64,000 nt of DNA from Engraulis encrasicolus. Its lineage: Eukaryota; Chordata; Actinopteri; Clupeiformes; Engraulidae. Where the stretch lies: assembly GCF_034702125.1 (NCBI RefSeq), contig NC_085873.1, positions 42,105,224 through 42,169,223 of the forward strand. The letters are read 5' to 3'. The notes beneath the pieces are model-generated. The model had not been told where the DNA came from, searched no databases, and saw nothing but the letters and a program-made list of their open reading frames with translations. The position numbers and the translations under genes were made by a program. Positions 1 to 64,000 of this stretch are shown one piece after another; the first letter of the stretch is position 1, and every line of letters starts with the position of its first letter.

Positions 1-314
1 GCTAACTGCTAAGAACTACGCGAGAACAACTCGAGAAATGCATCCCAGCCATGAGTTAGGTGGTTGCAAATGTAACTTGTAACATGTATTCCCCACTCTT
101 TGTTTCATAACCTAGCCAAGACCTAACTGCTTGCACAGTCATACCAATAACCCTTCCCAGTGTCCACCTGCTACCTGTGATAACTTACACCCACAGTCCA
201 CTCCAAGCTGTTTGCCCTCATAGCATCTTTTTGGCTGCAAACACACGAGCTGAGAGGCCTCATTATCTGGTGTTCCAGCCGCAATTGAGGCCTGCCTGAG
301 CGAAGACCATTATG

Positions 315-460
315 CCCACTGCCAGGGCTGGACTGGCCATCTGGCACACCGGGCATTTCCCGGTGGGCCCTGCACCCTTTTTTAATTAGGGGGGGGGGGT
401 GTCCTTTAAGCCAAAAGTGCCCAGGCCCTATTTCTCCACCAGTCCAGCCCTGTCCACTGT
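315..460 (+). mobile_element. hAT-like miniature element, family A copy 1 (internally deleted)
   Basis: The element occupies 323-452. It opens with CAGGGCTGGACTGG and closes with the inverse CCAGTCCAGCCCTG. The flanks 315-322 (cccactgc) and 453-460 (tccactgt) match at 6 of 8 positions, fitting an old 8-bp hAT-type TSD. Related copies lie at 23.9, 26.8, 49.2 and 62.7 kb. This copy is about 130 bp against about 225 bp for the others because the central hairpin is missing, replaced by a T run and a G run. No coding capacity. Confidence 0.8.
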
Positions 461-836
461 TTTGGGGAGACCGCAAGCTTATTAGCTCAGGCCTTCAGTA
501 GTGATCTGCTGTCAACACACACAGCCTTTGTTGAGACTGACTCAATGCTGAAATACTGTAAAAATCTTCACTGTTAGGAAGAATCTCAATGGCCATTATG
601 TGGGTACCTTGGATAGCTAGCACATTACTCAGTCAGCCTAACAACACAGTGGGAGGCTGGGAGCACAATGTGTCTGCGTTGTCTAATGTTGTAGTGGTCA
701 TTGGTCAGGGCTAGCAAGAGCAATATTGGTTGGTGTAATTTCGTTGTTATCCCAGATGGAGGTATTTAGCCCCGAGGTTGCCCAGAAGAGGGCCTCTGCA
801 GTTTGTTTGCCTCAAATTATTCTGGATAAGAGCATC
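461..836. other. No recognisable feature
   Basis: Ordinary AT/GC-mixed sequence with no repeat shared with the rest of the window, no RNA gene and no convincing exon. Bases 1-314 are likewise featureless. Confidence 0.5.
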
Positions 837-1183
837 AGCTAGGTCAGTGGTTCTTAACCTTTTTTTCTTGAAGCACCCCTAACCAGTGCCTAAGACAAGC
901 CGCGCACCCCCAACCCAAGCGTCTACATGTGTATACGCACTAAAAAATTATTTGAGTGATTAATTAGAATGATTCTAGCTTTAGACATTAATCAATACTT
1001 GAATGACTTTACATGGGGACCAAACCATGTTTTAATTTGGTCTTGATTTGGCCTAATTATAATGTTTGGAAGCAGAATTTTGGTCACAACCTCAACACAA
1101 ACAAAATTCCGCGCACCCCCTGAAATCTCTGGCGCACCCCCAAGGGGTGCCCGCACCCCAGGTTAAGAACCACTGTGCTAGGT
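837..1183. mobile_element. hAT-like MITE with CAGTGGTTCTTAACCT ends
   Basis: The element runs 845-1175, from CAGTGGTTCTTAACCT to AGGTTAAGAACCACTG, a 16-bp inverted pair. The flanks agctaggt (837-844) and tgctaggt (1176-1183) match at 7 of 8 bases, as expected for a hAT-type TSD. The interior carries repeated GCGCACCCC motifs near both ends and is non-coding. The ends resemble the hAT-like elements at 11.2, 13.2, 28.6 and 33.0 kb but the interiors differ. Confidence 0.87.
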
Positions 1184-1203
1184 GACATGAGATAAAACAT
1201 CTG

Positions 1204-1528
1204 TTAAAGCGATACTGTCCCATTTTTAAGCTTATTTTACACCTCCCCCTGAGTTAAATAACCGTTCTCCTATGCTTTCAACCGTTCTCTGGGTATGGCA
1301 GAGCAAATTTTACCTCCAAGCTAGCAGTTAACATTGAGTCCTATGAGACCAGTTAGCCACCAGCTGGTCTCATAGGACTCAATGTTAACTGCTAGCTTGG
1401 AGATAAAATTTGCACTGCCATACCCAGAGAACGGTTGAATGTACAGGAGAACGGTAAAAGCCTATTATGTAACTCAAGGGGAGGTGTAAAATAAGCTTAT
1501 TTCCAAAAATGGGACAGTATCACTTTAA
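1204..1528. mobile_element. TTAA-flanked foldback MITE, family G copy 1
   Basis: TTAA at 1204-1207 and 1525-1528 flanks a 317-bp element whose ends are inverted (AGCGATACTGTCCC / GGGACAGTATCACT). Almost the whole element is a palindrome: the arm containing the AAGCTAGCAGTTAACATTGAG region recurs in reverse around a centre near 1360. TTAA duplication is the hallmark of piggyBac and Kolobok transposons, so this is probably a non-autonomous derivative of one of them. A second copy is at 38875-39197. Confidence 0.85.
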
Positions 1529-3276
1529 GATACCGGTAGATTTATTTAGTGGTCATACCCACTAAAACATCCCACTGTCAGCATATGCATCTTAAATCAG
1601 TGTCTTCAGTTGTGTCAAGAATTTTTTCCAGTAGTCAGTCACAGTCTATAATGTGAAACTCAGTGCAGTTGTGCCTAACCTGATTCTTTATGGGAAAAAT
1701 GAGATGACTTGTACAGGACATCCAATTGAGGAAGTAACTGGTCTGGATATGAGTCACGTGGGCCAAAATCGGATAATAATAATAATGTATATCTTTAATA
1801 ACCTATATGCAGTACTGTACATGATAAATATTTGCTGACCTAAAGAAGAAAAACGTGGAGAAAAGTAATAGTTTGGAGGCAAGTCTATAGATTTTTTTTC
1901 TCTGTGTGGTTCTGGGACATAAGTTGATTTGTTTCCCACTGAATGACACCCCTTCTGTCTTCTTTGGACACGGATTGGAACATTCATTCACAAGAGAGCT
2001 TGGCCAGAATTATCTGGAAGTCTGGTGTTTTGTTTAAACAATGACTATTGTTCTGTGCAAGTTGGAAGGACAATGTGTTTACGAATTGCTTATTGTTTAG
2101 CTGTGTTTTTTTTTCTTTGTTCTGGGCGAATGGGGTTTTCTCTTTGTGTTTGAAGGTCTATATCTACAGGTATACTCTGCATGTGAAAGGAATCGAAAGG
2201 AAAGGAAATCGAAAGGAATCGAATCAGTTGAGTGAAGCAAACCAACTGATTGGAAATAAGGCATTTCAAGAAGAGGCGCATTGCCATTTTCACCATTATA
2301 CTCTCAGTATTCTCTCAAAATTCAGGAAAGTGCAATTATAATTAAAACTTGGCCTTCAAAAACATTATGTAGCTATTTTCTACTATAGAAAATCAAAGGA
2401 TAATTTCACTGGCATGTGTAATCATATCATGATGACATTATCAGTACTTTTGATATTACTTGTGTGTGACAGCATTGCCTAATGTACATGGCAGTGTTAT
2501 GCTGTTGAATGAGAATGTGAATGAATGTAATTGAATGTTCATTTTTGATCGCTTCATGAGAACAATAACAACAATATGCAGTGGATCTGTACTGGGGTGG
2601 GTTCAGGAAAGAAAAGAAAGAAAAAAATGTGCAGGTCTTAAATAACAGAAAGGATGACATTGCAATTGTCTTTATCACAGCCTTGGGTCTTTGTTCTTGA
2701 ACAACGAAGTCGGCCGGATCACAGTAAGGTTGGGAAGTTGAAGTGTTAGCCACTGGAGTGTGAGGCCTCTTTTGATGTAATGGAAGACTGCTGGCTTGAA
2801 AACATGTGTCACAGTGTCTGTTCTCAGTCTCCTGTGCCTTTTCTTCCACTTTCTTCTAGTCCACGGCGAGGAAAGAGTAGAGCAATAAAATACAACTTTC
2901 ATCCAATTGAAATTGCACCTTTATTTATTGTGGTCTGTGAATGGCAGCTTCAAATTGTTGTGGTGATAGAATAAAATATTAGGAGCCAGTCCAAACTTTT
3001 CTTGCAGATTTCAAACAAAGCATTATTCATGGTAAGCAATAAGACGCCAAAGGTTCAAGATGTTTTGTTTGTAGCCAGAACTACAGTGAAACTAGAGACT
3101 GAAGGCCAAAGCTACCAACAAACTGAGTGTCAATTATTGAACTGTAAGAGCAAGAGAAGGCCATAAGTTTTCCTAATTTACCCTCCTCGTAATTTACTCC
3201 TAACAGTAGAGCTCTGAATATTGTAATTCAAGAAAACATGCTGTTATGAACTGTACACACATTCCGCAACCAAGAT
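1529..3276. other. No recognisable gene or shared repeat
   Basis: Mostly AT-rich unique-looking sequence. A short degenerate GGAATCGAAA-type repeat sits at 2188-2225. Open frames here are short and lack domain-like composition. I see no splice-bounded exon. Confidence 0.45.
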
Positions 3277-3611
3277 AAAGGCCTATAGCCTGGCTCTCAC
3301 GCAGACCCTTCGTGCTTCATGCATCTTCGTTAAACTTCGTGAGCTCGCACGAGGGTCTGGAAATCTTAGACGAGCCCGAACGGCATCAGATCTTTCATGG
3401 CCTCTCCAATCAGAATCGCGGGGACAGATCTCGTGGCGGGGTATATACAAGTCAGTGGTTGAAGTAGTAGAGATTCAAAAAAAGCCACGTGAATTCTCCA
3501 ATCAGGTTCGAGCTGTTTTGAACACACCCACACCTTTCCAGAGCTAAGCGATTGTCAATGTTCCAGATGGTTGGTAACAACCATTGCGTGAGAACCAGGT
3601 TAATAGGCCTA
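3277..3611. mobile_element. TAGCCTGG-ended element with 9-bp TSD
   Basis: The element spans 3286-3602. It starts TAGCCTGGCTCTCACGCA and ends TGCGTGAGAACCAGGTTA, an inverted pair. The flanks aaaggccta (3277-3285) and ataggccta (3603-3611) match at 8 of 9 bases. The TAGCCT end and a TSD near 9 bp link it to the longer elements at 6151-7045 and 20904-21290, although the interiors differ. A 9-bp TSD argues against hAT (8) and Harbinger (3); the superfamily is unresolved. Non-coding. Confidence 0.7.
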
Positions 3612-4293
3612 TTCTTTGTTGTTCATTCTAAAGCAGCCCAGTACAGAAGTAGGCCTGTGTGTCATTTCTGGCCGTAGGCAGTGTATCTCTCACTGAGCAG
3701 CTTGTTCAAATGTTAAAATTGAAATAACTGATAATATTCTGTATGTCCGCCTCAGCTTTGCTCTAGGCCAGTGAATGTATGGATGCACATTTTCCATGAC
3801 GTCGCAACAGAGTACATTCTTTGTTTGTCTTAATTATTCATCAATGGTACATTACGTGGCTTACCTGACAATTTTTTGTTGCTGCGGGAAATTTCTGTTG
3901 CTAAATGCAAAAATGCTCTGCTGTGGCCTGACCAGAAACATCCCTAGCCTGTCAGTAAAGTGACATTTGTGCCACTTACTGTATGTTTGCCAAGAACAGT
4001 GAAACAAGCAAGGGAAATGGCGAAATTGTGCCCAGACCAAAACCACTCCTAAGTCTCACAGGGTGTTGTTGTGGAGCACATGTTAACATGCAAAGTCGTG
4101 ATACACAAACGCGATAGACGGTTCAAGATGGCATGCTATCTTAACGCTTTGGTATGACACCATGCTTTGAAACCAGAACGCCCTTGAGTGTAGTTTGGAG
4201 AAACACTGTCAGATGCCATAAGTCAGGTTACAAGTGCACACCATCTTTGTAAACATAGCCACACACCCTTGACGAGTGTCGAGTGTTCACCTG
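3612..4293. other. No recognisable feature
   Basis: AT-rich sequence without shared repeats, RNA genes or convincing coding potential. Confidence 0.45.
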
Positions 4294-4562
4294 GTTATAG
4301 ATAAATTCCCATTCAAGTGTAAAGAAATCCAGCACACTGTCCATTCCACCAAATAACTTTAATACAACGTTTCGGTCATCCGACCTTCTTTTACCTGAAG
4401 AAGGTCGGATGACTGAAACGTTGTATTAAAGTTTGTTGGTGGAATGGACAGTGTGCGGGATTTCTTTACACTTGAATGACAACCCCACTGGGATAATATC
4501 CTACGCACCTGCCCAACTGCAGAGGTGTGCAAAAGCGTCCTTGTTGAACTGTTAGTAAATTC
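4294..4562 (+). mobile_element. Inverted-dimer element with hammerhead-like core (copy 1)
   Basis: A near-perfect palindrome covers about 4310-4482, and the right arm continues to about 4549. The right arm starts with CTGAAGA (4395), then GGTC-GGAT-GACT, then GAAAC (ending 4419). This resembles a hammerhead core CTGATGA / stem II / GAAAC with one core change. Past the palindrome, ACGCACCTGCC (4503) and GAGGTGTGC match the long arm of the 36.9-kb copy, so one arm is full length and the other truncated. The flanks gttatagataaattc (4294-4308) and gttagtaaattc (4551-4562) may be a TSD with a small indel. Confidence 0.65.
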
Positions 4563-5106
4563 ACACCACTCCTACCACCCTTGCCATAGGACTCTCAGAG
4601 TTTCAGAGCCACCACAGAAGGCTGTTTACTGTATGTGTGTGTGCCTCTGCGTGCATCCCTGCAGTGGTCTGATAGGACTGGGTGCAGTGTTGGCACATCA
4701 ATAAATCCTCCTGGAGAAATGTGCATGGGGTCATTTAGTAGGTGCAATCTATCTACAGCAGATTCAAAAAAAGTCTGGCCTTGGTGCCCACATCATTCCG
4801 AACCCATTTTATAGAAATCATCCAACTATAACACTGTCTTCAAAAAGGCAATCTTATATCTTTTGTCTCTTGACCCTAACGATAAATTCAAGAGTACTTG
4901 GAAAAATAGTCTCCCACTTGTTTAAAAAAAAATAATTCATCGGATTTGCACAGGTGAGATTTGCTCTTATTCAGTGAAACATATGCTATAGGATATTGTG
5001 ACGTCAAGGGTAAGCCAGCTTTGGCATTTGACCCTGCTCATATTCTGTAGTGTCTCTGCAGAATTAATGCGTCAATGTCCTCCCCAACAACTAGAGAACT
5101 CATTGA
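4563..5106. other. No recognisable feature
   Basis: Unremarkable sequence leading into a GA microsatellite. No repeat shared with the rest of the window was noticed. Confidence 0.45.
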
Positions 5107-5110
5107 GAGG

Positions 5111-5194
<84 letters not shown>
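5107..5194 (+). repeat. (GA)n microsatellite
   Basis: About 85 bp of almost uninterrupted GA after a GAGG-rich lead-in. Open frames across it (Arg-Glu or Leu-Ser runs) are translation artefacts. Confidence 0.97.
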
Positions 5195-5195
<1 letters not shown>

Positions 5196-6141
5196 GATAG
5201 GGGGAGAAGAGAGAATGCAAGGTGACAGAAAATAAGCTGAGAGACAGAGCAAGAGATTGGAAAAGGGGAAGGTGGTGGGGTGGAGAATATGTACCAGAGA
5301 GAGTAGAGAGAGAGAGGTTCCATTGGCCCATTGTTTCGGGGTTCTATTATTGGGGGGGAAATCCCCCTTTAGGCAGACCTAGACACGGCCCTTTAGGCAG
5401 ACCGGAACCTGGTCATGTTAGGTGCCCATAGAAACCTATTATGTTGGCATATCTCTATACTTAAAGAATCTCTGATATGTACCCTGTGCTTATTTAGATA
5501 AGATTGGTTAGATTTTTGTTAGATTGACGGAGGGCACAAGAATGAACTATGCTCACCTTGGCCAATGTTAATCTCTTCTCCTCCTCCTCTGCTCAAAGGA
5601 CACCTAAAGTGCTTTGTCTTTTTTCTGTACCTCCATGTCTGTATATACCTTGCTGATACGGTGGTTCATTACTCTGTCATACTCTGGGTGTGTGCGTCTG
5701 TGTGTTCAGTATATGTGCTAAGCAGCAAGTTATGATGGCAGTCTGACCCTTCCCAGTGAGTTGACATCCATTGAGTGAGACTTGAACTGCCGTCATCCTA
5801 ACATTTGGTTTCATTTTTAATGCACTATCGATCCAGGACTTAGGAGTGTTTAGATTGCAGTCTCAATTAGATTTAGGTGTCAATAAAATACCTTTTTTTC
5901 TAAGACAGCGTCTGTCTTCTTGGCTGATCGTTTGTGAGATGAAATTGTATAGAATGCATGTTGTCACAGTGTGCTCAACTACTAATTTTCAATTCCCAGA
6001 GTAAGTCATTTACTGAAGGTTAACCAACTCAACGAGAGAATTTCACCCCTTTACTTCAATTGAGCTGAGAGATTCTGCAGTACATTAACAATTAGCCTCT
6101 TTCATGTGACATCAGATACCTTCAAATCAATACATGGAAGC
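5195..6141. other. No recognisable gene
   Basis: A degenerate GA-rich tail lies at 5195-5320. A short doubled motif CCCTTTAGGCAGACC occurs at about 5363 and 5390. The rest is unique-looking AT-rich DNA with no exon signal that I can support. Confidence 0.45.
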
Positions 6142-7054
6142 AGGAGAAGTTAGCCTGGTCCTGACCATCTCATAATACTACCATTTCATTTCATATTCAT
6201 GGTCTGGGGGTTGTTTAATCAGCAGGAAGCGGGAAGTTTGTACACAGCTCTGATTTGAAATGATTGGACAGCTCTCACCCAATCGCCGACAGTTCAACAA
6301 CAACATAGGGCAGCAGTTTATGTCATCAGGCACATACAACTTGGATTTTTGTCGATCAATGTAGACAAAGCATGTGAGTGAGAACTTGTTGTCACAATGT
6401 GGGTGGTATTAAATCAGCGCATTTAAAGTCGGCCACAAATATGAACGAGACGATGAGCTCACACCAGTTTGCTCTACTAACACACCACATGTGAGGAGTG
6501 GGGGAACAGGCAGTGAGGAGGAGCTGAAGTGGGGACCTGCGCAAACTTGTGTAGAGGTGTGAGACAAGAGTCATATACACACGTGAGTGAATTGTTGACC
6601 AACCAGTTCATGGGCGCATGACCTCGGAGGCGATCTGCAGGCGAGCGTTGAAGGGGATAAGCAACTGCAGAGGTTGCAAGATCTGACTGCAGTCGCATTC
6701 ATTCCGTGATAGTTTGACACCATGTGACATGTCACCTCGTCGACGCAACATCACAGAAATTCTGAAGTTTGACAGGAAATCTAACCGTCATGCAACTTTT
6801 TGAGCCAGAATGCATTGCTGTCTAAATGCGGATGTAGCCGTTTGCGCAATCTCGATCGCACCTACTGTCACAAATGTCCTCTCCCCCTTTCGCCCCCACC
6901 AACCTGTCTCTTTGCTTATTGGCTGTTTTCTGGGGAGGGTTGGCCGGCCAGATCCTACCCCTCAACATCGCTCCACAGAAAACAGTAACCAGACTAAGAA
7001 CGGACCTATCTTTTGGCATAAGGACATAGGATGGCGTGCAAGGCTAGGAGAAGT
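6142..7054. mobile_element. TAGCCTGGTCCTGACC element, long copy
   Basis: The element spans about 6151-7045 and begins TAGCCTGGTCCTGACCAT. The direct repeat aggagaagt flanks it perfectly (6142-6150 and 7046-7054). The first ~180 bp and the last ~250 bp align with 20904-21290. About 450 bp in the middle (6340-6790) is absent from that copy, so either this is the longer parent form or it carries an insertion. Open frames inside (around 6800-7178) look non-protein-like. Superfamily unresolved; TSD length is 8-10 bp. Confidence 0.75.
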
Positions 7055-7560
7055 AGCATCTGGTGGCATAGACATAAACTTACACCACACTGTTTTCTAT
7101 GGAAACCGGTACGGTAGTCATTTTTCCTGCTTCATTTCCTGCTTCGTTGTCATGTCAGTCCCTGCAATGTTAAAATAAAAAGAAAACAACAAGAAAGAAG
7201 AAAAATTGAGTGCGATCCATTTCCTACTCCTGCTTCGTTTCCAAAATGAAACTTGTATAACATCACAGTTAAAAAGGTTAATAAAAAATCGTTTTCAGGT
7301 GGGATGTGTTTTTGCCATGGTGGTACTGTAGATTGCTATATCAAATTTCATAAGCCACAATATTTAGTTATCAGTCTACAGTCGGACACATGACAAAAGC
7401 TCCACTCTCCATACTAAGTCTGCAAAACTTTCTTTCTAGGGCTCTTGCTCCTGGCGGCCTCCCTGTTTGATTGAAAGGGCCGCTGCACTATGACTGGCCC
7501 CATAACTCTTTAAGGGTCATGAGTCGAGGTGTTTGCCAAGAGGTGCTGTAGCGTGATCCT
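7055..7560. other. No recognisable feature
   Basis: AT-rich sequence with no shared repeat, RNA gene or exon that I can support. Confidence 0.45.
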
Positions 7561-7960
7561 CAAGAGGTTTATGTCTCCCGGATTGTTCTCAGGGTCCCCC
7601 ATACTCATTGCTCTGTCTTTCTTGTCTCTCTTTCTTTCGCTGAGTCTTTTTACGGTCCTCTTTCTCTCCCTATCTTGTCTATTTTCGTGGCTTTCTGTTC
7701 TCCTGTCTCTTCCTTGCTTCCATCCTTCTTGCTGGTTCATTTCTATTGATCTGTCCATCCATGACTGCCCCTGTTTGTCTTATTCCATGTCTCTGTTCTG
7801 TTTCTGCCCCCCTCTCTCTCTCTCCCTCCCTCTCTCTCTGTCTCTCTCTCTCTCTCTCTCTCCCTCCCTCTCTCTCTGTCTCTCTCTCCACTTCTGACCG
7901 TCTGTCCTCCTGTCTTTCCCTTGCTTTCATCCTTTAGTTCATTTCTATTGATCTGTCCAT
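7561..7960 (+). repeat. Pyrimidine-rich low-complexity tract
   Basis: CTCT, CCCT and TGTC runs, densest at 7808-7888. A roughly 25-bp phrase ending TCATTTCTATTGATCTGTCC occurs near 7735 and again near 7937, showing local duplication. Long open frames here are low-complexity artefacts. Confidence 0.9.
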
Positions 7961-8145
7961 CCATGATTTCCCCTGTATGTCTTATCCTATGTCACTGTTC
8001 TGTCTCCCCCCCCCCTCCTTGCCCTCATCCTTCTGCCCTGTCTTCACCTGTCCCTGTCAGCGAATCAAAAGTTAAACTTTGATACTTTTCAACTTGGATA
8101 TACTTTGCGTCTTATGTCTTCTCTTTTGTTCTAGTTTTTCCATCT

Positions 8146-8173
8146 CTCTCCCCCCCCCCCCCCCCCCCCCTCC

Positions 8174-8214
<41 letters not shown>

Positions 8215-8226
8215 CGCCTCTCTCTC
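8146..8226 (+). repeat. Poly-C tract followed by (CT)n
   Basis: About 35 consecutive C residues with one T interruption (roughly 8150-8184) run directly into (CT)n to about 8210. The complementary strand is a long G run. Confidence 0.95.
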
Positions 8227-8395
8227 ATTACACTGATATTTATGCAGTATAGCACCCTTGGTATTTGGTTTTGGTAGCAGATATCTCCACGGCTGTAGTT
8301 CAGCTGCGGGCATGAACCTGTACCCCGAATATTTCGGAATATTAAAACAGTACTGTATCACAGGAGTAAATCAGTCTAATCATTTCCAACACACA

Positions 8396-8618
<223 letters not shown>

Positions 8619-8840
8619 AGCACACACACACACATACACACAGGATTCTAATGTTTAAAATTTAAATGCATTTCTGTTTAACATAATACAATTAAGATAT
8701 TTTGTTCAACCTCAAAGTATTTGTTTTCACGGTACCAATAGCCCTTTCTAATAAATTCATTTGAATGTATCCATGTCAAGCACTGTACAGTACATAAGAA
8801 ACATATGGAAGAAGCAGCCCTTTAGAAGACAGGTGAACCA

Positions 8841-8952
8841 TACACAGTAAATTATGCAGTGCTCATTTAACACTTAGAGAGTTGATTTGGCATCATTTGA
8901 ACTTAAATGAACTCTTTAAGTGTTGAATTAACACCACAGCATTTACTGTGTA
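8841..8952. mobile_element. TA-flanked mariner-like MITE, copy 1
   Basis: The element is 108 bp (8843-8950) between TA at 8841-8842 and 8951-8952. Its ends are CACAGTAAAT and ATTTACTGTG. It has an internal inverted repeat around ACTCTTTAAGTGTT. A same-length copy in opposite orientation lies at 50072-50179. TA duplication fits the Tc1/mariner group. Confidence 0.82.
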
Positions 8953-9918
8953 GTATTTGCTGACTCAGTGCCACCTCCTGTGCATTTCTGACTGAAAAAG
9001 CTTTTTGTTTTTTTTCAAAAGCATGCAAAAACAGCAATTGGATGTTGTCTTTTCTCCGTCTGAAAATGAATGCAAAGCATGGCTAGAGAGTTTTTCACTC
9101 TTCTCAGAGAGTGCACTTCAACTCGCACTTCAGCCAGAATAATAAAAGCCCACACAATTTAGTTCCCTTCTATTTCCACATCCTTTGTTTTCGCTCTCAA
9201 CTCCTTCTATGTTCCACAGAATGCAACGTTTCCATGACCTGAAGAGACATGGAGGAATTTGCCAAACCCTGTGACGATGCACAAAAAACATACCATACCT
9301 ATTAAAAACAGTGCAACAATGCATGTCCCATCAGGCAGAAATACCACTATGAGCTGCAGTGCTACAGTGACAAAAAAACGGGACTGTGCATAAATGCATG
9401 GAACTGAGTACAGTGTGATATACAGAAATGAACAAACCCAACTCATCGTACTGTATCATCTTTTGTCAAAGCCTTACTATACCTCCACTCTAAAACCCAT
9501 AAGTAATTTCTGTTTCATCAATATAAAACGTTGTGGGGACCTAAGATGGGATAGAGATCTCCCTCTCCTAAAGGCAAAGATACTGTACTGCTACATCCAT
9601 CTCATCCCATTTCTCTTTATTTTAGTGCAAGCAGGGGAGAGAACAGGGCACCGTGCTACTTGTTAATACATGGACTTAGTGCAGGAGAGACTGAAAATGG
9701 CACACCAACCAACCCCAAGCTCCCAACCATAGTAAATTTTCGCACTATTAATTCCACATTTTCAGAGTTGATTTCACACTCTACTAGTTGGTCTTACTCT
9801 CAATGTAGTGCTGAACTAGCACTGTGCACCTCCACTTCCGTGAGCCTATTTCAACTCCGGCGTCCCCAAAGCCCAAGACCTGGTTAGTGACGTCCACCTA
9901 AGACCCAGCTTGCCTTGA
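8953..9918. other. No recognisable gene
   Basis: AT-rich DNA. Several 75-90-codon open frames on both strands overlap each other and lack domain-like composition, so I do not call them. Confidence 0.45.
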
Positions 9919-10345
9919 CAGGAAATGAAAACTTTTTCAGGCCTCCTTCCTGCCCACAGCAAGGCCAGCAATTCAGTGCACTATACCCCACTGCGGCTAA
10001 CCAATCCACACCCTGGGTAATCAGAAATGAAAACTTTCTCAGGCCTCCTGTGTCCTGCCCACAGCAAGACAGGCAATTCAGTGTACTAGACCAGTGTTTC
10101 CCAACCAGGGGTACGTGTACCACTAGGGGTACGCGAGCACACCTCAGGGGGTACTTGAAAAAAATAACAAATATATATAGAGCATGAGTGAGGGGGTACT
10201 CATCAGACAAAATGGCTTAGGGGGTACGCAGGACAAAAAAGGTTGGGAAACACTGTAGTAGACCCCACTGTGGCTAAGCAGTCCACACTCTGGCTAATCA
10301 GAAATGAAAACTTTCTCAGGTCTCCTGCCCAGAGCAAAGCAGCCA
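9919..10345 (+). repeat. Local tandem repeat, about 2.5 units of ~105 bp
   Basis: Units start with AAATGAAAACTTT near 9922, 10025 and 10303. They share TTCTCAGGCCTCC, CCCACAGCAAG and CAATTCAGTG segments and end with CACACYCTGGSTAAT. The second unit is split by a hAT-like insertion (10084-10263); removing it restores the unit. The third unit is partial. Confidence 0.85.
10084..10263. mobile_element. hAT-like MITE, CAGTGTTTCCCAACC ends, copy 1
   Basis: The element spans 10092-10255 with inverted ends CAGTGTTTCCCAACC / GGTTGGGAAACACTG. The flanks tactagac (10084-10091) and tagtagac (10256-10263) match at 7 of 8. It carries GGGGTACGCGAGCAC-type motifs and matches the copy at 28587-28792. It sits in the second unit of a tandem repeat, so its empty site can be read from the neighbouring unit. 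Confidence 0.9.
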
Positions 10346-11009
10346 CTCCTGTGCAGCACCACCTGCCCACCCCAGTAGCTGTCCCCAGAGCCATACAGTG
10401 AACAGAGTCAGGTGATCTCCGCTGTGTCCTAAGGCAGACTTCCTCATTAGCAAAATTAGCTGTTTTAGCTTCTCAAGACTGCTCAGCGTTGCGAATGTTA
10501 GTTCTTAGTAGTGGGCGTAGCACACAGCAAATGCAATGCGATGCAATGCAGGGAATATGACAAGACTTGCTGTTCGTAGTAATAACTTCAGATAAACATC
10601 ACAGGTGCTAAAAGTGTTGTGATTATCACCACCGAGACAGATGATAGTTTACATATTTGTGGTGATTACCCCGCAGTATAGTTTGTTAGTCCTTATTTTT
10701 GGCTGTTAATGTGGTGGTTCTATGTTGAGTCTATGGGAAGACAGCTGCTTTAGGCACTCCCTTATCTTGCTGAAAGGCGGGGTTTTTCAATTTAATTCCT
10801 GGTCCTCCAATCGCGTAACTCTGTTCACTGTATGGCTGTAGCTGTCCAAACCCTGGTCCCTTTCCAATCCACACCCTGGGTGAACAGGGAGCCACTCTGA
10901 AGAGGTGTGGTTGGTGATGAGAAGAATACGAGTTACTCTGAGCTACTCTGAAGAGAGGACTCCATTGCCTGTGTGAGCTTTTGCTGCCTCTGCCATTTAT
11001 TAATGAATG
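10346..11009. other. No recognisable feature
   Basis: Unique-looking sequence between the tandem repeat and the nested element cluster. No exon or RNA gene supportable. Confidence 0.45.
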
Positions 11010-11194
11010 ACTAAATGCAGTGGTGTAGTCTACGTAGAACGCGGGTATACGCAGTATACTCACTTCTAAATTTCAGGGATTTCAGTATACCCACTTAAAA
11101 TTGATTGATCCATTGTTTTGAATAGCACAAATATATACAGTATACCCACTTCAAAAAATGCTCAAATATACAGTATACCCACCATAAAAAAGTA

Positions 11195-11921
11195 GACTAC
11201 ACCAGTGGTTCCCAACCTTTTTCTTCAGGGACCCATGGTTTTACCATTCTAAGCTTTGGTGACCCAACTGCGCGAGCGCAGGGAGTCACATGATACCCTC
11301 TGTTTCCTGCGAAAACTCATTTTAGTTATATTATTCCATTTAGGCCAGGGTTTCCCAAACTGGGATGCCTGCACCCCTAGGGGTGCGTGGCCTGCCCCAA
11401 GGTGGTGCGCGAGTTGAATAGAGCAATGGCGGATATGTGTTTTCATGCTGTATTAATTAAAGTAATTTTTAATTGTATGGTGAATTGTATGCTTGAAGAA
11501 ACATCAAGTCTATTGTCAATGAGGTCTCCCTAAATGACTCTGCATAATGTGCAATGATTTGTGCTGTGAACCCATATTTGAGTGGCCATAAGTACACCAA
11601 AACATTTGCTTAGGGGGTGCGCGAACCACATTGAAATGTACAAGGGGGTGTGCAAGGAAAAATGTTTGGGAACCACTGATTTAGGCTATTCGTCTTTGGT
11701 CAAATATAGAATAAATATTTACATTTACATTTTGTTGCTTCTATGCATACATAATTTAAATAAATGCTTTGTCATTTACATTTATTCAATATCGGCTATT
11801 TAAGGTAGGCCTATTTAAAATGAAACCCCTTAAAATCAAGAAGGCTTGGCGACCCCCTGTGGATCTTTGGCGACCCACAGGTTGGGTCCCGACCCACAGG
11901 TTGGGAACCACTGGTCTACAC
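11195..11921. mobile_element. Middle hAT-like element of the nest
   Basis: The element spans 11203-11913 with ends CAGTGGTTCCCAACCT and AGGTTGGGAACCACTG. The flanks gactacac (11195-11202) and gtctacac (11914-11921) match at 7 of 8. It inserted into the right terminal repeat of the outer element, duplicating part of it, and is itself split by 11346-11678. Confidence 0.88.
11338..11686. mobile_element. Inner hAT-like element of the nest
   Basis: The element spans 11346-11678, from CAGGGTTTCCCAAACTGGG to TGTTTGGGAACCACTG. A perfect 8-bp TSD, atttaggc, lies at 11338-11345 and 11679-11686. The perfect duplication, against one mismatch for each outer level, agrees with it being the most recent of the three insertions. 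Confidence 0.92.
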
Positions 11922-11960
11922 CACTGACTAAAAGACAAAATACGTTTAAGAAGTTCTTGT

Positions 11961-12120
11961 CCTAAGGCTCTTTTCCACTGCCCGTTTTCTACCCAGTACA
12001 GTTCGAAACGCTACGACTCGTCCGCCATTTGTTGCGTTTCGATTGGGCACCACACAGCTCGACAGCTCGAAAACCAGCCGACTGGTCCTCACCGGTGAAT
12101 CAAAAAATAATCACGGCGTC
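11961..12120 (+). mobile_element. Possible Harbinger-like end fragment
   Basis: The sequence opens GGCTCTTTTCCACTGCCCG and continues CpG-rich with repeated ACTCG and GCTCGA motifs. This resembles ends of fish PIF/Harbinger elements as I know them. No matching inverse end was found nearby, so this is a fragment or a misassignment. Confidence 0.35.
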
Positions 12121-12847
<727 letters not shown>

Positions 12848-12848
<1 letters not shown>

Positions 12849-13157
12849 TTGGGGTTTAACGAGGTTTGCAGAGGTAATTGCCCATACCAGGGGCAGGCAG
12901 CAGGGAGATGCAGAGTCAGGTGTGTAGTAAGCCCAGTGAGGGGGGCAGAATCGGCTTCCCATGACATTGTATGTACTGTATGCACTGTCAGCGACCCAGT
13001 CTGTGGGTTTACCTTTGCCTTGGGTTTAGTTATACGTTAGGCTGTCACTGTCAGTAAAGAAGTGTGTAGAAGGAGTGGGGGCTGGGGTTTAACAAGGTTT
13101 GCCGGGGTAATTGCCCAGACCAGGGGCAGGCAGTAGAGAGAGGGGCAGAGCCAGGGG
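12848..13157 (+). repeat. Local duplication, ~236-bp offset
   Basis: A roughly 70-bp segment with TTGGGGTTTAAC, AGGTTTGC, GGTAATTGCCCA and ACCAGGGGCAGGCAG is present at about 12850-12920 and again at about 13084-13156, with about 85% identity by eye. The (GT)n tract just upstream of the first copy is not repeated at the second. Confidence 0.75.
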
Positions 13158-13164
13158 GCCGTGG

Positions 13165-13487
13165 CAGTAAAGCAGTGATTCTCAAAGTGTGGTCCGGGGA
13201 CCACTAGTGGTCCGCGACAGAGCTCATGTGGTCCGCGAGGGGATTTCTACTTTTCCAAGACAAGCTGGCAGTAGACTATATTTGTAACATTATTACAAAG
13301 CTAAACACAGCAAGTCTCATTTTCACCACAATAAGACAGGCTTGTAAACGTGAATAAAAAGTGAGTGATCTGCATCTAAATTAGCACCCGTCAACAGTCA
13401 ATTCAGTTGACATGTGGTCCCTGAACATTTTTGAGGGGACAAAGTGGTACTTGGTCTGACTGAAGTTTGAGAACCACTGCTGTAGAG
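13165..13487. mobile_element. hAT-like MITE with CAGTGATTCTCAAAGT ends
   Basis: The element spans 13173-13479, from CAGTGATTCTCAAAGT to GTTTGAGAACCACTG. The flanks cagtaaag (13165-13172) and ctgtagag (13480-13487) match at 6 of 8. It carries repeated GTGGTCCGCGA-type motifs near the left end. Non-coding. Confidence 0.8.
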
Positions 13488-13599
13488 AGTGGTGTAGGCC
13501 ATTAAACCGACAGCACTAGGGAAGGTCAAGGGTCATGGGAGGGTGTTGTAAATAAAACAGGACAGGGTAAAGGTGATAAAACAGGATATCACCTTCTTG

Positions 13600-13950
13600 T
13601 CTTCCTCTCCTCCCCTTCAACATCTATCCCTCCATCTCCATCCCCTCATCCTCCACTCCTCCAACATCACCATTCATTCATCTCTCTATTCTCTCTTAAC
13701 TCGTACTAGTCTCTTGACTGCCTCCCCTCCATCAATATCACCATCATTCCATCTCCTCTTCCTCTCCTCCTTCCCCATCACCATTCATCTACCCATCTAT
13801 CGCTCTCTCTCCTCGTCACCATTGCTGTCTCTCTATCCCTCCTCTTCCAACTCATATAGTGCTCTCTCCTCTTTCACCATCACTATCCCTCCATCTCTCT
13901 TATCATTCCATTCTCTCTCCTCCACCATTCCTCCGTTCCTGACCTGTCTG
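13600..13950 (+). repeat. CTCCATC-type pyrimidine-rich tract
   Basis: About 350 bp of degenerate CTCC, CATC and TCTC motifs with repeated ATCACCATTCAT-like phrases: a cryptic satellite-like tract. The open frame across it is Ser/Pro/Leu low complexity and is not called as a gene. Confidence 0.85.
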
Positions 13951-14011
13951 TCAGCAGGATAACTCAAAAGGTTATGTGAAGGTGTTGGTGAAATTTTGTT
14001 TTGATCCATTG

Positions 14012-15341
14012 ACTATGTAGTGGAGCGCTGCTCCTTTAAGGGAAAGTCTGACGCTGCGGCACACGTCACTACGCTGCTCGTAGAGGCTTATGGGAAGTCT
14101 CTTCAAAAACACTGCCAGTGGCTAGTATTCGGTAAGCCCGCAAAGTCCCCCTTTTGCGCGTTTCATCGCCACCGGCGAATGCTGTGGTTGCTTCTCCCCT
14201 CGCCGTCGAGAGGAGTGCGGTGTCCAGTTCAGATCTAGGAGATGTGGACCATTTCTTGTCCTCGTTGTGATTCCAACTTGGCGTCTCTTACTTGGCTAGA
14301 GTGATCTCTTGCTTCTCCACTGGCAAGGACTTCGGTGGACAATACCAACGGTTACCTTGCGCTTTTCCCGTCTCCTGCACGCCGCGTGTGGTCGCTACCG
14401 GCGCCTCGGCCGTGTACCTCTGTATTGGCACTCCGACTGTGAGAATCGCGCATCGGTGCACCCTCATCTCCGGGTTGTATCCGTGTGGCCGTGGTCAGAC
14501 ACACCACGCGTTTAGGTGCACGAGCGGCGACTTTTAGCCCCGGTTGTGTGGTGCCTCTGGAAGCCGGGAACCCGTATCTCGGCTGCTGCTCCGGCCTCGG
14601 GAAATTGGACATTTGTGTGTGTGTGGCGTTGGCGCGCTTTGGTTCAGTGTGTGTGTGTGTGTGTATGTGGTGTGTGTGTAACGATTGTGTGTGTGTGTGT
14701 GTGTGTGTGGTACGGCCACTATTAGTCCCTGGGCCAGAAGGCTAACAGGGCTGGACTAACTCTGGATCTTTTACTTTTGTTTGCTGTGCCCCTCTTCTAA
14801 CCCTGTGTGCTGATTTTTTGATTTAATCCTTTTGTTTATGGTTTTGTTTATGCCGTGTTTCGTTTTCTTTGCTTTATTTGGTTTGCTGTGAATTATTTAA
14901 TTTATTTTCTTTTATTAACCCTCTAGAGTTGGTACCAACCTGAAAAGTCTAAGATAAGCCCCAGGGGCTGAAGTGTCTGTGTCTGTGCAATCCATTTGAG
15001 CCATGTTGGCTACCCCTAGTGACTACACTGTTTGTGGATCTGTGTGTGTTGTGGCAGAACACCCACCACACTGTAACTGAGTGCATATTATTTTTATACA
15101 GAGTGAAAAACATATTTTTTATAATGAAAGTAATAATAAAGAATTGAATTATTAATTGTCACCACTGTCTCTGCCTCCATTGTGCACGAACCTGTGTTTG
15201 CCTGGTAATCTATTGTGCGGGTACATTGTGTGTTGGTCCGGGGTATCTGTAACTACCCCTAATTCATTTCCTCCGGGGGCTCCACCCCCGGGGGTGGCGT
15301 AGTCGAACTACTTCCTGTAACGGTCTCGCCCACTACAACTA
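14012..15341 (+). mobile_element. Probable solo LTR (~1.32 kb)
   Basis: The interval 14016-15337 begins TGTAGTGG and ends CCACTACA, an 8-bp perfect inverted TG...CA terminus typical of LTRs. It is flanked by ACTA at 14012-14015 and 15338-15341, a candidate 4-bp TSD. The first ~550 bp is CpG-rich, unlike the surroundings, as in an LTR promoter region. Further along are a GT-rich stretch (14620-14710) and AATAAA (~15137). No gag/pol-like frame is present, so this would be a recombined solo LTR. The family is not identified, and no second LTR is in the window. Open frames at 14292-14745 lie in the CpG-rich part and are not called. Confidence 0.68.
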
Positions 15342-15362
15342 CATTACATTTTTGGGGGATTT

Positions 15363-15450
15363 TTTTTGTGAAAGATTCTTCACCATTGCGGGATAGGGCA
15401 AATTTTGACCTCCCAGTTTCAGAGGCAGAAAGACTTGAAAAAAATTAGGA
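15363..15450 (-). mobile_element. LINE 3'-end-like fragment (minus)
   Basis: The reverse complement matches about 41860-41920, including the phrase CACCATTGCGGGATAGGGC (CCCGCTATGGTGAAG on the other copy). Only about 85 bp is present, directly beside the solo LTR. Confidence 0.6.
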
Positions 15451-15727
15451 TGTAACAGTCAAACGTCTTATCAAACAGCTTCCTTGTCAGAGGTCTGCAC
15501 TCTCTAAGTGCATTTGTAGTTTGTCATGAAAACGTATTTTCCCACCTGTTAATAGTCTTCCTACACACTCCCTCTCCCTCTCCCCTGCTGTATGAAAACC
15601 TTGCCTCTGCCAGGCCTCAGCCACCTGACGTATAATCCATGGCCCTTGTTTCTGTAGCCAGCGGCTGCTGCTGAGAGCAATGCGATCCCCTGACCACCCG
15701 ACTCTCCATCAACACCAGCCAGTCAGC

Positions 15728-15728
15728 A

Positions 15729-15818
<90 letters not shown>

Positions 15819-15831
15819 AGACAGACAGACA

Positions 15832-15915
<84 letters not shown>
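15728..15915 (+). repeat. (CA)n compound microsatellite with CAGA core
   Basis: CA tract of about 188 bp interrupted by AGAGAGACAGACAGACAGAC near 15815-15834. Flanking CA runs are near pure. Confidence 0.97.
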
Positions 15916-15917
<2 letters not shown>

Positions 15918-15974
15918 ACCACCATCTCCCTGTGCTCTCCTTCCATCAGGTCTGACATTCTGGAACACACGCTG

Positions 15975-16260
15975 CCTCAATGGAGAGATGGGGAGACAGA
16001 GGAGAAGGGGGAAGAGATAAAGGGAGAAAAATAGAGAGGGGAGAGAGGAGAGGAGGAGGCAGAGAGAGAATGGGTGAAAGAGAGACAGATTGAGCGGGGA
16101 GGGAGAGGGGTATGGGGAGATATAGATGGCAGACAGAGGGGGGAAAGGGAGAGAGAGAGACAGACAGGGAGGAAGGGGGTGGACAGAATTGGGAGAGAGA
16201 GAAATAAAGAAAGATAGAGTACGTAGTGAAAGACAGAGGAAGGAAGGAACTGGGAGCAAT
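15975..16260 (+). repeat. Purine-rich GAGA/GGAG tract
   Basis: Degenerate GA-rich sequence of about 285 bp with GGAG, GACAGA and AGAGAG motifs. On the minus strand it reads as a Ser/Leu/Pro low-complexity frame, which I reject as a gene. Confidence 0.88.
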
Positions 16261-16261
16261 A

Positions 16262-16738
<477 letters not shown>

Positions 16739-17092
16739 TGCATTGGTGTGTGTGTGTGAGAAAGAGAGACAGACAGACAGAGAGAGTATTTTTAAGTTTG
16801 CTTGTGTATATTTGTGTGTGACACAGTTTCCTACCAAAATAGATTCGCACTATGAAATGCACAGGAGCCAACTCCTGAATATGCATAGGCGTGCCAGCGT
16901 TATAAATGGGCGATGTCTAAATGGGTGACGTTTGATTCCCTTCTTATTGTGGGATTTATGCATTCAATCTGAGCACATTCAATCTGAAGAAATTCAGTCT
17001 AAAAAATGTAAAGGAGTTTCCGGGGAAACAAATGCTCATTCATTGAAAATGTCAGCAAATAAGCTTTTCGCTGTTTTCAAATAGGCCTACTT

Positions 17093-17215
17093 CAGGAGCG
17101 TAGCTATAAGGGGGGCAAGTGGGGCATTTGCCCCTGGGCCCAGGGCCCTTCTGTATTGGTGTTGGGGGCCCTATTGTGACCATGGTGTGACGTATGGGGG
17201 GCCCTATCAGTGTTT
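17093..17215 (+). mobile_element. Family D hAT-like element, copy 1
   Basis: Starts CAGGAGCGTAGCTATA, then GGGGGGCAAGTGGGGCATTT, GCCCCTG, TGTATTGGTGTTGG and GGGCCCTATCAGTGT. The same ordered motifs occur in reverse at 56628-56785, where a perfect TSD is readable. No TSD was found here, and the right end is diverged. Confidence 0.65.
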
Positions 17216-17832
17216 GGCCCTTTCTCCCTGTGCGCAATTGTTCTGCCTCTGGAAAGGCTCCTTCAGGCATATTGAAGATGTGGCACCTACTGCATTTTCA
17301 GCACAAGAAAACAAATCAGCCTCACATTCAGTTTTATGCAAGCTCTTCATCCTAAAGTGGTGTACAGGTAAGGGCCTAGTTATGTTTTATCATAGGGTCA
17401 AGGTTTGTGTAATGGGTGCATTGTATAAGCAGAAAATATAGGTCGTTTTCACATTCAGATACGCTGTAAAGAGAATTTTGAAATAAAATGTTACAACTAA
17501 ATCAAACTTTATGTATCCATAAAATACATCCATTCAGGTTACTTTGTAGGTGTAGAGTGATGGTACGACGTCTATAGTGGTGGCCTGCATCAAAGGCCTA
17601 CAGAATGTGAAAGCACTTCAGTTCAATTAAGCGAGCAGTCTGCCAGGCATTACGTCTTTACCACTTTTCCCAGAGGTAAAGACAATAAACAGAAACAATC
17701 TCATCCCATATGCTCTACACATAAAAGGCATTCTAAGAATGCAACACAGGAGACATCTTTAGAGTTCTTAGAACCGCTCCTTACTGTATCTTGCTTTCCT
17801 GCACACATGCAAGTTTGTTTACACAAACACGT

Positions 17833-17833
<1 letters not shown>
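17216..17833. other. No recognisable feature
   Basis: Unique-looking AT-rich sequence between an element remnant and a CA microsatellite. Confidence 0.45.
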
Positions 17834-17924
<91 letters not shown>

Positions 17925-17929
17925 ACACA

Positions 17930-17981
<52 letters not shown>

Positions 17982-17997
17982 GACGCACACACACACT
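17834..17997 (+). repeat. (CA)n microsatellite
   Basis: About 160 bp of CA with rare T and G interruptions (near 17918, 17936, 17976 and 17983). Confidence 0.97.
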
Positions 17998-18416
17998 TGC
18001 GCACATCAAAGCATAACATGTTCCTGCTCATGGCCACCAACACACAACTATTATTATCACACGCAATCCCTTTCAAGTCAAGTTTCAAGTTCAAGACATG
18101 CATGCGTGTAAAATATAGTCCCCTTTCTCTCTCTAGAGTGTAGCCACTATGGGTGAACCTGTCTCTTTTTGCCGGTGACAGCCTTACGTCGCCCCCCTCA
18201 GAGAGAAATGGGTCTATTGTTTCTCCCTCCTTTTAACTTTAATTTTTAATCTTTTTTTCTTCTTTTTATGATGCCAACATGCAATACCTCTGTTTTGTAT
18301 GTATTTGTTAGACATAAATATCTCTATTTTTATAACATCTCTATTTTATATCTCCATTTTACCTACACTTCTTGGTCCTGTGTCTGTGTCATCTACCTTT
18401 GCAAAAGTTGTATGTG

Positions 18417-18583
18417 TGTTACTGCTGCAATGTTTAAAGAAGGAGGCCTCACCTTGCATAGCAGTGTTTTTTATTGCACAGACGCGTTTCGGCGTTTAAA
18501 ATTTGGGCCAGCACCCTCAGAGACTTTAATAATTAAGAGTGACGCCTGCTCTAAGAAGAAAATCGACATTGTTACTGCTGCAA
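18417..18583 (-). mobile_element. Monomeric element with hammerhead-like core (copy 4)
   Basis: A 139-bp element (18431-18569) lies between perfect 14-bp direct repeats tgttactgctgcaa (18417-18430 and 18570-18583). Read on the minus strand it contains CTGAGGG, then GGTGCTGGCCC, then CCGAAACGCGTC, and ends near CCTTCTTTAAAC. The GAAACGCG and TTCTTTAAAC segments are shared with the inverted dimers at 37.2 and 36.9 kb. The first core block differs from CTGATGA. The long TSD without terminal inverted repeats points to retrotransposition. Confidence 0.72.
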
Positions 18584-19615
18584 CACGTGAATTTCCCCAC
18601 TGTGGGATGATAAAGGTACTTACTTACAACACATGATGAGTCATCAGAAAACTCATCTCCTTCCCTCCGAAGGTGATGAGCAATAGGGCACCGTGCCAAT
18701 TGTGTGACTGAGCACTTCCTTTGACCACTTTCCTTTTTTCTCCCTCAGTTTTCTTTTGCCTTTTCTTTCTTTCCTTCTTTTTTTGTGTAGGTACAAGACG
18801 AGGAGGATATTGGGTGTGCAAGGCAACAAATACAAGCAAATGAGCTGTGAAAAAAACCTGACAAGGATTTAAGTGGAGGAAATGCAGTGACATTTCATGT
18901 ACAGCAGGCTACAAGAGGTCAAAAAACAATGATAAAAAAATAAAGGAGTTGGGGTGGGGAAGGGAAAGGAGAGATGATTGCTGTGTAACCTTTGATGCCT
19001 GAAATTGTTGCCATTTTATATTTTGTTTCAAGGCAGACAATTTGCACCTTGACATTTTACAACATTCACATTCTGTTTGATTTTATTAAAAGACGTTGAA
19101 AGATAACAAGTTGTTTGAAGAAGGAAAGAAAGCAATCAGTGTTTCTGTCTCGGTGTAAATAGATATTCTGGATAGACAGCTTAGTATCTACTAAAAGCTA
19201 ATTTTACAAATATCTTGCATCTTATGTTTTCCCACCCTCAACTGCAGTTTCTGAAGGTATTACAGATAAAAGATAACACGGTGTCAAAGCACACTAAACA
19301 ACTCCCTCAACTATTCTATGTTCAGATACAATACAAATCTTCATCAGTAGCCCAACACATTCGTGTTAAAAGGTAGTGTAAGTTGTATTCAGACGCCATA
19401 TCCCTAATTAAATGGACGCATAATTCTCAAGGCAGTGAGAAATAAGTCTATCCTTCAAATGACCAAAACTTTCAAAAGTTATTTTAACTACTGTACATAG
19501 TTACAAACCAGCCTGCAGCCTTGCATCTTGAGATATTTAGGCCTGTTGTTAGTACAGCTACGATTTTGGCCTTGTTTTAACTTCAGTTTTGGGCATTCCA
19601 TGCACAACCAGTGCT
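18584..19615. other. No recognisable gene
   Basis: AT-rich sequence with a T/C-rich stretch near 18720-18790. The Lys/Arg-rich minus-strand frame over that stretch is low complexity. Confidence 0.45.
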
Positions 19616-19787
19616 GGTAGGATGAGTGAAGGCGACAGAGGGGGACAAAGTGGTCACTTGTCCGGGGCCCAAGAAGAGAGGGGGCCCTGAATTGGATCCT
19701 CATTGCATTGTATCTATTGGGTTTGGGGCCGCTTAAAATGTCTTTGTCCCGCGCCCATCCAAAGCGGTCAGCGGCCTTGGGTAGGAT
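19616..19787 (+). mobile_element. Family C hAT-like element, copy 1
   Basis: The element spans 19624-19779 and is flanked by a perfect 8-bp TSD, ggtaggat (19616-19623 and 19780-19787). Family motifs in order: GGGGACAAAGTGG, GTCCGGGGCCCAAG, GGGCCCTGAATTGG, CATTGTATCTATTGGG, TTTGTCCC, GTCAGCGGCC. Other copies are at 20.2, 28.2, 40.8 and 51.4 kb. Confidence 0.88.
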
Positions 19788-20164
19788 AATTACTTTCAAG
19801 AAAAAGTAACTGACTCCAGACCACATGTGGCTCCATGTTTGATTTTGTTATGATCAAAAGGGCGAGGGATCCCTGCCAAGGTCCCAGCAAGGGTCAGCTT
19901 GTTGTCGTCACCCAGGCTGTTTCTCAGCCGGCATAGGAAGACGATCAAAAGACTCCAACTCCCAACATGCACTGGCACTAATGAGACTAAAAGGTCCCTT
20001 CAGGCTAAGAGCATTTACATGGAAACTAACTGGTGCCAGGTCCAGCTTAGGGTCAGCTGCAGTCTGCAACCATGTGGTGTTTTAGCTGCTGTAGCAGGAA
20101 GATCAAAGACTACATCTCCCAAGGTGCACCATTTCATATAAGACTAAATGCCCCTTTGAGAAAC

Positions 20165-20374
20165 CAGGGAAGCTGATAGGGGGGGGAAAGGGGTGAGCTG
20201 TCCCAGGCCCAAGGACGGGGGGTGGGATCGAGAACATAATTGGGTACTCATTAGATTTTTTTTGTCTTTAGCCCAACTGGGAAACTACATTTATTTTTGT
20301 ATGTAGGCCTATTGGGTGGGAGCTCTTTTGGATAACTTTGTGCTGAGCTTGTCCAAAGCTGTCAGCGGTGCAGA
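20165..20374 (+). mobile_element. Family C element, copy 2
   Basis: Starts CAGGGAAGCTGATAGG and shares GCTGTCCCAGGCCC, AATTGGGTACTCATTA and AAAGCTGTCAGCGG with the other copies. It is longer, with an extra segment around 20260-20340. The terminal CCCTG is degraded and no TSD was read. Confidence 0.75.
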
Positions 20375-20893
20375 GGGGCCAACATGAAACATGAAAACTG
20401 GTGCTACTATTAAATTACTAACTTTGTGTTTCGTTGACTGTGAGAAGTGATATGGTTGGTGTCAAAGGTGGCAACTTCAGCAGGGGGGTCAAACGTTGTT
20501 GGCTATTTCGTAATGACTGAAGCATGAACATAGGCAGATTGAAGACAACAGTCAACCTTTTCATTATTATTGGCATGTTTTTAGATGCATCCTAGCAAGA
20601 GGGTTTGTCCGTCAGTCTGTCTTTCTGTCTCTCTGTCCGTCTGAAACGCATTCTTTGTTTGAAAAGCATTCTTTGAAATTGTAATTCCCTCCTGTGTCCA
20701 CAAGGCGGCAGTACATAGACGGACGTATCTTTGCCCACCTGTCAGACTTGTTGCCCTTCCACCTTAATCTTTGGGGGGTCAAAAAGGTCTGTGTCCCCTG
20801 TAATTCGGCACCTATGATTGGTGCTGGAGCTTCGGCTCTCCTCATCGATGGCAACAGTAGTGGCTGGTGGGCTCTGGGATCTTCACAGCTTGC
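20375..20893. other. No recognisable feature
   Basis: Unique-looking DNA. A minus-strand 80-codon frame at 20612-20854 lacks supporting features. Confidence 0.45.
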
Positions 20894-21300
20894 ACTGAAA
20901 TACTAGCCTGGTCCTGACCATCCCATAATACTACCATTTCATTTCGTATATGGTCTGGCATTTGTTTGCTCTGAAGCGATTGTAGGAAGCAGGAAGTTTG
21001 CACTCAGTTATGGTTTGAAATTATTGGACACCTCTCACCCAATCGCTGGCAGTTACTCAACAACAACATAGCGCAGACCAATGGCTCTGGCGCAGATGTG
21101 TACGTCATTGTCACGAGTGTCCTCCCCCTTTCGCCCCCACGTGGGGGGCGTATTCGATTATTGGCTGTTTTCTGGGGAGGGCGTTGCGATCAAAATTCTA
21201 CTGCTCCAGGCACTCCACAGAGAAGCACGGCCAGACTACAGTAGTGGAGCCAATCCTTTGGCGGAAGTACGTAGGATGGCTCGCGAGGCTACTGAAATAC
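20894..21300. mobile_element. TAGCCTGGTCCTGACC element, short copy
   Basis: The element spans 20904-21290, flanked by the direct repeat actgaaatac (20894-20903 and 21291-21300). Its first ~180 bp and its last part, including TATTGGCTGTTTTCTGGGGA, align with the copy at 6151-7045, which is about 500 bp longer. The TSD is 9-10 bp depending on where the terminal TA is assigned. Confidence 0.8.
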
Positions 21301-22090
21301 AGCCATCAGCCAGTTGGGACACATGCAGGGCTCTATATTAACTTTTATCATCACCAGTCAAAATGGTTAGTAGTTGTTAATCTTACTAGCCAAACACACA
21401 CTCACTAATGGGTGAAAGCGACTCGAAAGTTGGTCTTTTCCTCAAGCCAAACTGAAATTTCACCAGCATTTGGCCGGTTGACTGGTGTTAATTTAGAGCC
21501 CTGGACACTTGATATGTGTTGTGAAACAGGGAGAGAGTGAAATGAAGGATGAAAAAGAGAGAAGGGAAGGGAAAGGTGCTAAAGAAGGCTTAGGCCGAAA
21601 AGTCTGTCTGTGCTAACCCACTAAAAAAAATAATAATAGAGTGAGAGAGTTGAGAGAGAGCAGCTTTTTTTACAAGAAATGAACAAATTTGTTCGCTCGC
21701 ACCCCAAGACCTTTTGTAAAAAAAACTGTCTGGAGTAGAGTGTCCATTCTAAAAAGAAAGAAGGGAACACAGTCAGAAATATCTCTTTCTGAAACATCTT
21801 TCAGAAATATCACAGACAGATCTTACACATAGTATACCTCATATCACACAATTCACACCAAACAAGACATTTCCATTTCGGTGTCTATTATGTGTATGTG
21901 AGGCTGGTCTTTTGGGGGGCTATAAAAGTGACAGTGTACTTCAACTGTATCTATCACCTGAATGGAGTGCAGGCAGCGATCACAGGGCACAATCATTTCA
22001 CAAGATAGCTTTTTTTAATATGCTGGTGAGGAGGCGGTAACTATGAGGGTGCTAGGGGGTTAATAGACCTCTCTACTCCATCAAGGAGAG
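21301..22090. other. No recognisable gene
   Basis: AT-rich sequence; short A runs and GAGAGAG stretches near 21640. No shared repeat noticed. Confidence 0.45.
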
Positions 22091-22136
22091 GTGTGGAGAG
22101 GAGAGGAGAGGAGAGGAGAGGAGAGGAGAGGAGGAG
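22091..22136 (+). repeat. (GGAGA)n microsatellite
   Basis: About eight pentanucleotide units of GGAGA/GAGAG. Confidence 0.93.
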
Positions 22137-22289
22137 AAAGGGGAGATGAGAGGGAGTGAGGTTGGGGGAGGAGTGAAAAACATGATTACAGATAGCTAAT
22201 GTTGTATCTGCAACACAATGCCAATGATATCTTTTTTATTTTTGTGTGTGTGTGTGTGGGGGGGTGTCATCCTTTCTTTTTGACAGTTT

Positions 22290-22427
22290 AGTGAAGAATG
22301 GGACAGGAAATGAGTGGAGACAGAGAGAGAGACAGGAGAGTTCGGGAAACAACCTCAGGCCAGGAATCGAACTTGGGTACCACTGCACCACTGCTGTGCC
22401 CTACCATTTCAGTCACGGCAGGGCCCC
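22290..22427 (-). mobile_element. tRNA-derived SINE, family H (minus)
   Basis: On the minus strand it begins GGGGCCCTGCCGTG. A GGTAGGGCAC segment and a B box GTTCGATTCC follow, then the family tail with CATTTCCTGTC. Related copies occur at 25.7, 35.9, 47.3, 50.8 and 52.0 kb. The promoter boxes mark a tRNA ancestor, but there is no tRNA fold with a discriminator, so it is a SINE. Confidence 0.78.
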
Positions 22428-22507
22428 AAGGATAAATATTTGAAAGTCCTCAAATAAGCTGCTTGTTGTTCGAGTTGACAGTGAATAACAAACACCAAGC
22501 TCATCAC

Positions 22508-22702
22508 ATTGCAAGCAGTGTTGCCAGATGTGTCTGACCAAATCCCGCCCAAAAGGTTCTCAAAAACCGCCAAAATGCGCTTAATTCCGCCCAAATTCAA
22601 CAAATTACATTGACTTCTATGGGCCCAAAACTCCAGAAAAAAACGCCAAAAGGCCAATTTTCCCCGTTTTTACCCGCCCAATCTGGCAACACTGATTGCA
22701 AG
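22508..22702. mobile_element. hAT-like MITE, CAGTGTTGCCAGAT ends, copy 1
   Basis: A 179-bp element (22516-22694) with inverted ends CAGTGTTGCCAGAT / ATCTGGCAACACTG and a perfect 8-bp TSD attgcaag (22508-22515, 22695-22702). Interior motifs AAATCCCGCCCAAAAGG and TTCTATGGGC are shared with the copy at 59305-59494. Confidence 0.94.
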
Positions 22703-22884
22703 CACAAATTCTCGCCACTGTTTAATGAAAGGTCTCAAGGCTGTGAACGAGGCACCTTCCAAACACAAAAGCTTTCCTTTCCATTGCTGACAGCACATTT
22801 GAAGGGGAAGAACAAACCGTTTGACCTTTGTTCAAGTACTTGGGTCACTGGCTGCCAACCAGAAGGCAGGTACTTATCTGAAAG

Positions 22885-23206
22885 TGAAAGAAAGTGAAAG
22901 CCCATTGGGAAACTCCAACTCCCATTGTCATTGTGACACAGCACTCCACAGCACACAAGTGAACACTGCACACTGCACACAACGAAATTGCATTTATGCC
23001 TCACCCGTGCAAGGGGGCAGCCCTCAGTGGCGCCCCATGGGGAGCAGTGCGGTAGAGCGGTACCATGCTCAGGGTACCTCAGTCATGGAGGAGGATAGGG
23101 GAGAGCACTGGTTGATTACACCCCCCACCAACCTGGCGGGTCGGGAGTCGAACCGGCAACCTTAGGGATACAAGTCTGACGCCCTAACCGCTCACCCATG
23201 ACTGCC
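22885..23206 (-). mobile_element. tRNA-derived SINE, family I (full length, minus)
   Basis: On the minus strand the element opens GGCAGTCATGGGTGAGCGG (A-box region) and has a perfect B box GGTTCGACTCC about 45 bp on. A body of about 220 bp follows, with GGTACCCTGAGCATGGTACC and TGCACGGGTGAGGC, and it closes in a CTTTCA-type tail (22885-22905). Other copies: 25.2 kb (plus), 29.0 and 32.6 kb (minus). Pol III transcribed and LINE-dependent by analogy with other SINEs. Confidence 0.85.
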
Positions 23207-23368
23207 CTATTATTATCATCTCTCTTGGAATTAGAAATAACAGGGGAATTTAAAGGAACAGTCCACCGTGTTTCAATAATCAAGTGTATTCTTCTCTGAC
23301 CTGAGAAGAGCTCCTCCCGACCTGCCTCGTCTTTGGACGCGCCCCCAGTCAGCAACGCGTGCAGCAAA

Positions 23369-23651
23369 GAGTGCGTTGCAATATGCGACCTTGCCTCCTC
23401 CACTTGCTTCTCGTCATGATGACATCACTGACAACAGCATTATATTTCAATATCTTGCAAAAGCACAATTATAATGTCATTTTCTTATTTGCAACTGGGA
23501 TGGTGAATGAAAAACAGTCCCTCAAAAGTTGTTGTGGCTAGGCTGACAGCTGGGAAACTTTATCGTTTTCTCCACGGAGGAGGGGCCAGGAGGCGGGACG
23601 AGGAGACAAGCGCAAGTGTAGGAAGCAAGGTCGCATATTGAAACGCACTCC
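23369..23651. mobile_element. Inverted-repeat element, family O copy 1
   Basis: Ends GAGTGCGTTGCAATATGCGA / CGCATATTGAAACGCACTC form a terminal repeat of nearly 40 bp that continues through CTTGCCTCCTCCACTTG. The interior contains TCATGATGACATCACTGAC and GGAGGGGCCAGGAGGCGGGA. A second copy is at 37733-38031. The TSD was not resolved. Confidence 0.82.
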
Positions 23652-23692
23652 TCATCTCTCCATCCCATTTCAGAGGGCGCAGGAAGCTCAGG

Positions 23693-23820
23693 GTGAATTT
23701 CTCAAAACCAAAGTTGCTTACTACATTAGCTACTTTGTTGTTTTCAATGCATTTTCCCATTGGCAACTACCGAAGTTGCTAACAGGCTAACAACTTCTCT
23801 TTTGAGAAACTCACCCCAGG
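23693..23820. mobile_element. Palindromic MITE, family N copy 1
   Basis: About 125 bp reading GGTGAATTTCTCAAAA ... TTTTGAGAAACTCACC, with internal inverse GTTGCTAAC motifs. Relatives lie at 31660-31777 and 56447-56575. TSD not readable. Confidence 0.72.
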
Positions 23821-23874
23821 TGCGGAGCAATTGGCATTCCTCCAAATCATGGTTTGATAATGTGCCCTCATCAT

Positions 23875-24135
23875 ATGGAAACGGGACTAGCCGGGGAGGA
23901 GAAATAGGGCCCGGGCACTTTTGGCTTAAAAGGGACCTTCATAATTAGTGGCGCAGAACTGACTCACCGACAGGCCCCGCACCCTCGTGGGCCCCTATTT
24001 TCAAAAATGTAATGTGTAAATGTAAAATGTACTTTTCTGAAAATAGAGGCCCACAAGGGTGCAGGCCACAAGGGTGCGGGCCAACCGGGAAATGCCCACT
24101 ATGCCAGATGGCCAGTCCAGCCCTGCATGGAAACG
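23875..24135 (-). mobile_element. Family A hAT-like element, copy 2 (minus)
   Basis: The element lies within 23884-24126 and ends GGCCAGTCCAGCCCTG. It holds the internal hairpin CCTCGTGGGCCCCTATTTTC / GAAAATAGAGGCCC and the AATTAGTGGCGCAGAACTGA module. The 9-bp repeat atggaaacg flanks it (23875-23883, 24127-24135). The left terminus is truncated to GGACTAG. Confidence 0.82.
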
Positions 24136-24358
24136 TACATTCCTAATGAAAGGTGAAGTGAGGTGAGCTACTCCTCGTTCTCCTCTCTTCTCCTCATCAT
24201 CCCTCTCTCTTCCCCTCCTGTCTAACTCTTCCATAGCCATCATGCTGCCTTTGATATCATGGGCCATAACTTTCTAATTAATCAGCAAAGTCTTAAACTT
24301 TACAGCTAGAGAGAAAGACGGAGTGGGCATGAGAAAGACACACACACAGACACACATA

Positions 24359-24360
<2 letters not shown>

Positions 24361-24407
<47 letters not shown>
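24361..24407 (+). repeat. (CT)n microsatellite
   Basis: About 47 bp of CT with one TT interruption, preceded by ACACAC-type sequence. Confidence 0.95.
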
Positions 24408-24408
<1 letters not shown>

Positions 24409-24879
24409 ATTCTGCTGGTCAGTGACAGCAAAGCATTTCTGCACCCTCTCATTAAAAATATATGGTATATGCAGTAGGCTATATTTAAAAATATAGCACC
24501 CTGCATGTTCACTGCTTGTCTCCTCTCTACGACGCCCCCCTGATTCCTGCCCCCCCCCCATTTCCTGCCCATCCTCACTCTTAAGGACATTATTAATGGG
24601 CAGCTGTGAGGTCCACTGGGTTTAAGGGAAGGGAGAGAACTACATTCCCCCTACTGACACGGATCACGGACCTTTAGGGACAATTACACCCTGTATGTGT
24701 TTGCGAGTTTTAACGAATTTTCTTTGCTTGCTTCTTTGGTTATACCTTTGTATGCTTTGGCAATACTAACCCACTGTTTGCTACGCAACCACATTGTAAT
24801 TTGGTACATTTTTTGCAAACCTGATGCCACCACGCACTGTACCTCAGAGCACATTTAGAAAAAGCACAACAAAATACCT
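24408..24879. other. No recognisable feature
   Basis: AT-rich sequence with short C and G runs near 24535-24560. May contain the unrecognised upstream part of the retroelement tail that follows. Confidence 0.4.
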
Positions 24880-25128
24880 CCTCTTAATGTATGTTCTCTA
24901 CAAGTCTTCTGTTGTCCAGTCTTGCACTTTAAATGTCTGTATGAGCAATGTCTACGTCCATACTGTCTATGTCCATGTATGAGTACTGTCTATGTCTATA
25001 CTGTCTATGTCCTTACCTAGATTAGTCTATGTCTGCATGGGAGAGCAAGAAACGCAATTTCAAATTCTTTGTATGACCAGTGCATGTAAAGAAATTGACA
25101 ATAAACTTGACTTGACTTGACTTGACAC
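24880..25128 (+). mobile_element. Putative LINE/SINE 3' end with (TTGAC)n tail
   Basis: A CTATGTCCATACTGT-type internal repeat runs at 24945-25012, followed by GCAATTTCAAATTC, GACAATAAACTTGAC and repeated TTGAC. AATAAA plus a short tandem tail is typical of fish non-LTR retroelement 3' ends. The clade is not determinable here. Confidence 0.55.
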
Positions 25129-25161
25129 ATGTTCACGTACAAAGTGCTAAAGAGCAAGTAC

Positions 25162-25365
25162 TTGTAACCCAGGCCATGCTCTCCTCCATGACCGAGGTAC
25201 CCTGATGGTACCTTCCCGCCGCACTGCTCCCTTTCAGGCGCCGTTGGGGGCTGCACCCTTGCATGGGTGAGGCATAAATGCAATTCCGTTGTGTGCAGTG
25301 TGCTGTGTTCCAATGACAATGGGAGTTTGAGTTTCCCAGTTGGGCTTTCACTTCAAATCAAGTCG
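25162..25365 (+). mobile_element. SINE family I, 5'-truncated (plus)
   Basis: Opens in the body (ATGCTCTCCTCCATGACC) and lacks the tRNA-like head. GCATGGGTGAGGCATAAATG and TGACAATGGGAGTTTGAG then follow as in the other copies. 5' truncation is usual for target-primed insertion. Confidence 0.8.
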
Positions 25366-25601
25366 CTTGCCATATAAAGGGTTGGTTATGGACAAGGTCT
25401 GTTAGACTGGTGCTCCACCTACAGATGAGTCAGCTTGTGAATCTTCCAGCTTTCATATTCTTTCATCAAAAATGTCCTTCACGTCTCCATAGTGACTGAG
25501 TGTTTCGGATGGAGACCAAAACAGTTCAAGTTGTCAAGAAAGATTCATGAGAGAGGAAGCCTCCTCTTCGTCGTTTGAGCAATTTCAGAAAACTCCAGAA
25601 G
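25366..25601. other. No recognisable feature
   Basis: Unique-looking sequence between a SINE and a hAT-like element. Confidence 0.45.
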
Positions 25602-26242
25602 GAATTCAGTAGTGTTGTAACGTTTGTGAATGAATCGATTCTTTTGAACGGCTCTTAGAAGTGAAAGATGGGAACCGAATCACAGCTGGAGGAGCCACTC
25701 AACCGTGTTTTTTTTATATATATATATGTTTTTTATGGGCTTTTATGCCTTTATTTGACAGGACAGTTGAAGATGGTGACAGGAAGCGAATGGGGCAGAG
25801 AGAGGGGAGGATTGGGAAATGACCCTGGCTGGACTTGAACCAGGGTGCCCGAGGGTGGGCATGCAAGCCCAAATGTGGGGGGCTTAGCACGCTGCACCAC
25901 AGCGCCCCCTCAACCGTGTTTTTGTTCCTTTTTCATTCGCTTTAAGCACATGACCTTCACATGAGTATTTCAATTCGGGGAAAAAACATAAGAGTCTTCC
26001 TTGGAGACTGACAGAATAAACAGTCTTTAGAAGCAGGAGGGCAATCAGTTGTTGTTTGGACAAAATTACCGACAGGTGGAGTGAAAATGCTATGTTCTTA
26101 CGTAACACTGAAAAACAAAAAAATGAAAAGCCTGTCCAAAAAAACAGTTTGAGCAAGTTTTTTTGAATGGCTCTTCGAAAGGAACGAACCACTATGATCC
26201 GGATCCGGTAAAAGAGCCAGAAATCCCATCTCCATAATTCAG
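25602..26242 (+). mobile_element. hAT-like element TAGTGTTGTAACG, copy 1, with SINE inside
   Basis: The element spans 25610-26234, starting TAGTGTTGTAACG and ending AAATCCCATCTCCA. The flanks gaattcag and taattcag (25602-25609, 26235-26242) match at 7 of 8. It shares CACAGCTGGAGGAGCCACTC and GAACCACTATGATCC with the copy at 29627-30306. A SINE insertion (25713-25908) interrupts it. Confidence 0.83.
25698..25923 (-). mobile_element. SINE family H nested in a hAT-like element
   Basis: The minus-strand SINE (25713-25908) is flanked by a perfect 15-bp TSD, ctcaaccgtgttttt (25698-25712, 25909-25923). Its tRNA-like head, with a B-box-like GGTTCAAGTCC, reads leftward from 25908. The tail end carries a TATATATATA run. 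The host element is intact on both sides, so the SINE is younger. Confidence 0.87.
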
Positions 26243-26532
26243 TTGGTAACATTGTCCCTGAGGTGTTTTCAACATTGACATCCCATCCATATTTGGTCTT
26301 GACATGACTGATGATGATGACAGGCATTGGGTGATTAGTGCCGTAAATCTGTGTTAATCTGGATAGCACTTGGGGATCTTCAGGGATTATACGTTATTCA
26401 TTTAAGGTGGGTAATGTCTGAGTGTCACTCAATGAGTTGAAGGGAATCAGATACCATCTGACACTGACACATAAAGACACCAACATGCGCACACACACAC
26501 ACACACCAAACACAGTTCAAACCCATACATAC

Positions 26533-26533
<1 letters not shown>
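26243..26533. other. No recognisable feature
   Basis: Short stretch of unique-looking DNA ahead of a CA microsatellite. Confidence 0.45.

Positions 26534-26621
<88 letters not shown>
26534..26621 (+). repeat. (CA)n microsatellite
   Basis: About 88 bp of pure CA, preceded by shorter CA stretches from 26490. Confidence 0.97.
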
Positions 26622-26625
<4 letters not shown>

Positions 26626-26767
26626 ACACACAGCCTCTCTGCCCTAGTCAGACTTTCTGCCACCTGAGAGAATGGTAGGAAGGGGAACCAGTGCCAAAAC
26701 CAGGTGGCGAAATCGTTCCACAAATCAATGCCCATCAGCCAGCCTGTCATCATCCGCCAGTCTGCCA

Positions 26768-27009
26768 TCCGTCTTCAGGGCTGGACTTGCCACATGGCAT
26801 AGTGGGCATTTCGCAGTGGGCCATGCACCGTCGTGGGCCCCTATTTTCAGAAATGTTTAAAAAAAAGTAAAACATTTTTAAAGATAGGGGTCCACGAGAG
26901 TGTGGGGCCCATGGGTGAGATGGTTGTGCGCCGCTAATTATGAGGGGCCCATTTAAGCCAAAAGTGCCCGGGCCCTATTTCTCCCCCATGTCAGCCCACC
27001 ATTCGTCTT
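26768..27009 (+). mobile_element. Family A hAT-like element, copy 3
   Basis: Starts CAGGGCTGGACTTGCCA at 26776 and ends in a degraded CAGCCCACC near 27001. The flanks tccgtctt (26768-26775) and ttcgtctt (27002-27009) match at 7 of 8. Hairpin arms TCGTGGGCCCCTATTTTC and AAAGATAGGGGTCCACGA are present. Confidence 0.85.
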
Positions 27010-27728
27010 CCAACGGCCCAGTCACCTGAGCTGCAATACACCACGATCTGCCTCTGCACAACATCGACCAGCACAGCACTTAAATGCCCAGGAAACCTGG
27101 AGTGAATGATATGTCTTCGTCCTGACATGTTATCAATTACTTTATAAGTTTGGAGTGGAATTTTATAGGCAGCTGGTATTATGGATGTCGTAACTTTTCT
27201 TTATAGTCAGTTGTCTGACAGCCTAAAAGGGCCGCATTTGTAGTCAGGCCTTCTTAACTGATAAGGAGGGGGGGGAGGATCAAAACTTCCTCTCTAACTG
27301 TTTAAAAAGAAGGCGTTGAGCATTTTACGTTATGTTTGTCTTGCATTTTCACATGGTTTGCAATCCCTGACCCAAAATCTGTTGGCCCCATCTACATGTT
27401 CCATAAACAACACACAGTTCAAGTGCATAGATGTCAATCACTGGCATCAGAAAGTAAAAAAAAAAAAAAAAAATAGAAATGCACTCAGAGGGGGGGGGGG
27501 GAGGGGGGTGGGTTGGAGGGGCAAAGTGAAGGTGTGGGGGCATTCTTTTTTGGTGCGCTTTTACATTTGAACTTTAAAATCAGAATGTAATCATTCGTAT
27601 TTGACGAGGGCACATTTAGCTTTCCTCTTCCACCACATGGTCATTAGACAAAAGCATTTACCTCTCCCCCTCAATCCTTTGTTGGCAATTAACAAAGTGA
27701 TTAATGCAACTGATTATCAGATTTGTGT
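27010..27728. other. No gene; A and G homopolymer runs
   Basis: A run of about 17 A (27456-27472) and a G run (27491-27502, then GGGGGG) within otherwise unremarkable sequence. The Pro-rich minus frame over the G run is an artefact. Confidence 0.5.
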
Positions 27729-27797
27729 GCGTGCCTGCCTGCCTGCGCCTGCCTGCCTGCCCGCACGCCTGCCTGCCTGCCCGCCTGCCTAACTGCC
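27729..27797 (+). repeat. (CCTG)n-type microsatellite
   Basis: Degenerate GCCTGCCTGCC tetranucleotide tract with GCAC and CGCC variants, about 69 bp. Confidence 0.92.
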
Positions 27798-28114
27798 TGT
27801 ATGTCTTTCAGCCTCTCCTTCTGATTTCTGAAATGAGATTGAATTTAAAACAAAACATCAGTTCTGTAGGCCTATGTTCAAGGTGAGTCTCCCAAAGGGA
27901 TAGAATAATTACAATCCTCACTTTGGAATGGAGTATGTTCTGTTATGGAGGCTCAGTCCTCTGTCTTGACATAACTATGGATAAATCGATATGCCATGGG
28001 GTGAAAACATAGACCTTAAAATATAATATACAGGGGTGTTAGTCATCATACTGCTATAGTTACTCAAATGTTCTAGCAAATGCAATAGATCACTTAATAA
28101 GATTAGAGTGAATA

Positions 28115-28314
28115 TTTATGGCAGCCTAGGATAATTCAATAAGAAACGGGGTGAAAATATGCAAAGGCTCAATAGGCAAAGGGGACATTTGTCCTGGGCT
28201 CAGGGACAGAGGGGGCCCAGAATTGGGTACTCATTACATTGTATGTATTGGGGCCCTTTCAGATGACTTTGTCCTGGGCCCACCCAAAGCTGTCAGCGGT
28301 CCTGTTTATGGCAG
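28115..28314 (+). mobile_element. Family C element, copy 3
   Basis: Conserved motifs from AAAGGGGACATTTGTCC to CTGTCAGCGGTCCTG (ends 28304) match the other copies. A 10-bp repeat tttatggcag occurs at 28115-28124 and 28305-28314. If it is the TSD, the left end carries about 40 bp not seen in the other copies. Confidence 0.72.
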
Positions 28315-28578
28315 TCTGGATTTTGCTCCTCTGTCTATGTCCCTTTCGTCAGCCAGCCTCACCCAGGTATTTTGCACATATTAACTGTCTAAACACTTCA
28401 ACAGAAGCCTTTCATTTGACAAGACTGGTGAAATAATCTAAACACATCACAGTAGATCATGTGGCATGAGCCGCCTTGTTGATGTTTTTATGCGATAACG
28501 TCACTGTCACTTTATGCCATTATCGGCAGTGGCCAACACAGCTGTCATATTATATCACACACTTGTGACAGCCATATG

Positions 28579-28800
28579 TCATAGACCAATGTTTCCCAAC
28601 CAGGGATACGTGTACCACTAGGGGTACGCGAGCACACTGCAGGGGGTACTTGGAAAGATGTTATTATTATACAAATGTATGGAGCAGTCACATCAGGACA
28701 GAGAAAGCGATATAGAACATGAATTAGGGGGTACTCATGGCACAACTAAGAGGTTTAGGGGGTACGCGAGACAAAAAAGTTGGGAAACACTGTCATAGAC
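28579..28800. mobile_element. hAT-like MITE, CAATGTTTCCCAACC ends, copy 2
   Basis: The element spans 28587-28792 with a perfect 8-bp TSD tcatagac (28579-28586, 28793-28800). It shares ACGTGTACCACTAGGGGTAC and the GGGGGTACTCATG block with 10092-10255. Confidence 0.93.
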
Positions 28801-29011
28801 AGTAAAAGGTATCCTCAGTTCGTAGCCCTGTGTAGTTATACTATGCTGCAAGAAAGAGATGCAATCAACACCATAAACAGTAGGCATTATCCATACAAGG
28901 GGAATTTTGGTCAGTTTTTCACTGATGGTGGAAAACGTCATGAATGACCCCACTTACTTGTCACCAATGGCAATAAGAAAGAGTTCAAAAGAGGGACATT
29001 TAGGCAAAAAA

Positions 29012-29213
29012 CCCGTGCAAGGGGGCAGCCCAAAATGGCGTCCGAAAGGGAGTAGTGCTGCGGGACAGTACCATGCTCAGGGTACCTCAGTCATGGAGGC
29101 GGATGGGGGAGAGCAATGGTTAATTACTCCCCCACAAACGTGGCAGGTTGGGAGTCGAACCAGCAACATTTGGGCTACAAGTCTGACGCCCTAACTGCTT
29201 ACCCATGACTGCC
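29012..29213 (-). mobile_element. SINE family I, tail-truncated (minus)
   Basis: Retains the tRNA-like head at its right (GGCAGTCATGGGTAAGCAG on the minus strand, B box GGTTCGACTCC) and about 150 bp of body. The tail half beyond GCCCCCTTGCACGG is missing. Confidence 0.82.
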
Positions 29214-29515
29214 ATTAGATTTCCAGGGATGAACCCACAGCACCAGAAAACATTCAGTGGACTGTTTGCCTTCCTTTTGCAGCAAAGCTTGTGTGCATGA
29301 ACCCTCCTTGGGGAGGAAGATTTCTTTGCGCTCCCCTCACCCCCCTTCACCTCCCCTTTAAGGGATGATGATTGCCTTACACACAACTCATTCCACCCCC
29401 AGTAATTTTGTCTAATTCCCCACGTCCCTTACACCGCGTCGTCCCAATCAGGCCTCATTGTGTTCTGATGGACCGGCTGTCTCCTCAACACTCCACCATT
29501 AGACGAGCGCCAATG

Positions 29516-29640
29516 CATCGATGCTGCATCTGCTAGCAGTGGTGGTCCTCACCTGCTGGCTGTCACCAAAACAGCTCACAATCAGACAACCGCTAATCCA
29601 TCGATGCTGCTGCTGCTAGCAGCGGGTAGTGTTGTGACGT
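29516..29640 (+). repeat. Local tandem duplication, ~90-bp unit
   Basis: CATCGATGCTGC, TGCTAGCAG and GGTGGTCCTCACCTGCTGGC occur in order at about 29517-29570. The order repeats from about 29600, is interrupted at 29627 by a transposon, and resumes at 30307 (GTGGTCCTCACATGCTGGC). Confidence 0.8.
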
Positions 29641-30314
29641 TCAGGAACGAATCGATTGTTTTGAACGGTTCTTTGAAGGGAATGATACGAACCAGATCAA
29701 AGCCAGGGCCGTAACCAGACATTTTCAAATACCGGGGTCAAATACTGCGTGCTGTTAGGCCTACTCTACACTGTACATTTAGAATGCTTCAAATACTTCA
29801 GTCAAACTCTTAAGTTTGTTTTCATTAATCACTGCCTTGAGGATAAATGAGGCTGGAGTATACAGACTGAATTGATCATATATCGATTTTCATCATAGAT
29901 CAATTTTACAGTACTGAAAAAAATACAGAGGACATGACCTCTGTGTCCTCAATGGTAGTTATGGCCATGATCACAGCTGGGGGAGCCACTCTACCGTTTT
30001 TTTTGTTTGTTTGTTAATTTTTCATTCATTTTAAGCATGTGACCTTGACGTGAGTACTTAAATAAGGGAAAAAACACAACTGTCTGCCTCAAAGATTGGC
30101 AGAAATGGTCTTTAGAAGCAGGAGGACAATCAGTTGTTGTTTGGGCAAAATTACCTAGAGGTGGACTCAAAATACAGCATTCTTAACACTGAATAAATAA
30201 TTAAAAACTGTTCAAAAGAGCCAGTTTTTTGAACGGCTCTTTGAAAGGACCAAGCCACTATGATCCAGGTACTGATCCCATCAAAGAGCCGTAAATCCCA
30301 TCTCTAGCAGCGGT
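29619..30314 (+). mobile_element. hAT-like element TAGTGTTGTGACG, copy 2, with nested insertion
   Basis: The element spans 29627-30306, starting TAGTGTTGTGACG and ending CCCATCTCTA. The flanks gcagcggg (29619-29626) and gcagcggt (30307-30314) match at 7 of 8. It is homologous to 25610-26234 and is interrupted by 29704-29969. Confidence 0.86.
29696..29977. mobile_element. hAT-like element nested in copy 2
   Basis: The 266-bp insert (29704-29969) starts CAGGGCCGTAACCAGAC and ends GTAGTTATGGCCATG, an imperfect inverted pair. The flanks atcaaagc (29696-29703) and atcacagc (29970-29977) match at 7 of 8. The segment is absent from the homologous position of the 25.6-kb copy, which confirms insertion. 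Confidence 0.83.
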
Positions 30315-30394
30315 GGTCCTCACATGCTGGCTGCCATGGTGATTACAGCATAGCTGCACACCAATCAATAAAGGCACGCAGGGACCCAAAACAT

Positions 30395-30663
30395 CCCTCC
30401 ACTCCCAAGGATGGATTACTGCAAGGGCCTACCGGGCCCAGGCCCAGGGGCCCAAGAGTCCAGAGGGCCCTGAAGCCCAATCCTCTAAATTTCCATTCTC
30501 ATGTTGTGTAAAATCACACTTTTAACAACTATTTTCACATATTTTCAGGGGAAAAACACCTGAATGCCCAACAATATAGGGTCTCTAACATCTGGAGGGG
30601 GGCCTTTGCTGTTGTGTGGCCCAGGGGCCCATGGAGTCATGATCCGTCTTTGCCCTCCACTCC
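30395..30663. mobile_element. CAAGGATGGATTA-ended element with 11-bp direct repeat
   Basis: A 247-bp element (30406-30652) opens CAAGGATGGATTACTG and closes CATGATCCGTCTTTG, inverse-matching at about 10 of 13 positions. The flanks ccctccactcc (30395-30405 and 30653-30663) are identical over 11 bp. Both subterminal regions are rich in GGGCCC. The TSD length is atypical for hAT. Single copy here. Confidence 0.7.
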
Positions 30664-30989
30664 ACAGTGATCCTGGACAACAACATTACTTAAGGACAGG
30701 GTGTTGCAATTATGCCCAGAGACACTTACTGTAATAAAGAAAACAATGACAGGTTGATGAAATAAAACAAAAAGTCCTCCTCGTTAAAACCATTGCCTTC
30801 CTGAAGTCTGTTTTTTGGGTGATTTGCATCGCCATCTACCATGTTCTCACACCTGGAACACATTTTCCAGCACTATTGTAGATCCAGCACTGGTAAAATC
30901 TTGGCTACTGGATAAGCAACACTTTCAACTTAATTCTACATAGTTGGTACTGTCAGTTCTTCTTAACTTATTTTGTAGGCCTATTATTT
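30664..30989. other. No recognisable feature
   Basis: AT-rich, unique-looking sequence. Confidence 0.45.
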
Positions 30990-31200
30990 ATTTTAAAATG
31001 TGTGCAACATCATTGACTTTTTAATTGTGTGCAATACTTGTTTTTTATTTCTTTTTTGAGAAACATCAAACCTGTCGGGACAAAAGATGGAAATTAACCT
31101 TATGGCTACAATCTTGTATGTTTTGCATTTTGTTTTAAATGCTATTAATGTATGCTCTCCCTTTAGTACAGTAAATCAATAAACGTCAAACTTCAAACTG
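30990..31200 (+). mobile_element. Possible LINE 3' end
   Basis: GGGACAAAAGATGGAAATTA, then CCTTATGGCTACAATCTTG and AATCAATAAACGTCAAAC resemble the 3' ends of fish L2/CR1-type LINEs as I know them. There is no reverse-transcriptase frame upstream. Assignment is by motif only. Confidence 0.4.
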
Positions 31201-31659
31201 CTCCTAACTTTCCTGTCTTGATGAATTATGAATAATGGCTGCCGTCTTGGTCATCTGATTGAGACAAATAGTGGCTCACATTCAAATTTCTGTGCATTTA
31301 TACAGACTATGGTTAAGCCTAAATCACATTTACCCCGTGCTCTTACTTAACATAATATTGATTGTCTGAAACATGTTTGGTATACAAACTCTGTGCTGCT
31401 ATATGCTAATGTGGCGATATTGGAAAATGAAAGTCTGTGTTGTTGCTAGCGGGAAGTGGTTTGCCTGCAACACATGGCAGCACAAAACTTTGGGGAATAA
31501 TGTTCAGATGTTTAATGTGGTGCATTCAAAGAGTCTAGACACGCACATAAAAGTATAATAGCATGCAGCTAACCTTTCGTGCATAATGTGTGTTGTTGGA
31601 TTTGTAGGGCACTACCACCAAAGGATACAGTATATCCCCGCAGTCCAGTTTGTTTCTCA
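31201..31659. other. No recognisable gene
   Basis: AT-rich sequence; the 61-codon frame at 31373-31558 has no supporting feature. Confidence 0.45.
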
Positions 31660-31777
31660 ACAGCGTCATTGCTAACTACTGAAGGTTAGCAACTTACTTA
31701 GTAACAAAGCAATTTCCCTTAGGGAGCCAAGTAAGTTGCTAACTGATTAGCAACGATACTTTTGAGAAATGGGGGAC
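31660..31777. mobile_element. Palindromic MITE, family N copy 2
   Basis: TTTCTCAACAGCG ... TTTTGAGAAATG with internal GGTTAGCAACTTACTTAG and its inverse AAGTAAGTTGCTAAC. Related to 23693-23820. Confidence 0.68.
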
Positions 31778-31960
31778 AGGGACAGGCTGGCAGCGGTTGA
31801 TTTCAATGGTGTGTCAGACCTGAATCAATGGATTTATGACTGAAATTTATATTAAAAAATAAATAAATAAAGACGAATGAATAAATAAATAATACAAAAT
31901 TTGAGGTTTATGCATTGCATGCTCCATCTATGAACATAAAGAGGTTCTGTCTCTCTTCTG

Positions 31961-32075
<115 letters not shown>

Positions 32076-32194
32076 CGCTAAAAGCATTTTGGTTAAGAGG
32101 AATTAATTTGGCATGGCCTAGAGGGACATCTGTGACCACTGGGGGCTGGAAGGGTATGTGTATGTGTGGTGCAGATGCCTCCATTAAGCACATG

Positions 32195-32261
32195 CACAGA
32201 CACAGACACAGACACAGACACAGACACAGACACAGACACAGACACAGACACAGACACACGC

Positions 32262-32335
<74 letters not shown>
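32195..32335 (+). repeat. (CAGACA)n followed by (CA)n
   Basis: About ten hexanucleotide units (32195-32257) pass into CA (32259-32335). Open frames read as His-Arg or Thr-Asp runs and are artefacts. Confidence 0.96.
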
Positions 32336-32338
<3 letters not shown>

Positions 32339-32636
32339 TAAGAGGGCAATGGCCTCATACTGCAGCCACACTGACACACACGCTCCTTGAATTTGGGATT
32401 TATGTCAAGCGCCAGTTGAGGATTGAACAGGGGATTTTAAAGTGGTTTTGGAGAATATCTGTGTCAAAGTTTGTGTGTGCGTGCGTGCATGCGTGCGTGT
32501 GGCAACTCCATATCAGCATGGAGCCCCTGTGTAATTCCCACCACATCGGCACGAGAGAATTTAATTTAAGATTATTTGTCGGCTTCCCTGCTGTTCAGCG
32601 ACGCGCAGAAGACAGACCCTCACCCTCAACGCCTCT

Positions 32637-32935
32637 GTGAAAGTGAAGTGTGAAAGTGTCATTGTGACACAGCACTCCACAGCACACAATTGCACTCTGC
32701 ACACACCAAAATTGCATTTCTGCCTCACCTGTGCATGGGGGCAGCCTCCAATGGCGCCCGAAAGGGAGCAGTGCGGCGGGACGGTAACGTGCTCAGGGTA
32801 CCTCAGTCTTGGAGGAGGATGGGAGAGAGCACTGTTTACAGTACTTACTCCCCCCACCAACCTGGCGGGTCGGGAGTCGAACTGGAAACCTTTGGGCAAC
32901 AAGTCTGACGCCCTAACCGCTTACCCATGACTGCC
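32637..32935 (-). mobile_element. SINE family I, near full length (minus)
   Basis: Head at the right: GGCAGTCATGGGTAAGCGG on the minus strand, with a B-box region AGTTCGACTCC. The body extends through GTGCATGGGGGCAGCC to a CTTTCACTTCACTTTCA tail at 32637-32658. Same orientation as the copies at 22.9 and 29.0 kb. Confidence 0.85.
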
Positions 32936-32973
32936 CTAATATGGTGACTCTCCAGGAAACCCAGACCAAAAAG

Positions 32974-33180
32974 CCATACATCAGGGGTTCCCAACCTTTT
33001 TCAACTTGGGGCCCACTCGAAATTGTCAAAAATGTTCGGAGCCCACCTCTGACCCAATTAAGAATAAAATAATAAATCAACAACACACACCAAAAAGATG
33101 ATTATTATTTGTGGAAAATGATTTCAAGGCCCATTTGGAATACCTTCAGGGCCCATAGGTTGGGAATCACTGCTATACAT
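32974..33180. mobile_element. hAT-like MITE, CAGGGGTTCCCAACCT ends
   Basis: The element spans 32982-33172, from CAGGGGTTCCCAACCT to AGGTTGGGAATCACTG. The flanks ccatacat and ctatacat match at 7 of 8. Carries GGGGCCCACTCG and inverse-style GGCCCATAGG motifs. Confidence 0.88.
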
Positions 33181-33368
33181 GATTGTGGGCCCCCTCTGCC
33201 TATGAGTTAACCTGTTTCTGCCACTCTGTGTGGTCAGTTGATCTGTGTGGTCAGTTGACAGCCCCATCCCACACTCTGTTAACTGCTGAAACTTTTTTTT
33301 TTCCCGATTGTAGTTGTGTCTTGTCTGCCTTTTTTCCATTCTGTGCAGCTGTACGCTGCTAAAATGTA

Positions 33369-33535
<167 letters not shown>

Positions 33536-33768
33536 GTAGGAGTGAAGGAGAGAGGCTGAGATAATGACAGTTGCTTCACAATAGCCCTGTTGAGATAAAT
33601 ATGTCACCACACATTGACCTAATGCGCCTATAATTGTGTATCTACCATTCATATATTGTTTCATTCAATCCGGCTAATTGTTGTCACCTGTGTCTGCTTT
33701 GTGTCACACACCTGGTGTTCTGTATAGGGTGCCATTATTTAGATGTCCCTTGTTCTTTTGTCGACAAC

Positions 33769-34275
33769 TGTTCATTATCTATCTTTTTATTATATGGTTG
33801 TGACGTCATCGGTCGAATGCTCCATTCATTTCAACGGGGCTCCCCAACGTTCGCACGTCTGTTATTTTTCGATAACGGACGGGTTGGTCTATAACAGACC
33901 GCTGTCAATGGCAACAAGACTTTTCACTGCTAAAGCGACTTATCAGCTGCTGTGATAGACACTGTTGTCCTGGCTACCTAGCTGTTAGCGGTGTTCCACA
34001 ACGGCACTGTTTTGTTTTGCGCAGCAACAATCTTTTGACATTAAAAACTATAATAGACTTCACATTAAATAGGCCTAAAGAAATGTCCCCGCCATGTGTG
34101 AATCATTTAAGTATATCCATATAATAAGCGGGTTAACTTTCGGCGAGTCGGTCGCTTTGTGGAATAGCAGCACTTCAGAGAGAACAAGACCCCTCCGCTC
34201 CGCGTCGGGGTCTAAAGATTCTCTCTGTCGTGCTGCTATCCCACGGTAGCGACCTTCTCGCCGAACGTTAACCCT
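33769..34275 (+). mobile_element. CpG-rich repeat with terminal foldback
   Basis: 33769-33960 is CpG-rich (GTGACGTCATCGGTCGAATG, CGATAACGGACGGGTTGG, TATAACAGACCGCTGTCAAT). 34126-34275 is a hairpin, AGCGGGTTAACTTTCGGCGAG against CTCGCCGAACGTTAACCCTT, with inner arms AGCAGCAC / GTGCTGCT. It looks like a fish DNA-transposon end, but the TSD and left boundary are not readable. I infer, without proof, that both halves form one element. Confidence 0.5.
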
Positions 34276-34304
34276 TACATATTCATGTGTGTGTGTGTGT
34301 GTGA

Positions 34305-34410
34305 GGGGGGCGGGGTGGGGGTGGAATTGAACCCGACCCGAGTCCTCTGATTTACATGTAAAGCACGGCGCCTTTTGCCAAGTTCCACTGGGCCACAGTG
34401 CCCCCTACTG
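34305..34410 (-). mobile_element. tRNA-like SINE fragment (minus)
   Basis: On the minus strand it reads GGGGGCACTGTGGCCCAGTGG (A-box region), and a B-box-like GGTTCAATTCC follows about 50 bp later. The acceptor ends do not pair and no clean tRNA fold results, so a SINE head is more likely than a tRNA gene. Confidence 0.5.
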
Positions 34411-34468
34411 GAAATCTGTTTTCTGTGAAAACTGTGTCACCCTCTGTGAGGAGATGTACTCTGTGTAA

Positions 34469-34993
34469 ATGACATCACAAGTTCACACGCTGCCTCAGAA
34501 TTCCAAGTTCTGTCAGAACCATTTCAGTCAAGAAACACAAGAGAAGAATATAAATGAAATTTCTTTTATTGAAATTATGAATTACATTTGGCGGTATAGC
34601 TCTGTTCGGAGGAACCCCCCTATTTCCATGAGCAGCATGGAAACGCCTGAGTCAGGGGGCAGAAGCAGTTTAGGGAATTCTCACCCAACAGGACCGGGCG
34701 AGAGATAACCCCCCATGAACAGAGCCAAGCGACGTGACAAGAAAACATGTCACATCATACACGACAAGGTGGAACAGGGGAGGTGGTGGGTAGCAAAAAC
34801 CGAGCAGCATACAGTTGAGAGGAAGTGGATAGAATTTAAAAGGCGTGCTGAAGCTGTGTGGCCAATCGCTAGGGAAGAAAGATTATCAGCTGAGGGAATG
34901 CACCTGGATCAATTAGGAATTAATGAGATGAAGGGGAGGGCAGCAAGCTTCTTGACTACCATGGCCTGGCCAGAACTGACATTTGTACTTTAA
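34469..34993 (+). pseudogene. Possible decayed open frame with one in-frame stop
   Basis: One frame stays open from 34469 to 34993 apart from a TAA at 34706. The upper part has a Ser/Pro/Gly-rich segment. The lower part is charged and Trp-containing (KTCHIIHDKVEQGRWW, EFKRRAEAVWPIAREERL), less low-complexity than most frames in this window. AATAAA follows at about 35066. I recognise no domain. It could be a decayed transposon or captured-gene fragment, or chance. Confidence 0.25.
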
Positions 34994-35917
34994 TTTCATT
35001 TAAATCCTTATCCTTTGCATTGCAGCTTTGTGTTCAAACAACACACACACCTCCACACAACTTACAATAAAGGTGTACATGAACTTGGAATTCTGAAGCT
35101 GCTGGTAAACTTTTGATTTCAAGTTAAACCATGCTGTTTTATTTACAGTGAATAGCAGAATCAATTAACTAGGCCTATATTATCATGACTTATCACTGAT
35201 ATCATTTTTTGCAGTGTAAAAGGTCTTTTAAACAGGTGACCAAATCCACACATTTCAAGAGGATTAGGTTGAGCTGAGTTCCGGAGAGCACAGTCCAATG
35301 TTGTTGATGCTACAGAGGCCTATTTTATCTGTCTGCATTTCACCGGCCTTGTTCCATTTGAACTGATTTTACTGGCCTATTCAGACTCTTGGTAAAGCTC
35401 ATGTGAAAGATTTACCCAGGCTAACATTTCTCTCTTTGTTGTGAGTAACTAGTTTAATAACAACAGCGATGCCGTTCCAGGAAATCACTCAAACGTGTTG
35501 AGCTGAATTTGACAACTCTTTGTAGGAATCTCATAATCTCTGACGTCTTCAGTAAGGCCCACAAATGCTGTCAGTGAAAGTTAAAAAAAAATTCCAACTT
35601 CTTTAATTGACCAGGCACACCAAACTTAATTATAGGCACATTGAGACTCCATCACCATTGCTAATGTTCCAATTTCAAAGTAATCAAACAACACAGGATG
35701 AGGGAAATCAAGTAGGCCTACATTTAACACTACAAAATAGTAAACAATCAAAACGTTGATAGCTTTTTTTGTAATTACCAAGTAACAACTGACAACTTTG
35801 CTAGAGGGATTTGATGAGAAACAAGGGTTTGATTTGGTGCCATCCGCTTGTCTATGTGGCGGTAGCGTTTTAAAGTGCTGGTGCATTTATTTTTCTTCAT
35901 TCTTTATTTCTCAACAT
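34994..35917. other. No recognisable gene
   Basis: AT-rich DNA with no shared repeats noticed. Confidence 0.45.
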
Positions 35918-36085
35918 TGTGGCCCTAAAGTGGGACTAACGGTAGGGCACTCGTCTACGTGGCCGGCCAGGGTTCGATTTCGGCCTGGGTCCTTTGGCAG
36001 CCCTTTCCCCACCTCTCTCTCCAAACTTGCTTCCTGTCTCTCCTCCACTATCCTGTCACGTAAAAAATAAAGGCAAAAAAAGCCC
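35918..36085 (+). mobile_element. SINE family H (plus)
   Basis: GTGGCCCTAAAGTGGGACTAACGG head, B-box-like GGTTCGATTTC, then the CTTCCTGTCTCTCCTCCACT and AATAAAGGCAAAAAAAGCCC tail shared with 50811-50987. TSD not resolved. Confidence 0.78.
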
Positions 36086-36294
36086 GAAAAAATACTTAAG
36101 AAACAAGCCTCATTTAGGGAGTCCAGAAGTGGGGATGCAAATGCACCACTGCATCCCCCTTTCCGGCAGCTATGGATAGCGGTTTTATTTTCAGTTGAGC
36201 AAAAGCTCAAAGTAGTCCAGGACCAAGGACAGCTACCGAGACACACATGCTGATTTCCAACAGACAGGAAACCTTTGAACAAACTGGATGAATG

Positions 36295-36377
36295 GTAAAT
36301 ACCGTGCATTTATATAGCGCCTTTCCAATCTTTCAAGCACTCTACATGCCTCACATTCACACTCTTATTCACACCAT
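36295..36377 (+). mobile_element. Fish retroelement fragment (TTTATATAGCGCC)
   Basis: GCATTTATATAGCGCCTTTC followed by AAGCACTCTACATGCCTCAC resembles a widespread fish non-LTR retroelement segment. A relative is at 39887-39945. The downstream half is displaced by a palindromic MITE. Confidence 0.5.
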
Positions 36378-36577
36378 GGGCCCTTCTCAAAACCTAGGAC
36401 AGTGTCCTTCCAAGTGTATCAGCCTAATTAGTCACACCCAGTGATTGGATACTCTTTATTAGTCACACCCAGTGATTGGATATTCTGTAGAGTTCACCAA
36501 AGAGTATCCAATCACTGGGCGTGACTAATTAGGCTGATACACTTGGAAGGACACTGTCCTAGGTTTTGAGAAAGACC
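36378..36577. mobile_element. Palindromic MITE, ~95-bp arms
   Basis: Arms CTCAAAACCTAGGACAGTGT / ACACTGTCCTAGGTTTTGAG continue through AGCCTAATTAGTCACACCCA and its inverse. The left arm carries an extra ~35-bp duplication of the TTAGTCACACCCAGTGATTG block. Strong hairpin; non-coding; TSD not resolved. Confidence 0.78.
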
Positions 36578-36834
36578 CAAGAAAGACAGGAGCAGTGGCT
36601 GCCACTCAGAGTACCATCACCCTGCGACCAGGAGCAATTTACGGTTGATTATCTTCTTCAAGGACGCATCAATAGGGTCATGCAGAGCAGGGCGCAAACC
36701 TGTAATCTTCTGGTTGCTGAACAGGCTTCTCTGTCAACTGAGCCACCACCGCCCTGATGAGGAAAAGGAAAGGAAAGGGGGAAAAAAAATGCTTCAGGAC
36801 CACAAGAACTGTTATTCTCATTACTGTCAATGGT

Positions 36835-37145
36835 TATTCTCAATCCATCGTTAAACTTCGGCTTTTTTCGCACACCTCAGCTGGCAGGTGCGTCGGAGAT
36901 GGCACCATGGGTCACTCAGCAATAGTTTGAAGAAACTCCCGCACACTGACCATTTCGCTGTTCATTCTTTAATAAACGACGTTTCGGTACTAGACCTTCA
37001 TCAGGCAAGATTGCCTGATGAAGGTCTAGTACCGAAACGTCATTTATTGTCTGATGAAGGTCTAGTACCGAAACGTCATTTATTAAAGAAAGAACAACGA
37101 AATGGTCAGTGTGCGGGAGTTTCTTTAAACTATTCTCAATCCATC
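36835..37145. mobile_element. Inverted-dimer element with hammerhead-like cores (copy 2)
   Basis: A 281-bp insertion (36850-37130) lies between perfect 15-bp direct repeats tattctcaatccatc (36835-36849, 37131-37145). It is two head-to-head units. The minus-strand unit runs left from its core (36981-37004) and extends to 36850. The plus-strand unit starts at 37015 and stops near 37130, so one arm is full length and the other truncated. Each core is CTGATGA, AGGTCTAGTACC, GAAAC. The right arm has the core twice, as a 36-bp tandem. Both arms share GTGTGCGGGAGTTTCTT. Confidence 0.82.
37015..37074 (+). ncRNA. Tandem hammerhead-like ribozyme cores
   Basis: Two identical modules (37015-37038, 37051-37074) each read CTGATGA, A, GGT-CTAGT-ACC, then GAAAC and GTC. 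CTGATGA and GAAAC are the invariant hammerhead blocks, and the intervening GGT/ACC can pair as stem II. Stem III would be at most very short, as reported for hammerheads in Penelope-like elements, which are thought to act as dimers; the tandem fits that. Stem I pairing is not obvious. Self-cleavage is inferred, not shown. Confidence 0.42.
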
Positions 37146-37166
37146 AAAAACGTTTAGGAGAAGTTT

Positions 37167-37487
37167 AGGCAATGCAACTTAAGGAAGAAAAATCCGCACT
37201 CACAAACTGCGTCTCATTATTTATTTATATTACCACCATGTCCAAAAAGCAAACGCGTTTCGGCTAACAAGCCTTCATCAGTGCGTGACCACGCACTGAT
37301 GAAGGCTTGTTAGCCGAAACGCGTTTGCTTTTTGGACATGGTGGTAATATAAATAAATAATGAGACGCAGTTTGTGAGTGCGGATTTTTCTTCCTTAAGT
37401 TGACGCTTTTTATCTCGCACCCAAAGACTTTCGTTTTTCCAAGAAGTTGAGCGCGTCCTCTGCCAATACTTGAAGGCAATGCAACTT
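37167..37487. mobile_element. Inverted-dimer element with hammerhead-like cores (copy 3)
   Basis: An insertion at 37181-37473 lies between perfect 14-bp direct repeats aggcaatgcaactt (37167-37180, 37474-37487). It contains a nearly perfect palindrome (about 37175-37402) centred near 37288, then about 70 bp of right arm only. Each arm begins CTGATGA, A, GGCT-TGTT-AGCC, GAAACGCG: a clean 4-bp stem II. It shares GTGAGTGCGGATTTTTC with the GTGTGCGGGATTTCTT of the other copies but is otherwise a different subfamily. Confidence 0.82.
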
Positions 37488-37732
37488 CACACTCAGTGTG
37501 ACACACACACAGTGTGATACCATCGATTTACATGTATCCAGGTGACAGCTCTGCTTTTAATTCACCTCAGCTATTGAGCTGAAGGGGTATTTCAGCACGG
37601 GGTATTTCAGTGCCAAGGACAGCTAGCAAGATACACACTGTGTTGTTTTCAGCAAGCGACACCTACCTGTTCATTGCTGCTGCTGATAAATGTCTTTTAC
37701 CACTTGTGGAGTATAGTATGTGGAGTGTGTGA
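37488..37732. other. No recognisable feature
   Basis: Short unique-looking stretch. Confidence 0.45.
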
Positions 37733-38031
37733 GCGCGTTTTAATATGCGACCTTGCCTCCTCCACTTGCCTCCTCCACTTGCTTCTCGTCATGATGACAT
37801 CACTGACAACAGCATTATATTTCAATATCTCGCAAAAGCTCAATTGTAAAGTCTTTTTCTCATTTGCAATTGGGATGGTGAATGAAAAACAGTCCCTCAA
37901 AAGTTGTTGTGGCGAGGCTGACAGCTCGGAAACTTTATCATTTTCTCCACGGAGGAGGGGCCAGGAGGCGGGACGAGGAGACAAGCACAAGTGGAGGAGG
38001 CAAGGTCACATATTGGAATGCACCCTGTGTG
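37733..38031. mobile_element. Inverted-repeat element, family O copy 2
   Basis: Same ends and interior as 23369-23651 (AATATGCGACCTTGCCTCC, TCATGATGACATCACTGAC, GGAGGGGCCAGGAGGCGGGA). CCTCCTCCACTTG is tandemly doubled at the left end. Confidence 0.82.
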
Positions 38032-38064
38032 GCATGGCAGGATTGGCCATAAGGCATGCACTGT

Positions 38065-38262
38065 TGATGAGTTTGGCCTGTTCCTCCCTTCAAGCAGTGT
38101 CATCAGTCCTCATGCCGCCACTGCTGACCTCTCTGAGTCAGATTTAAACATTCATTTTAGCTGTTTTGTTTTTTAAAAAAAGTTTATGATAGATGAATAG
38201 AATGTTGTCACAGGCTTCATTGTGTCTTTCGATGGCTGGCGGACCAGCCTGATTTTTTTGCC
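38065..38262 (+). repeat. Interspersed repeat P, copy 1
   Basis: Shares TCAGTCCTCATGCCGCCAC, GAGTCAGATTTA and GTTGTCACAGGC in the same order with 48262-48470, about 75-80% identical by eye. The nature of the repeat is unknown. Confidence 0.72.
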
Positions 38263-38507
38263 CTGGTGTGTCGAGTATTCATTGTTTGATTCAGTTTGTA
38301 ACTGTGTGGGCATTGTAAGTCTTTTGTTCACTGGGCATTTTGACAACACAGAAAACAAGGCCATTCTCAGTCGTCTGCTTTATCCCAACTCACTCATCTC
38401 ACAAGTAGTGAACAGAGGCCGGCCACATCAGAAGCAGCAGTGATGGTCCTGTCTACCCTGCAGAGGGAGGAACACAAAGGAGTTATTACCAGACCTGATA
38501 GCCCCCC

Positions 38508-38874
38508 TTAAAGGGACACTGTGTGAGATTTTTAGTTGTTTATTTTCAGAATTCATGCTGCCCATTCATTAATGTTGCCTTTTTCATGAATACTTACCAC
38601 CACCGTCAAATTCTAAGTATTCATTATGACTGGAAAAATTGCACTTTTCATACATGAAAACGGGGATCTTCTCCATGGTCCGCCATTTTGAATTTCCAAA
38701 AATGGCCATTTTTAGCTGCAAAAATGACTTTACTTGGACCAGTCTAGAAAATATTTGTTAATTACTTGGTAAAGGTTCATGTAAAGATCAAATTTGGCAA
38801 TAGGCAGCCCAGTTTCAATGAGCAGCATAGTTGCAGTACCTTTTTTGACCATTTCCTGCACAGTGTCCCTTTAA
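38508..38874 (+). mobile_element. TTAA-flanked MITE, family F copy 1
   Basis: The element spans 38512-38870, from AGGGACACTGTGTGAG to CTGCACAGTGTCCCT, with TTAA at 38508-38511 and 38871-38874. The interior has GAATTCATGCTGCCCATTC, CGCCATTTTGAATTTCC and TTTTAGCTGCAAA. Partial copies are at 43640-43735, 54825-54917 and 59634-59977. piggyBac/Kolobok-type by TSD. Confidence 0.85.
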
Positions 38875-39201
38875 AGTGATACTGTCCCATTTTTGGAAAT
38901 AAGCTTATTTTACACCTCCCCTAGAGTTAAATAATAGGGTTTTATCGTTCTCCTATACTTTCAACAGTTCTCTGGGTATGGCAGTGCAAATTTTAACTCC
39001 AAGCTAGCAGTTAACATTGAGTCCAGTTAGCCACCAGCTGGTCTCATAGGACTCAATGTTAATGTTAGCATGGAGGTAAAATTTGCACTGCAATACTCAG
39101 GGAACGATTGAAAGTACAGCAGAGAGGTAAAGCTCAATTATTTAACTCAAGGGGAGGTGTAATATGAGCTTATTTCTAAAAATGGGACAGTATCACTTTA
39201 A
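38871..39201. mobile_element. TTAA-flanked foldback MITE, family G copy 2
   Basis: The element spans 38875-39197, AGTGATACTGTCCC to GGGACAGTATCACT, with TTAA at 38871-38874 (shared with the family F neighbour) and 39198-39201. Palindromic like 1208-1524 but missing about 20 bp in the middle. Confidence 0.87.
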
Positions 39202-39412
39202 GATGAAGACCAATCCAATAACAGCTCAGGGCACCAACATGTGGCTCATTCCACAACAACAAACTACGGATGACGGGGTGTCTGGACTGGAGATGAAGAA
39301 GAGGTTAAAACCTCTATTGCCTTGTCTTTTCATAGGTCCTGTGATGGCGCTTACAGCAACCTCTGGACTAGAAGCTGTCAGGTGCTGTAAGGATTGACCA
39401 ATCTCTATTATG

Positions 39413-39730
39413 GCTTTCAGGCCGACTAGAACTGAGCCGGTGTCGGTGCTCGCACCAGTTACGTTCGGCACTAAAGTGTTTGTCTGCGAACCGCCAGTGT
39501 TCATACCGGCCTCTGAACTTTTTCCGCACGTGACTGTGTTACCCGGATGAACCTGCTGACGACCACGCTGTCGTCACGGTTCGCAGAGAAAAACCTAGTA
39601 TTTTGCGGTTCGCATCGCGAACCAATTTTCCGGTTCGCGAACGCAAATATCTGTGGCGTGAACATGACGGTCGGTTCGCGATTAGGTGCGGGAACGGGCT
39701 CCAGCACGGTTCTCAGTCGGCCTGAGTGCG
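39413..39730 (+). mobile_element. GTTCGCGAAC-rich element, family L copy 1
   Basis: Terminal inverse pair TCAGGCCGACTAGAAC / GTTCTCAGTCGGCCTGA. The interior is CpG-rich with GGTTCGCG, CGCGAACC and ACGTTCGGCACTAAAGTG. About 85% similar by eye to 61523-61850. The TSD is unclear, so the class is undetermined. Confidence 0.78.
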
Positions 39731-39886
39731 CTATCTGTGTCACTTCCATTCATTCACTCACTGTGTGTGTGCTGTGTTGGCCTGTGTGTGCTGTATGCAT
39801 GGCTGTCATATGTCCATGCCCCTGCACAAAACTCTTTCTCACATATGCAAAGACATTCATAATATTAATAATAGTAACAATACATC

Positions 39887-39945
39887 ATTTTTATACCGTT
39901 TAGTGCGTTTTCTAGGTACTCAAAGCCGCTTTACAGGAAATAACC
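39887..39945 (+). mobile_element. Fish retroelement fragment
   Basis: TTTATACCGTTTAGTGCG and GGTACTCAAAGCCGCTTTAC resemble the TTTATATAGCGC ... CAAAGCGCTTTACA segment of fish retroelements. Fragment only. Confidence 0.45.
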
Positions 39946-39998
39946 AAATAAACATCCAACATTCATGCTTTGTCTGTCCTGTAATGGGAAGATCACAG

Positions 39999-40386
39999 TA
40001 AGGGCCAAAACATACCAAGGCGGAACGGAACGGTCGCAGGACGTGGTCTTTCTGCTTAGTTTCGGCCGCCGTGTTTTTCTCTGCCTTTCACACTGACAGC
40101 GTCGGCGTGCGTGGCCAGTCCTGTTCAAAACCCTCCCACAGCCAAAGCTAGCATGCTACTTTGCCATTCATTTGAATGAGACACAGGCAGTCACCGGCGT
40201 GAAAAATACGCTCGAGTTCTATTTTCCAAATGCAGCGCGGCGCGGAGCCGGCTCCTGCGCCGCTGACGCTCGACTACCGCCGGTTGGTGTGTAAGGACAG
40301 ATATGTTTCACTGTATTTTCACAGACGCCGGTAAAAAACGCGCCCGTTCCGCGGCGCTTTACCGCCCTGGTGTGTAAGACCCCTAA
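39999..40386. mobile_element. Harbinger-like MITE with TAA target duplication
   Basis: The element spans 40002-40383, from GGGCCAAAACATACCAAGGC to ACCGCCCTGGTGTGTAAGACCCC (quoted in part), flanked by TAA at 39999-40001 and 40384-40386. A 3-bp T(A/T)A duplication is typical of PIF/Harbinger. CpG-rich inside (GCGCGGCGCGGAGCC). Confidence 0.72.
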
Positions 40387-40680
40387 CACAGGTCAGGTGC
40401 TGTGAGGACTGACCACTCACTATTTTCCACTCCAACTCATTCACTGACTTTCTATGTTAGTTTGGGGGTGTTGGGGGGGGGTCTTAGAACGCAAACTCGC
40501 CTAGGGCGCCAAATAAGCCAGAACCGGCCCTGTGTATGGGCGTTTTTCAACATACAACCCGGCTGTGCCGTGCTGTGCCATGCTGTGCCGTGACTGCCGT
40601 GAGTGCTGTGTGCAATGCTGTGTGTAGACAGCAAGCTGCAGCCCTGATGACTCATGGCAAAATGTGGTCAGTGCAGACAC

Positions 40681-40738
<58 letters not shown>
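40681..40738 (+). repeat. (CA)n microsatellite
   Basis: About 58 bp of CA with one CG variant, abutting the family C element at its right. Confidence 0.96.
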
Positions 40739-40741
<3 letters not shown>

Positions 40742-40900
40742 GCCGCAGACAGCTTTTGCTGGGCCCAGGACAAAGTCATCTGAAAGGGTCCCCTAAGCAA
40801 TACATAAAATGTAAATGGGACCCAATTCTGGGCCCCCTATTTCCCTGGGCCCGGGACAACATACCCCTTTGAACACCCCCCCCCCCCCTTGTCTACGGGC

Positions 40901-40901
<1 letters not shown>
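40738..40901 (-). mobile_element. Family C element inside a CA tract, copy 4 (minus)
   Basis: Opens CAGGGCCGCAGACAGC and carries GGGCCCAGGACAAAGTCATC and CCCAATTCTGGGCCCCC in inverse order to copy 1. It ends in a C run and CCTTGTCTACGGG. CA dinucleotides on both sides hide any TSD. Confidence 0.78.

Positions 40902-40989
<88 letters not shown>
40902..40989 (+). repeat. (CA)n then (GA)n
   Basis: About 63 bp CA followed by about 25 bp GA. Confidence 0.96.
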
Positions 40990-41244
40990 ACTACCTACCT
41001 CCTTTCATTATGCTCATCATACCTGGCTGTTCATCTGCTTTCCTCTGACCACATCTCAGCAGCATGTGCAGGAGCAGGAGCCCTCGCTGTGTATGAAGAG
41101 GGCTCAGGGAAGACAACACAAAATGACAGAGTGGGAGCGACATGCCTGCAGAGCACAGAGCCAACACAGACAGCTCATACCAGGAAGGGGCCATACAAAG
41201 GAGAAGAAGAAAACATGTTCCAGAACAAAACATGTAATAAGAAA

Positions 41245-41248
41245 GAGG

Positions 41249-41302
<54 letters not shown>

Positions 41303-41437
41303 AGAGAGATATTGTCTGCCAACTGAAAAGAAATAGTGAAAAGGAAGACATGGACAGATGCAACTGCAACCTGAATGACATCAAAGTATTTGTCAGAATG
41401 GGTGTTTTTTGTACTCTGTGTGTGTGTGTGTGTGTGC

Positions 41438-41520
<83 letters not shown>
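41245..41520 (+). repeat. (GA)n and (GT)n microsatellites with spacer
   Basis: (GA)n at about 41247-41310, about 105 bp of ordinary sequence, then (GT)n at 41419-41520 with a GCGTGCG interruption. The 130-165-codon frames spanning this are artefacts. Confidence 0.93.
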
Positions 41521-41521
<1 letters not shown>

Positions 41522-41859
41522 CTGCCTGTGTGCCTGCCTGTGTGCCTGCCTGCCGGCCTGCGTGAGTGCATGCGTGCATGCGTGTGTTTTTCCACTTTTG
41601 TCATTTACACTGCCAACCACCCACAGCTCCTTGCAAGAGAAGTTACATAACCCATATGAGAGGTAGAAATGACACCCGTGTGTGATAATCCGAGACACAT
41701 ACACATAACATTATCCTGTCACACAGAAGTCACCAAAAGGAGCAGCTGTTAGAGTTTTTAAAAATAAATAGAAATGCACTGTGAGAGGGCAGACCTCCGA
41801 CAAGGAAGCTGTTTGATAGAACATTTGACTATGTTACACCGTATCTTTCTTCTTCCTTT
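41521..41859. other. No gene; CCTG-type start
   Basis: A short TGCCTGCCTG stretch (41521-41580) then unique-looking sequence. Confidence 0.5.
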
Positions 41860-42098
41860 TCATGGAGTTAGAAACTGGAATGTCAAAATTCGCCCTATCC
41901 CGCTATGGTGAAGATTGTTGTGATTTTTTAAAATTGTGATCCGGATCACCACCAAAATTGTATCACTTGTTCCTTTGTCATTTCCAACAAGTTCCAAGTT
42001 TCATCCACATCTGTTTGAAAACTTATTGAGTTATCCTGCTGACAGACAAGCAGACAAATCAATGTGACTGAAAACAACTTCCTTGGTGGAGGTAATTA
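41860..42098 (+). mobile_element. Fish LINE 3'-end-like repeat
   Basis: GATCCGGATCACCACCAAAAT, CCAAGTTTCATCCACATC, TTGAGTTATCCTGCTGACAG and CCTTGGTGGAGGTAAT (first quoted to 20 bases in the sequence) match a widespread fish non-LTR retroelement 3' end as I know it. The inverse fragment at 15363-15450 shows it is dispersed. The adjoining hAT-like element inserted in its last bases. Confidence 0.6.
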
Positions 42099-42489
42099 TT
42101 AGAGATGCACCGGATCCAAGATCCGGTTCCGGATCCGGCAGGATAATAGGGTTTTTCACAGGGTCCGGGTCCGGCAGGATCTTAAGCAGTGGATCCGATA
42201 TCCGGTAGGATCCTAAAAATCAGGATCTGGTGCATCTCTTGCTTTCACGTAGCCTAGGCTTTTCAGTCAGTCTTTCACAACCCCAATCGCTGCATGGAGT
42301 GAAAGCCCTTTGGAAGTGACCGTTGCAGGCAGTGTGGCAGTAAGCCAATGAGGCCAAATAATAGTTTGAGCCAACATAATAAAAAGGGCCGTGTGCGAGT
42401 AGGCTACTGTATGTGTTTCAACCCTTTCGTAGGATCCGGTGTCCGGCAGGATCCTAAAAATCAGGATCCGTTGTATCTCTAGTTATTAT
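42092..42489. mobile_element. hAT-like element TAGAGATGCACCGG
   Basis: The element spans 42100-42481, TAGAGATGCACCGGATCC to GGATCCGTTGTATCTCTA. The flanks gtaattat and gttattat match at 7 of 8. The interior has at least eight GGATCCGG-like motifs clustered near each end: subterminal repeats of the kind transposases bind. Confidence 0.86.
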
Positions 42490-43053
42490 CCATGCAAGGT
42501 TGACGAGACAGGACACAAGAGTTGTTCTGCTGGAACGCAAACCAACTCCCAATTTCACAACATAGCTTTACTGTAGTGTTGACAAGAAAGTGTGCTCTGG
42601 CCAACAAATCACACCTCTCTGCTTCCATTTCTGTTTCTCTTTTTTCCACCTTCTTCGCCCAGTGTAGCTCATTAACGTGAGTTACCTTAATTAAAAATCA
42701 TTATGTTGCAGTCGAGGCTATAGATCATATTAAATGATCTGAGAAAACAGAAGGTAGATGTATGGAACGGAGGGAGAAACATCAAGGGATCTGAGTCCCA
42801 TTTTGTCTTCCTCACATCCCCCCTTCCCTCCTCCATCTCTCCTCTCCTCCCTACCTCTCCACTTCCTCTTCTTTCTTTTTATGAGAGTGTAAGCAATCTA
42901 CTTTTTCACATTCCAAGGCAAGGCAATCCATTTTATGGGAGCAGGTATCAGGGGTGTGTATTATTAATCATTGTACTACATCACCCCCCATACACAATCA
43001 CACTTAGACACGCATGCACATGCACATGCACACTTTCTCTTCACGCCAAGGCA
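42490..43053. other. No recognisable feature
   Basis: Unique-looking DNA with a pyrimidine-rich stretch (42815-42880). Confidence 0.45.
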
Positions 43054-43639
43054 TACACTGCAAAAAAGCCCTCTAAAAAAATAAGTAAAAAATATAGTGT
43101 TTTAGGTGAAAAATTGCTTATTTTGAGCAAAATAATCTGCCAGTGCAGCGAGCAAATTGGACTTGGTAAGAATTCTTAAAACAAGAAAATAAAATCTAAG
43201 CGGTAGGTATAGAAAAACACTTGAAACAAGTATAAAAATCTTATTTTTCTGTCGCTTGTTAAGATTTTTTTTCTTATTTTAAGCAATTTCTTCTCCTTTA
43301 TTAGTCATTATTGCTTAGAATTAGATGTCCTCCAAGAAATTATTGCTCAAAACAAGCATACAATATGCTTAAAACAAGGCAAATTTACTTGTTTCCAGCT
43401 CATTTAAAGTCTTAAAACTAGTCTGATTTTCTTAGCTAGAATACTTATTTTCTCATGTAGAATTAATATCTTGTTTAGGTGTATGAGAAAAATATACTTG
43501 ACAAGAACTTCAAAACATTTCTTTTATTAATATTTCATCAGCTGGACAAACATGCAGTCAAACGATAATAAAACACCAAAATCTAGACAATATAATCGTA
43601 TGATTAAACAGAAATTAAACAGAAAACCTGAAATTATCA

Positions 43640-43735
43640 GTGTACTGTAACACATTAATTTATGTGGCCTGTTTCATCTTTTTCATGAATGCTTACAACC
43701 ACCATCAAATTCTAAGTAATGTCATAATCGCTTGG
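43640..43735 (+). mobile_element. Family F fragment
   Basis: CTTTTTCATGAATGCTTACAACCACCATCAAATTCTAAG matches (over about 60 bp) the 38580-38630 part of family F; each shared block is given there. Termini absent. Confidence 0.6.
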
Positions 43736-45662
43736 GTCAGATATGCAGTCAGATATCTTAGGCCAAAAAGCATACTCTCATCAGAACAGTATGTGTCTAT
43801 TTACTCACTTATTTACTTAGACATTCATGAAAAAGATGTTATTTGTGAATGGACATTTTAGAATTAACCAACTGCCCGCAGGAGCACTTTTGACTCTTTG
43901 ATTCTTTCCCAAAGTGGGGGAGGAGAGGGAGAGAGAAATGCTTTTAATTATGATATCAATGTGTCCATGAAGTGCTACTGAGGCGTTATTACGCCTTTCA
44001 TTATAGTGCTCATCTTTTAATCTGCATAGCAAATGTTTAGAAAAAAGCCCCTCAATGATACTCAATGCCATGCTGACAAAAGACAAAAAAGGATAAAAAA
44101 AATCATCAGCTCAGATCAGAGAACAGCACACAAAAGTATTAATAGAAATGCGATGGATTGTCCTTTTATACAATGGCTTAGAACCTGAGATTGCCAGTGT
44201 CCAACATATTTACTGTAGTTTATAGTGATTGGACCTTTTGGGCATATTTTCCAAATTCACCAGAACATATATTTCAGTTCATCTGGATACTTAAAATTGT
44301 AAATCCAAATCCACAGAGTTGAGATTGAGGGTATATACCGGTAACCGAGTCCAAACAGCATCACACATGCACAAGAGATGCTCCGAGTTCACTGTACAGC
44401 TCCATGCCTTGTATCACAGTCTCTGGCATGGGATGTTCCTTGCAAACCTATACGTAGATGTGCAGTCTGCCTTTGGATCACTTCGCCACTCCAGTCCTGA
44501 TGATGGAAAAAGAAAATGCAGAAAGCTTAACACTGTGCACACACTTTTTATGTAGCTTTAATGGCACTAAATGTAAAAATGCTGATATCTAGTGAATGAC
44601 AACCATGGCCACTAACATTTAATAGTGTGCTTGTCAGTGATATGCAGGTGCCATTTATCACATGCTCTCTTTATTGGGGTGCAGATCGTTCGTGAACACC
44701 ATAATCAGAACTGTTCAAAATTCAGAGTCAGTGAACCTAGAGGTGGGCCATGCATCTCCCACACCTAATGTCTGACCTTCTAATACCTAATACCCAACTT
44801 CATTAGATTGTTTGCAACTCAAACACAATGTTTCCATTAGCTGCTGGAGCCATGAGTTATCCTACCTTCCTTCTGGCAACGCCTCCCTTCTCCTTGACAA
44901 CCTCCAAGATGCTTCCTCAAGTATCTGTCAGGCACAGGAACTCTGCATTAACCTGTCAAAGACACATTACAAGAAAATTACATGGTTGTCAGGCCCAGTT
45001 GTGTTGTGCTTCCTGTCTGTCCTGTGACTTGTCACTATGTCTTTCTATCTCTGGTCAAGCCACAAAGACATCCTACAGGACAGACATACAACAACACTTA
45101 AATACTATCTGTTATGACATAATGTACCACCACACTTACTTCACTCAATGTCAGCAACGCAGGCCATGCGGTGTAGACTGCCAGCTTATCTTAGACAAGC
45201 CTTTTGCACCTATGACAAAACACATAATTAGACTGCTGGAGTTGATGTTACAGAAATTACAAGATAAGATGAGGGCTAACATCACAATGGCATTGACTGA
45301 CTTCTTGTAAAACCTAAGTTGAGACCAGGGGTCAAGGAGAGTAGAGTAGCCTCAACCAAATATAATCTGCCATATCAAATACATCGTCACCACTTTTTAG
45401 ACCTGGGAACATTGTCACCATTTAAGAATATTGGTAAATAACGTGACTACAGCCACTTAAGACAGCGTGAAATTAAAGTTAATTAAAATATTTTTCATAT
45501 CCATATTTCATACAATACAAAATAACTGTTGACACCATGCCAACATGAAAATGACAGCTAATTGGCTAAAAAAAAATGTTATCCTCATTTTGCTTTGGTG
45601 TAAGTAAAGTGTTCAAGCAGAGGGTAAAGTGTAAAACAATTGAACATGGACAGAAATCCTAC
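43736..45662. other. Interior of the candidate transposon, no recognised domain
   Basis: Low in repeats for this window. A 160-codon plus frame (44828-45310) is the longest non-microsatellite frame nearby but shows no domain that I recognise; it is Thr/Ser/Cys/Leu-rich. A 78-codon frame lies at 44319-44555. Either could be a decayed exon. Confidence 0.35.
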
Positions 45663-45718
45663 CTTTTACAATGACTGTCTTCAAAGTCACATCTTCCACT
45701 AGCACAGGGGGTAACCAT
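45663..45718 (-). other. Candidate 56-bp coding exon (minus)
   Basis: On the minus strand the acceptor CTTGACAG is followed at once by ATG (45718-45716). The frame reads MVTPCASGRCDFEDSHCK and meets a donor AAAG|GTAGGA at 45663. The C-x4-C-x2-F ... H-C spacing vaguely recalls a zinc-finger fragment but is incomplete. It lies about 520 bp downstream, on the minus strand, of the candidate first exon at 46235, so it could be exon 2 of one short-lived or decayed gene. No third exon could be placed. Confidence 0.35.
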
Positions 45719-46234
45719 CTGTCAAGTTGAAAAACAGAGGTGAACCTTTTCTCACAATATCGGCAAACATGGCTTTTCAAAGGTGATATTCAGGACTGGC
45801 CAATAGTGACGCCCATTACAAAAAATATAATACATATTTTGAGTAACATGTGGGGCATTACAGGGCAATAGCAAGCTAGAGAGCAATAGCTAGCTGCTAA
45901 GCTAAACAGCAGCAGGTGTTAAATTGTGTTTAAAATAATTATGCTGGTAAATTACACTTCAGACTGGATAAACCTTAAGGTTATTTTTTTTTACTCCTAA
46001 AGATGTTGCACAAGATAAGCTAATGTTTAAGAGTGGATATTTGAATGCAAGACAAACAGCTTGTCAGATCACACAGCATGATCTAACAATATTCGTATCA
46101 GTTAACTTTCCATACAGACAAAAACGCCAAAAACATCACAATAGCGTAGTATACTTCACAAATGACTGTAATAGTGTCTTAATACAAGCATATTGCCAAA
46201 GATGACAAGGATTGAAACGGATTGTGAAACTTAC

Positions 46235-46318
46235 CCGGCTGAAAACGATTGCCTCAATTTCAAAGCAGGAGACCAACTGACGAACAGGAAGTGACGTAAT
46301 TCCATTTCCGGTTTTACC
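46235..46318 (-). promoter_or_regulatory. ETS/CRE promoter-like cluster with first-exon donor (minus)
   Basis: Plus-strand sequence ACAGGAAGTG (46284-46293) overlaps TGACGTAA (46292-46299), with TTTCCGG at 46305-46311: an ETS-CRE-ETS arrangement common in TATA-less vertebrate promoters. Reading minus from there, about 60 bp leads to CAGCCGG|GTAAGT, with GT at 46234-46233, a near-consensus splice donor. This predicts a short non-coding first exon of a minus-strand gene inside the EnSpm-like interval. Confidence 0.5.
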
Positions 46319-47306
46319 CTTTGGTGATTTTTTTTGTTTTTGTTTGTTATCCCACCTGAATTACAGCATGAATTTCACATATATAGTTTTGATTTATGTA
46401 AAATATTTCTGTATCAATAAGGTAACAACTTGGTGCCAGCAGGAAGAAGATAAATACCGTCAATGAAAATGTGTTTCGACAATAGGCGATTCATTTCTTA
46501 CTGCCACCTACTGTTCTGGAGTGTGATGTGCATGTCAGTTAATATTATGAGCTTTTTTCAAGTGCATAGGCCTACATTATTTGTTTAGATTATTTGTTTA
46601 AAAGTTAATACGCGGACAGTTCAAATGGTGTTTATATGATTTCAATGAATCATTTTTCCATTTTACAACAATATTCCTTAAATTGTTTGTATACATATTT
46701 CTTAATATTTACCAGGACCCAGAAACATTTTTTGAGTGTGCCTTAAATGAACACAAAAAAACCTGTTGCCCTTACTGTTGCAGTTGTGCAAAAGGAAATA
46801 AAACGTGCATTGAAGCACTTTATTTTGTCAAATCATATTGATCTAGATGTTATAACTTCAGGTAGGCTATAGGCCTAGGTTTGCATATTAATAGGCCTAT
46901 ACAAGACATGTCCAATTAGTGTAACGATGGAATCTAATGATAGATAATAAACTAAAAATGTCATCTGGACAGATGCTGATATTTCTGAAGATATTCACTT
47001 TTGTTTTTATCAGCAGCAAGGACCATGCTATACATCTTATCATAGAATTAAGTGAAATAACTCACAACCTTTTTTGCTCTGATGACGGAAACTTTACAAA
47101 AACTGAGACAGAGCAGCATCTTTAAAAAGCAGCATCCTGAACAACAACGTGCCCCCTAAACAACATTAACATGCAACATTTACCTTCACACTGGGTACCA
47201 TGATGAGACACGTGTGCATGAGGTTAGAGTCAAAACATTCTTTTTTATTCTAAATTTCTAAATTAAATTAGGCCTATAAAATGTCTGCAAATGTCTTGTA
47301 AATCAA

Positions 47307-47522
47307 AGCAAAATGGCCCTGCCGTGGGCAACTGGTAGGGCACTCGTCTGCCGTGTGGCCGACCCGGGTTCGATTCCCGGTCCGGGTCATTTGCCGACCC
47401 CTTCCCATCTCTCTACCCATTCGCCTCCTGTCCACCTCTCAAACTGTCCTGTCATCAATAAAGTTGTAAAAAAGACCAAAAACAATCTTTAAAAAATAAA
47501 ATAAATACAATCATAGCAAAAT
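47307..47522 (+). mobile_element. SINE family H (plus)
   Basis: GGCCCTGCCGTGGGCAACTGG head, B box GGTTCGATTCC, a pyrimidine-rich tail, AATAAAGTTGTAAAAAAG and an A-rich end. The flanks agcaaaat (47307-47314, 47515-47522) may be the TSD. It lies inside the candidate transposon, so it inserted later. Confidence 0.8.
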
Positions 47523-48261
47523 TGACGAAAGTAGCCTACCCATCAAACAAACAGTATATTTGCTCATGAAAAAGAATTGGGCCACACATCAGCGGTATCA
47601 AGGCGTCAGAGGCATATGTCAGTTCAAAGATTAGATTTTTTGAATATCATCTCTGAAATGGATGTTTCTTGGTAACAATTAGGAAAGACAATAATCACAG
47701 AAATGGGACTCCCTATTTTTTTTTAATATATTTTATTGATTCATCTACAGTATATTTTGCGGTGAATTTCAAGTGTTTGACACATTGAGATGGGATACAG
47801 ATGGGATACAATCATGAAATTGCTATGCCAAATGCTGCACAGACAACAGAAATGTCAAAGCTATGAATCTTGAATGGAAATCTCAATGGCCCTATTCATT
47901 TTTATGCAATCACAGTTGATTAGCTAGAATATCTTAGTGAGATCGAGGCAGTTCTTAAAACAGGTTCATTTGGATTGTCTTATTGTCTTGAAACAAGTAA
48001 AAATGTACTCACAGTCTAATTGTTAATGCGACTCTGTCAGTATGTGTTCTATTTTAAGAAAAAAGCTGCTCAGAACCAGTTTTATTATCTAGGTAGGATA
48101 AAAAAGATGAATTTTCTTGAAACAAGTAAAATAATCTTAACAATAGTCAGTCTTACCAAGAAAATACATTCAAAAACAAGTGGAATGAGACCAAAATGCT
48201 GAATTCAAGTATATTACACTTGTGCAGATTTTCGTTTTTTGCAGTGTACAGGGCATTTCCC

Positions 48262-48470
48262 CGGTGGACTGTTGATGACTTTCTTCCCGGTCCTTCCCTC
48301 AGTGTTGTGGTATCAGTCCTCATGCCGCCACAGCTGACCTCTTCGAGTCAGATTTAGACATTCAGTTTGGCTCCTGTGGTCAAAATAGCTTGTAATAGAT
48401 GACTCAAAATGTTGTCACAGGCGTCATTGTCTCTGTCAATTTCTGATAGACGGGTCTTGCCTGAAAATGT
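48262..48470 (+). repeat. Interspersed repeat P, copy 2
   Basis: Matches 38065-38262 (TCAGTCCTCATGCCGCCAC and GAGTCAGATTTAGACATTCA). It begins only about 15 bp beyond the right CACTG terminus of the candidate transposon. Confidence 0.72.
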
Positions 48471-48599
48471 CCGGCCTGCTTTTTTGCCCCTGGCCAGCCC
48501 TGTCTTACAACCCACCTTCCCTTTAGCGCATAGTCTTGTAAAGCATTCCCCCCGCACACATCTGTCAGCTGAACCTGAACCTTGTAACAGGAGCTTTGA

Positions 48600-48602
<3 letters not shown>

Positions 48603-48673
<71 letters not shown>

Positions 48674-48716
48674 TTGGTGGGGTGGATGGTCTCGTCAGGG
48701 AGGTAATGTCTGGTGG

Positions 48717-48767
<51 letters not shown>

Positions 48768-48810
48768 TTGGTGGGGTGGATGGTCTCGTCAGGGAGGTAA
48801 TGTCTGGTGG

Positions 48811-48875
<65 letters not shown>
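48603..48875 (+). repeat. (GA)n with a 94-bp compound repeat
   Basis: Three GA runs (48603-48669, 48719-48763, 48812-48875) are separated by two essentially identical ~50-bp spacers. The spacers start AAATTTGGTGGGGTGGATGG at 48670 and 48764. The period is 94 bp. Confidence 0.95.
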
Positions 48876-48876
<1 letters not shown>

Positions 48877-49213
48877 AATGACTAAAAAGAGAAAAACAAC
48901 AACACAAAAACATTCCCGTTGGACTGGAAGACTCACATGTCATGTTAGCAAGAAGCTAACCGTTTCACTCTTTTTTTGTGAACCCTTTGACATTTATATC
49001 TGGAAAAAATAATTGAAAAAGGAAACCAATAATGACTTTGATTGTGGCGGTTGTTTTGCCTTTTCCGTACCAGGGGGGCAGTCAGTCTGAGCCCCTATCT
49101 CCTTTTTTAAAGGCCATGTAAACACAGTAATTGCATGCAAATCACAGCGTTTGTGTTGTCAAATAAAAATGATATTCCCTCCTGCTGGGGATGCCCCACG
49201 AGGCAAACATCTA
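48876..49213. other. No recognisable feature
   Basis: AT-rich, unique-looking sequence. Confidence 0.45.
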
Positions 49214-49428
49214 CAGTGAGCTGGACTGGGGGAGAACTAGCCAAGGGCCCGGGCACTTTTGGATCAAAGGGGTCCCCTCATAATTAGTGGCGCAGAACTG
49301 ACTCACTGGTGGGTGGGCCCCACACCCTGTTGGGCCCTTATTTTTAACATTTTTGAAAATAAAGAGCCCACAAGGGTGCGGGGTCCACTGGGGAATGCCT
49401 GCTATGCTGGATGGCCAGTCCAACCCTG
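49214..49428 (-). mobile_element. Family A hAT-like element, copy 4 (minus)
   Basis: GAGCTGGACTGG at the left and GGCCAGTCCAACCCTG at the right; contains ATAATTAGTGGCGCAGAACT and the hairpin around 49340. ATCTA occurs on both sides but out of register, so the TSD is uncertain. Confidence 0.8.
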
Positions 49429-49622
49429 ATCTAAAGACATCCCCCCCACCAGGAACTGAAGACAATTTTTTTTAAATTAGAGATGCCTCACTTTCACTTC
49501 ATACATTTAATTGGAAGGACGAATCATTAGCCTATCTATTTCCCAAGGCCATGCTTTTGCTTCAAAAACTTCAAAGTGTCCTTTTGCTGTCACAGGAAGA
49601 AATTGGCTTTATACGTACATGA

Positions 49623-50014
49623 CATGAAGGTAGGGCTGCACGATTATGGAAAAAATCAAAATCACGATTATTTTGGTCAAAATCATAATCACGATTATTA
49701 ATCACGATTATTGATTTTTGCAGATTTTTTTTGAAAATTATAACAAGATGAAATATAACCAAGAATGAATTACATACGGGATGAGCAAAATAAAATGAAT
49801 TGTAATAATTATGTAAAGGCAATAGCATGAAACTTAAGTGGACAGATTTCTGGCCAGAACCACCAGCCTGTCAGTATGTTCTGGCTTCAAGGACGCTCTC
49901 AAAAGTAGGTCACTATTGCCACGATTAAATCACGATTAAAATCATAAATTCGATTTCACTAGTTAATCACGATTTTGATTATTTTTCGATTAATTGTGCA
50001 GCCCTACATGAAGG
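49623..50014. mobile_element. hAT-like element TAGGGCTGCACGATT
   Basis: The element spans 49631-50006, TAGGGCTGCACGATTATG to TAATTGTGCAGCCCTA, with a perfect 8-bp TSD catgaagg (49623-49630, 50007-50014). ATCACGATTA motifs repeat near both ends. Confidence 0.94.
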
Positions 50015-50069
50015 CCTACATTTTTTTCTAAGGTCACACACACTGGCCAAGGTGAAGAAAGGCAGAAGG

Positions 50070-50181
50070 TACACAGTAAATGTTGTGGTGTTAATTCAAC
50101 ACTTACAGAGTTCATTTAAGTCCAAATGGACTCAAATGAACTCTCTAAGTGTTAAATGAGCACTGCAGAATTTACTGTGTA
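50070..50181. mobile_element. TA-flanked mariner-like MITE, copy 2
   Basis: 108 bp (50072-50179) between TA dinucleotides with CACAGTAAAT / ATTTACTGTG ends; the inverse orientation of 8843-8950 at the same length. Confidence 0.84.
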
Positions 50182-50192
50182 GCTGTCACCGG

Positions 50193-50475
50193 GGGCCGAA
50201 TTGATGCACAGGCTAGATATGGCTGCAGGCTAGGGGACCCCCATTGGCCAGGGGGGCCCTGATTGGCCAAAAATGGAAAAATTGCAGAACTTTGACAACA
50301 TGCAACATTGAAAAATGTATCTGTTGTGTGTGTTCAGTAGAGTTGATATTCATGTCATCTTTGATTCATAGCTCATACTTGAGACACTGTCTGTGTGAAT
50401 TTGTCTCGAAATGTTCCTTTTGTGTTTGTGTGTGTGTGTGTGTGTGGGGGGGGGGGTGGACAGCAACCTGTACTC
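50193..50475 (+). mobile_element. Family B element, copy 1
   Basis: TGATGCACAGGCTAGATATG, GGCTGCAGGCTAGGGG, TTGGCCAAAAATGGAAAA and ACACTGTCTGTGTGAATTTG match 52213-52489 in order. A GT run and a G run (50421-50456) have expanded near its right end. Confidence 0.78.
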
Positions 50476-50799
50476 CTCTAAACTTGCTTTGATTGCTTCA
50501 GCAGAGTCCCTTCAACTATTCAGATTAAAGGGTATTGAGAACAAAGGGTTTTTTTGTCATTTGGGAGATGTTGATTTTTGGTAGAAATATCTGTTTGTAC
50601 TAGATTTAGGTCATTTAAATATTGTTTTTGTTTTTTTTTGTCCTTAAACATCGAGGGATTATGCAGTATCATCACAATATATCACCAACCTTCCACCACC
50701 ATCATGGCTTTTAGTTCCTGGGTGTTTCCATGTTTGCAAAAACTCATTCATTCAGGTCTTGATATCCAAAGGAGTTCTAAGCCATACAGACATAAAGAC

Positions 50800-50998
50800 A
50801 GCCAGCACGTCGGCCCTGCCGTGGCCTAACGGTAGGGCACTGGGTTGCTACACTGGCGACCCAGGTTCGATTCCAGCCCAGGTCATTTGGCGGTCCTTCC
50901 CCGTTTCTCTCTTCCCACTCATTTCCTGTCTCTCCTCCACTGTCCTGTCAAAATTAAAGGCAAAAAAGCCCCGGGAGAAAAAAAGAAAGCCAGCACGT
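50800..50998 (+). mobile_element. SINE family H with 11-bp TSD (plus)
   Basis: The SINE (50811-50987) has head CGGCCCTGCCGTGGCCTAAC, B box GGTTCGATTCC and tail AATTAAAGGCAAAAAAGCCC, between perfect 11-bp repeats agccagcacgt (50800-50810, 50988-50998). One of the cleanest family H copies here. Confidence 0.9.
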
Positions 50999-51371
50999 TG
51001 AAAGTTTTTTGCATATTTCCATGTCTATATAGGTCTGCACATTGCCTGCACCAATCTCACAATATGTTAAAATGCCATATCCATCAATGCCTGCCATTTT
51101 GTTTTTACTCAATTTTGTATTATTTTCATACAATAGCTTAGCTCAAATAAGAAGTATTTTCTAAATGCAAAGGCAATTCATTTTCCCACATTTTAACAGT
51201 AGGCATTTTAATCATTTTCTGTCTTCCAGGGGTCAAATAAACCACACTTATTTGCATAAGATCTCCAAGTCAGAGTGACATAGCCCCCACACCAGCATGC
51301 TCCAAATAACCATAAAGTGCCTGGTTAACTCCCCCTAAGAGCTCTGTTCATTAACTTCATTAGGTCAATTA
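50999..51371. other. No recognisable feature
   Basis: AT-rich, unique-looking. Confidence 0.45.
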
Positions 51372-51545
51372 CCTGTGGTCAGGGAAGTTGACAAGGGGGG
51401 CGACAAATGAGTCTGTTGTCCCAGGCCCAGTGAGAAATTGGGCCCAAAATTAGGTCATCATTACATTGTATGTATTGGATGGGGGGGCCTTTCAGATTAC
51501 TTTGTCCTGGGCCCAGCAAAAGCTGTCAGCGGCCCTGCCTTTGGT
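51372..51545 (+). mobile_element. Family C element, copy 5
   Basis: The element spans 51380-51537, CAGGGAAGTTGACAAGG to GTCAGCGGCCCTG. The flanks cctgtggt (51372-51379) and cctttggt (51538-51545) match at 7 of 8. Best-preserved termini of this family in the window. Confidence 0.88.
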
Positions 51546-52018
51546 AATACACTTCACCGCAACACCAAATGAATAAAATGGGGGAGGAAAATTGCTGTTT
51601 AAAAGACTCCAAATTGAGTGTTAATTTATGCTGAGGTAAGTAGTGACTGTGATTGCATAATAAACACATTTGTTTGCCTAGCAGCTTAGGGCACTTCTCT
51701 GGGAGATTTTTAGATGTGTATTAGGACATGCATAATATGGAAGCTAAATGTGTTTCATTTAATACTCATGACTCATGTGTGAACAACACATGCATACAAA
51801 CTAAGTGCTTTAATGCACCTACCGTCTCTTAAATTGCCCTTCACATACTTGGAGGTACGCACATACGCACACACACACACGTACGTACGCACAACAATAC
51901 GCACTCCAATATACCGCCTCACTCTCTGAATTAAAATATTGTCAATGCCTGTGAATGAAAGCCTTCAACATCTTACATCTTAAAATCTCTGCTTTCTATA
52001 TTTATTTCTTTATTCATT
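51546..52018. other. No recognisable feature
   Basis: AT-rich; short CA/GTAC stretch at 51855-51895. Confidence 0.45.
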
Positions 52019-52161
52019 AGGGCTTTTTTCCCTTTCTTTTTTACAGGACAGTGGAGGAAAGATAGGAAATGAGTGGGGAGAGAGACAGGGAAGGATCGGC
52101 AAATGACCCGGGTCGCCGGCATAGTAATCCAGTGCCCAACCATTAGACCACGGCAGGGCCC
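52019..52161 (-). mobile_element. SINE family H (minus)
   Basis: On the minus strand GGGCCCTGCCGTGGTCTAATGG begins the head. The B-box area is degraded, and the tail AGGAAATGAGTGGGGAG (plus strand) matches the family. Confidence 0.78.
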
Positions 52162-52212
52162 TTTAAATCTCTTCTTCTAGAGGAGATGTGACTTATTCCT
52201 GCAGGGGAAGGC

Positions 52213-52489
52213 ATAGGAACACCGGATTAATGCACAGGCTAGATATGGCTGCAGCCTAGGGGCCCCAGCCTGCCAGGGGCCCCCTGATTGCCCAAAAGTG
52301 AAAAATAGCAGAATTGGGACAAGATGCAATATTGAACCGTGTTGAGAACAGTTGGTAGACATGTTATCCTGAATCTTTAGCTCGTAATTATGACACTGTC
52401 TGGGTAAATTTTTCACGAAATTTGCCTTCTGGGGGTCCCACATAGTAACCTGTAGCCTAGGGGCCCCGGGCCATCTTAATCCGGCCCTG
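52213..52489 (+). mobile_element. Family B element, copy 2
   Basis: Runs from CCGGATTAATGCACAGGC to GGGCCATCTTAATCCGGCCCTG; CCGGATTAA and TTAATCCGG are inverse ends. aacac occurs at each border but no full 8-bp TSD is readable. Confidence 0.78.
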
Positions 52490-53399
52490 AACACAGCAGC
52501 AGGAATTGAAAACTGTGAGCAGCTGCAACTGAATCAGTGCTGCTGCGGATATCTATTGAGCATTTCACAGCTTGCCTATGGTGGAACACAAGGAAAAACA
52601 TTGATTGACACATTCACATACTGCCTGAATGCAGGTCTGCATGTGCGTGTGCGTGTGCGTGTGCGCGCGAGCATGTGCGTGGGTGCGTGCATGCGGTTTG
52701 TCCCATCGTCAGAGGCTGTCAAGCACACTTAACACTCACTTTGAAGGGCAAAGGAGACCAAACGTACGAGTGGGGTGGGCGTCTATTACACTGACGTTTC
52801 ATCATCGCCAATTTCCCTCCCTCTTCCTGTCTCTCTCTCTGTCTGTCTTTCTGTCTGTCCATCCCAAGCTGCCTCTGTTCTGTATGTCTGTCTGTAGGTC
52901 CCTCTGCCTCCAGAGAAAAAGAGCACAAGTGACACTTCAAATGTTATGAGACGGATGTGTGAAAGTGTCACAAGTGTCTCTCTCAGGATTCTTCTCCTTG
53001 CTTTCATCTGGTCACTCCCCTGGGGGATAAATGTCTGTCGTAAAAAAAATAATATTCCAGGCGACAAGCAACTCAATTGATAAGCACTGCAGATTTTTAA
53101 TAACGGTACCGGAGAGATAAAATGTCAGGAAACATACAGAAGTCTCAACATCACATCTCTGAAAAGTTACAGACCCTCTCCCCCTACAGCTCTGTCCCCC
53201 CCAGGAAGTCCTTTGTTCTGTGTTTTTTCTCGTAGGACCTAAGGAAGGACCTTCTTCCCGCCATTTTCTAATTTGTCACCTTTCCCCAGGTCAAAATTAC
53301 CCCCTTCTATTTTGGGAGTCAGGATGTCTACAATTTTATTTGTTTATATAATCCATTTGTCACAGGGAATAAGATTTGTCACTTCATGTCTCTTTCCAC
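52490..53399. other. No gene; GT-rich and CT-rich patches
   Basis: Imperfect GT/GC (52640-52695) and CTCT/CTGT (52820-52905) patches; otherwise unremarkable. Confidence 0.5.
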
Positions 53400-53660
53400 A
53401 TACTGTAGCATACGCACATGTGCGTGTGTGCAAATAGATTGACACATGCGCATACACTATACAGACACATGCACAGACAATGTATGTAGCCTACACAAAA
53501 ATGCATGTACACTGACACACCTGCAAATACACACACAAACACATTACAAGCACTGTACATATTCACATCCAAGTACACATGCAGTACACACACACGCGCA
53601 AACGTAAACGCAACCGTGCAAATGCACACACACACGCACACGCACACGCACACATACCTT
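53400..53660 (+). repeat. Degenerate CA/GCAC-rich tract
   Basis: Spaced ACACATGC, ACACACGC and CGCACACG motifs: an old, decayed CA microsatellite. Confidence 0.8.
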
Positions 53661-54748
53661 TTGTCACCACTCTTGAGAATGTTTTCTCTATTCTCTCCTT
53701 TGTGTGTTTCTCCTTTAAAAAGCGTGATCCTTGTTCAGTGGTTTCAAATGGTCTTGTTTCTGTGTAGTGGCTCATGAGAATCGAAATGTGATGGAGTACA
53801 ATAGACTCCAAATGAATATGGCAATCACAAGTCGTTTGGCCAGCCTTAACAGGCATCAAGGACTCTGGGAAGTTTGATGGGCTGAAGAACAAAAAAAGCT
53901 TCTTCCTCTGAGTCAGAAGTAGCCCATAAAACGCCACATTAATTGCAGGAGGGACTTTTTGAAAGCGGGTCCAATTTAATTAATTGTGCTGCCCTGGGTT
54001 TTGGGAGCAATAAAGCTTATGAAAAGTTTAAGAGAATAAAAAAGAACAAAAAACCTTTCCTCCTCCTGCTGCTCGTGAAAGAGAATGAGTTTGAATTTCT
54101 TTTTTTTGACATGCTGCCTCGTAAGCTTGACAAGCACAGAGAGACAGACATCAAACCTGACTCTTAAGTTAGTTCACAACAAAATTGGCTTAACCACTTA
54201 ACTGTCACACACATTTTATACATTTTTGGCTTCTTTTACGCCAGGGGTTGCAGTTATATCCCAGTTTGTGCTACACTAACACCCGTGCTCTTGTTTGAAA
54301 GCTACGAGTCTGGAGTGTGTCACTAAATAGTCAAAAGAGCACTCTTATGTATTGTTACAAATCTACTTGGAATAAAACACATTTCTTGAAAAAAAGGAGT
54401 AAATGAATGTTAATCCAAATAAATGTCACTCTGAAAGCAGTTTTCCTGATGAAACAGGGAAAAAAAACTTGCCTCAAGTCTTGCCTCAACTTGCCAAAAA
54501 TTGTGATTTTATTACAATATTCTAATGATGTGAATTCCTTAATTCATGGTTTTTTTGAGCTGGAAGACCAAAATGTGTAAAAATAAACAATTTAATGATT
54601 GGAATAGTTAAAAAACTGGGCCATGAATCTACAATCCATGACAGTTTAACATTATTGATGGAATTATGGAAATAAATCAACTTTTTCATGGTATTCTAAT
54701 AAAAAGGCCTGGAGCTGTATGTATCTATCATGTGACATTGTGTACAGC
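53661..54748. other. No recognisable gene
   Basis: AT-rich DNA. A Lys-rich plus frame (53943-54167) lacks support. Confidence 0.45.
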
Positions 54749-54917
54749 AGTGTTTCTCAAAGTGGGGCATAAGCCCCCCCTGGGGGGACACGGAGGCATG
54801 ACAGGGGGGGCGTGTGACATCTGACATCTGAAGTATTCACGAAAAAGGTAACATTAGTGAATGGGCAGCATGAATTCTGGAAATAAACAACTAAAAATCT
54901 CACACAGTGTCCCTTTC
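54749..54917. mobile_element. hAT-like end joined to a family F fragment
   Basis: CAGTGTTTCTCAAAGTGGGG (54749) is a hAT-like left end with no right partner. From about 54825 the sequence is the inverse of family F, ending ACACAGTGTCCCTTT. Both are truncated at their junction. Confidence 0.6.
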
Positions 54918-55437
<520 letters not shown>

Positions 55438-55599
55438 ACGTCAGTGTATCATACTTTTTTGGTCCCCCCCCTGGACCTTTCTTGTCAGTTTTTAATGATC
55501 TGAGTTCCTCCAAGGCCACCAGTCACCAGGTTCCATTCCCTTGGAGTGACAGTGTGTTAATGACAAATAGCACAAGGAAAATAATCGCAATGTGTTATT

Positions 55600-55761
55600 C
55601 TTTTTCTTTCTTTCTTTCTATCTATCTTCCTTTCATTAATTCTTTATTTCATTTTTTCTTTCTTTCCTTCTTTCTTTCTTTCTTTCCCTTTCTTTCCCTT
55701 TGTGGCTGACAGCTATGGAAAATGTCTCAACGTTTTTTTTTTTATTCATTCTTTCTTTCTG

Positions 55762-55805
<44 letters not shown>

Positions 55806-55806
55806 T
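55600..55806 (+). repeat. (TTTC)n microsatellites
   Basis: Two tracts (about 55600-55698 degenerate, 55749-55806 nearly pure) flank a 50-bp spacer. Confidence 0.95.
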
Positions 55807-56446
55807 GTCTTTGTGTTTGTCAGCTAGGGAAATGCAATGTTGATACTCTGAGGGAAGATTTACAATTAACACCTTTTTTACTTGTTTTTAGTAAGACTTT
55901 CTGACTATTGGAAAGTTGAAGCAGCAACATAAACTAATGGTGAAAACATAATAATCACACAAGAGATAGATGAAACATTAAATCAAATATTTCCCAACAT
56001 GTCATTGAATATAGGCAATATATGCTACCAATGCATGACGATGTCACACATTTACAAACTTTGGCAATAACACAAATATAGTGTGAGGCATTAATATACT
56101 AATACAACCAATCATGCTGACCAATGGCACTGCATCCAATTGCATACTTCTGTCCTAGTTTCTGGGAGCCTCTTGTTATGCATGCGACATACACTCTTGG
56201 ACAATCAGCAGGTGTTATGTTTGTAAAGTGGTGGTTGTGACATTGGCAACTAGCAATGTGAACCTATCGGGGTAAGCTCCTTAAACACTTAAAACAACAA
56301 GCAGTTGGCCAGGAGTTGTTCATGGGTCATTGACAGATTCACTCGAACCTCACCCATTAATTGATTCATTCACTTTTAACTGGCTCACTCACTCATTCAT
56401 TTACTCACAGATTCAATGACTTGCGTATTCACTGACTAACCAGGGG
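55807..56446. other. No recognisable feature
   Basis: AT-rich; a TTCACTCA-type irregular repeat near 56340-56435. Confidence 0.45.
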
Positions 56447-56575
56447 TGCATTTCTCGAAACTATAGTTGCTAACTATGTTAGCCACTTTGTTGTTTGCAA
56501 CAAAATTTCCCATTGACGACGACCAAAGTTGCTAATTGGCTAAACAACTTGTTTTTCTAGAAACGCACCCCTGGT
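56447..56575. mobile_element. Palindromic MITE, family N copy 3
   Basis: CAGGGGTGCATTTCTCGAAA ... TTTCTAGAAACGCACCCCTG, the best-preserved ends of this family; internal GTTGCTAACTATGTTAGCC. No TSD match seen. Confidence 0.75.
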
Positions 56576-56619
56576 ATGCACTAAGGGTTCATATGGTATC
56601 ACATCATTGCAAATGGATC

Positions 56620-56793
56620 CGCTGACTCAGTGGCGGTACAACTCCACAGAGGGCCCCAGGGCAACACACTGATAGGGCCTCCCATATGGCCTGTAAAGGT
56701 CATAATACGCCCACCAAAACCAATACAGGAGAGCTTAGGCACAGGGGCAAATGCCCTGCTTGCCCCCCTATTAGTTCCCCCCCTGCGCTGACT
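56620..56793 (-). mobile_element. Family D hAT-like element, copy 2 (minus)
   Basis: The element spans 56628-56785, CAGTGGCGGTACAAC to CCCCCCCTG, with a perfect 8-bp TSD cgctgact (56620-56627, 56786-56793). Inverse of 17093-17215. Confidence 0.88.
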
Positions 56794-57031
56794 GGGGCAG
56801 CCGTGGCCTAGTGGTTAGAGAGTTGGTCTTTCGATCAAGGGGTTGCAAGTTCGAATCCCCCCTGACCTCTCCCTACATCTCCAACCATGGCTGAAGTGCC
56901 CTTGAGCAAGGCACCTAACCCCACATTGCTCCAGGGAATGTAACCAATACCCTGAAAAATAATAACTGTAAGTCGCTTTGAATAAATGAAAGCGTCAGCT
57001 AAGTGCAATGTAATGTAATAATGTAATGTAT
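56794..57031 (+). mobile_element. tRNA-derived SINE with LINE-like tail
   Basis: The head GCAGCCGTGGCCTAGTGG has an A box, the B box is GTTCGAATCCC, and the body contains CTTGAGCAAGGCACCTAACC. The tail TAAGTCGCTTTGAATAAA ends in ATGTA repeats. Architecture (tRNA head, body, LINE-like tail) is that of a fish SINE, distinct from families H and I. Confidence 0.82.
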
Positions 57032-57269
57032 GTTCGTTCAGGGCGAGCCGAGCGTACAGTAAATATCAGAGTCACAAGGCAAATGCCACTGAAAGCCAGC
57101 GTGCAGGGCAAGGTTGGATGAGGATGGGTCGCGCATCACACACTCCAGACAGGGCCCAAGAAGCAGATAAAGGTGAAACGGAGTTAATCCAGCCGTGGCT
57201 ATCTGATAAAAGGGGGTGTCTGTGACCGTAACCCACTGTGGAGCAGAAAAGGTCATTCCATGTTGACTC

Positions 57270-57271
<2 letters not shown>

Positions 57272-57366
<95 letters not shown>

Positions 57367-57457
57367 ATTGTAGGACACGTCTGACCAATATCATTCCCCT
57401 CTTTTTTCAGTCCCTATCTCTCTTCTTCTTCTTCTTCTTCTTCTTCTTCTTCTTCTA
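57272..57457 (+). repeat. (GA)n and (TTC)n microsatellites
   Basis: GA at about 57272-57363 with one GGGG interruption; TTC at 57419-57457. Arg-run frames are artefacts. Confidence 0.95.
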
Positions 57458-57964
57458 CTCCTTCTCTCGTTTTCTCTGATTGGGCCCTGAGAACCCTTTA
57501 GCCCACTCGTTGAGATAACAGCTAAGCCCCTGAGGCAGGACACACAAGGAATCAGGGCCCCTGAGGACAGACACTGGACAGGAGACAAGAGCCACTGTAG
57601 AATCCAATTAACCACGCTGATAAATATTTCTCATTGAAGTGACTGTGAGGTGTATAGAGAGGAGTGTTCTTGAACTAGAGTCCAGCATTGCCAACCTCCT
57701 TAGAGAGATAGGTGGGAGTAATTACTTATAAGGTACATTTAAAGAAGGAATTGATGTTGATGCATTTGCATCTACAATGTGATTTTCTTAGATGCAGTAT
57801 AATGTTACAAGCAGACGCAACCACAGCTAAACACTAAAAGAAAATAAATAATGAGCACGACTTAATTTTAAACATAAAAATCTGCTCTGTTTTGCGAGAA
57901 CTGTTGGAGGGAGTTTGGATGAAGGATAACAAGGTTTCCAAACGCCACACTGGTGGGACTAATT

Positions 57965-58600
57965 ATTTTTAAACACAAGCAAGTTGTACCTCATTCAATT
58001 TAATTACACGCCTGTTTCTTTCTTTCTTTTTAAAAATCTTGCTGCTCACTAACTAGATGCGTTTTTGAAATTATTTTTGCTCACCTGTGTAGCTCTGTAG
58101 GACAAAAATATGCAATAGCAAGTTGTACCTTAGTCCGTTTAATTACACGGCTGTTTTTTTTTTTGCTTGTTTGTTTTTTTTATCTTGCTGCTCACTAACT
58201 AGACTTTTTTTTTTAGCTCACCAGTTTGGCTCTGTTGGACGAAAATATGCAATAATGATGCACGGACCAGAAGGCATGTGTGTGTACATAATGCTCCTAT
58301 AGCGAAGGGAAGCTCATTGGCATGACAGTCAGAACACACACACAACCCTTGTGATGGTCACTCCATCACACTCCTCAAATAGGCTATTCCTCCATGGCCC
58401 TACCATTTAGTGCAAGTTAGCAACACACTATAAATCTTATACCTAGCAAGTTGCTTGACCCCTGTGTGACATATACATAATAAAAATGCAGTATGGGCTT
58501 GTGTGCATGCATAATGTTCTGTAACTGTGGCAGCCGTGGCCCTGCCGTCCAGTGCAAGCTAGCAACATTTATCTTACATCTGTCATTCGCTTTGCTCATT
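57965..58600 (+). repeat. Two adjacent local duplications
   Basis: AAGCAAGTTGTACCTCATTC, TTAATTACACG and CTTGCTGCTCACTAACTAGA recur about 147 bp apart (from ~57975 and ~58120). Further on, CATGGCCCTACC, TAGTGCAAG and TAGCAACA recur about 145 bp apart (from ~58393 and ~58538). Both look like old tandem duplications. Confidence 0.72.
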
Positions 58601-59296
58601 TTGGAATATTTCTGCTCAATTCACAGCCTCAAGTGGTCTGTTTTTCTTTCCTTAATTGGCTATATTTAGCTATCTAAGATAAATGTGTTTTTCCCTCATT
58701 TTAGGTAGCCTAGCCTGGAACATTGTGTGAAGAGGCCTTCAGAAACAACAGGTCAATATTCATTCAATTATCCAGTATCCAATCAAAAGAAGCTGATGTA
58801 ATGGGTATGTTTTTATGTTAGTATGTAAGTACTTGTGTACTTTTTGTGTTACGTATTCATGTTACTTGTGAAAAAAATATTCTCATATTCATTCTTTTCT
58901 TCTTTTATTTCTGCTCTTTTATTATTCATAATATTCTCACAAGAGAAATACACAATCAGGTCGACGTGGCCTTTCAACAGTTCCCTGCCATCCAAGATCT
59001 GTAACCATGGCAATGATAGTGATGTGTTTTATTCTAATGCTCATGAATTTTACATTGTCCAACACACCGGATGGGCAGACTTGCACAAAGGATCACTTTA
59101 GCCGTGTCCAATTACAGATTTCCTGGGTGTCCGGCCACCTGCTGTGCTGCCCACCTGCTGGCAGGAGATTTCAATCCCTCCTCTACTCTACAACAAAGGC
59201 TTGGTAACTAATTTCCTGTCAGCTCCGCTTCAGCCTGAGTTTGGTCTCCAGGAATAGACTCACCTCGATCTGTTAACGCTTGCACCCCTTGACTTT
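58601..59296. other. No recognisable gene
   Basis: AT-rich; the 88-codon frame at 58835-59101 is Phe/Ser-rich with no motif that I recognise. Confidence 0.45.
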
Positions 59297-59502
59297 GCCA
59301 CTTCCAGTGTTGCCAGATGTGTCTGATCAAATCCCGCCCAAAAGGTGCTCAAGAAGCGCAGAATTCCGCAAAATATCAACAAATGGCATTGGTTTCTATG
59401 GGCAACTGCAGAAAAAAATGCCAAATGGTTTACCCACAGACGGCCATCGCAAGCAGCCCAATTGGGTGGGTAACCGCCCAATCTGGCAACACTGGCCACT
59501 TT
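59297..59502. mobile_element. hAT-like MITE, CAGTGTTGCCAGAT ends, copy 2
   Basis: 190 bp (59305-59494), same ends as 22516-22694. The flanks gccacttc (59297-59304) and gccacttt (59495-59502) match at 7 of 8. Confidence 0.92.
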
Positions 59503-59633
59503 CTTGCCAGGCAGAAGTGTCAGCCCCAGTTTCAGGAAGTTTGAAATCCATGCCTGTCTGTCTGCCTATACATTATCTCAACCGAACCTTTATTGAACTA
59601 TCTGATCTAAAAGGTGTATTGTAATATTTTCAG

Positions 59634-59977
59634 AGGTTTATTTCCAGAATTCATGCTGCCCATTCCGAAATGTTACCTTTTCCATGAATACTTACCACCA
59701 CCATCAAATTCTGAGTGGACCTATTCATTGGGAAAGTTGCACCTTTCATAGCCTACTTGAAAAGGGGGGTGTTTGCATGGTCTGCCATTTTGAATTTCCA
59801 GAAATAGACATTTTTAGCTGCAAATCTTACTATACTTTGGTCATAGTAGAAAATATTAGTTTATTATTTACTGAATGTTAATGAAAAGATTACCTATGGC
59901 AATAGGCAGCACAATTTCAATGATCAGCATAGTTGCAATACCTACTCTAGCCACAATCTTACACAGTGCACCTTTAA
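59634..59977 (+). mobile_element. Family F element, copy 2
   Basis: CCAGAATTCATGCTGCCCAT, GCCATTTTGAATTTCC and GCAATAGGCAGC match 38512-38870. The right end is ACACAGTGCACCTTTAA; the left TTAA end is lost. Confidence 0.78.
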
Positions 59978-60039
59978 TGAGGACACAAATCATCGGAAAG
60001 GAGAATCAGCTAACTGAGAAACATGCTTGTGTAACCGCT

Positions 60040-60400
60040 CGAATAGACCAGGCGCCATGTGATTCAAGCGACAGAGCGATACGCGCGATTCAAGCGACTA
60101 CAGTATGTCCGTTACAAGCAGAAGGCAAAGCATTCAAACATTCCCATTGGCTGTGGTCACTGACCTCTATACAGTCATTGGCTGTCGCGGCTTGTCGCCG
60201 AACCGCGTCATAGAAAGTTGAAAGGATTTCAACTTCAAACTGTCGCGCTCATCGCGCAAATCGCTCTAGTCTCCAGAATCGCTTTTGTCTCGCGACTCAA
60301 TACAAAGTCAATTACTTCCGTCGCTCGCCTCGCTCTTGTCGCGGTAGGTGTATTTGTGCGATCAATCACAAAAGCAGAAGTATTACATGCTCAGACTTTT
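60040..60400. mobile_element. CpG-rich GCGA/TCGC-motif segment, possible DNA element
   Basis: Dense CGACAGAGCGAT, CGATTCAAGCGAC, TCGCGCTCATCGCGC and TCGCTCGCCTCGCTC motifs. GCGAC-type repeats near the left and their inverse near the right suggest subterminal repeats, but no terminal pair or TSD was found. Confidence 0.4.
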
Positions 60401-60960
60401 GCTCTATAAAAAAACCCTGGATTGGCAACTCTGCCATCAATACTTGGGTTCAAATGTTGGGTAAATATGGAATATTTTCTCTTTAATCCTAGGCTATAAC
60501 CTATATACAGCATATTTTAATACCTCATGGCTGTTAGCACCCTTGGCTGGTTATGTTGCATTCTACAAAATTGATCACAGTATAGGATCAATAGGATCCA
60601 CTTTCATTTCATTTATTTAAACTCGAAGAATCATTGAGTGCCCAGCCCTCATTTACAATGATGTCGAGTAAACTTTTCTAAACTTTTAACATGTGCCCAA
60701 TAAGGCAGACAGGTATCCAACCTTTGAATCAATTGCCACATCACACTTGATCGAGACAGGTGGTTAGTCTCCTGTGAAGGGGAGAGATTGACACTTAGGG
60801 GGCTGATCTGTCATTCAAGGGGACGCTGCTCTCATCTCTCTATCAGACCTGGCCAGTGCTTAGCATCCTAATGCAAGCTGTTGAAGCCTGACAGCGTATT
60901 GTGATACTGAACTAAAACCTTTCTGTTTTTTTGTGTGTGTCTGTGTGTGCGCATGTGTGT

Positions 60961-60991
<31 letters not shown>

Positions 60992-61522
60992 CGTGCGTGC
61001 GTGTGCATGTGTGTGTTTATTTACAGCATATTATAAACTGCCTGTGAAAGCAAAGCATTTTAAATGCTGGCCAAAGTGCAAGATTGCTGTTTCACTGCCT
61101 CCAATTCGCCAGGCAGGCAGGCTGCTGACGGTTTGCATCCCTTCTCACTGGCTGCCCTGAGAATTGTTTACAACTGAGCATCACACTTTCATCTCACTCA
61201 CTTATCCTTGAAACTAACCATTAAGCAATAAGCTCTCCTTCTCTTCTAATGGGACATACAATGGGACATACAACTATTTTTCCCCTCCTGCAAGCAAAGT
61301 CTTACAAAGCAGATTTTCCACATCGATTCTCTTATTATCATTATATCATCGGCTCATATTAGTGTATATTGCTGCTTTTCTGTCTATCGGCCTTCCTGTC
61401 TGTTATTGAACAAGATGTCATATTTTACTATATTTACATTTAGAGTTCAATTATGTTTTTAGCAGTTGTAAAAGATGACATCTTGTCTGTCTCGGTGGAA
61501 ATTTCGGCACTCTCTTATAGGG
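60401..61522. other. No gene; imperfect GT tract
   Basis: GT/GC alternating tract at 60934-61016; the rest is AT-rich and unremarkable. Confidence 0.5.
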
Positions 61523-61850
61523 GATTCAGGCCGACCAGAATGGAGCCGGTGTCGGTGCCCGCACCAGTTACGTTCGGCACTAAAGTGCTTACCTGCAAAC
61601 CGCCTGTGTTCATACCAGGCTCCGAACTTTTCCCGCACGTGACTCTGTTACCTGGATGAACCTGCTGACGCCCACGTTGTCGTCACGGTTTCCAGGGAAA
61701 AACCAGGTATTTTGCGGTTCGCATTGCGAACCAACTTCCCGGCTCGCGAACGTTAATATATGTGGCGTGAACAACACGACAGCCAGTTCGCGATTGGGTG
61801 CGGGAACGGGCTCCAGCACGGTTCTCAGTCGGCCTGAACGCACTATTAGT
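61523..61850 (+). mobile_element. GTTCGCGAAC-rich element, family L copy 2
   Basis: TTCAGGCCGACCAGAATG to CAGTCGGCCTGAA; same length and interior as 39413-39730. TSD not resolved. Confidence 0.8.
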
Positions 61851-62651
61851 GAGCTAGTTCTGAGTCCTCCGTTACATTGGACTGCCTGCGTTTGGTTTCC
61901 AGGAATAGACTTGCCTATGTCAGGGGGGCCTTGACTGGAATATACCTGTTTATGAGGGGCCTTGTCATGGTTAAGTTTGGGAACCCCTGATCTAACTGTC
62001 TATGAATTTTAATTTGAATTTCAAATTTGGGGTTGTTTGAAAGACAGGTAAAATTATGAGATTGGTACAAGATGAGACACTTCTCTTCTATTTGTAGTAA
62101 TTCTCTGGCAGGTGCTCCAAGAAATAGCTCTGCTTGCCACCCCATCATTTAAAAATGCACTATATATTTTTTACTCCATTTAGATGTGATTTTAGATGTT
62201 GATGTGGGTTTTTTATTCCTCTTGGTTCAAAACATCTCTTTGGCACAAGGTACATCAAGCCACACTGAACAAAAACAAGTTTAAAGGCAGTCTGCCACCT
62301 TCTGTGTACATAGTTCCACAACTGCTTATACTAGGCTGTAATGAACTTTCCTTAATTATTTTTCATTGCGATTTAGTTCAAAGCATGTCTGACCCACACT
62401 GACTGAAAAAAACTAAACCTCTCAGTCTTACCACACCACCATCTTCTGCATAAACGTTCCCACAATGCCGGCCAAACCAGAATACTAGGCCTAACTGATT
62501 GTGAATTTATCGTTAAGGGCATTTTCCTCAAGGTGGAAACTCATTCATAAGCAATTTGTCCCTCCCCTCCCTCCTTCTCTCCTCTCTCCCATTTCATCAG
62601 CATGTGCTTGAATGATTGGGCCAGTCTGCAGTGCCCTGTCTAATCATAGGA
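61851..62651. other. No recognisable feature
   Basis: AT-rich, unique-looking sequence. Confidence 0.45.
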
Positions 62652-62898
62652 CACAGGCACAGGGCTGCACTGGCCATCTGGCATAACGGTCATTTCCTGG
62701 TAGGCCCCGCACCCTCGTGGGCCCCTATTTTCAGAAATGTTTAAAAAAAAAAAAAAATTTTACATTTCTGAAGATAGGGGCCCACGAGGGTGCGGGGCCC
62801 ACCGGTGAGTCAGTTCTGCGCCACTAATTATGACGGGGCCCCTCTGAGCCAAAAGTGCCCGGGTCCTATTTCTCCTCCAGCCCAGCCCTGCACAGGAG
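62652..62898 (+). mobile_element. Family A hAT-like element, copy 5
   Basis: The element spans 62660-62890, CAGGGCTGCACTGG to CAGCCCAGCCCTG. The flanks cacaggca and cacaggag match at 6 of 8. Long internal hairpin CGTGGGCCCCTATTTTCAG / CTGAAGATAGGGGCCCACG around an A run and a T run. Confidence 0.88.
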
Positions 62899-63660
62899 TT
62901 CATTGCCTATTCATTGGCGAGGGATACTGGAGCCAACATTGGCTTTCTTCAAGGACTGCCTGAGTTGCCTGCCCTTCCTGTGACTGTTGAGAGAATGATC
63001 CTGTGGAAAAACTCAATTTCTTATTTTCTGGAAGTTGCCACTGGGAGAAGAAGGGCAAATAGTTATTTTTGCCACCAAATCTGTTTGGTTGCAACACAAC
63101 TCCACTCAGCTCACTATAGATGGGTCTATTACATACTACATACACATACAGCTGCATATCAAGCCTAAAGGGAAATAAATGAACACAAAACCGGGGAAAA
63201 AAAACCAAGACCTATTCTCCAGCACGTCTCCCCACAATCTCATTCCACAAAGTACGGGTAAATCAATCAATAGAAAAATACAACAGTCCCTGGAATCCAA
63301 AGATCTAACAGTGAAGTAGTTGCAGGGATATAAAGAAGACTCACAGGAGATTCAATTGGTTTGACTTATGAAGAGGAGCCCAGTGCAATGTTCCAGATGC
63401 TTTCAAGTTATTCTCACAAAGTAATTGTCTCTATGTATCAAAATAAATCAGTTATTTCTCTGTAACCCAGACATTAATGTTATAATTATGAGATATGATC
63501 CTCTTATCTTGGAATAATTTCATTATGTAAATATGAGACGAGAGCAAAGACGTGATTAACCTGTGTTGAGCTCATTGTCCCCCATATCACACTAAGAATG
63601 TTCACTTATGAACCTGGCCAGGGGACAATGGGTACTTTGGGTCAATGTCCTGTCCTCTTT
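62899..63660. other. No recognisable gene
   Basis: AT-rich; overlapping frames on both strands at 62900-63208 are not supported. Confidence 0.45.
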
Positions 63661-63663
63661 TGG

Positions 63664-63833
<170 letters not shown>

Positions 63834-64000
63834 TGCTGTATGTGTGTTGTTAAGAATTGTGAGCCCTGAGTCCCCTGAGCCCTCAACAGTCATGCCTCTC
63901 CTCACAACTCCTTAGCAGGTTGCCCTTCTCCCGCTAGCTGGGGGGGCTACCCGTCTCCCCCCTCCCTCTACTGCTCCTCCTGCTACTGACCTACAGACCC

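Follow-up and report, generated by a model that had tools for sequence, protein, structure and literature searches.

Unequal head-to-head arms in a dispersed non-coding family with a predicted hammerhead core: a probable non-autonomous Penelope-like element

Penelope-like elements (PLEs) and animal retrozymes are the closest known systems to the elements described here. In the Anolis study (PMC11167929), the purified PLE cleaves and extends both target strands and starts within its RNA at two adjacent sites, most often at an AC-rich stem-loop; the stretch between the two start sites corresponds to the genomic ‘tail’, and mutation of the hammerhead is without effect on insertion. This last result is compatible with a core positioned upstream of the cut and retained in the copies, and speaks against cleavage being required. 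In rotifer PLEs (PMC3846280) inverted pLTRs stand head to head and one of the two may bear a tail, the palindromes being ascribed to self-priming. Animal non-LTR retrozymes are presented in two reports (PMC7229834, PMC7761336) as short, non-coding elements with type I hammerheads, lacking a clear helix III in amphibians, with duplications longer than 4 bp and PLEs as the suspected partner.

The family considered here resembles PLEs of the Penelope/Poseidon clade (PMC11167929, PMC3846280) in the head-to-head arrangement with a tail on one arm (here in 43 of 46 two-arm loci), variable-length target duplications, a minimal (here predicted) hammerhead and internal starts that include a (here predicted) AC-rich stem-loop. 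It differs from PLEs in that no ORF is seen, the arm consisting only of hammerhead, downstream part and tail; in a tail of 62–74 nt, about twice the 30–40 nt quoted for PLEs; in a second end that is not always at the internal site P; and in microhomology at the insertion site, whereas the start site of the Anolis enzyme is not homologous to the cut DNA. Duplications are mostly 14–16 bp, against 8–10 bp in the rotifer copies quoted. With animal retrozymes the family has in common a short non-coding body, a (here predicted) type I hammerhead, duplications longer than 4 bp and a suspected PLE partner. Tandem full monomers, a retrozyme trait, were recognised in none of the 80 loci over the roughly 450 nt to either side of the core; inverted pairs are found instead, and element C has only a 36-nt doubled core. 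Small hammerhead variants with a reduced stem III, linked to PLEs, were reportedly described by Lunse, Weinberg and Breaker in 2017; these presumably agree with the present core in CUGAUGA...GAAAC, in stems I and II and in ACGU or ACGCGU in place of stem III, and differ from it in the extra A between core and stem II seen here.

Elements in the 64-kb window

The window, that is the whole 64-kb stretch of DNA analysed, contains four elements, A to D (Table 1). The original prediction described three of them as head-to-head palindromes with one long and one short arm, and three as flanked by perfect 14–15-bp repeats. Both descriptions are borne out: A, C and D are such palindromes, with the short-arm end at a fixed place, and the duplications of B (14 bp), C (15 bp) and D (14 bp) are perfect, that of A (about 14 bp) being decayed. 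Element D is a perfect palindrome (37175-37287/37290-37402) with 113-nt arms that are 100% complementary and 2 nt between them. The arms of A extend over 81 nt with 95% complementarity, and the inverted arms of C (36921-37008/37047-37134) over 88 nt (94%). As predicted, C carries TATTCTCAATCCATC on both sides and a doubled core in one arm, the doubling being confined to the right, short arm; its long arm measures 159 nt.

Table 1. Coordinates of elements A to D in the window (D-type, ending at the distal site D; P-type, ending at the internal site P)
Feature	Position	Strand	Remark
Element A left target site duplication, decayed	4298..4311	.	TAGATAAATTCCCA
Element A short arm, P-type 3′ end	4312..4390	-	
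Element A long arm, D-type 3′ end	4391..4552	+	core 4395-4419
Element A long-arm tail	4479-4552	+	predicted GCACC hairpin
Element A right target site duplication, decayed	4553..4565	.	TAGTAAATTCACA; one base lost and one changed relative to left
Element B left target site duplication, 14 bp, perfect	18417..18430		
Element B single arm, degenerate core CTGAGGG...GAAACGCGT	18431..18569	-	end at TTCTTTAAACA
Element B right target site duplication, 14 bp	18570..18583		
Element C left target site duplication, 15 bp	36835..36849	.	exact repeat of 37131-37145
Element C long arm, D-type 3′ end	36850..37008	-	core 36981-37004
Element C long-arm tail	36850-36920	-	predicted GCACC hairpin
Element C short arm, P-type 3′ end	37011..37130	+	hammerhead-like core present twice, 37015-37038 and 37051-37074
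Element C right target site duplication	37131..37145	.	first 4 nt (TATT) = element continuation
Element D left target site duplication, 14 bp	37167..37180	.	last 6 nt (CAACTT) = element continuation
Element D short arm, P-type 3′ end	37181..37287	-	core 37257-37281
Element D long arm, D-type 3′ end	37290..37473	+	core 37296-37320, tail 37403-37473
Element D right target site duplication	37474..37487	.	14-bp repeat of 37167-37180

The long arm exceeds the short arm by 74, 71 and 71 nt in A, C and D when microhomology is counted as element, so that the ‘truncation’ of the short arm falls at a fixed place and not at random; the excess is 76, 75 and 77 nt when microhomology is given to the target. 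The short-arm end matches the duplication over six bases in D, four in C and two in A, and the CAACTT of the left duplication of D would pair with the RNA template.

The core pattern CTGATGAN{6,20}GAAAC has five matches in the window against 0.21 expected, a number reached in none of 100 shuffles. The prediction of a core common to all four elements holds for A, C and D, where CUGANGA ... GAAA is present, and fails for B, a single decayed arm whose CTGAGGG in place of CTGANGA leaves only a partial family fit. Related 3′ segments had also been claimed. The A/C alignment scores 110 against a shuffle maximum of 33, while A/D and A/B do not stand out from shuffled sequence (their scores are reached by 164 and 144 of 500 shuffles), C/D similarity runs through the core only (1 of 500) and C/B and D/B are weak (7 and 27 of 500). 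Thus A and C form one family, and D and B are like them in core and layout, not in sequence.

By our own count, the window and the next 50 kb contain seven elements, three of them with a perfect core (C, D and one in L138). The adjoining 50 kb holds a near-complete family K copy (L138, 8053-8206), an A-family arm with its end at P (L139, 912-998) and a family F pair without a perfect core (L140, 7281-7547). A Pfam scan of 10 of the 65 ORFs of the window gave no match and no PLE coding sequence.

Other repeats also occur in the window. A near-perfect hairpin repeat with a MITE-like look (1310-1406) matches miRNA precursor models below gathering scores, and a MITE-like hairpin repeat family (GGCCCCGCACCCTCGTGGGCCCCTATTTTC...) without hammerhead core lies at 23974-24066, 26817-26909 and 62701-62799. 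Three copies of a dispersed repeat (22967-23213, 28975-29220 and 32691-32942) look tRNA-derived (SINE-like) by eye, ARAGORN finding no tRNA in them. At 56955-57012 there is a weak match to the UnaL2 LINE 3′ element (35.4 bits against a gathering score of 55).

The predicted hammerhead core

The original prediction described the core as hammerhead-ribozyme-like. An Rfam covariance search of the window, the check named there, returned no hammerhead at gathering score or at E ≤ 10 among 46 matches; in the absence of stem III this test is probably weak and no match would be expected. MicroRNA models matched the palindromes as hairpins only, below gathering scores, and were set aside. Comparative support comes from seven families, across which stem I covaries and stem II pairs.

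At the hammerhead register, stem I forms 23 consecutive pairs in total over the seven families (each entered by eye as a consensus or a sample sequence, with both arms mixed in the A entry), against a mean of 6.3 and a maximum of 13 in 1,854 between-family mispairings, and register shifts of 1–2 leave only 1–3 pairs. The pairs differ from family to family: UGC/GCA in D, ACAU/AUGU in F, GGUC/GACC in K, GGUGU/ACACC in J, GUA/UAC in A, and two pairs each in C and G. Stem II has 3–5 pairs in all seven; its outer GG/CC is imposed by the search pattern in six of the seven families, and the third pair is C-G, T-A or G-C. The nucleotide at the predicted cleavage site is C or U, not G, in seven of seven, and ACGU or ACGCGU occupies the place of stem III in every family, its first three letters being pattern-imposed in six. 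All sampled families have the extra A between core and stem II; the search pattern imposes it everywhere but in the window copies, which show it directly. A viroid hammerhead is said to carry an extra nucleotide in its core, at what we take to be the same position.

Minimum-energy folding of core pieces gives other structures, such as a UGAUG/CGUCA stem in C. This alternative stem, between UGAUG and the bases after GAAA, has 5/5 pairs in C, F, G, K and J (in J two bases further on) and 4/5 in A and D. Its outward continuation is the +2 register, with 2 pairs against 23, so that it does not account for stem I; it was set aside as an explanation of the core and may compete with the hammerhead in some RNAs. 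From sequence comparison, the core is predicted to be a stem-III-less type I hammerhead, with stem I covariation as its comparative support.

Beyond this genome, the first core pattern matches 16 stretches of viral contigs with unrelated flanks, as expected by chance, and a second pattern five stretches, two of them (L017 and L018) outside the 16; the tail pattern has no match in viral contigs, and the GTDB contigs gave none. As a raw count, all five consensus tails have GCACC 18–32 nt after P, within or at the edge of a predicted stem; the predicted structure is a simple hairpin in C, F, G and K and a branched stem in D. At the other end, the family G copies L054, L080 and L121 have 65–118 nt upstream of the hammerhead in common, so that longer transcripts may exist.

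Arm geometry and insertion junctions in 80 loci

The pattern CTGATGAAGGN{4,10}CCGAAACG has 2,191 exact matches in the genome (1,433,290,184 bases, with the window at C17:42105224-42169223) and a reversed-pattern control none. The repeats have a vertebrate look, probably that of a fish. The number of matches undercounts the copies, since only three of the seven elements in the window and the next 50 kb have a perfect core. Sampling drew on the matches listed, which come from the first 35.75 Mb of contig C1, and covered 89 loci with 100 core matches. Eight loci from families without consensus were left out (L067, L098, L106, L114, L117, L122, L124 and L137) and of the duplicate pair L068 and L070 only L068 was kept, leaving 80 independent loci; an additional copy in L091, some 400 bp off, was not counted. 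L068 and L070 represent a single insertion that has been duplicated: they align over 1,458 bases with 95.8% identity. As loci were picked by a perfect core and on one contig, copies without a perfect core are missed.

Arms are head to head in 46 of the 80 loci and tail to tail in none; 31 loci have a single arm, and in three others the arms are split into two aligned pieces. A full arm is about 160–190 nt long and non-coding. Two sites recur as outer ends, the distal site D and the internal site P, 62–74 nt upstream of it. The end pairs of the 46 two-arm loci are D/P in 28, D/other in 15 and P/other in three, with neither D/D nor P/P, so that the second end is outside P in 15 pairs and a D end is missing in three. 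Exactly one D-ended arm is thus present in 43 of 46, where label permutation gives a mean of 23.1 and a maximum of 37 in 20,000; it lies on the left in 22 pairs and on the right in 21. The non-D end falls within 10 nt of P in 29 of the 43 (uniform expectation: mean 6.3, maximum 16), a clustering that is partly circular, both the P windows and the consensuses having been set by eye on these very loci. Twelve of the remaining 14 ends lie 14–74 nt upstream of P and two lie 15 and 18 nt downstream, and P is also the end of 11 of the 31 single-arm copies.

Exact flanking repeats of at least 10 bp are found in 39 of 80 loci (28 of 46 two-arm and 11 of 31 single-arm copies) and none such in 41. They measure 11–20 bp with a mode of 15, and six of the 39 have a low-complexity look (L051, L079, L099, L112, L113 and L119). 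In 28 of 46 loci one duplication pair flanks both arms together, whereas repeats of 10 bp arise in 0.2% of 3,996 comparisons of permuted flanks. Against this figure, palindromes formed by chance, or by recombination between separate insertions lying side by side, are scarcely credible, and no point in their favour was found. Hardly more probable is a fold-back or MITE-type DNA transposon. Its inverted-repeat shape would fit, and MITE-type hairpin repeats are also present in the window; however, a DNA transposon ends in terminal inverted repeats that match each other and makes short duplications of fixed length, whereas here the outer ends are unlike between the arms, one at D and one not, in 43 of 46 loci, the duplications vary over 11–20 bp, and 11 of the 31 single-arm copies are flanked by duplications as well.

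The sample therefore agrees with the predicted dispersed, non-coding inverted-dimer retroelement (46 of 80 head to head, 28 of these 46 with exact repeats of 11–20 bp) and with duplications of the 10–20-bp class instead of the DNA-transposon type. The idea that it inserts mainly as inverted dimers needs qualification: it describes the 46 head-to-head loci, but not the 31 single-arm copies nor the pairs without arm overlap.

Arms overlap in 38 of the 43 D-containing pairs; in the other five they have nothing in common and are separated by gaps of 33, 19, 14, 0 and 0 nt. A rival explanation is self-priming, in which a cDNA or antisense transcript would fold back at the hammerhead end and copy itself, the short arm marking where copying stopped. 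Such a process has been proposed for rotifer Penelope elements from palindromic head-to-head junctions (PMC3846280). The arms of element D are identical at 113 of 113 positions, and fold-back is possible, though not needed, in 32 of the 43 pairs. In the other 11 (L056, L057, L065, L073, L074, L086, L110, L112, L118, L123 and L136), however, it is excluded: the D-ended arm stops at consensus position 34 or beyond and the other arm starts at 1–7. The short arm has 5′ sequence that the D-ended arm lacks and hence was not copied from it; equally, the short arm has no D tail, so that the tail of the D-ended arm was not copied from the short arm. Seven of these 11 loci have 14–17-bp duplications, one of them (L112) of low complexity. 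Also against self-priming are the five pairs without common sequence, the short-arm ends, which lie mostly near one site that also ends single-arm copies, and element C, where the core is doubled in one arm only. Overall, self-priming is a quite unlikely explanation.

Filler sequence lies between the two arms at the head-to-head junction of L061, L111 and L126, and that of L061 resembles a piece of the element itself; these fillers may record template switching.

At the non-D junction, 17 of the 28 two-arm loci with duplications have 1–4 nt of microhomology. The mean is 1.21 nt over the 28 loci when four with a gap between arm and duplication (L079, L086, L112 and L119) are entered as zero, a value reached in none of 20,000 permutations, and 1.42 nt in the 24 ungapped loci against 0.38 in controls. 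This junction count supersedes a cruder estimate of 2.9 nt by alignment overlap.

Microhomology at an internal primer site is also what the main rival would produce, namely an ordinary SINE mobilised by a LINE, with inversions from L1-style twin priming. In L1 twin priming the two target strands prime on the RNA, giving the same head-to-head geometry as seen here with internal priming at microhomology, and duplications of 14–16 bp, as found in this family, fit LINE insertions. In contrast to L1 twin priming, the internal start here lies mostly near one site and the arms usually overlap; the preferred internal start, the overlap in 38 of 43 pairs and the hammerhead-like 5′ end fit PLE anatomy better. 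By inspection the D ends have no poly-A or simple-repeat 3′ tail, and ARAGORN finds no tRNA in the window. A LINE-mobilised SINE is on this evidence an unlikely source of the family, if a less remote one than self-priming.

Two-sided priming as a candidate route of integration

From the observed arm geometry, end positions, duplications, microhomology and covariation, we consider it probable that the family is a non-autonomous PLE integrated by two-sided, asymmetric target-primed reverse transcription. The unequal ends are likely to mean that each strand of the cut DNA primed one copy. In this reading the 5′ end of the element carries a stem-III-less hammerhead and its 3′ tail a GCACC hairpin, both predicted, and a Penelope-like reverse transcriptase would insert it by acting on both target strands at once. 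The enzyme would make staggered cuts, some 15 nt apart, that expose a 3′ overhang on each strand; one of these would prime cDNA at the distal end D of the element RNA, tail included, and the other at the internal site P, often after pairing of a few nucleotides with the RNA. Both cDNAs would then run toward the 5′ hammerhead and be joined there head to head. If both were complete, probably on two RNAs, the product would be a palindrome with one long and one short arm; early stopping of the D-primed strand would give arms that overlap partly or not at all, and a single productive strand would give a single-arm copy. A literature search over titles and abstract openings, with most subscription papers outside its coverage, returned no description of one-D-one-P pairing.

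A more tentative extension, rather unlikely as it stands and somewhat less so than a LINE origin, is that two element RNAs, joined head to head through their hammerheads, serve as a dimeric template for two reverse transcriptases arranged symmetrically. In place of stem III, ACGU or ACGCGU, being self-complementary, would then pair between the two molecules, and one reverse transcriptase per target strand, starting at D and at P, would proceed toward the common hammerhead junction, the point at which the cDNAs would be joined. If so, the main job of the ribozyme would be to pair templates, as in retroviral genomes, rather than to cut, and PLEs would normally integrate by programmed priming from both strands.

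Two-sided priming, with or without such a dimer, touches on a point of PLE biology where palindromic copies have been ascribed to self-priming and where both-strand extension from two internal starts is seen in vitro. The family offers a natural record of many integration events, without an ORF in the way. Within the sample, two-arm insertions follow a near-strict rule, with one start distal and the other non-distal, and one class of them is beyond the reach of fold-back copying. The family also gives comparative support for a predicted hammerhead that standard models miss.
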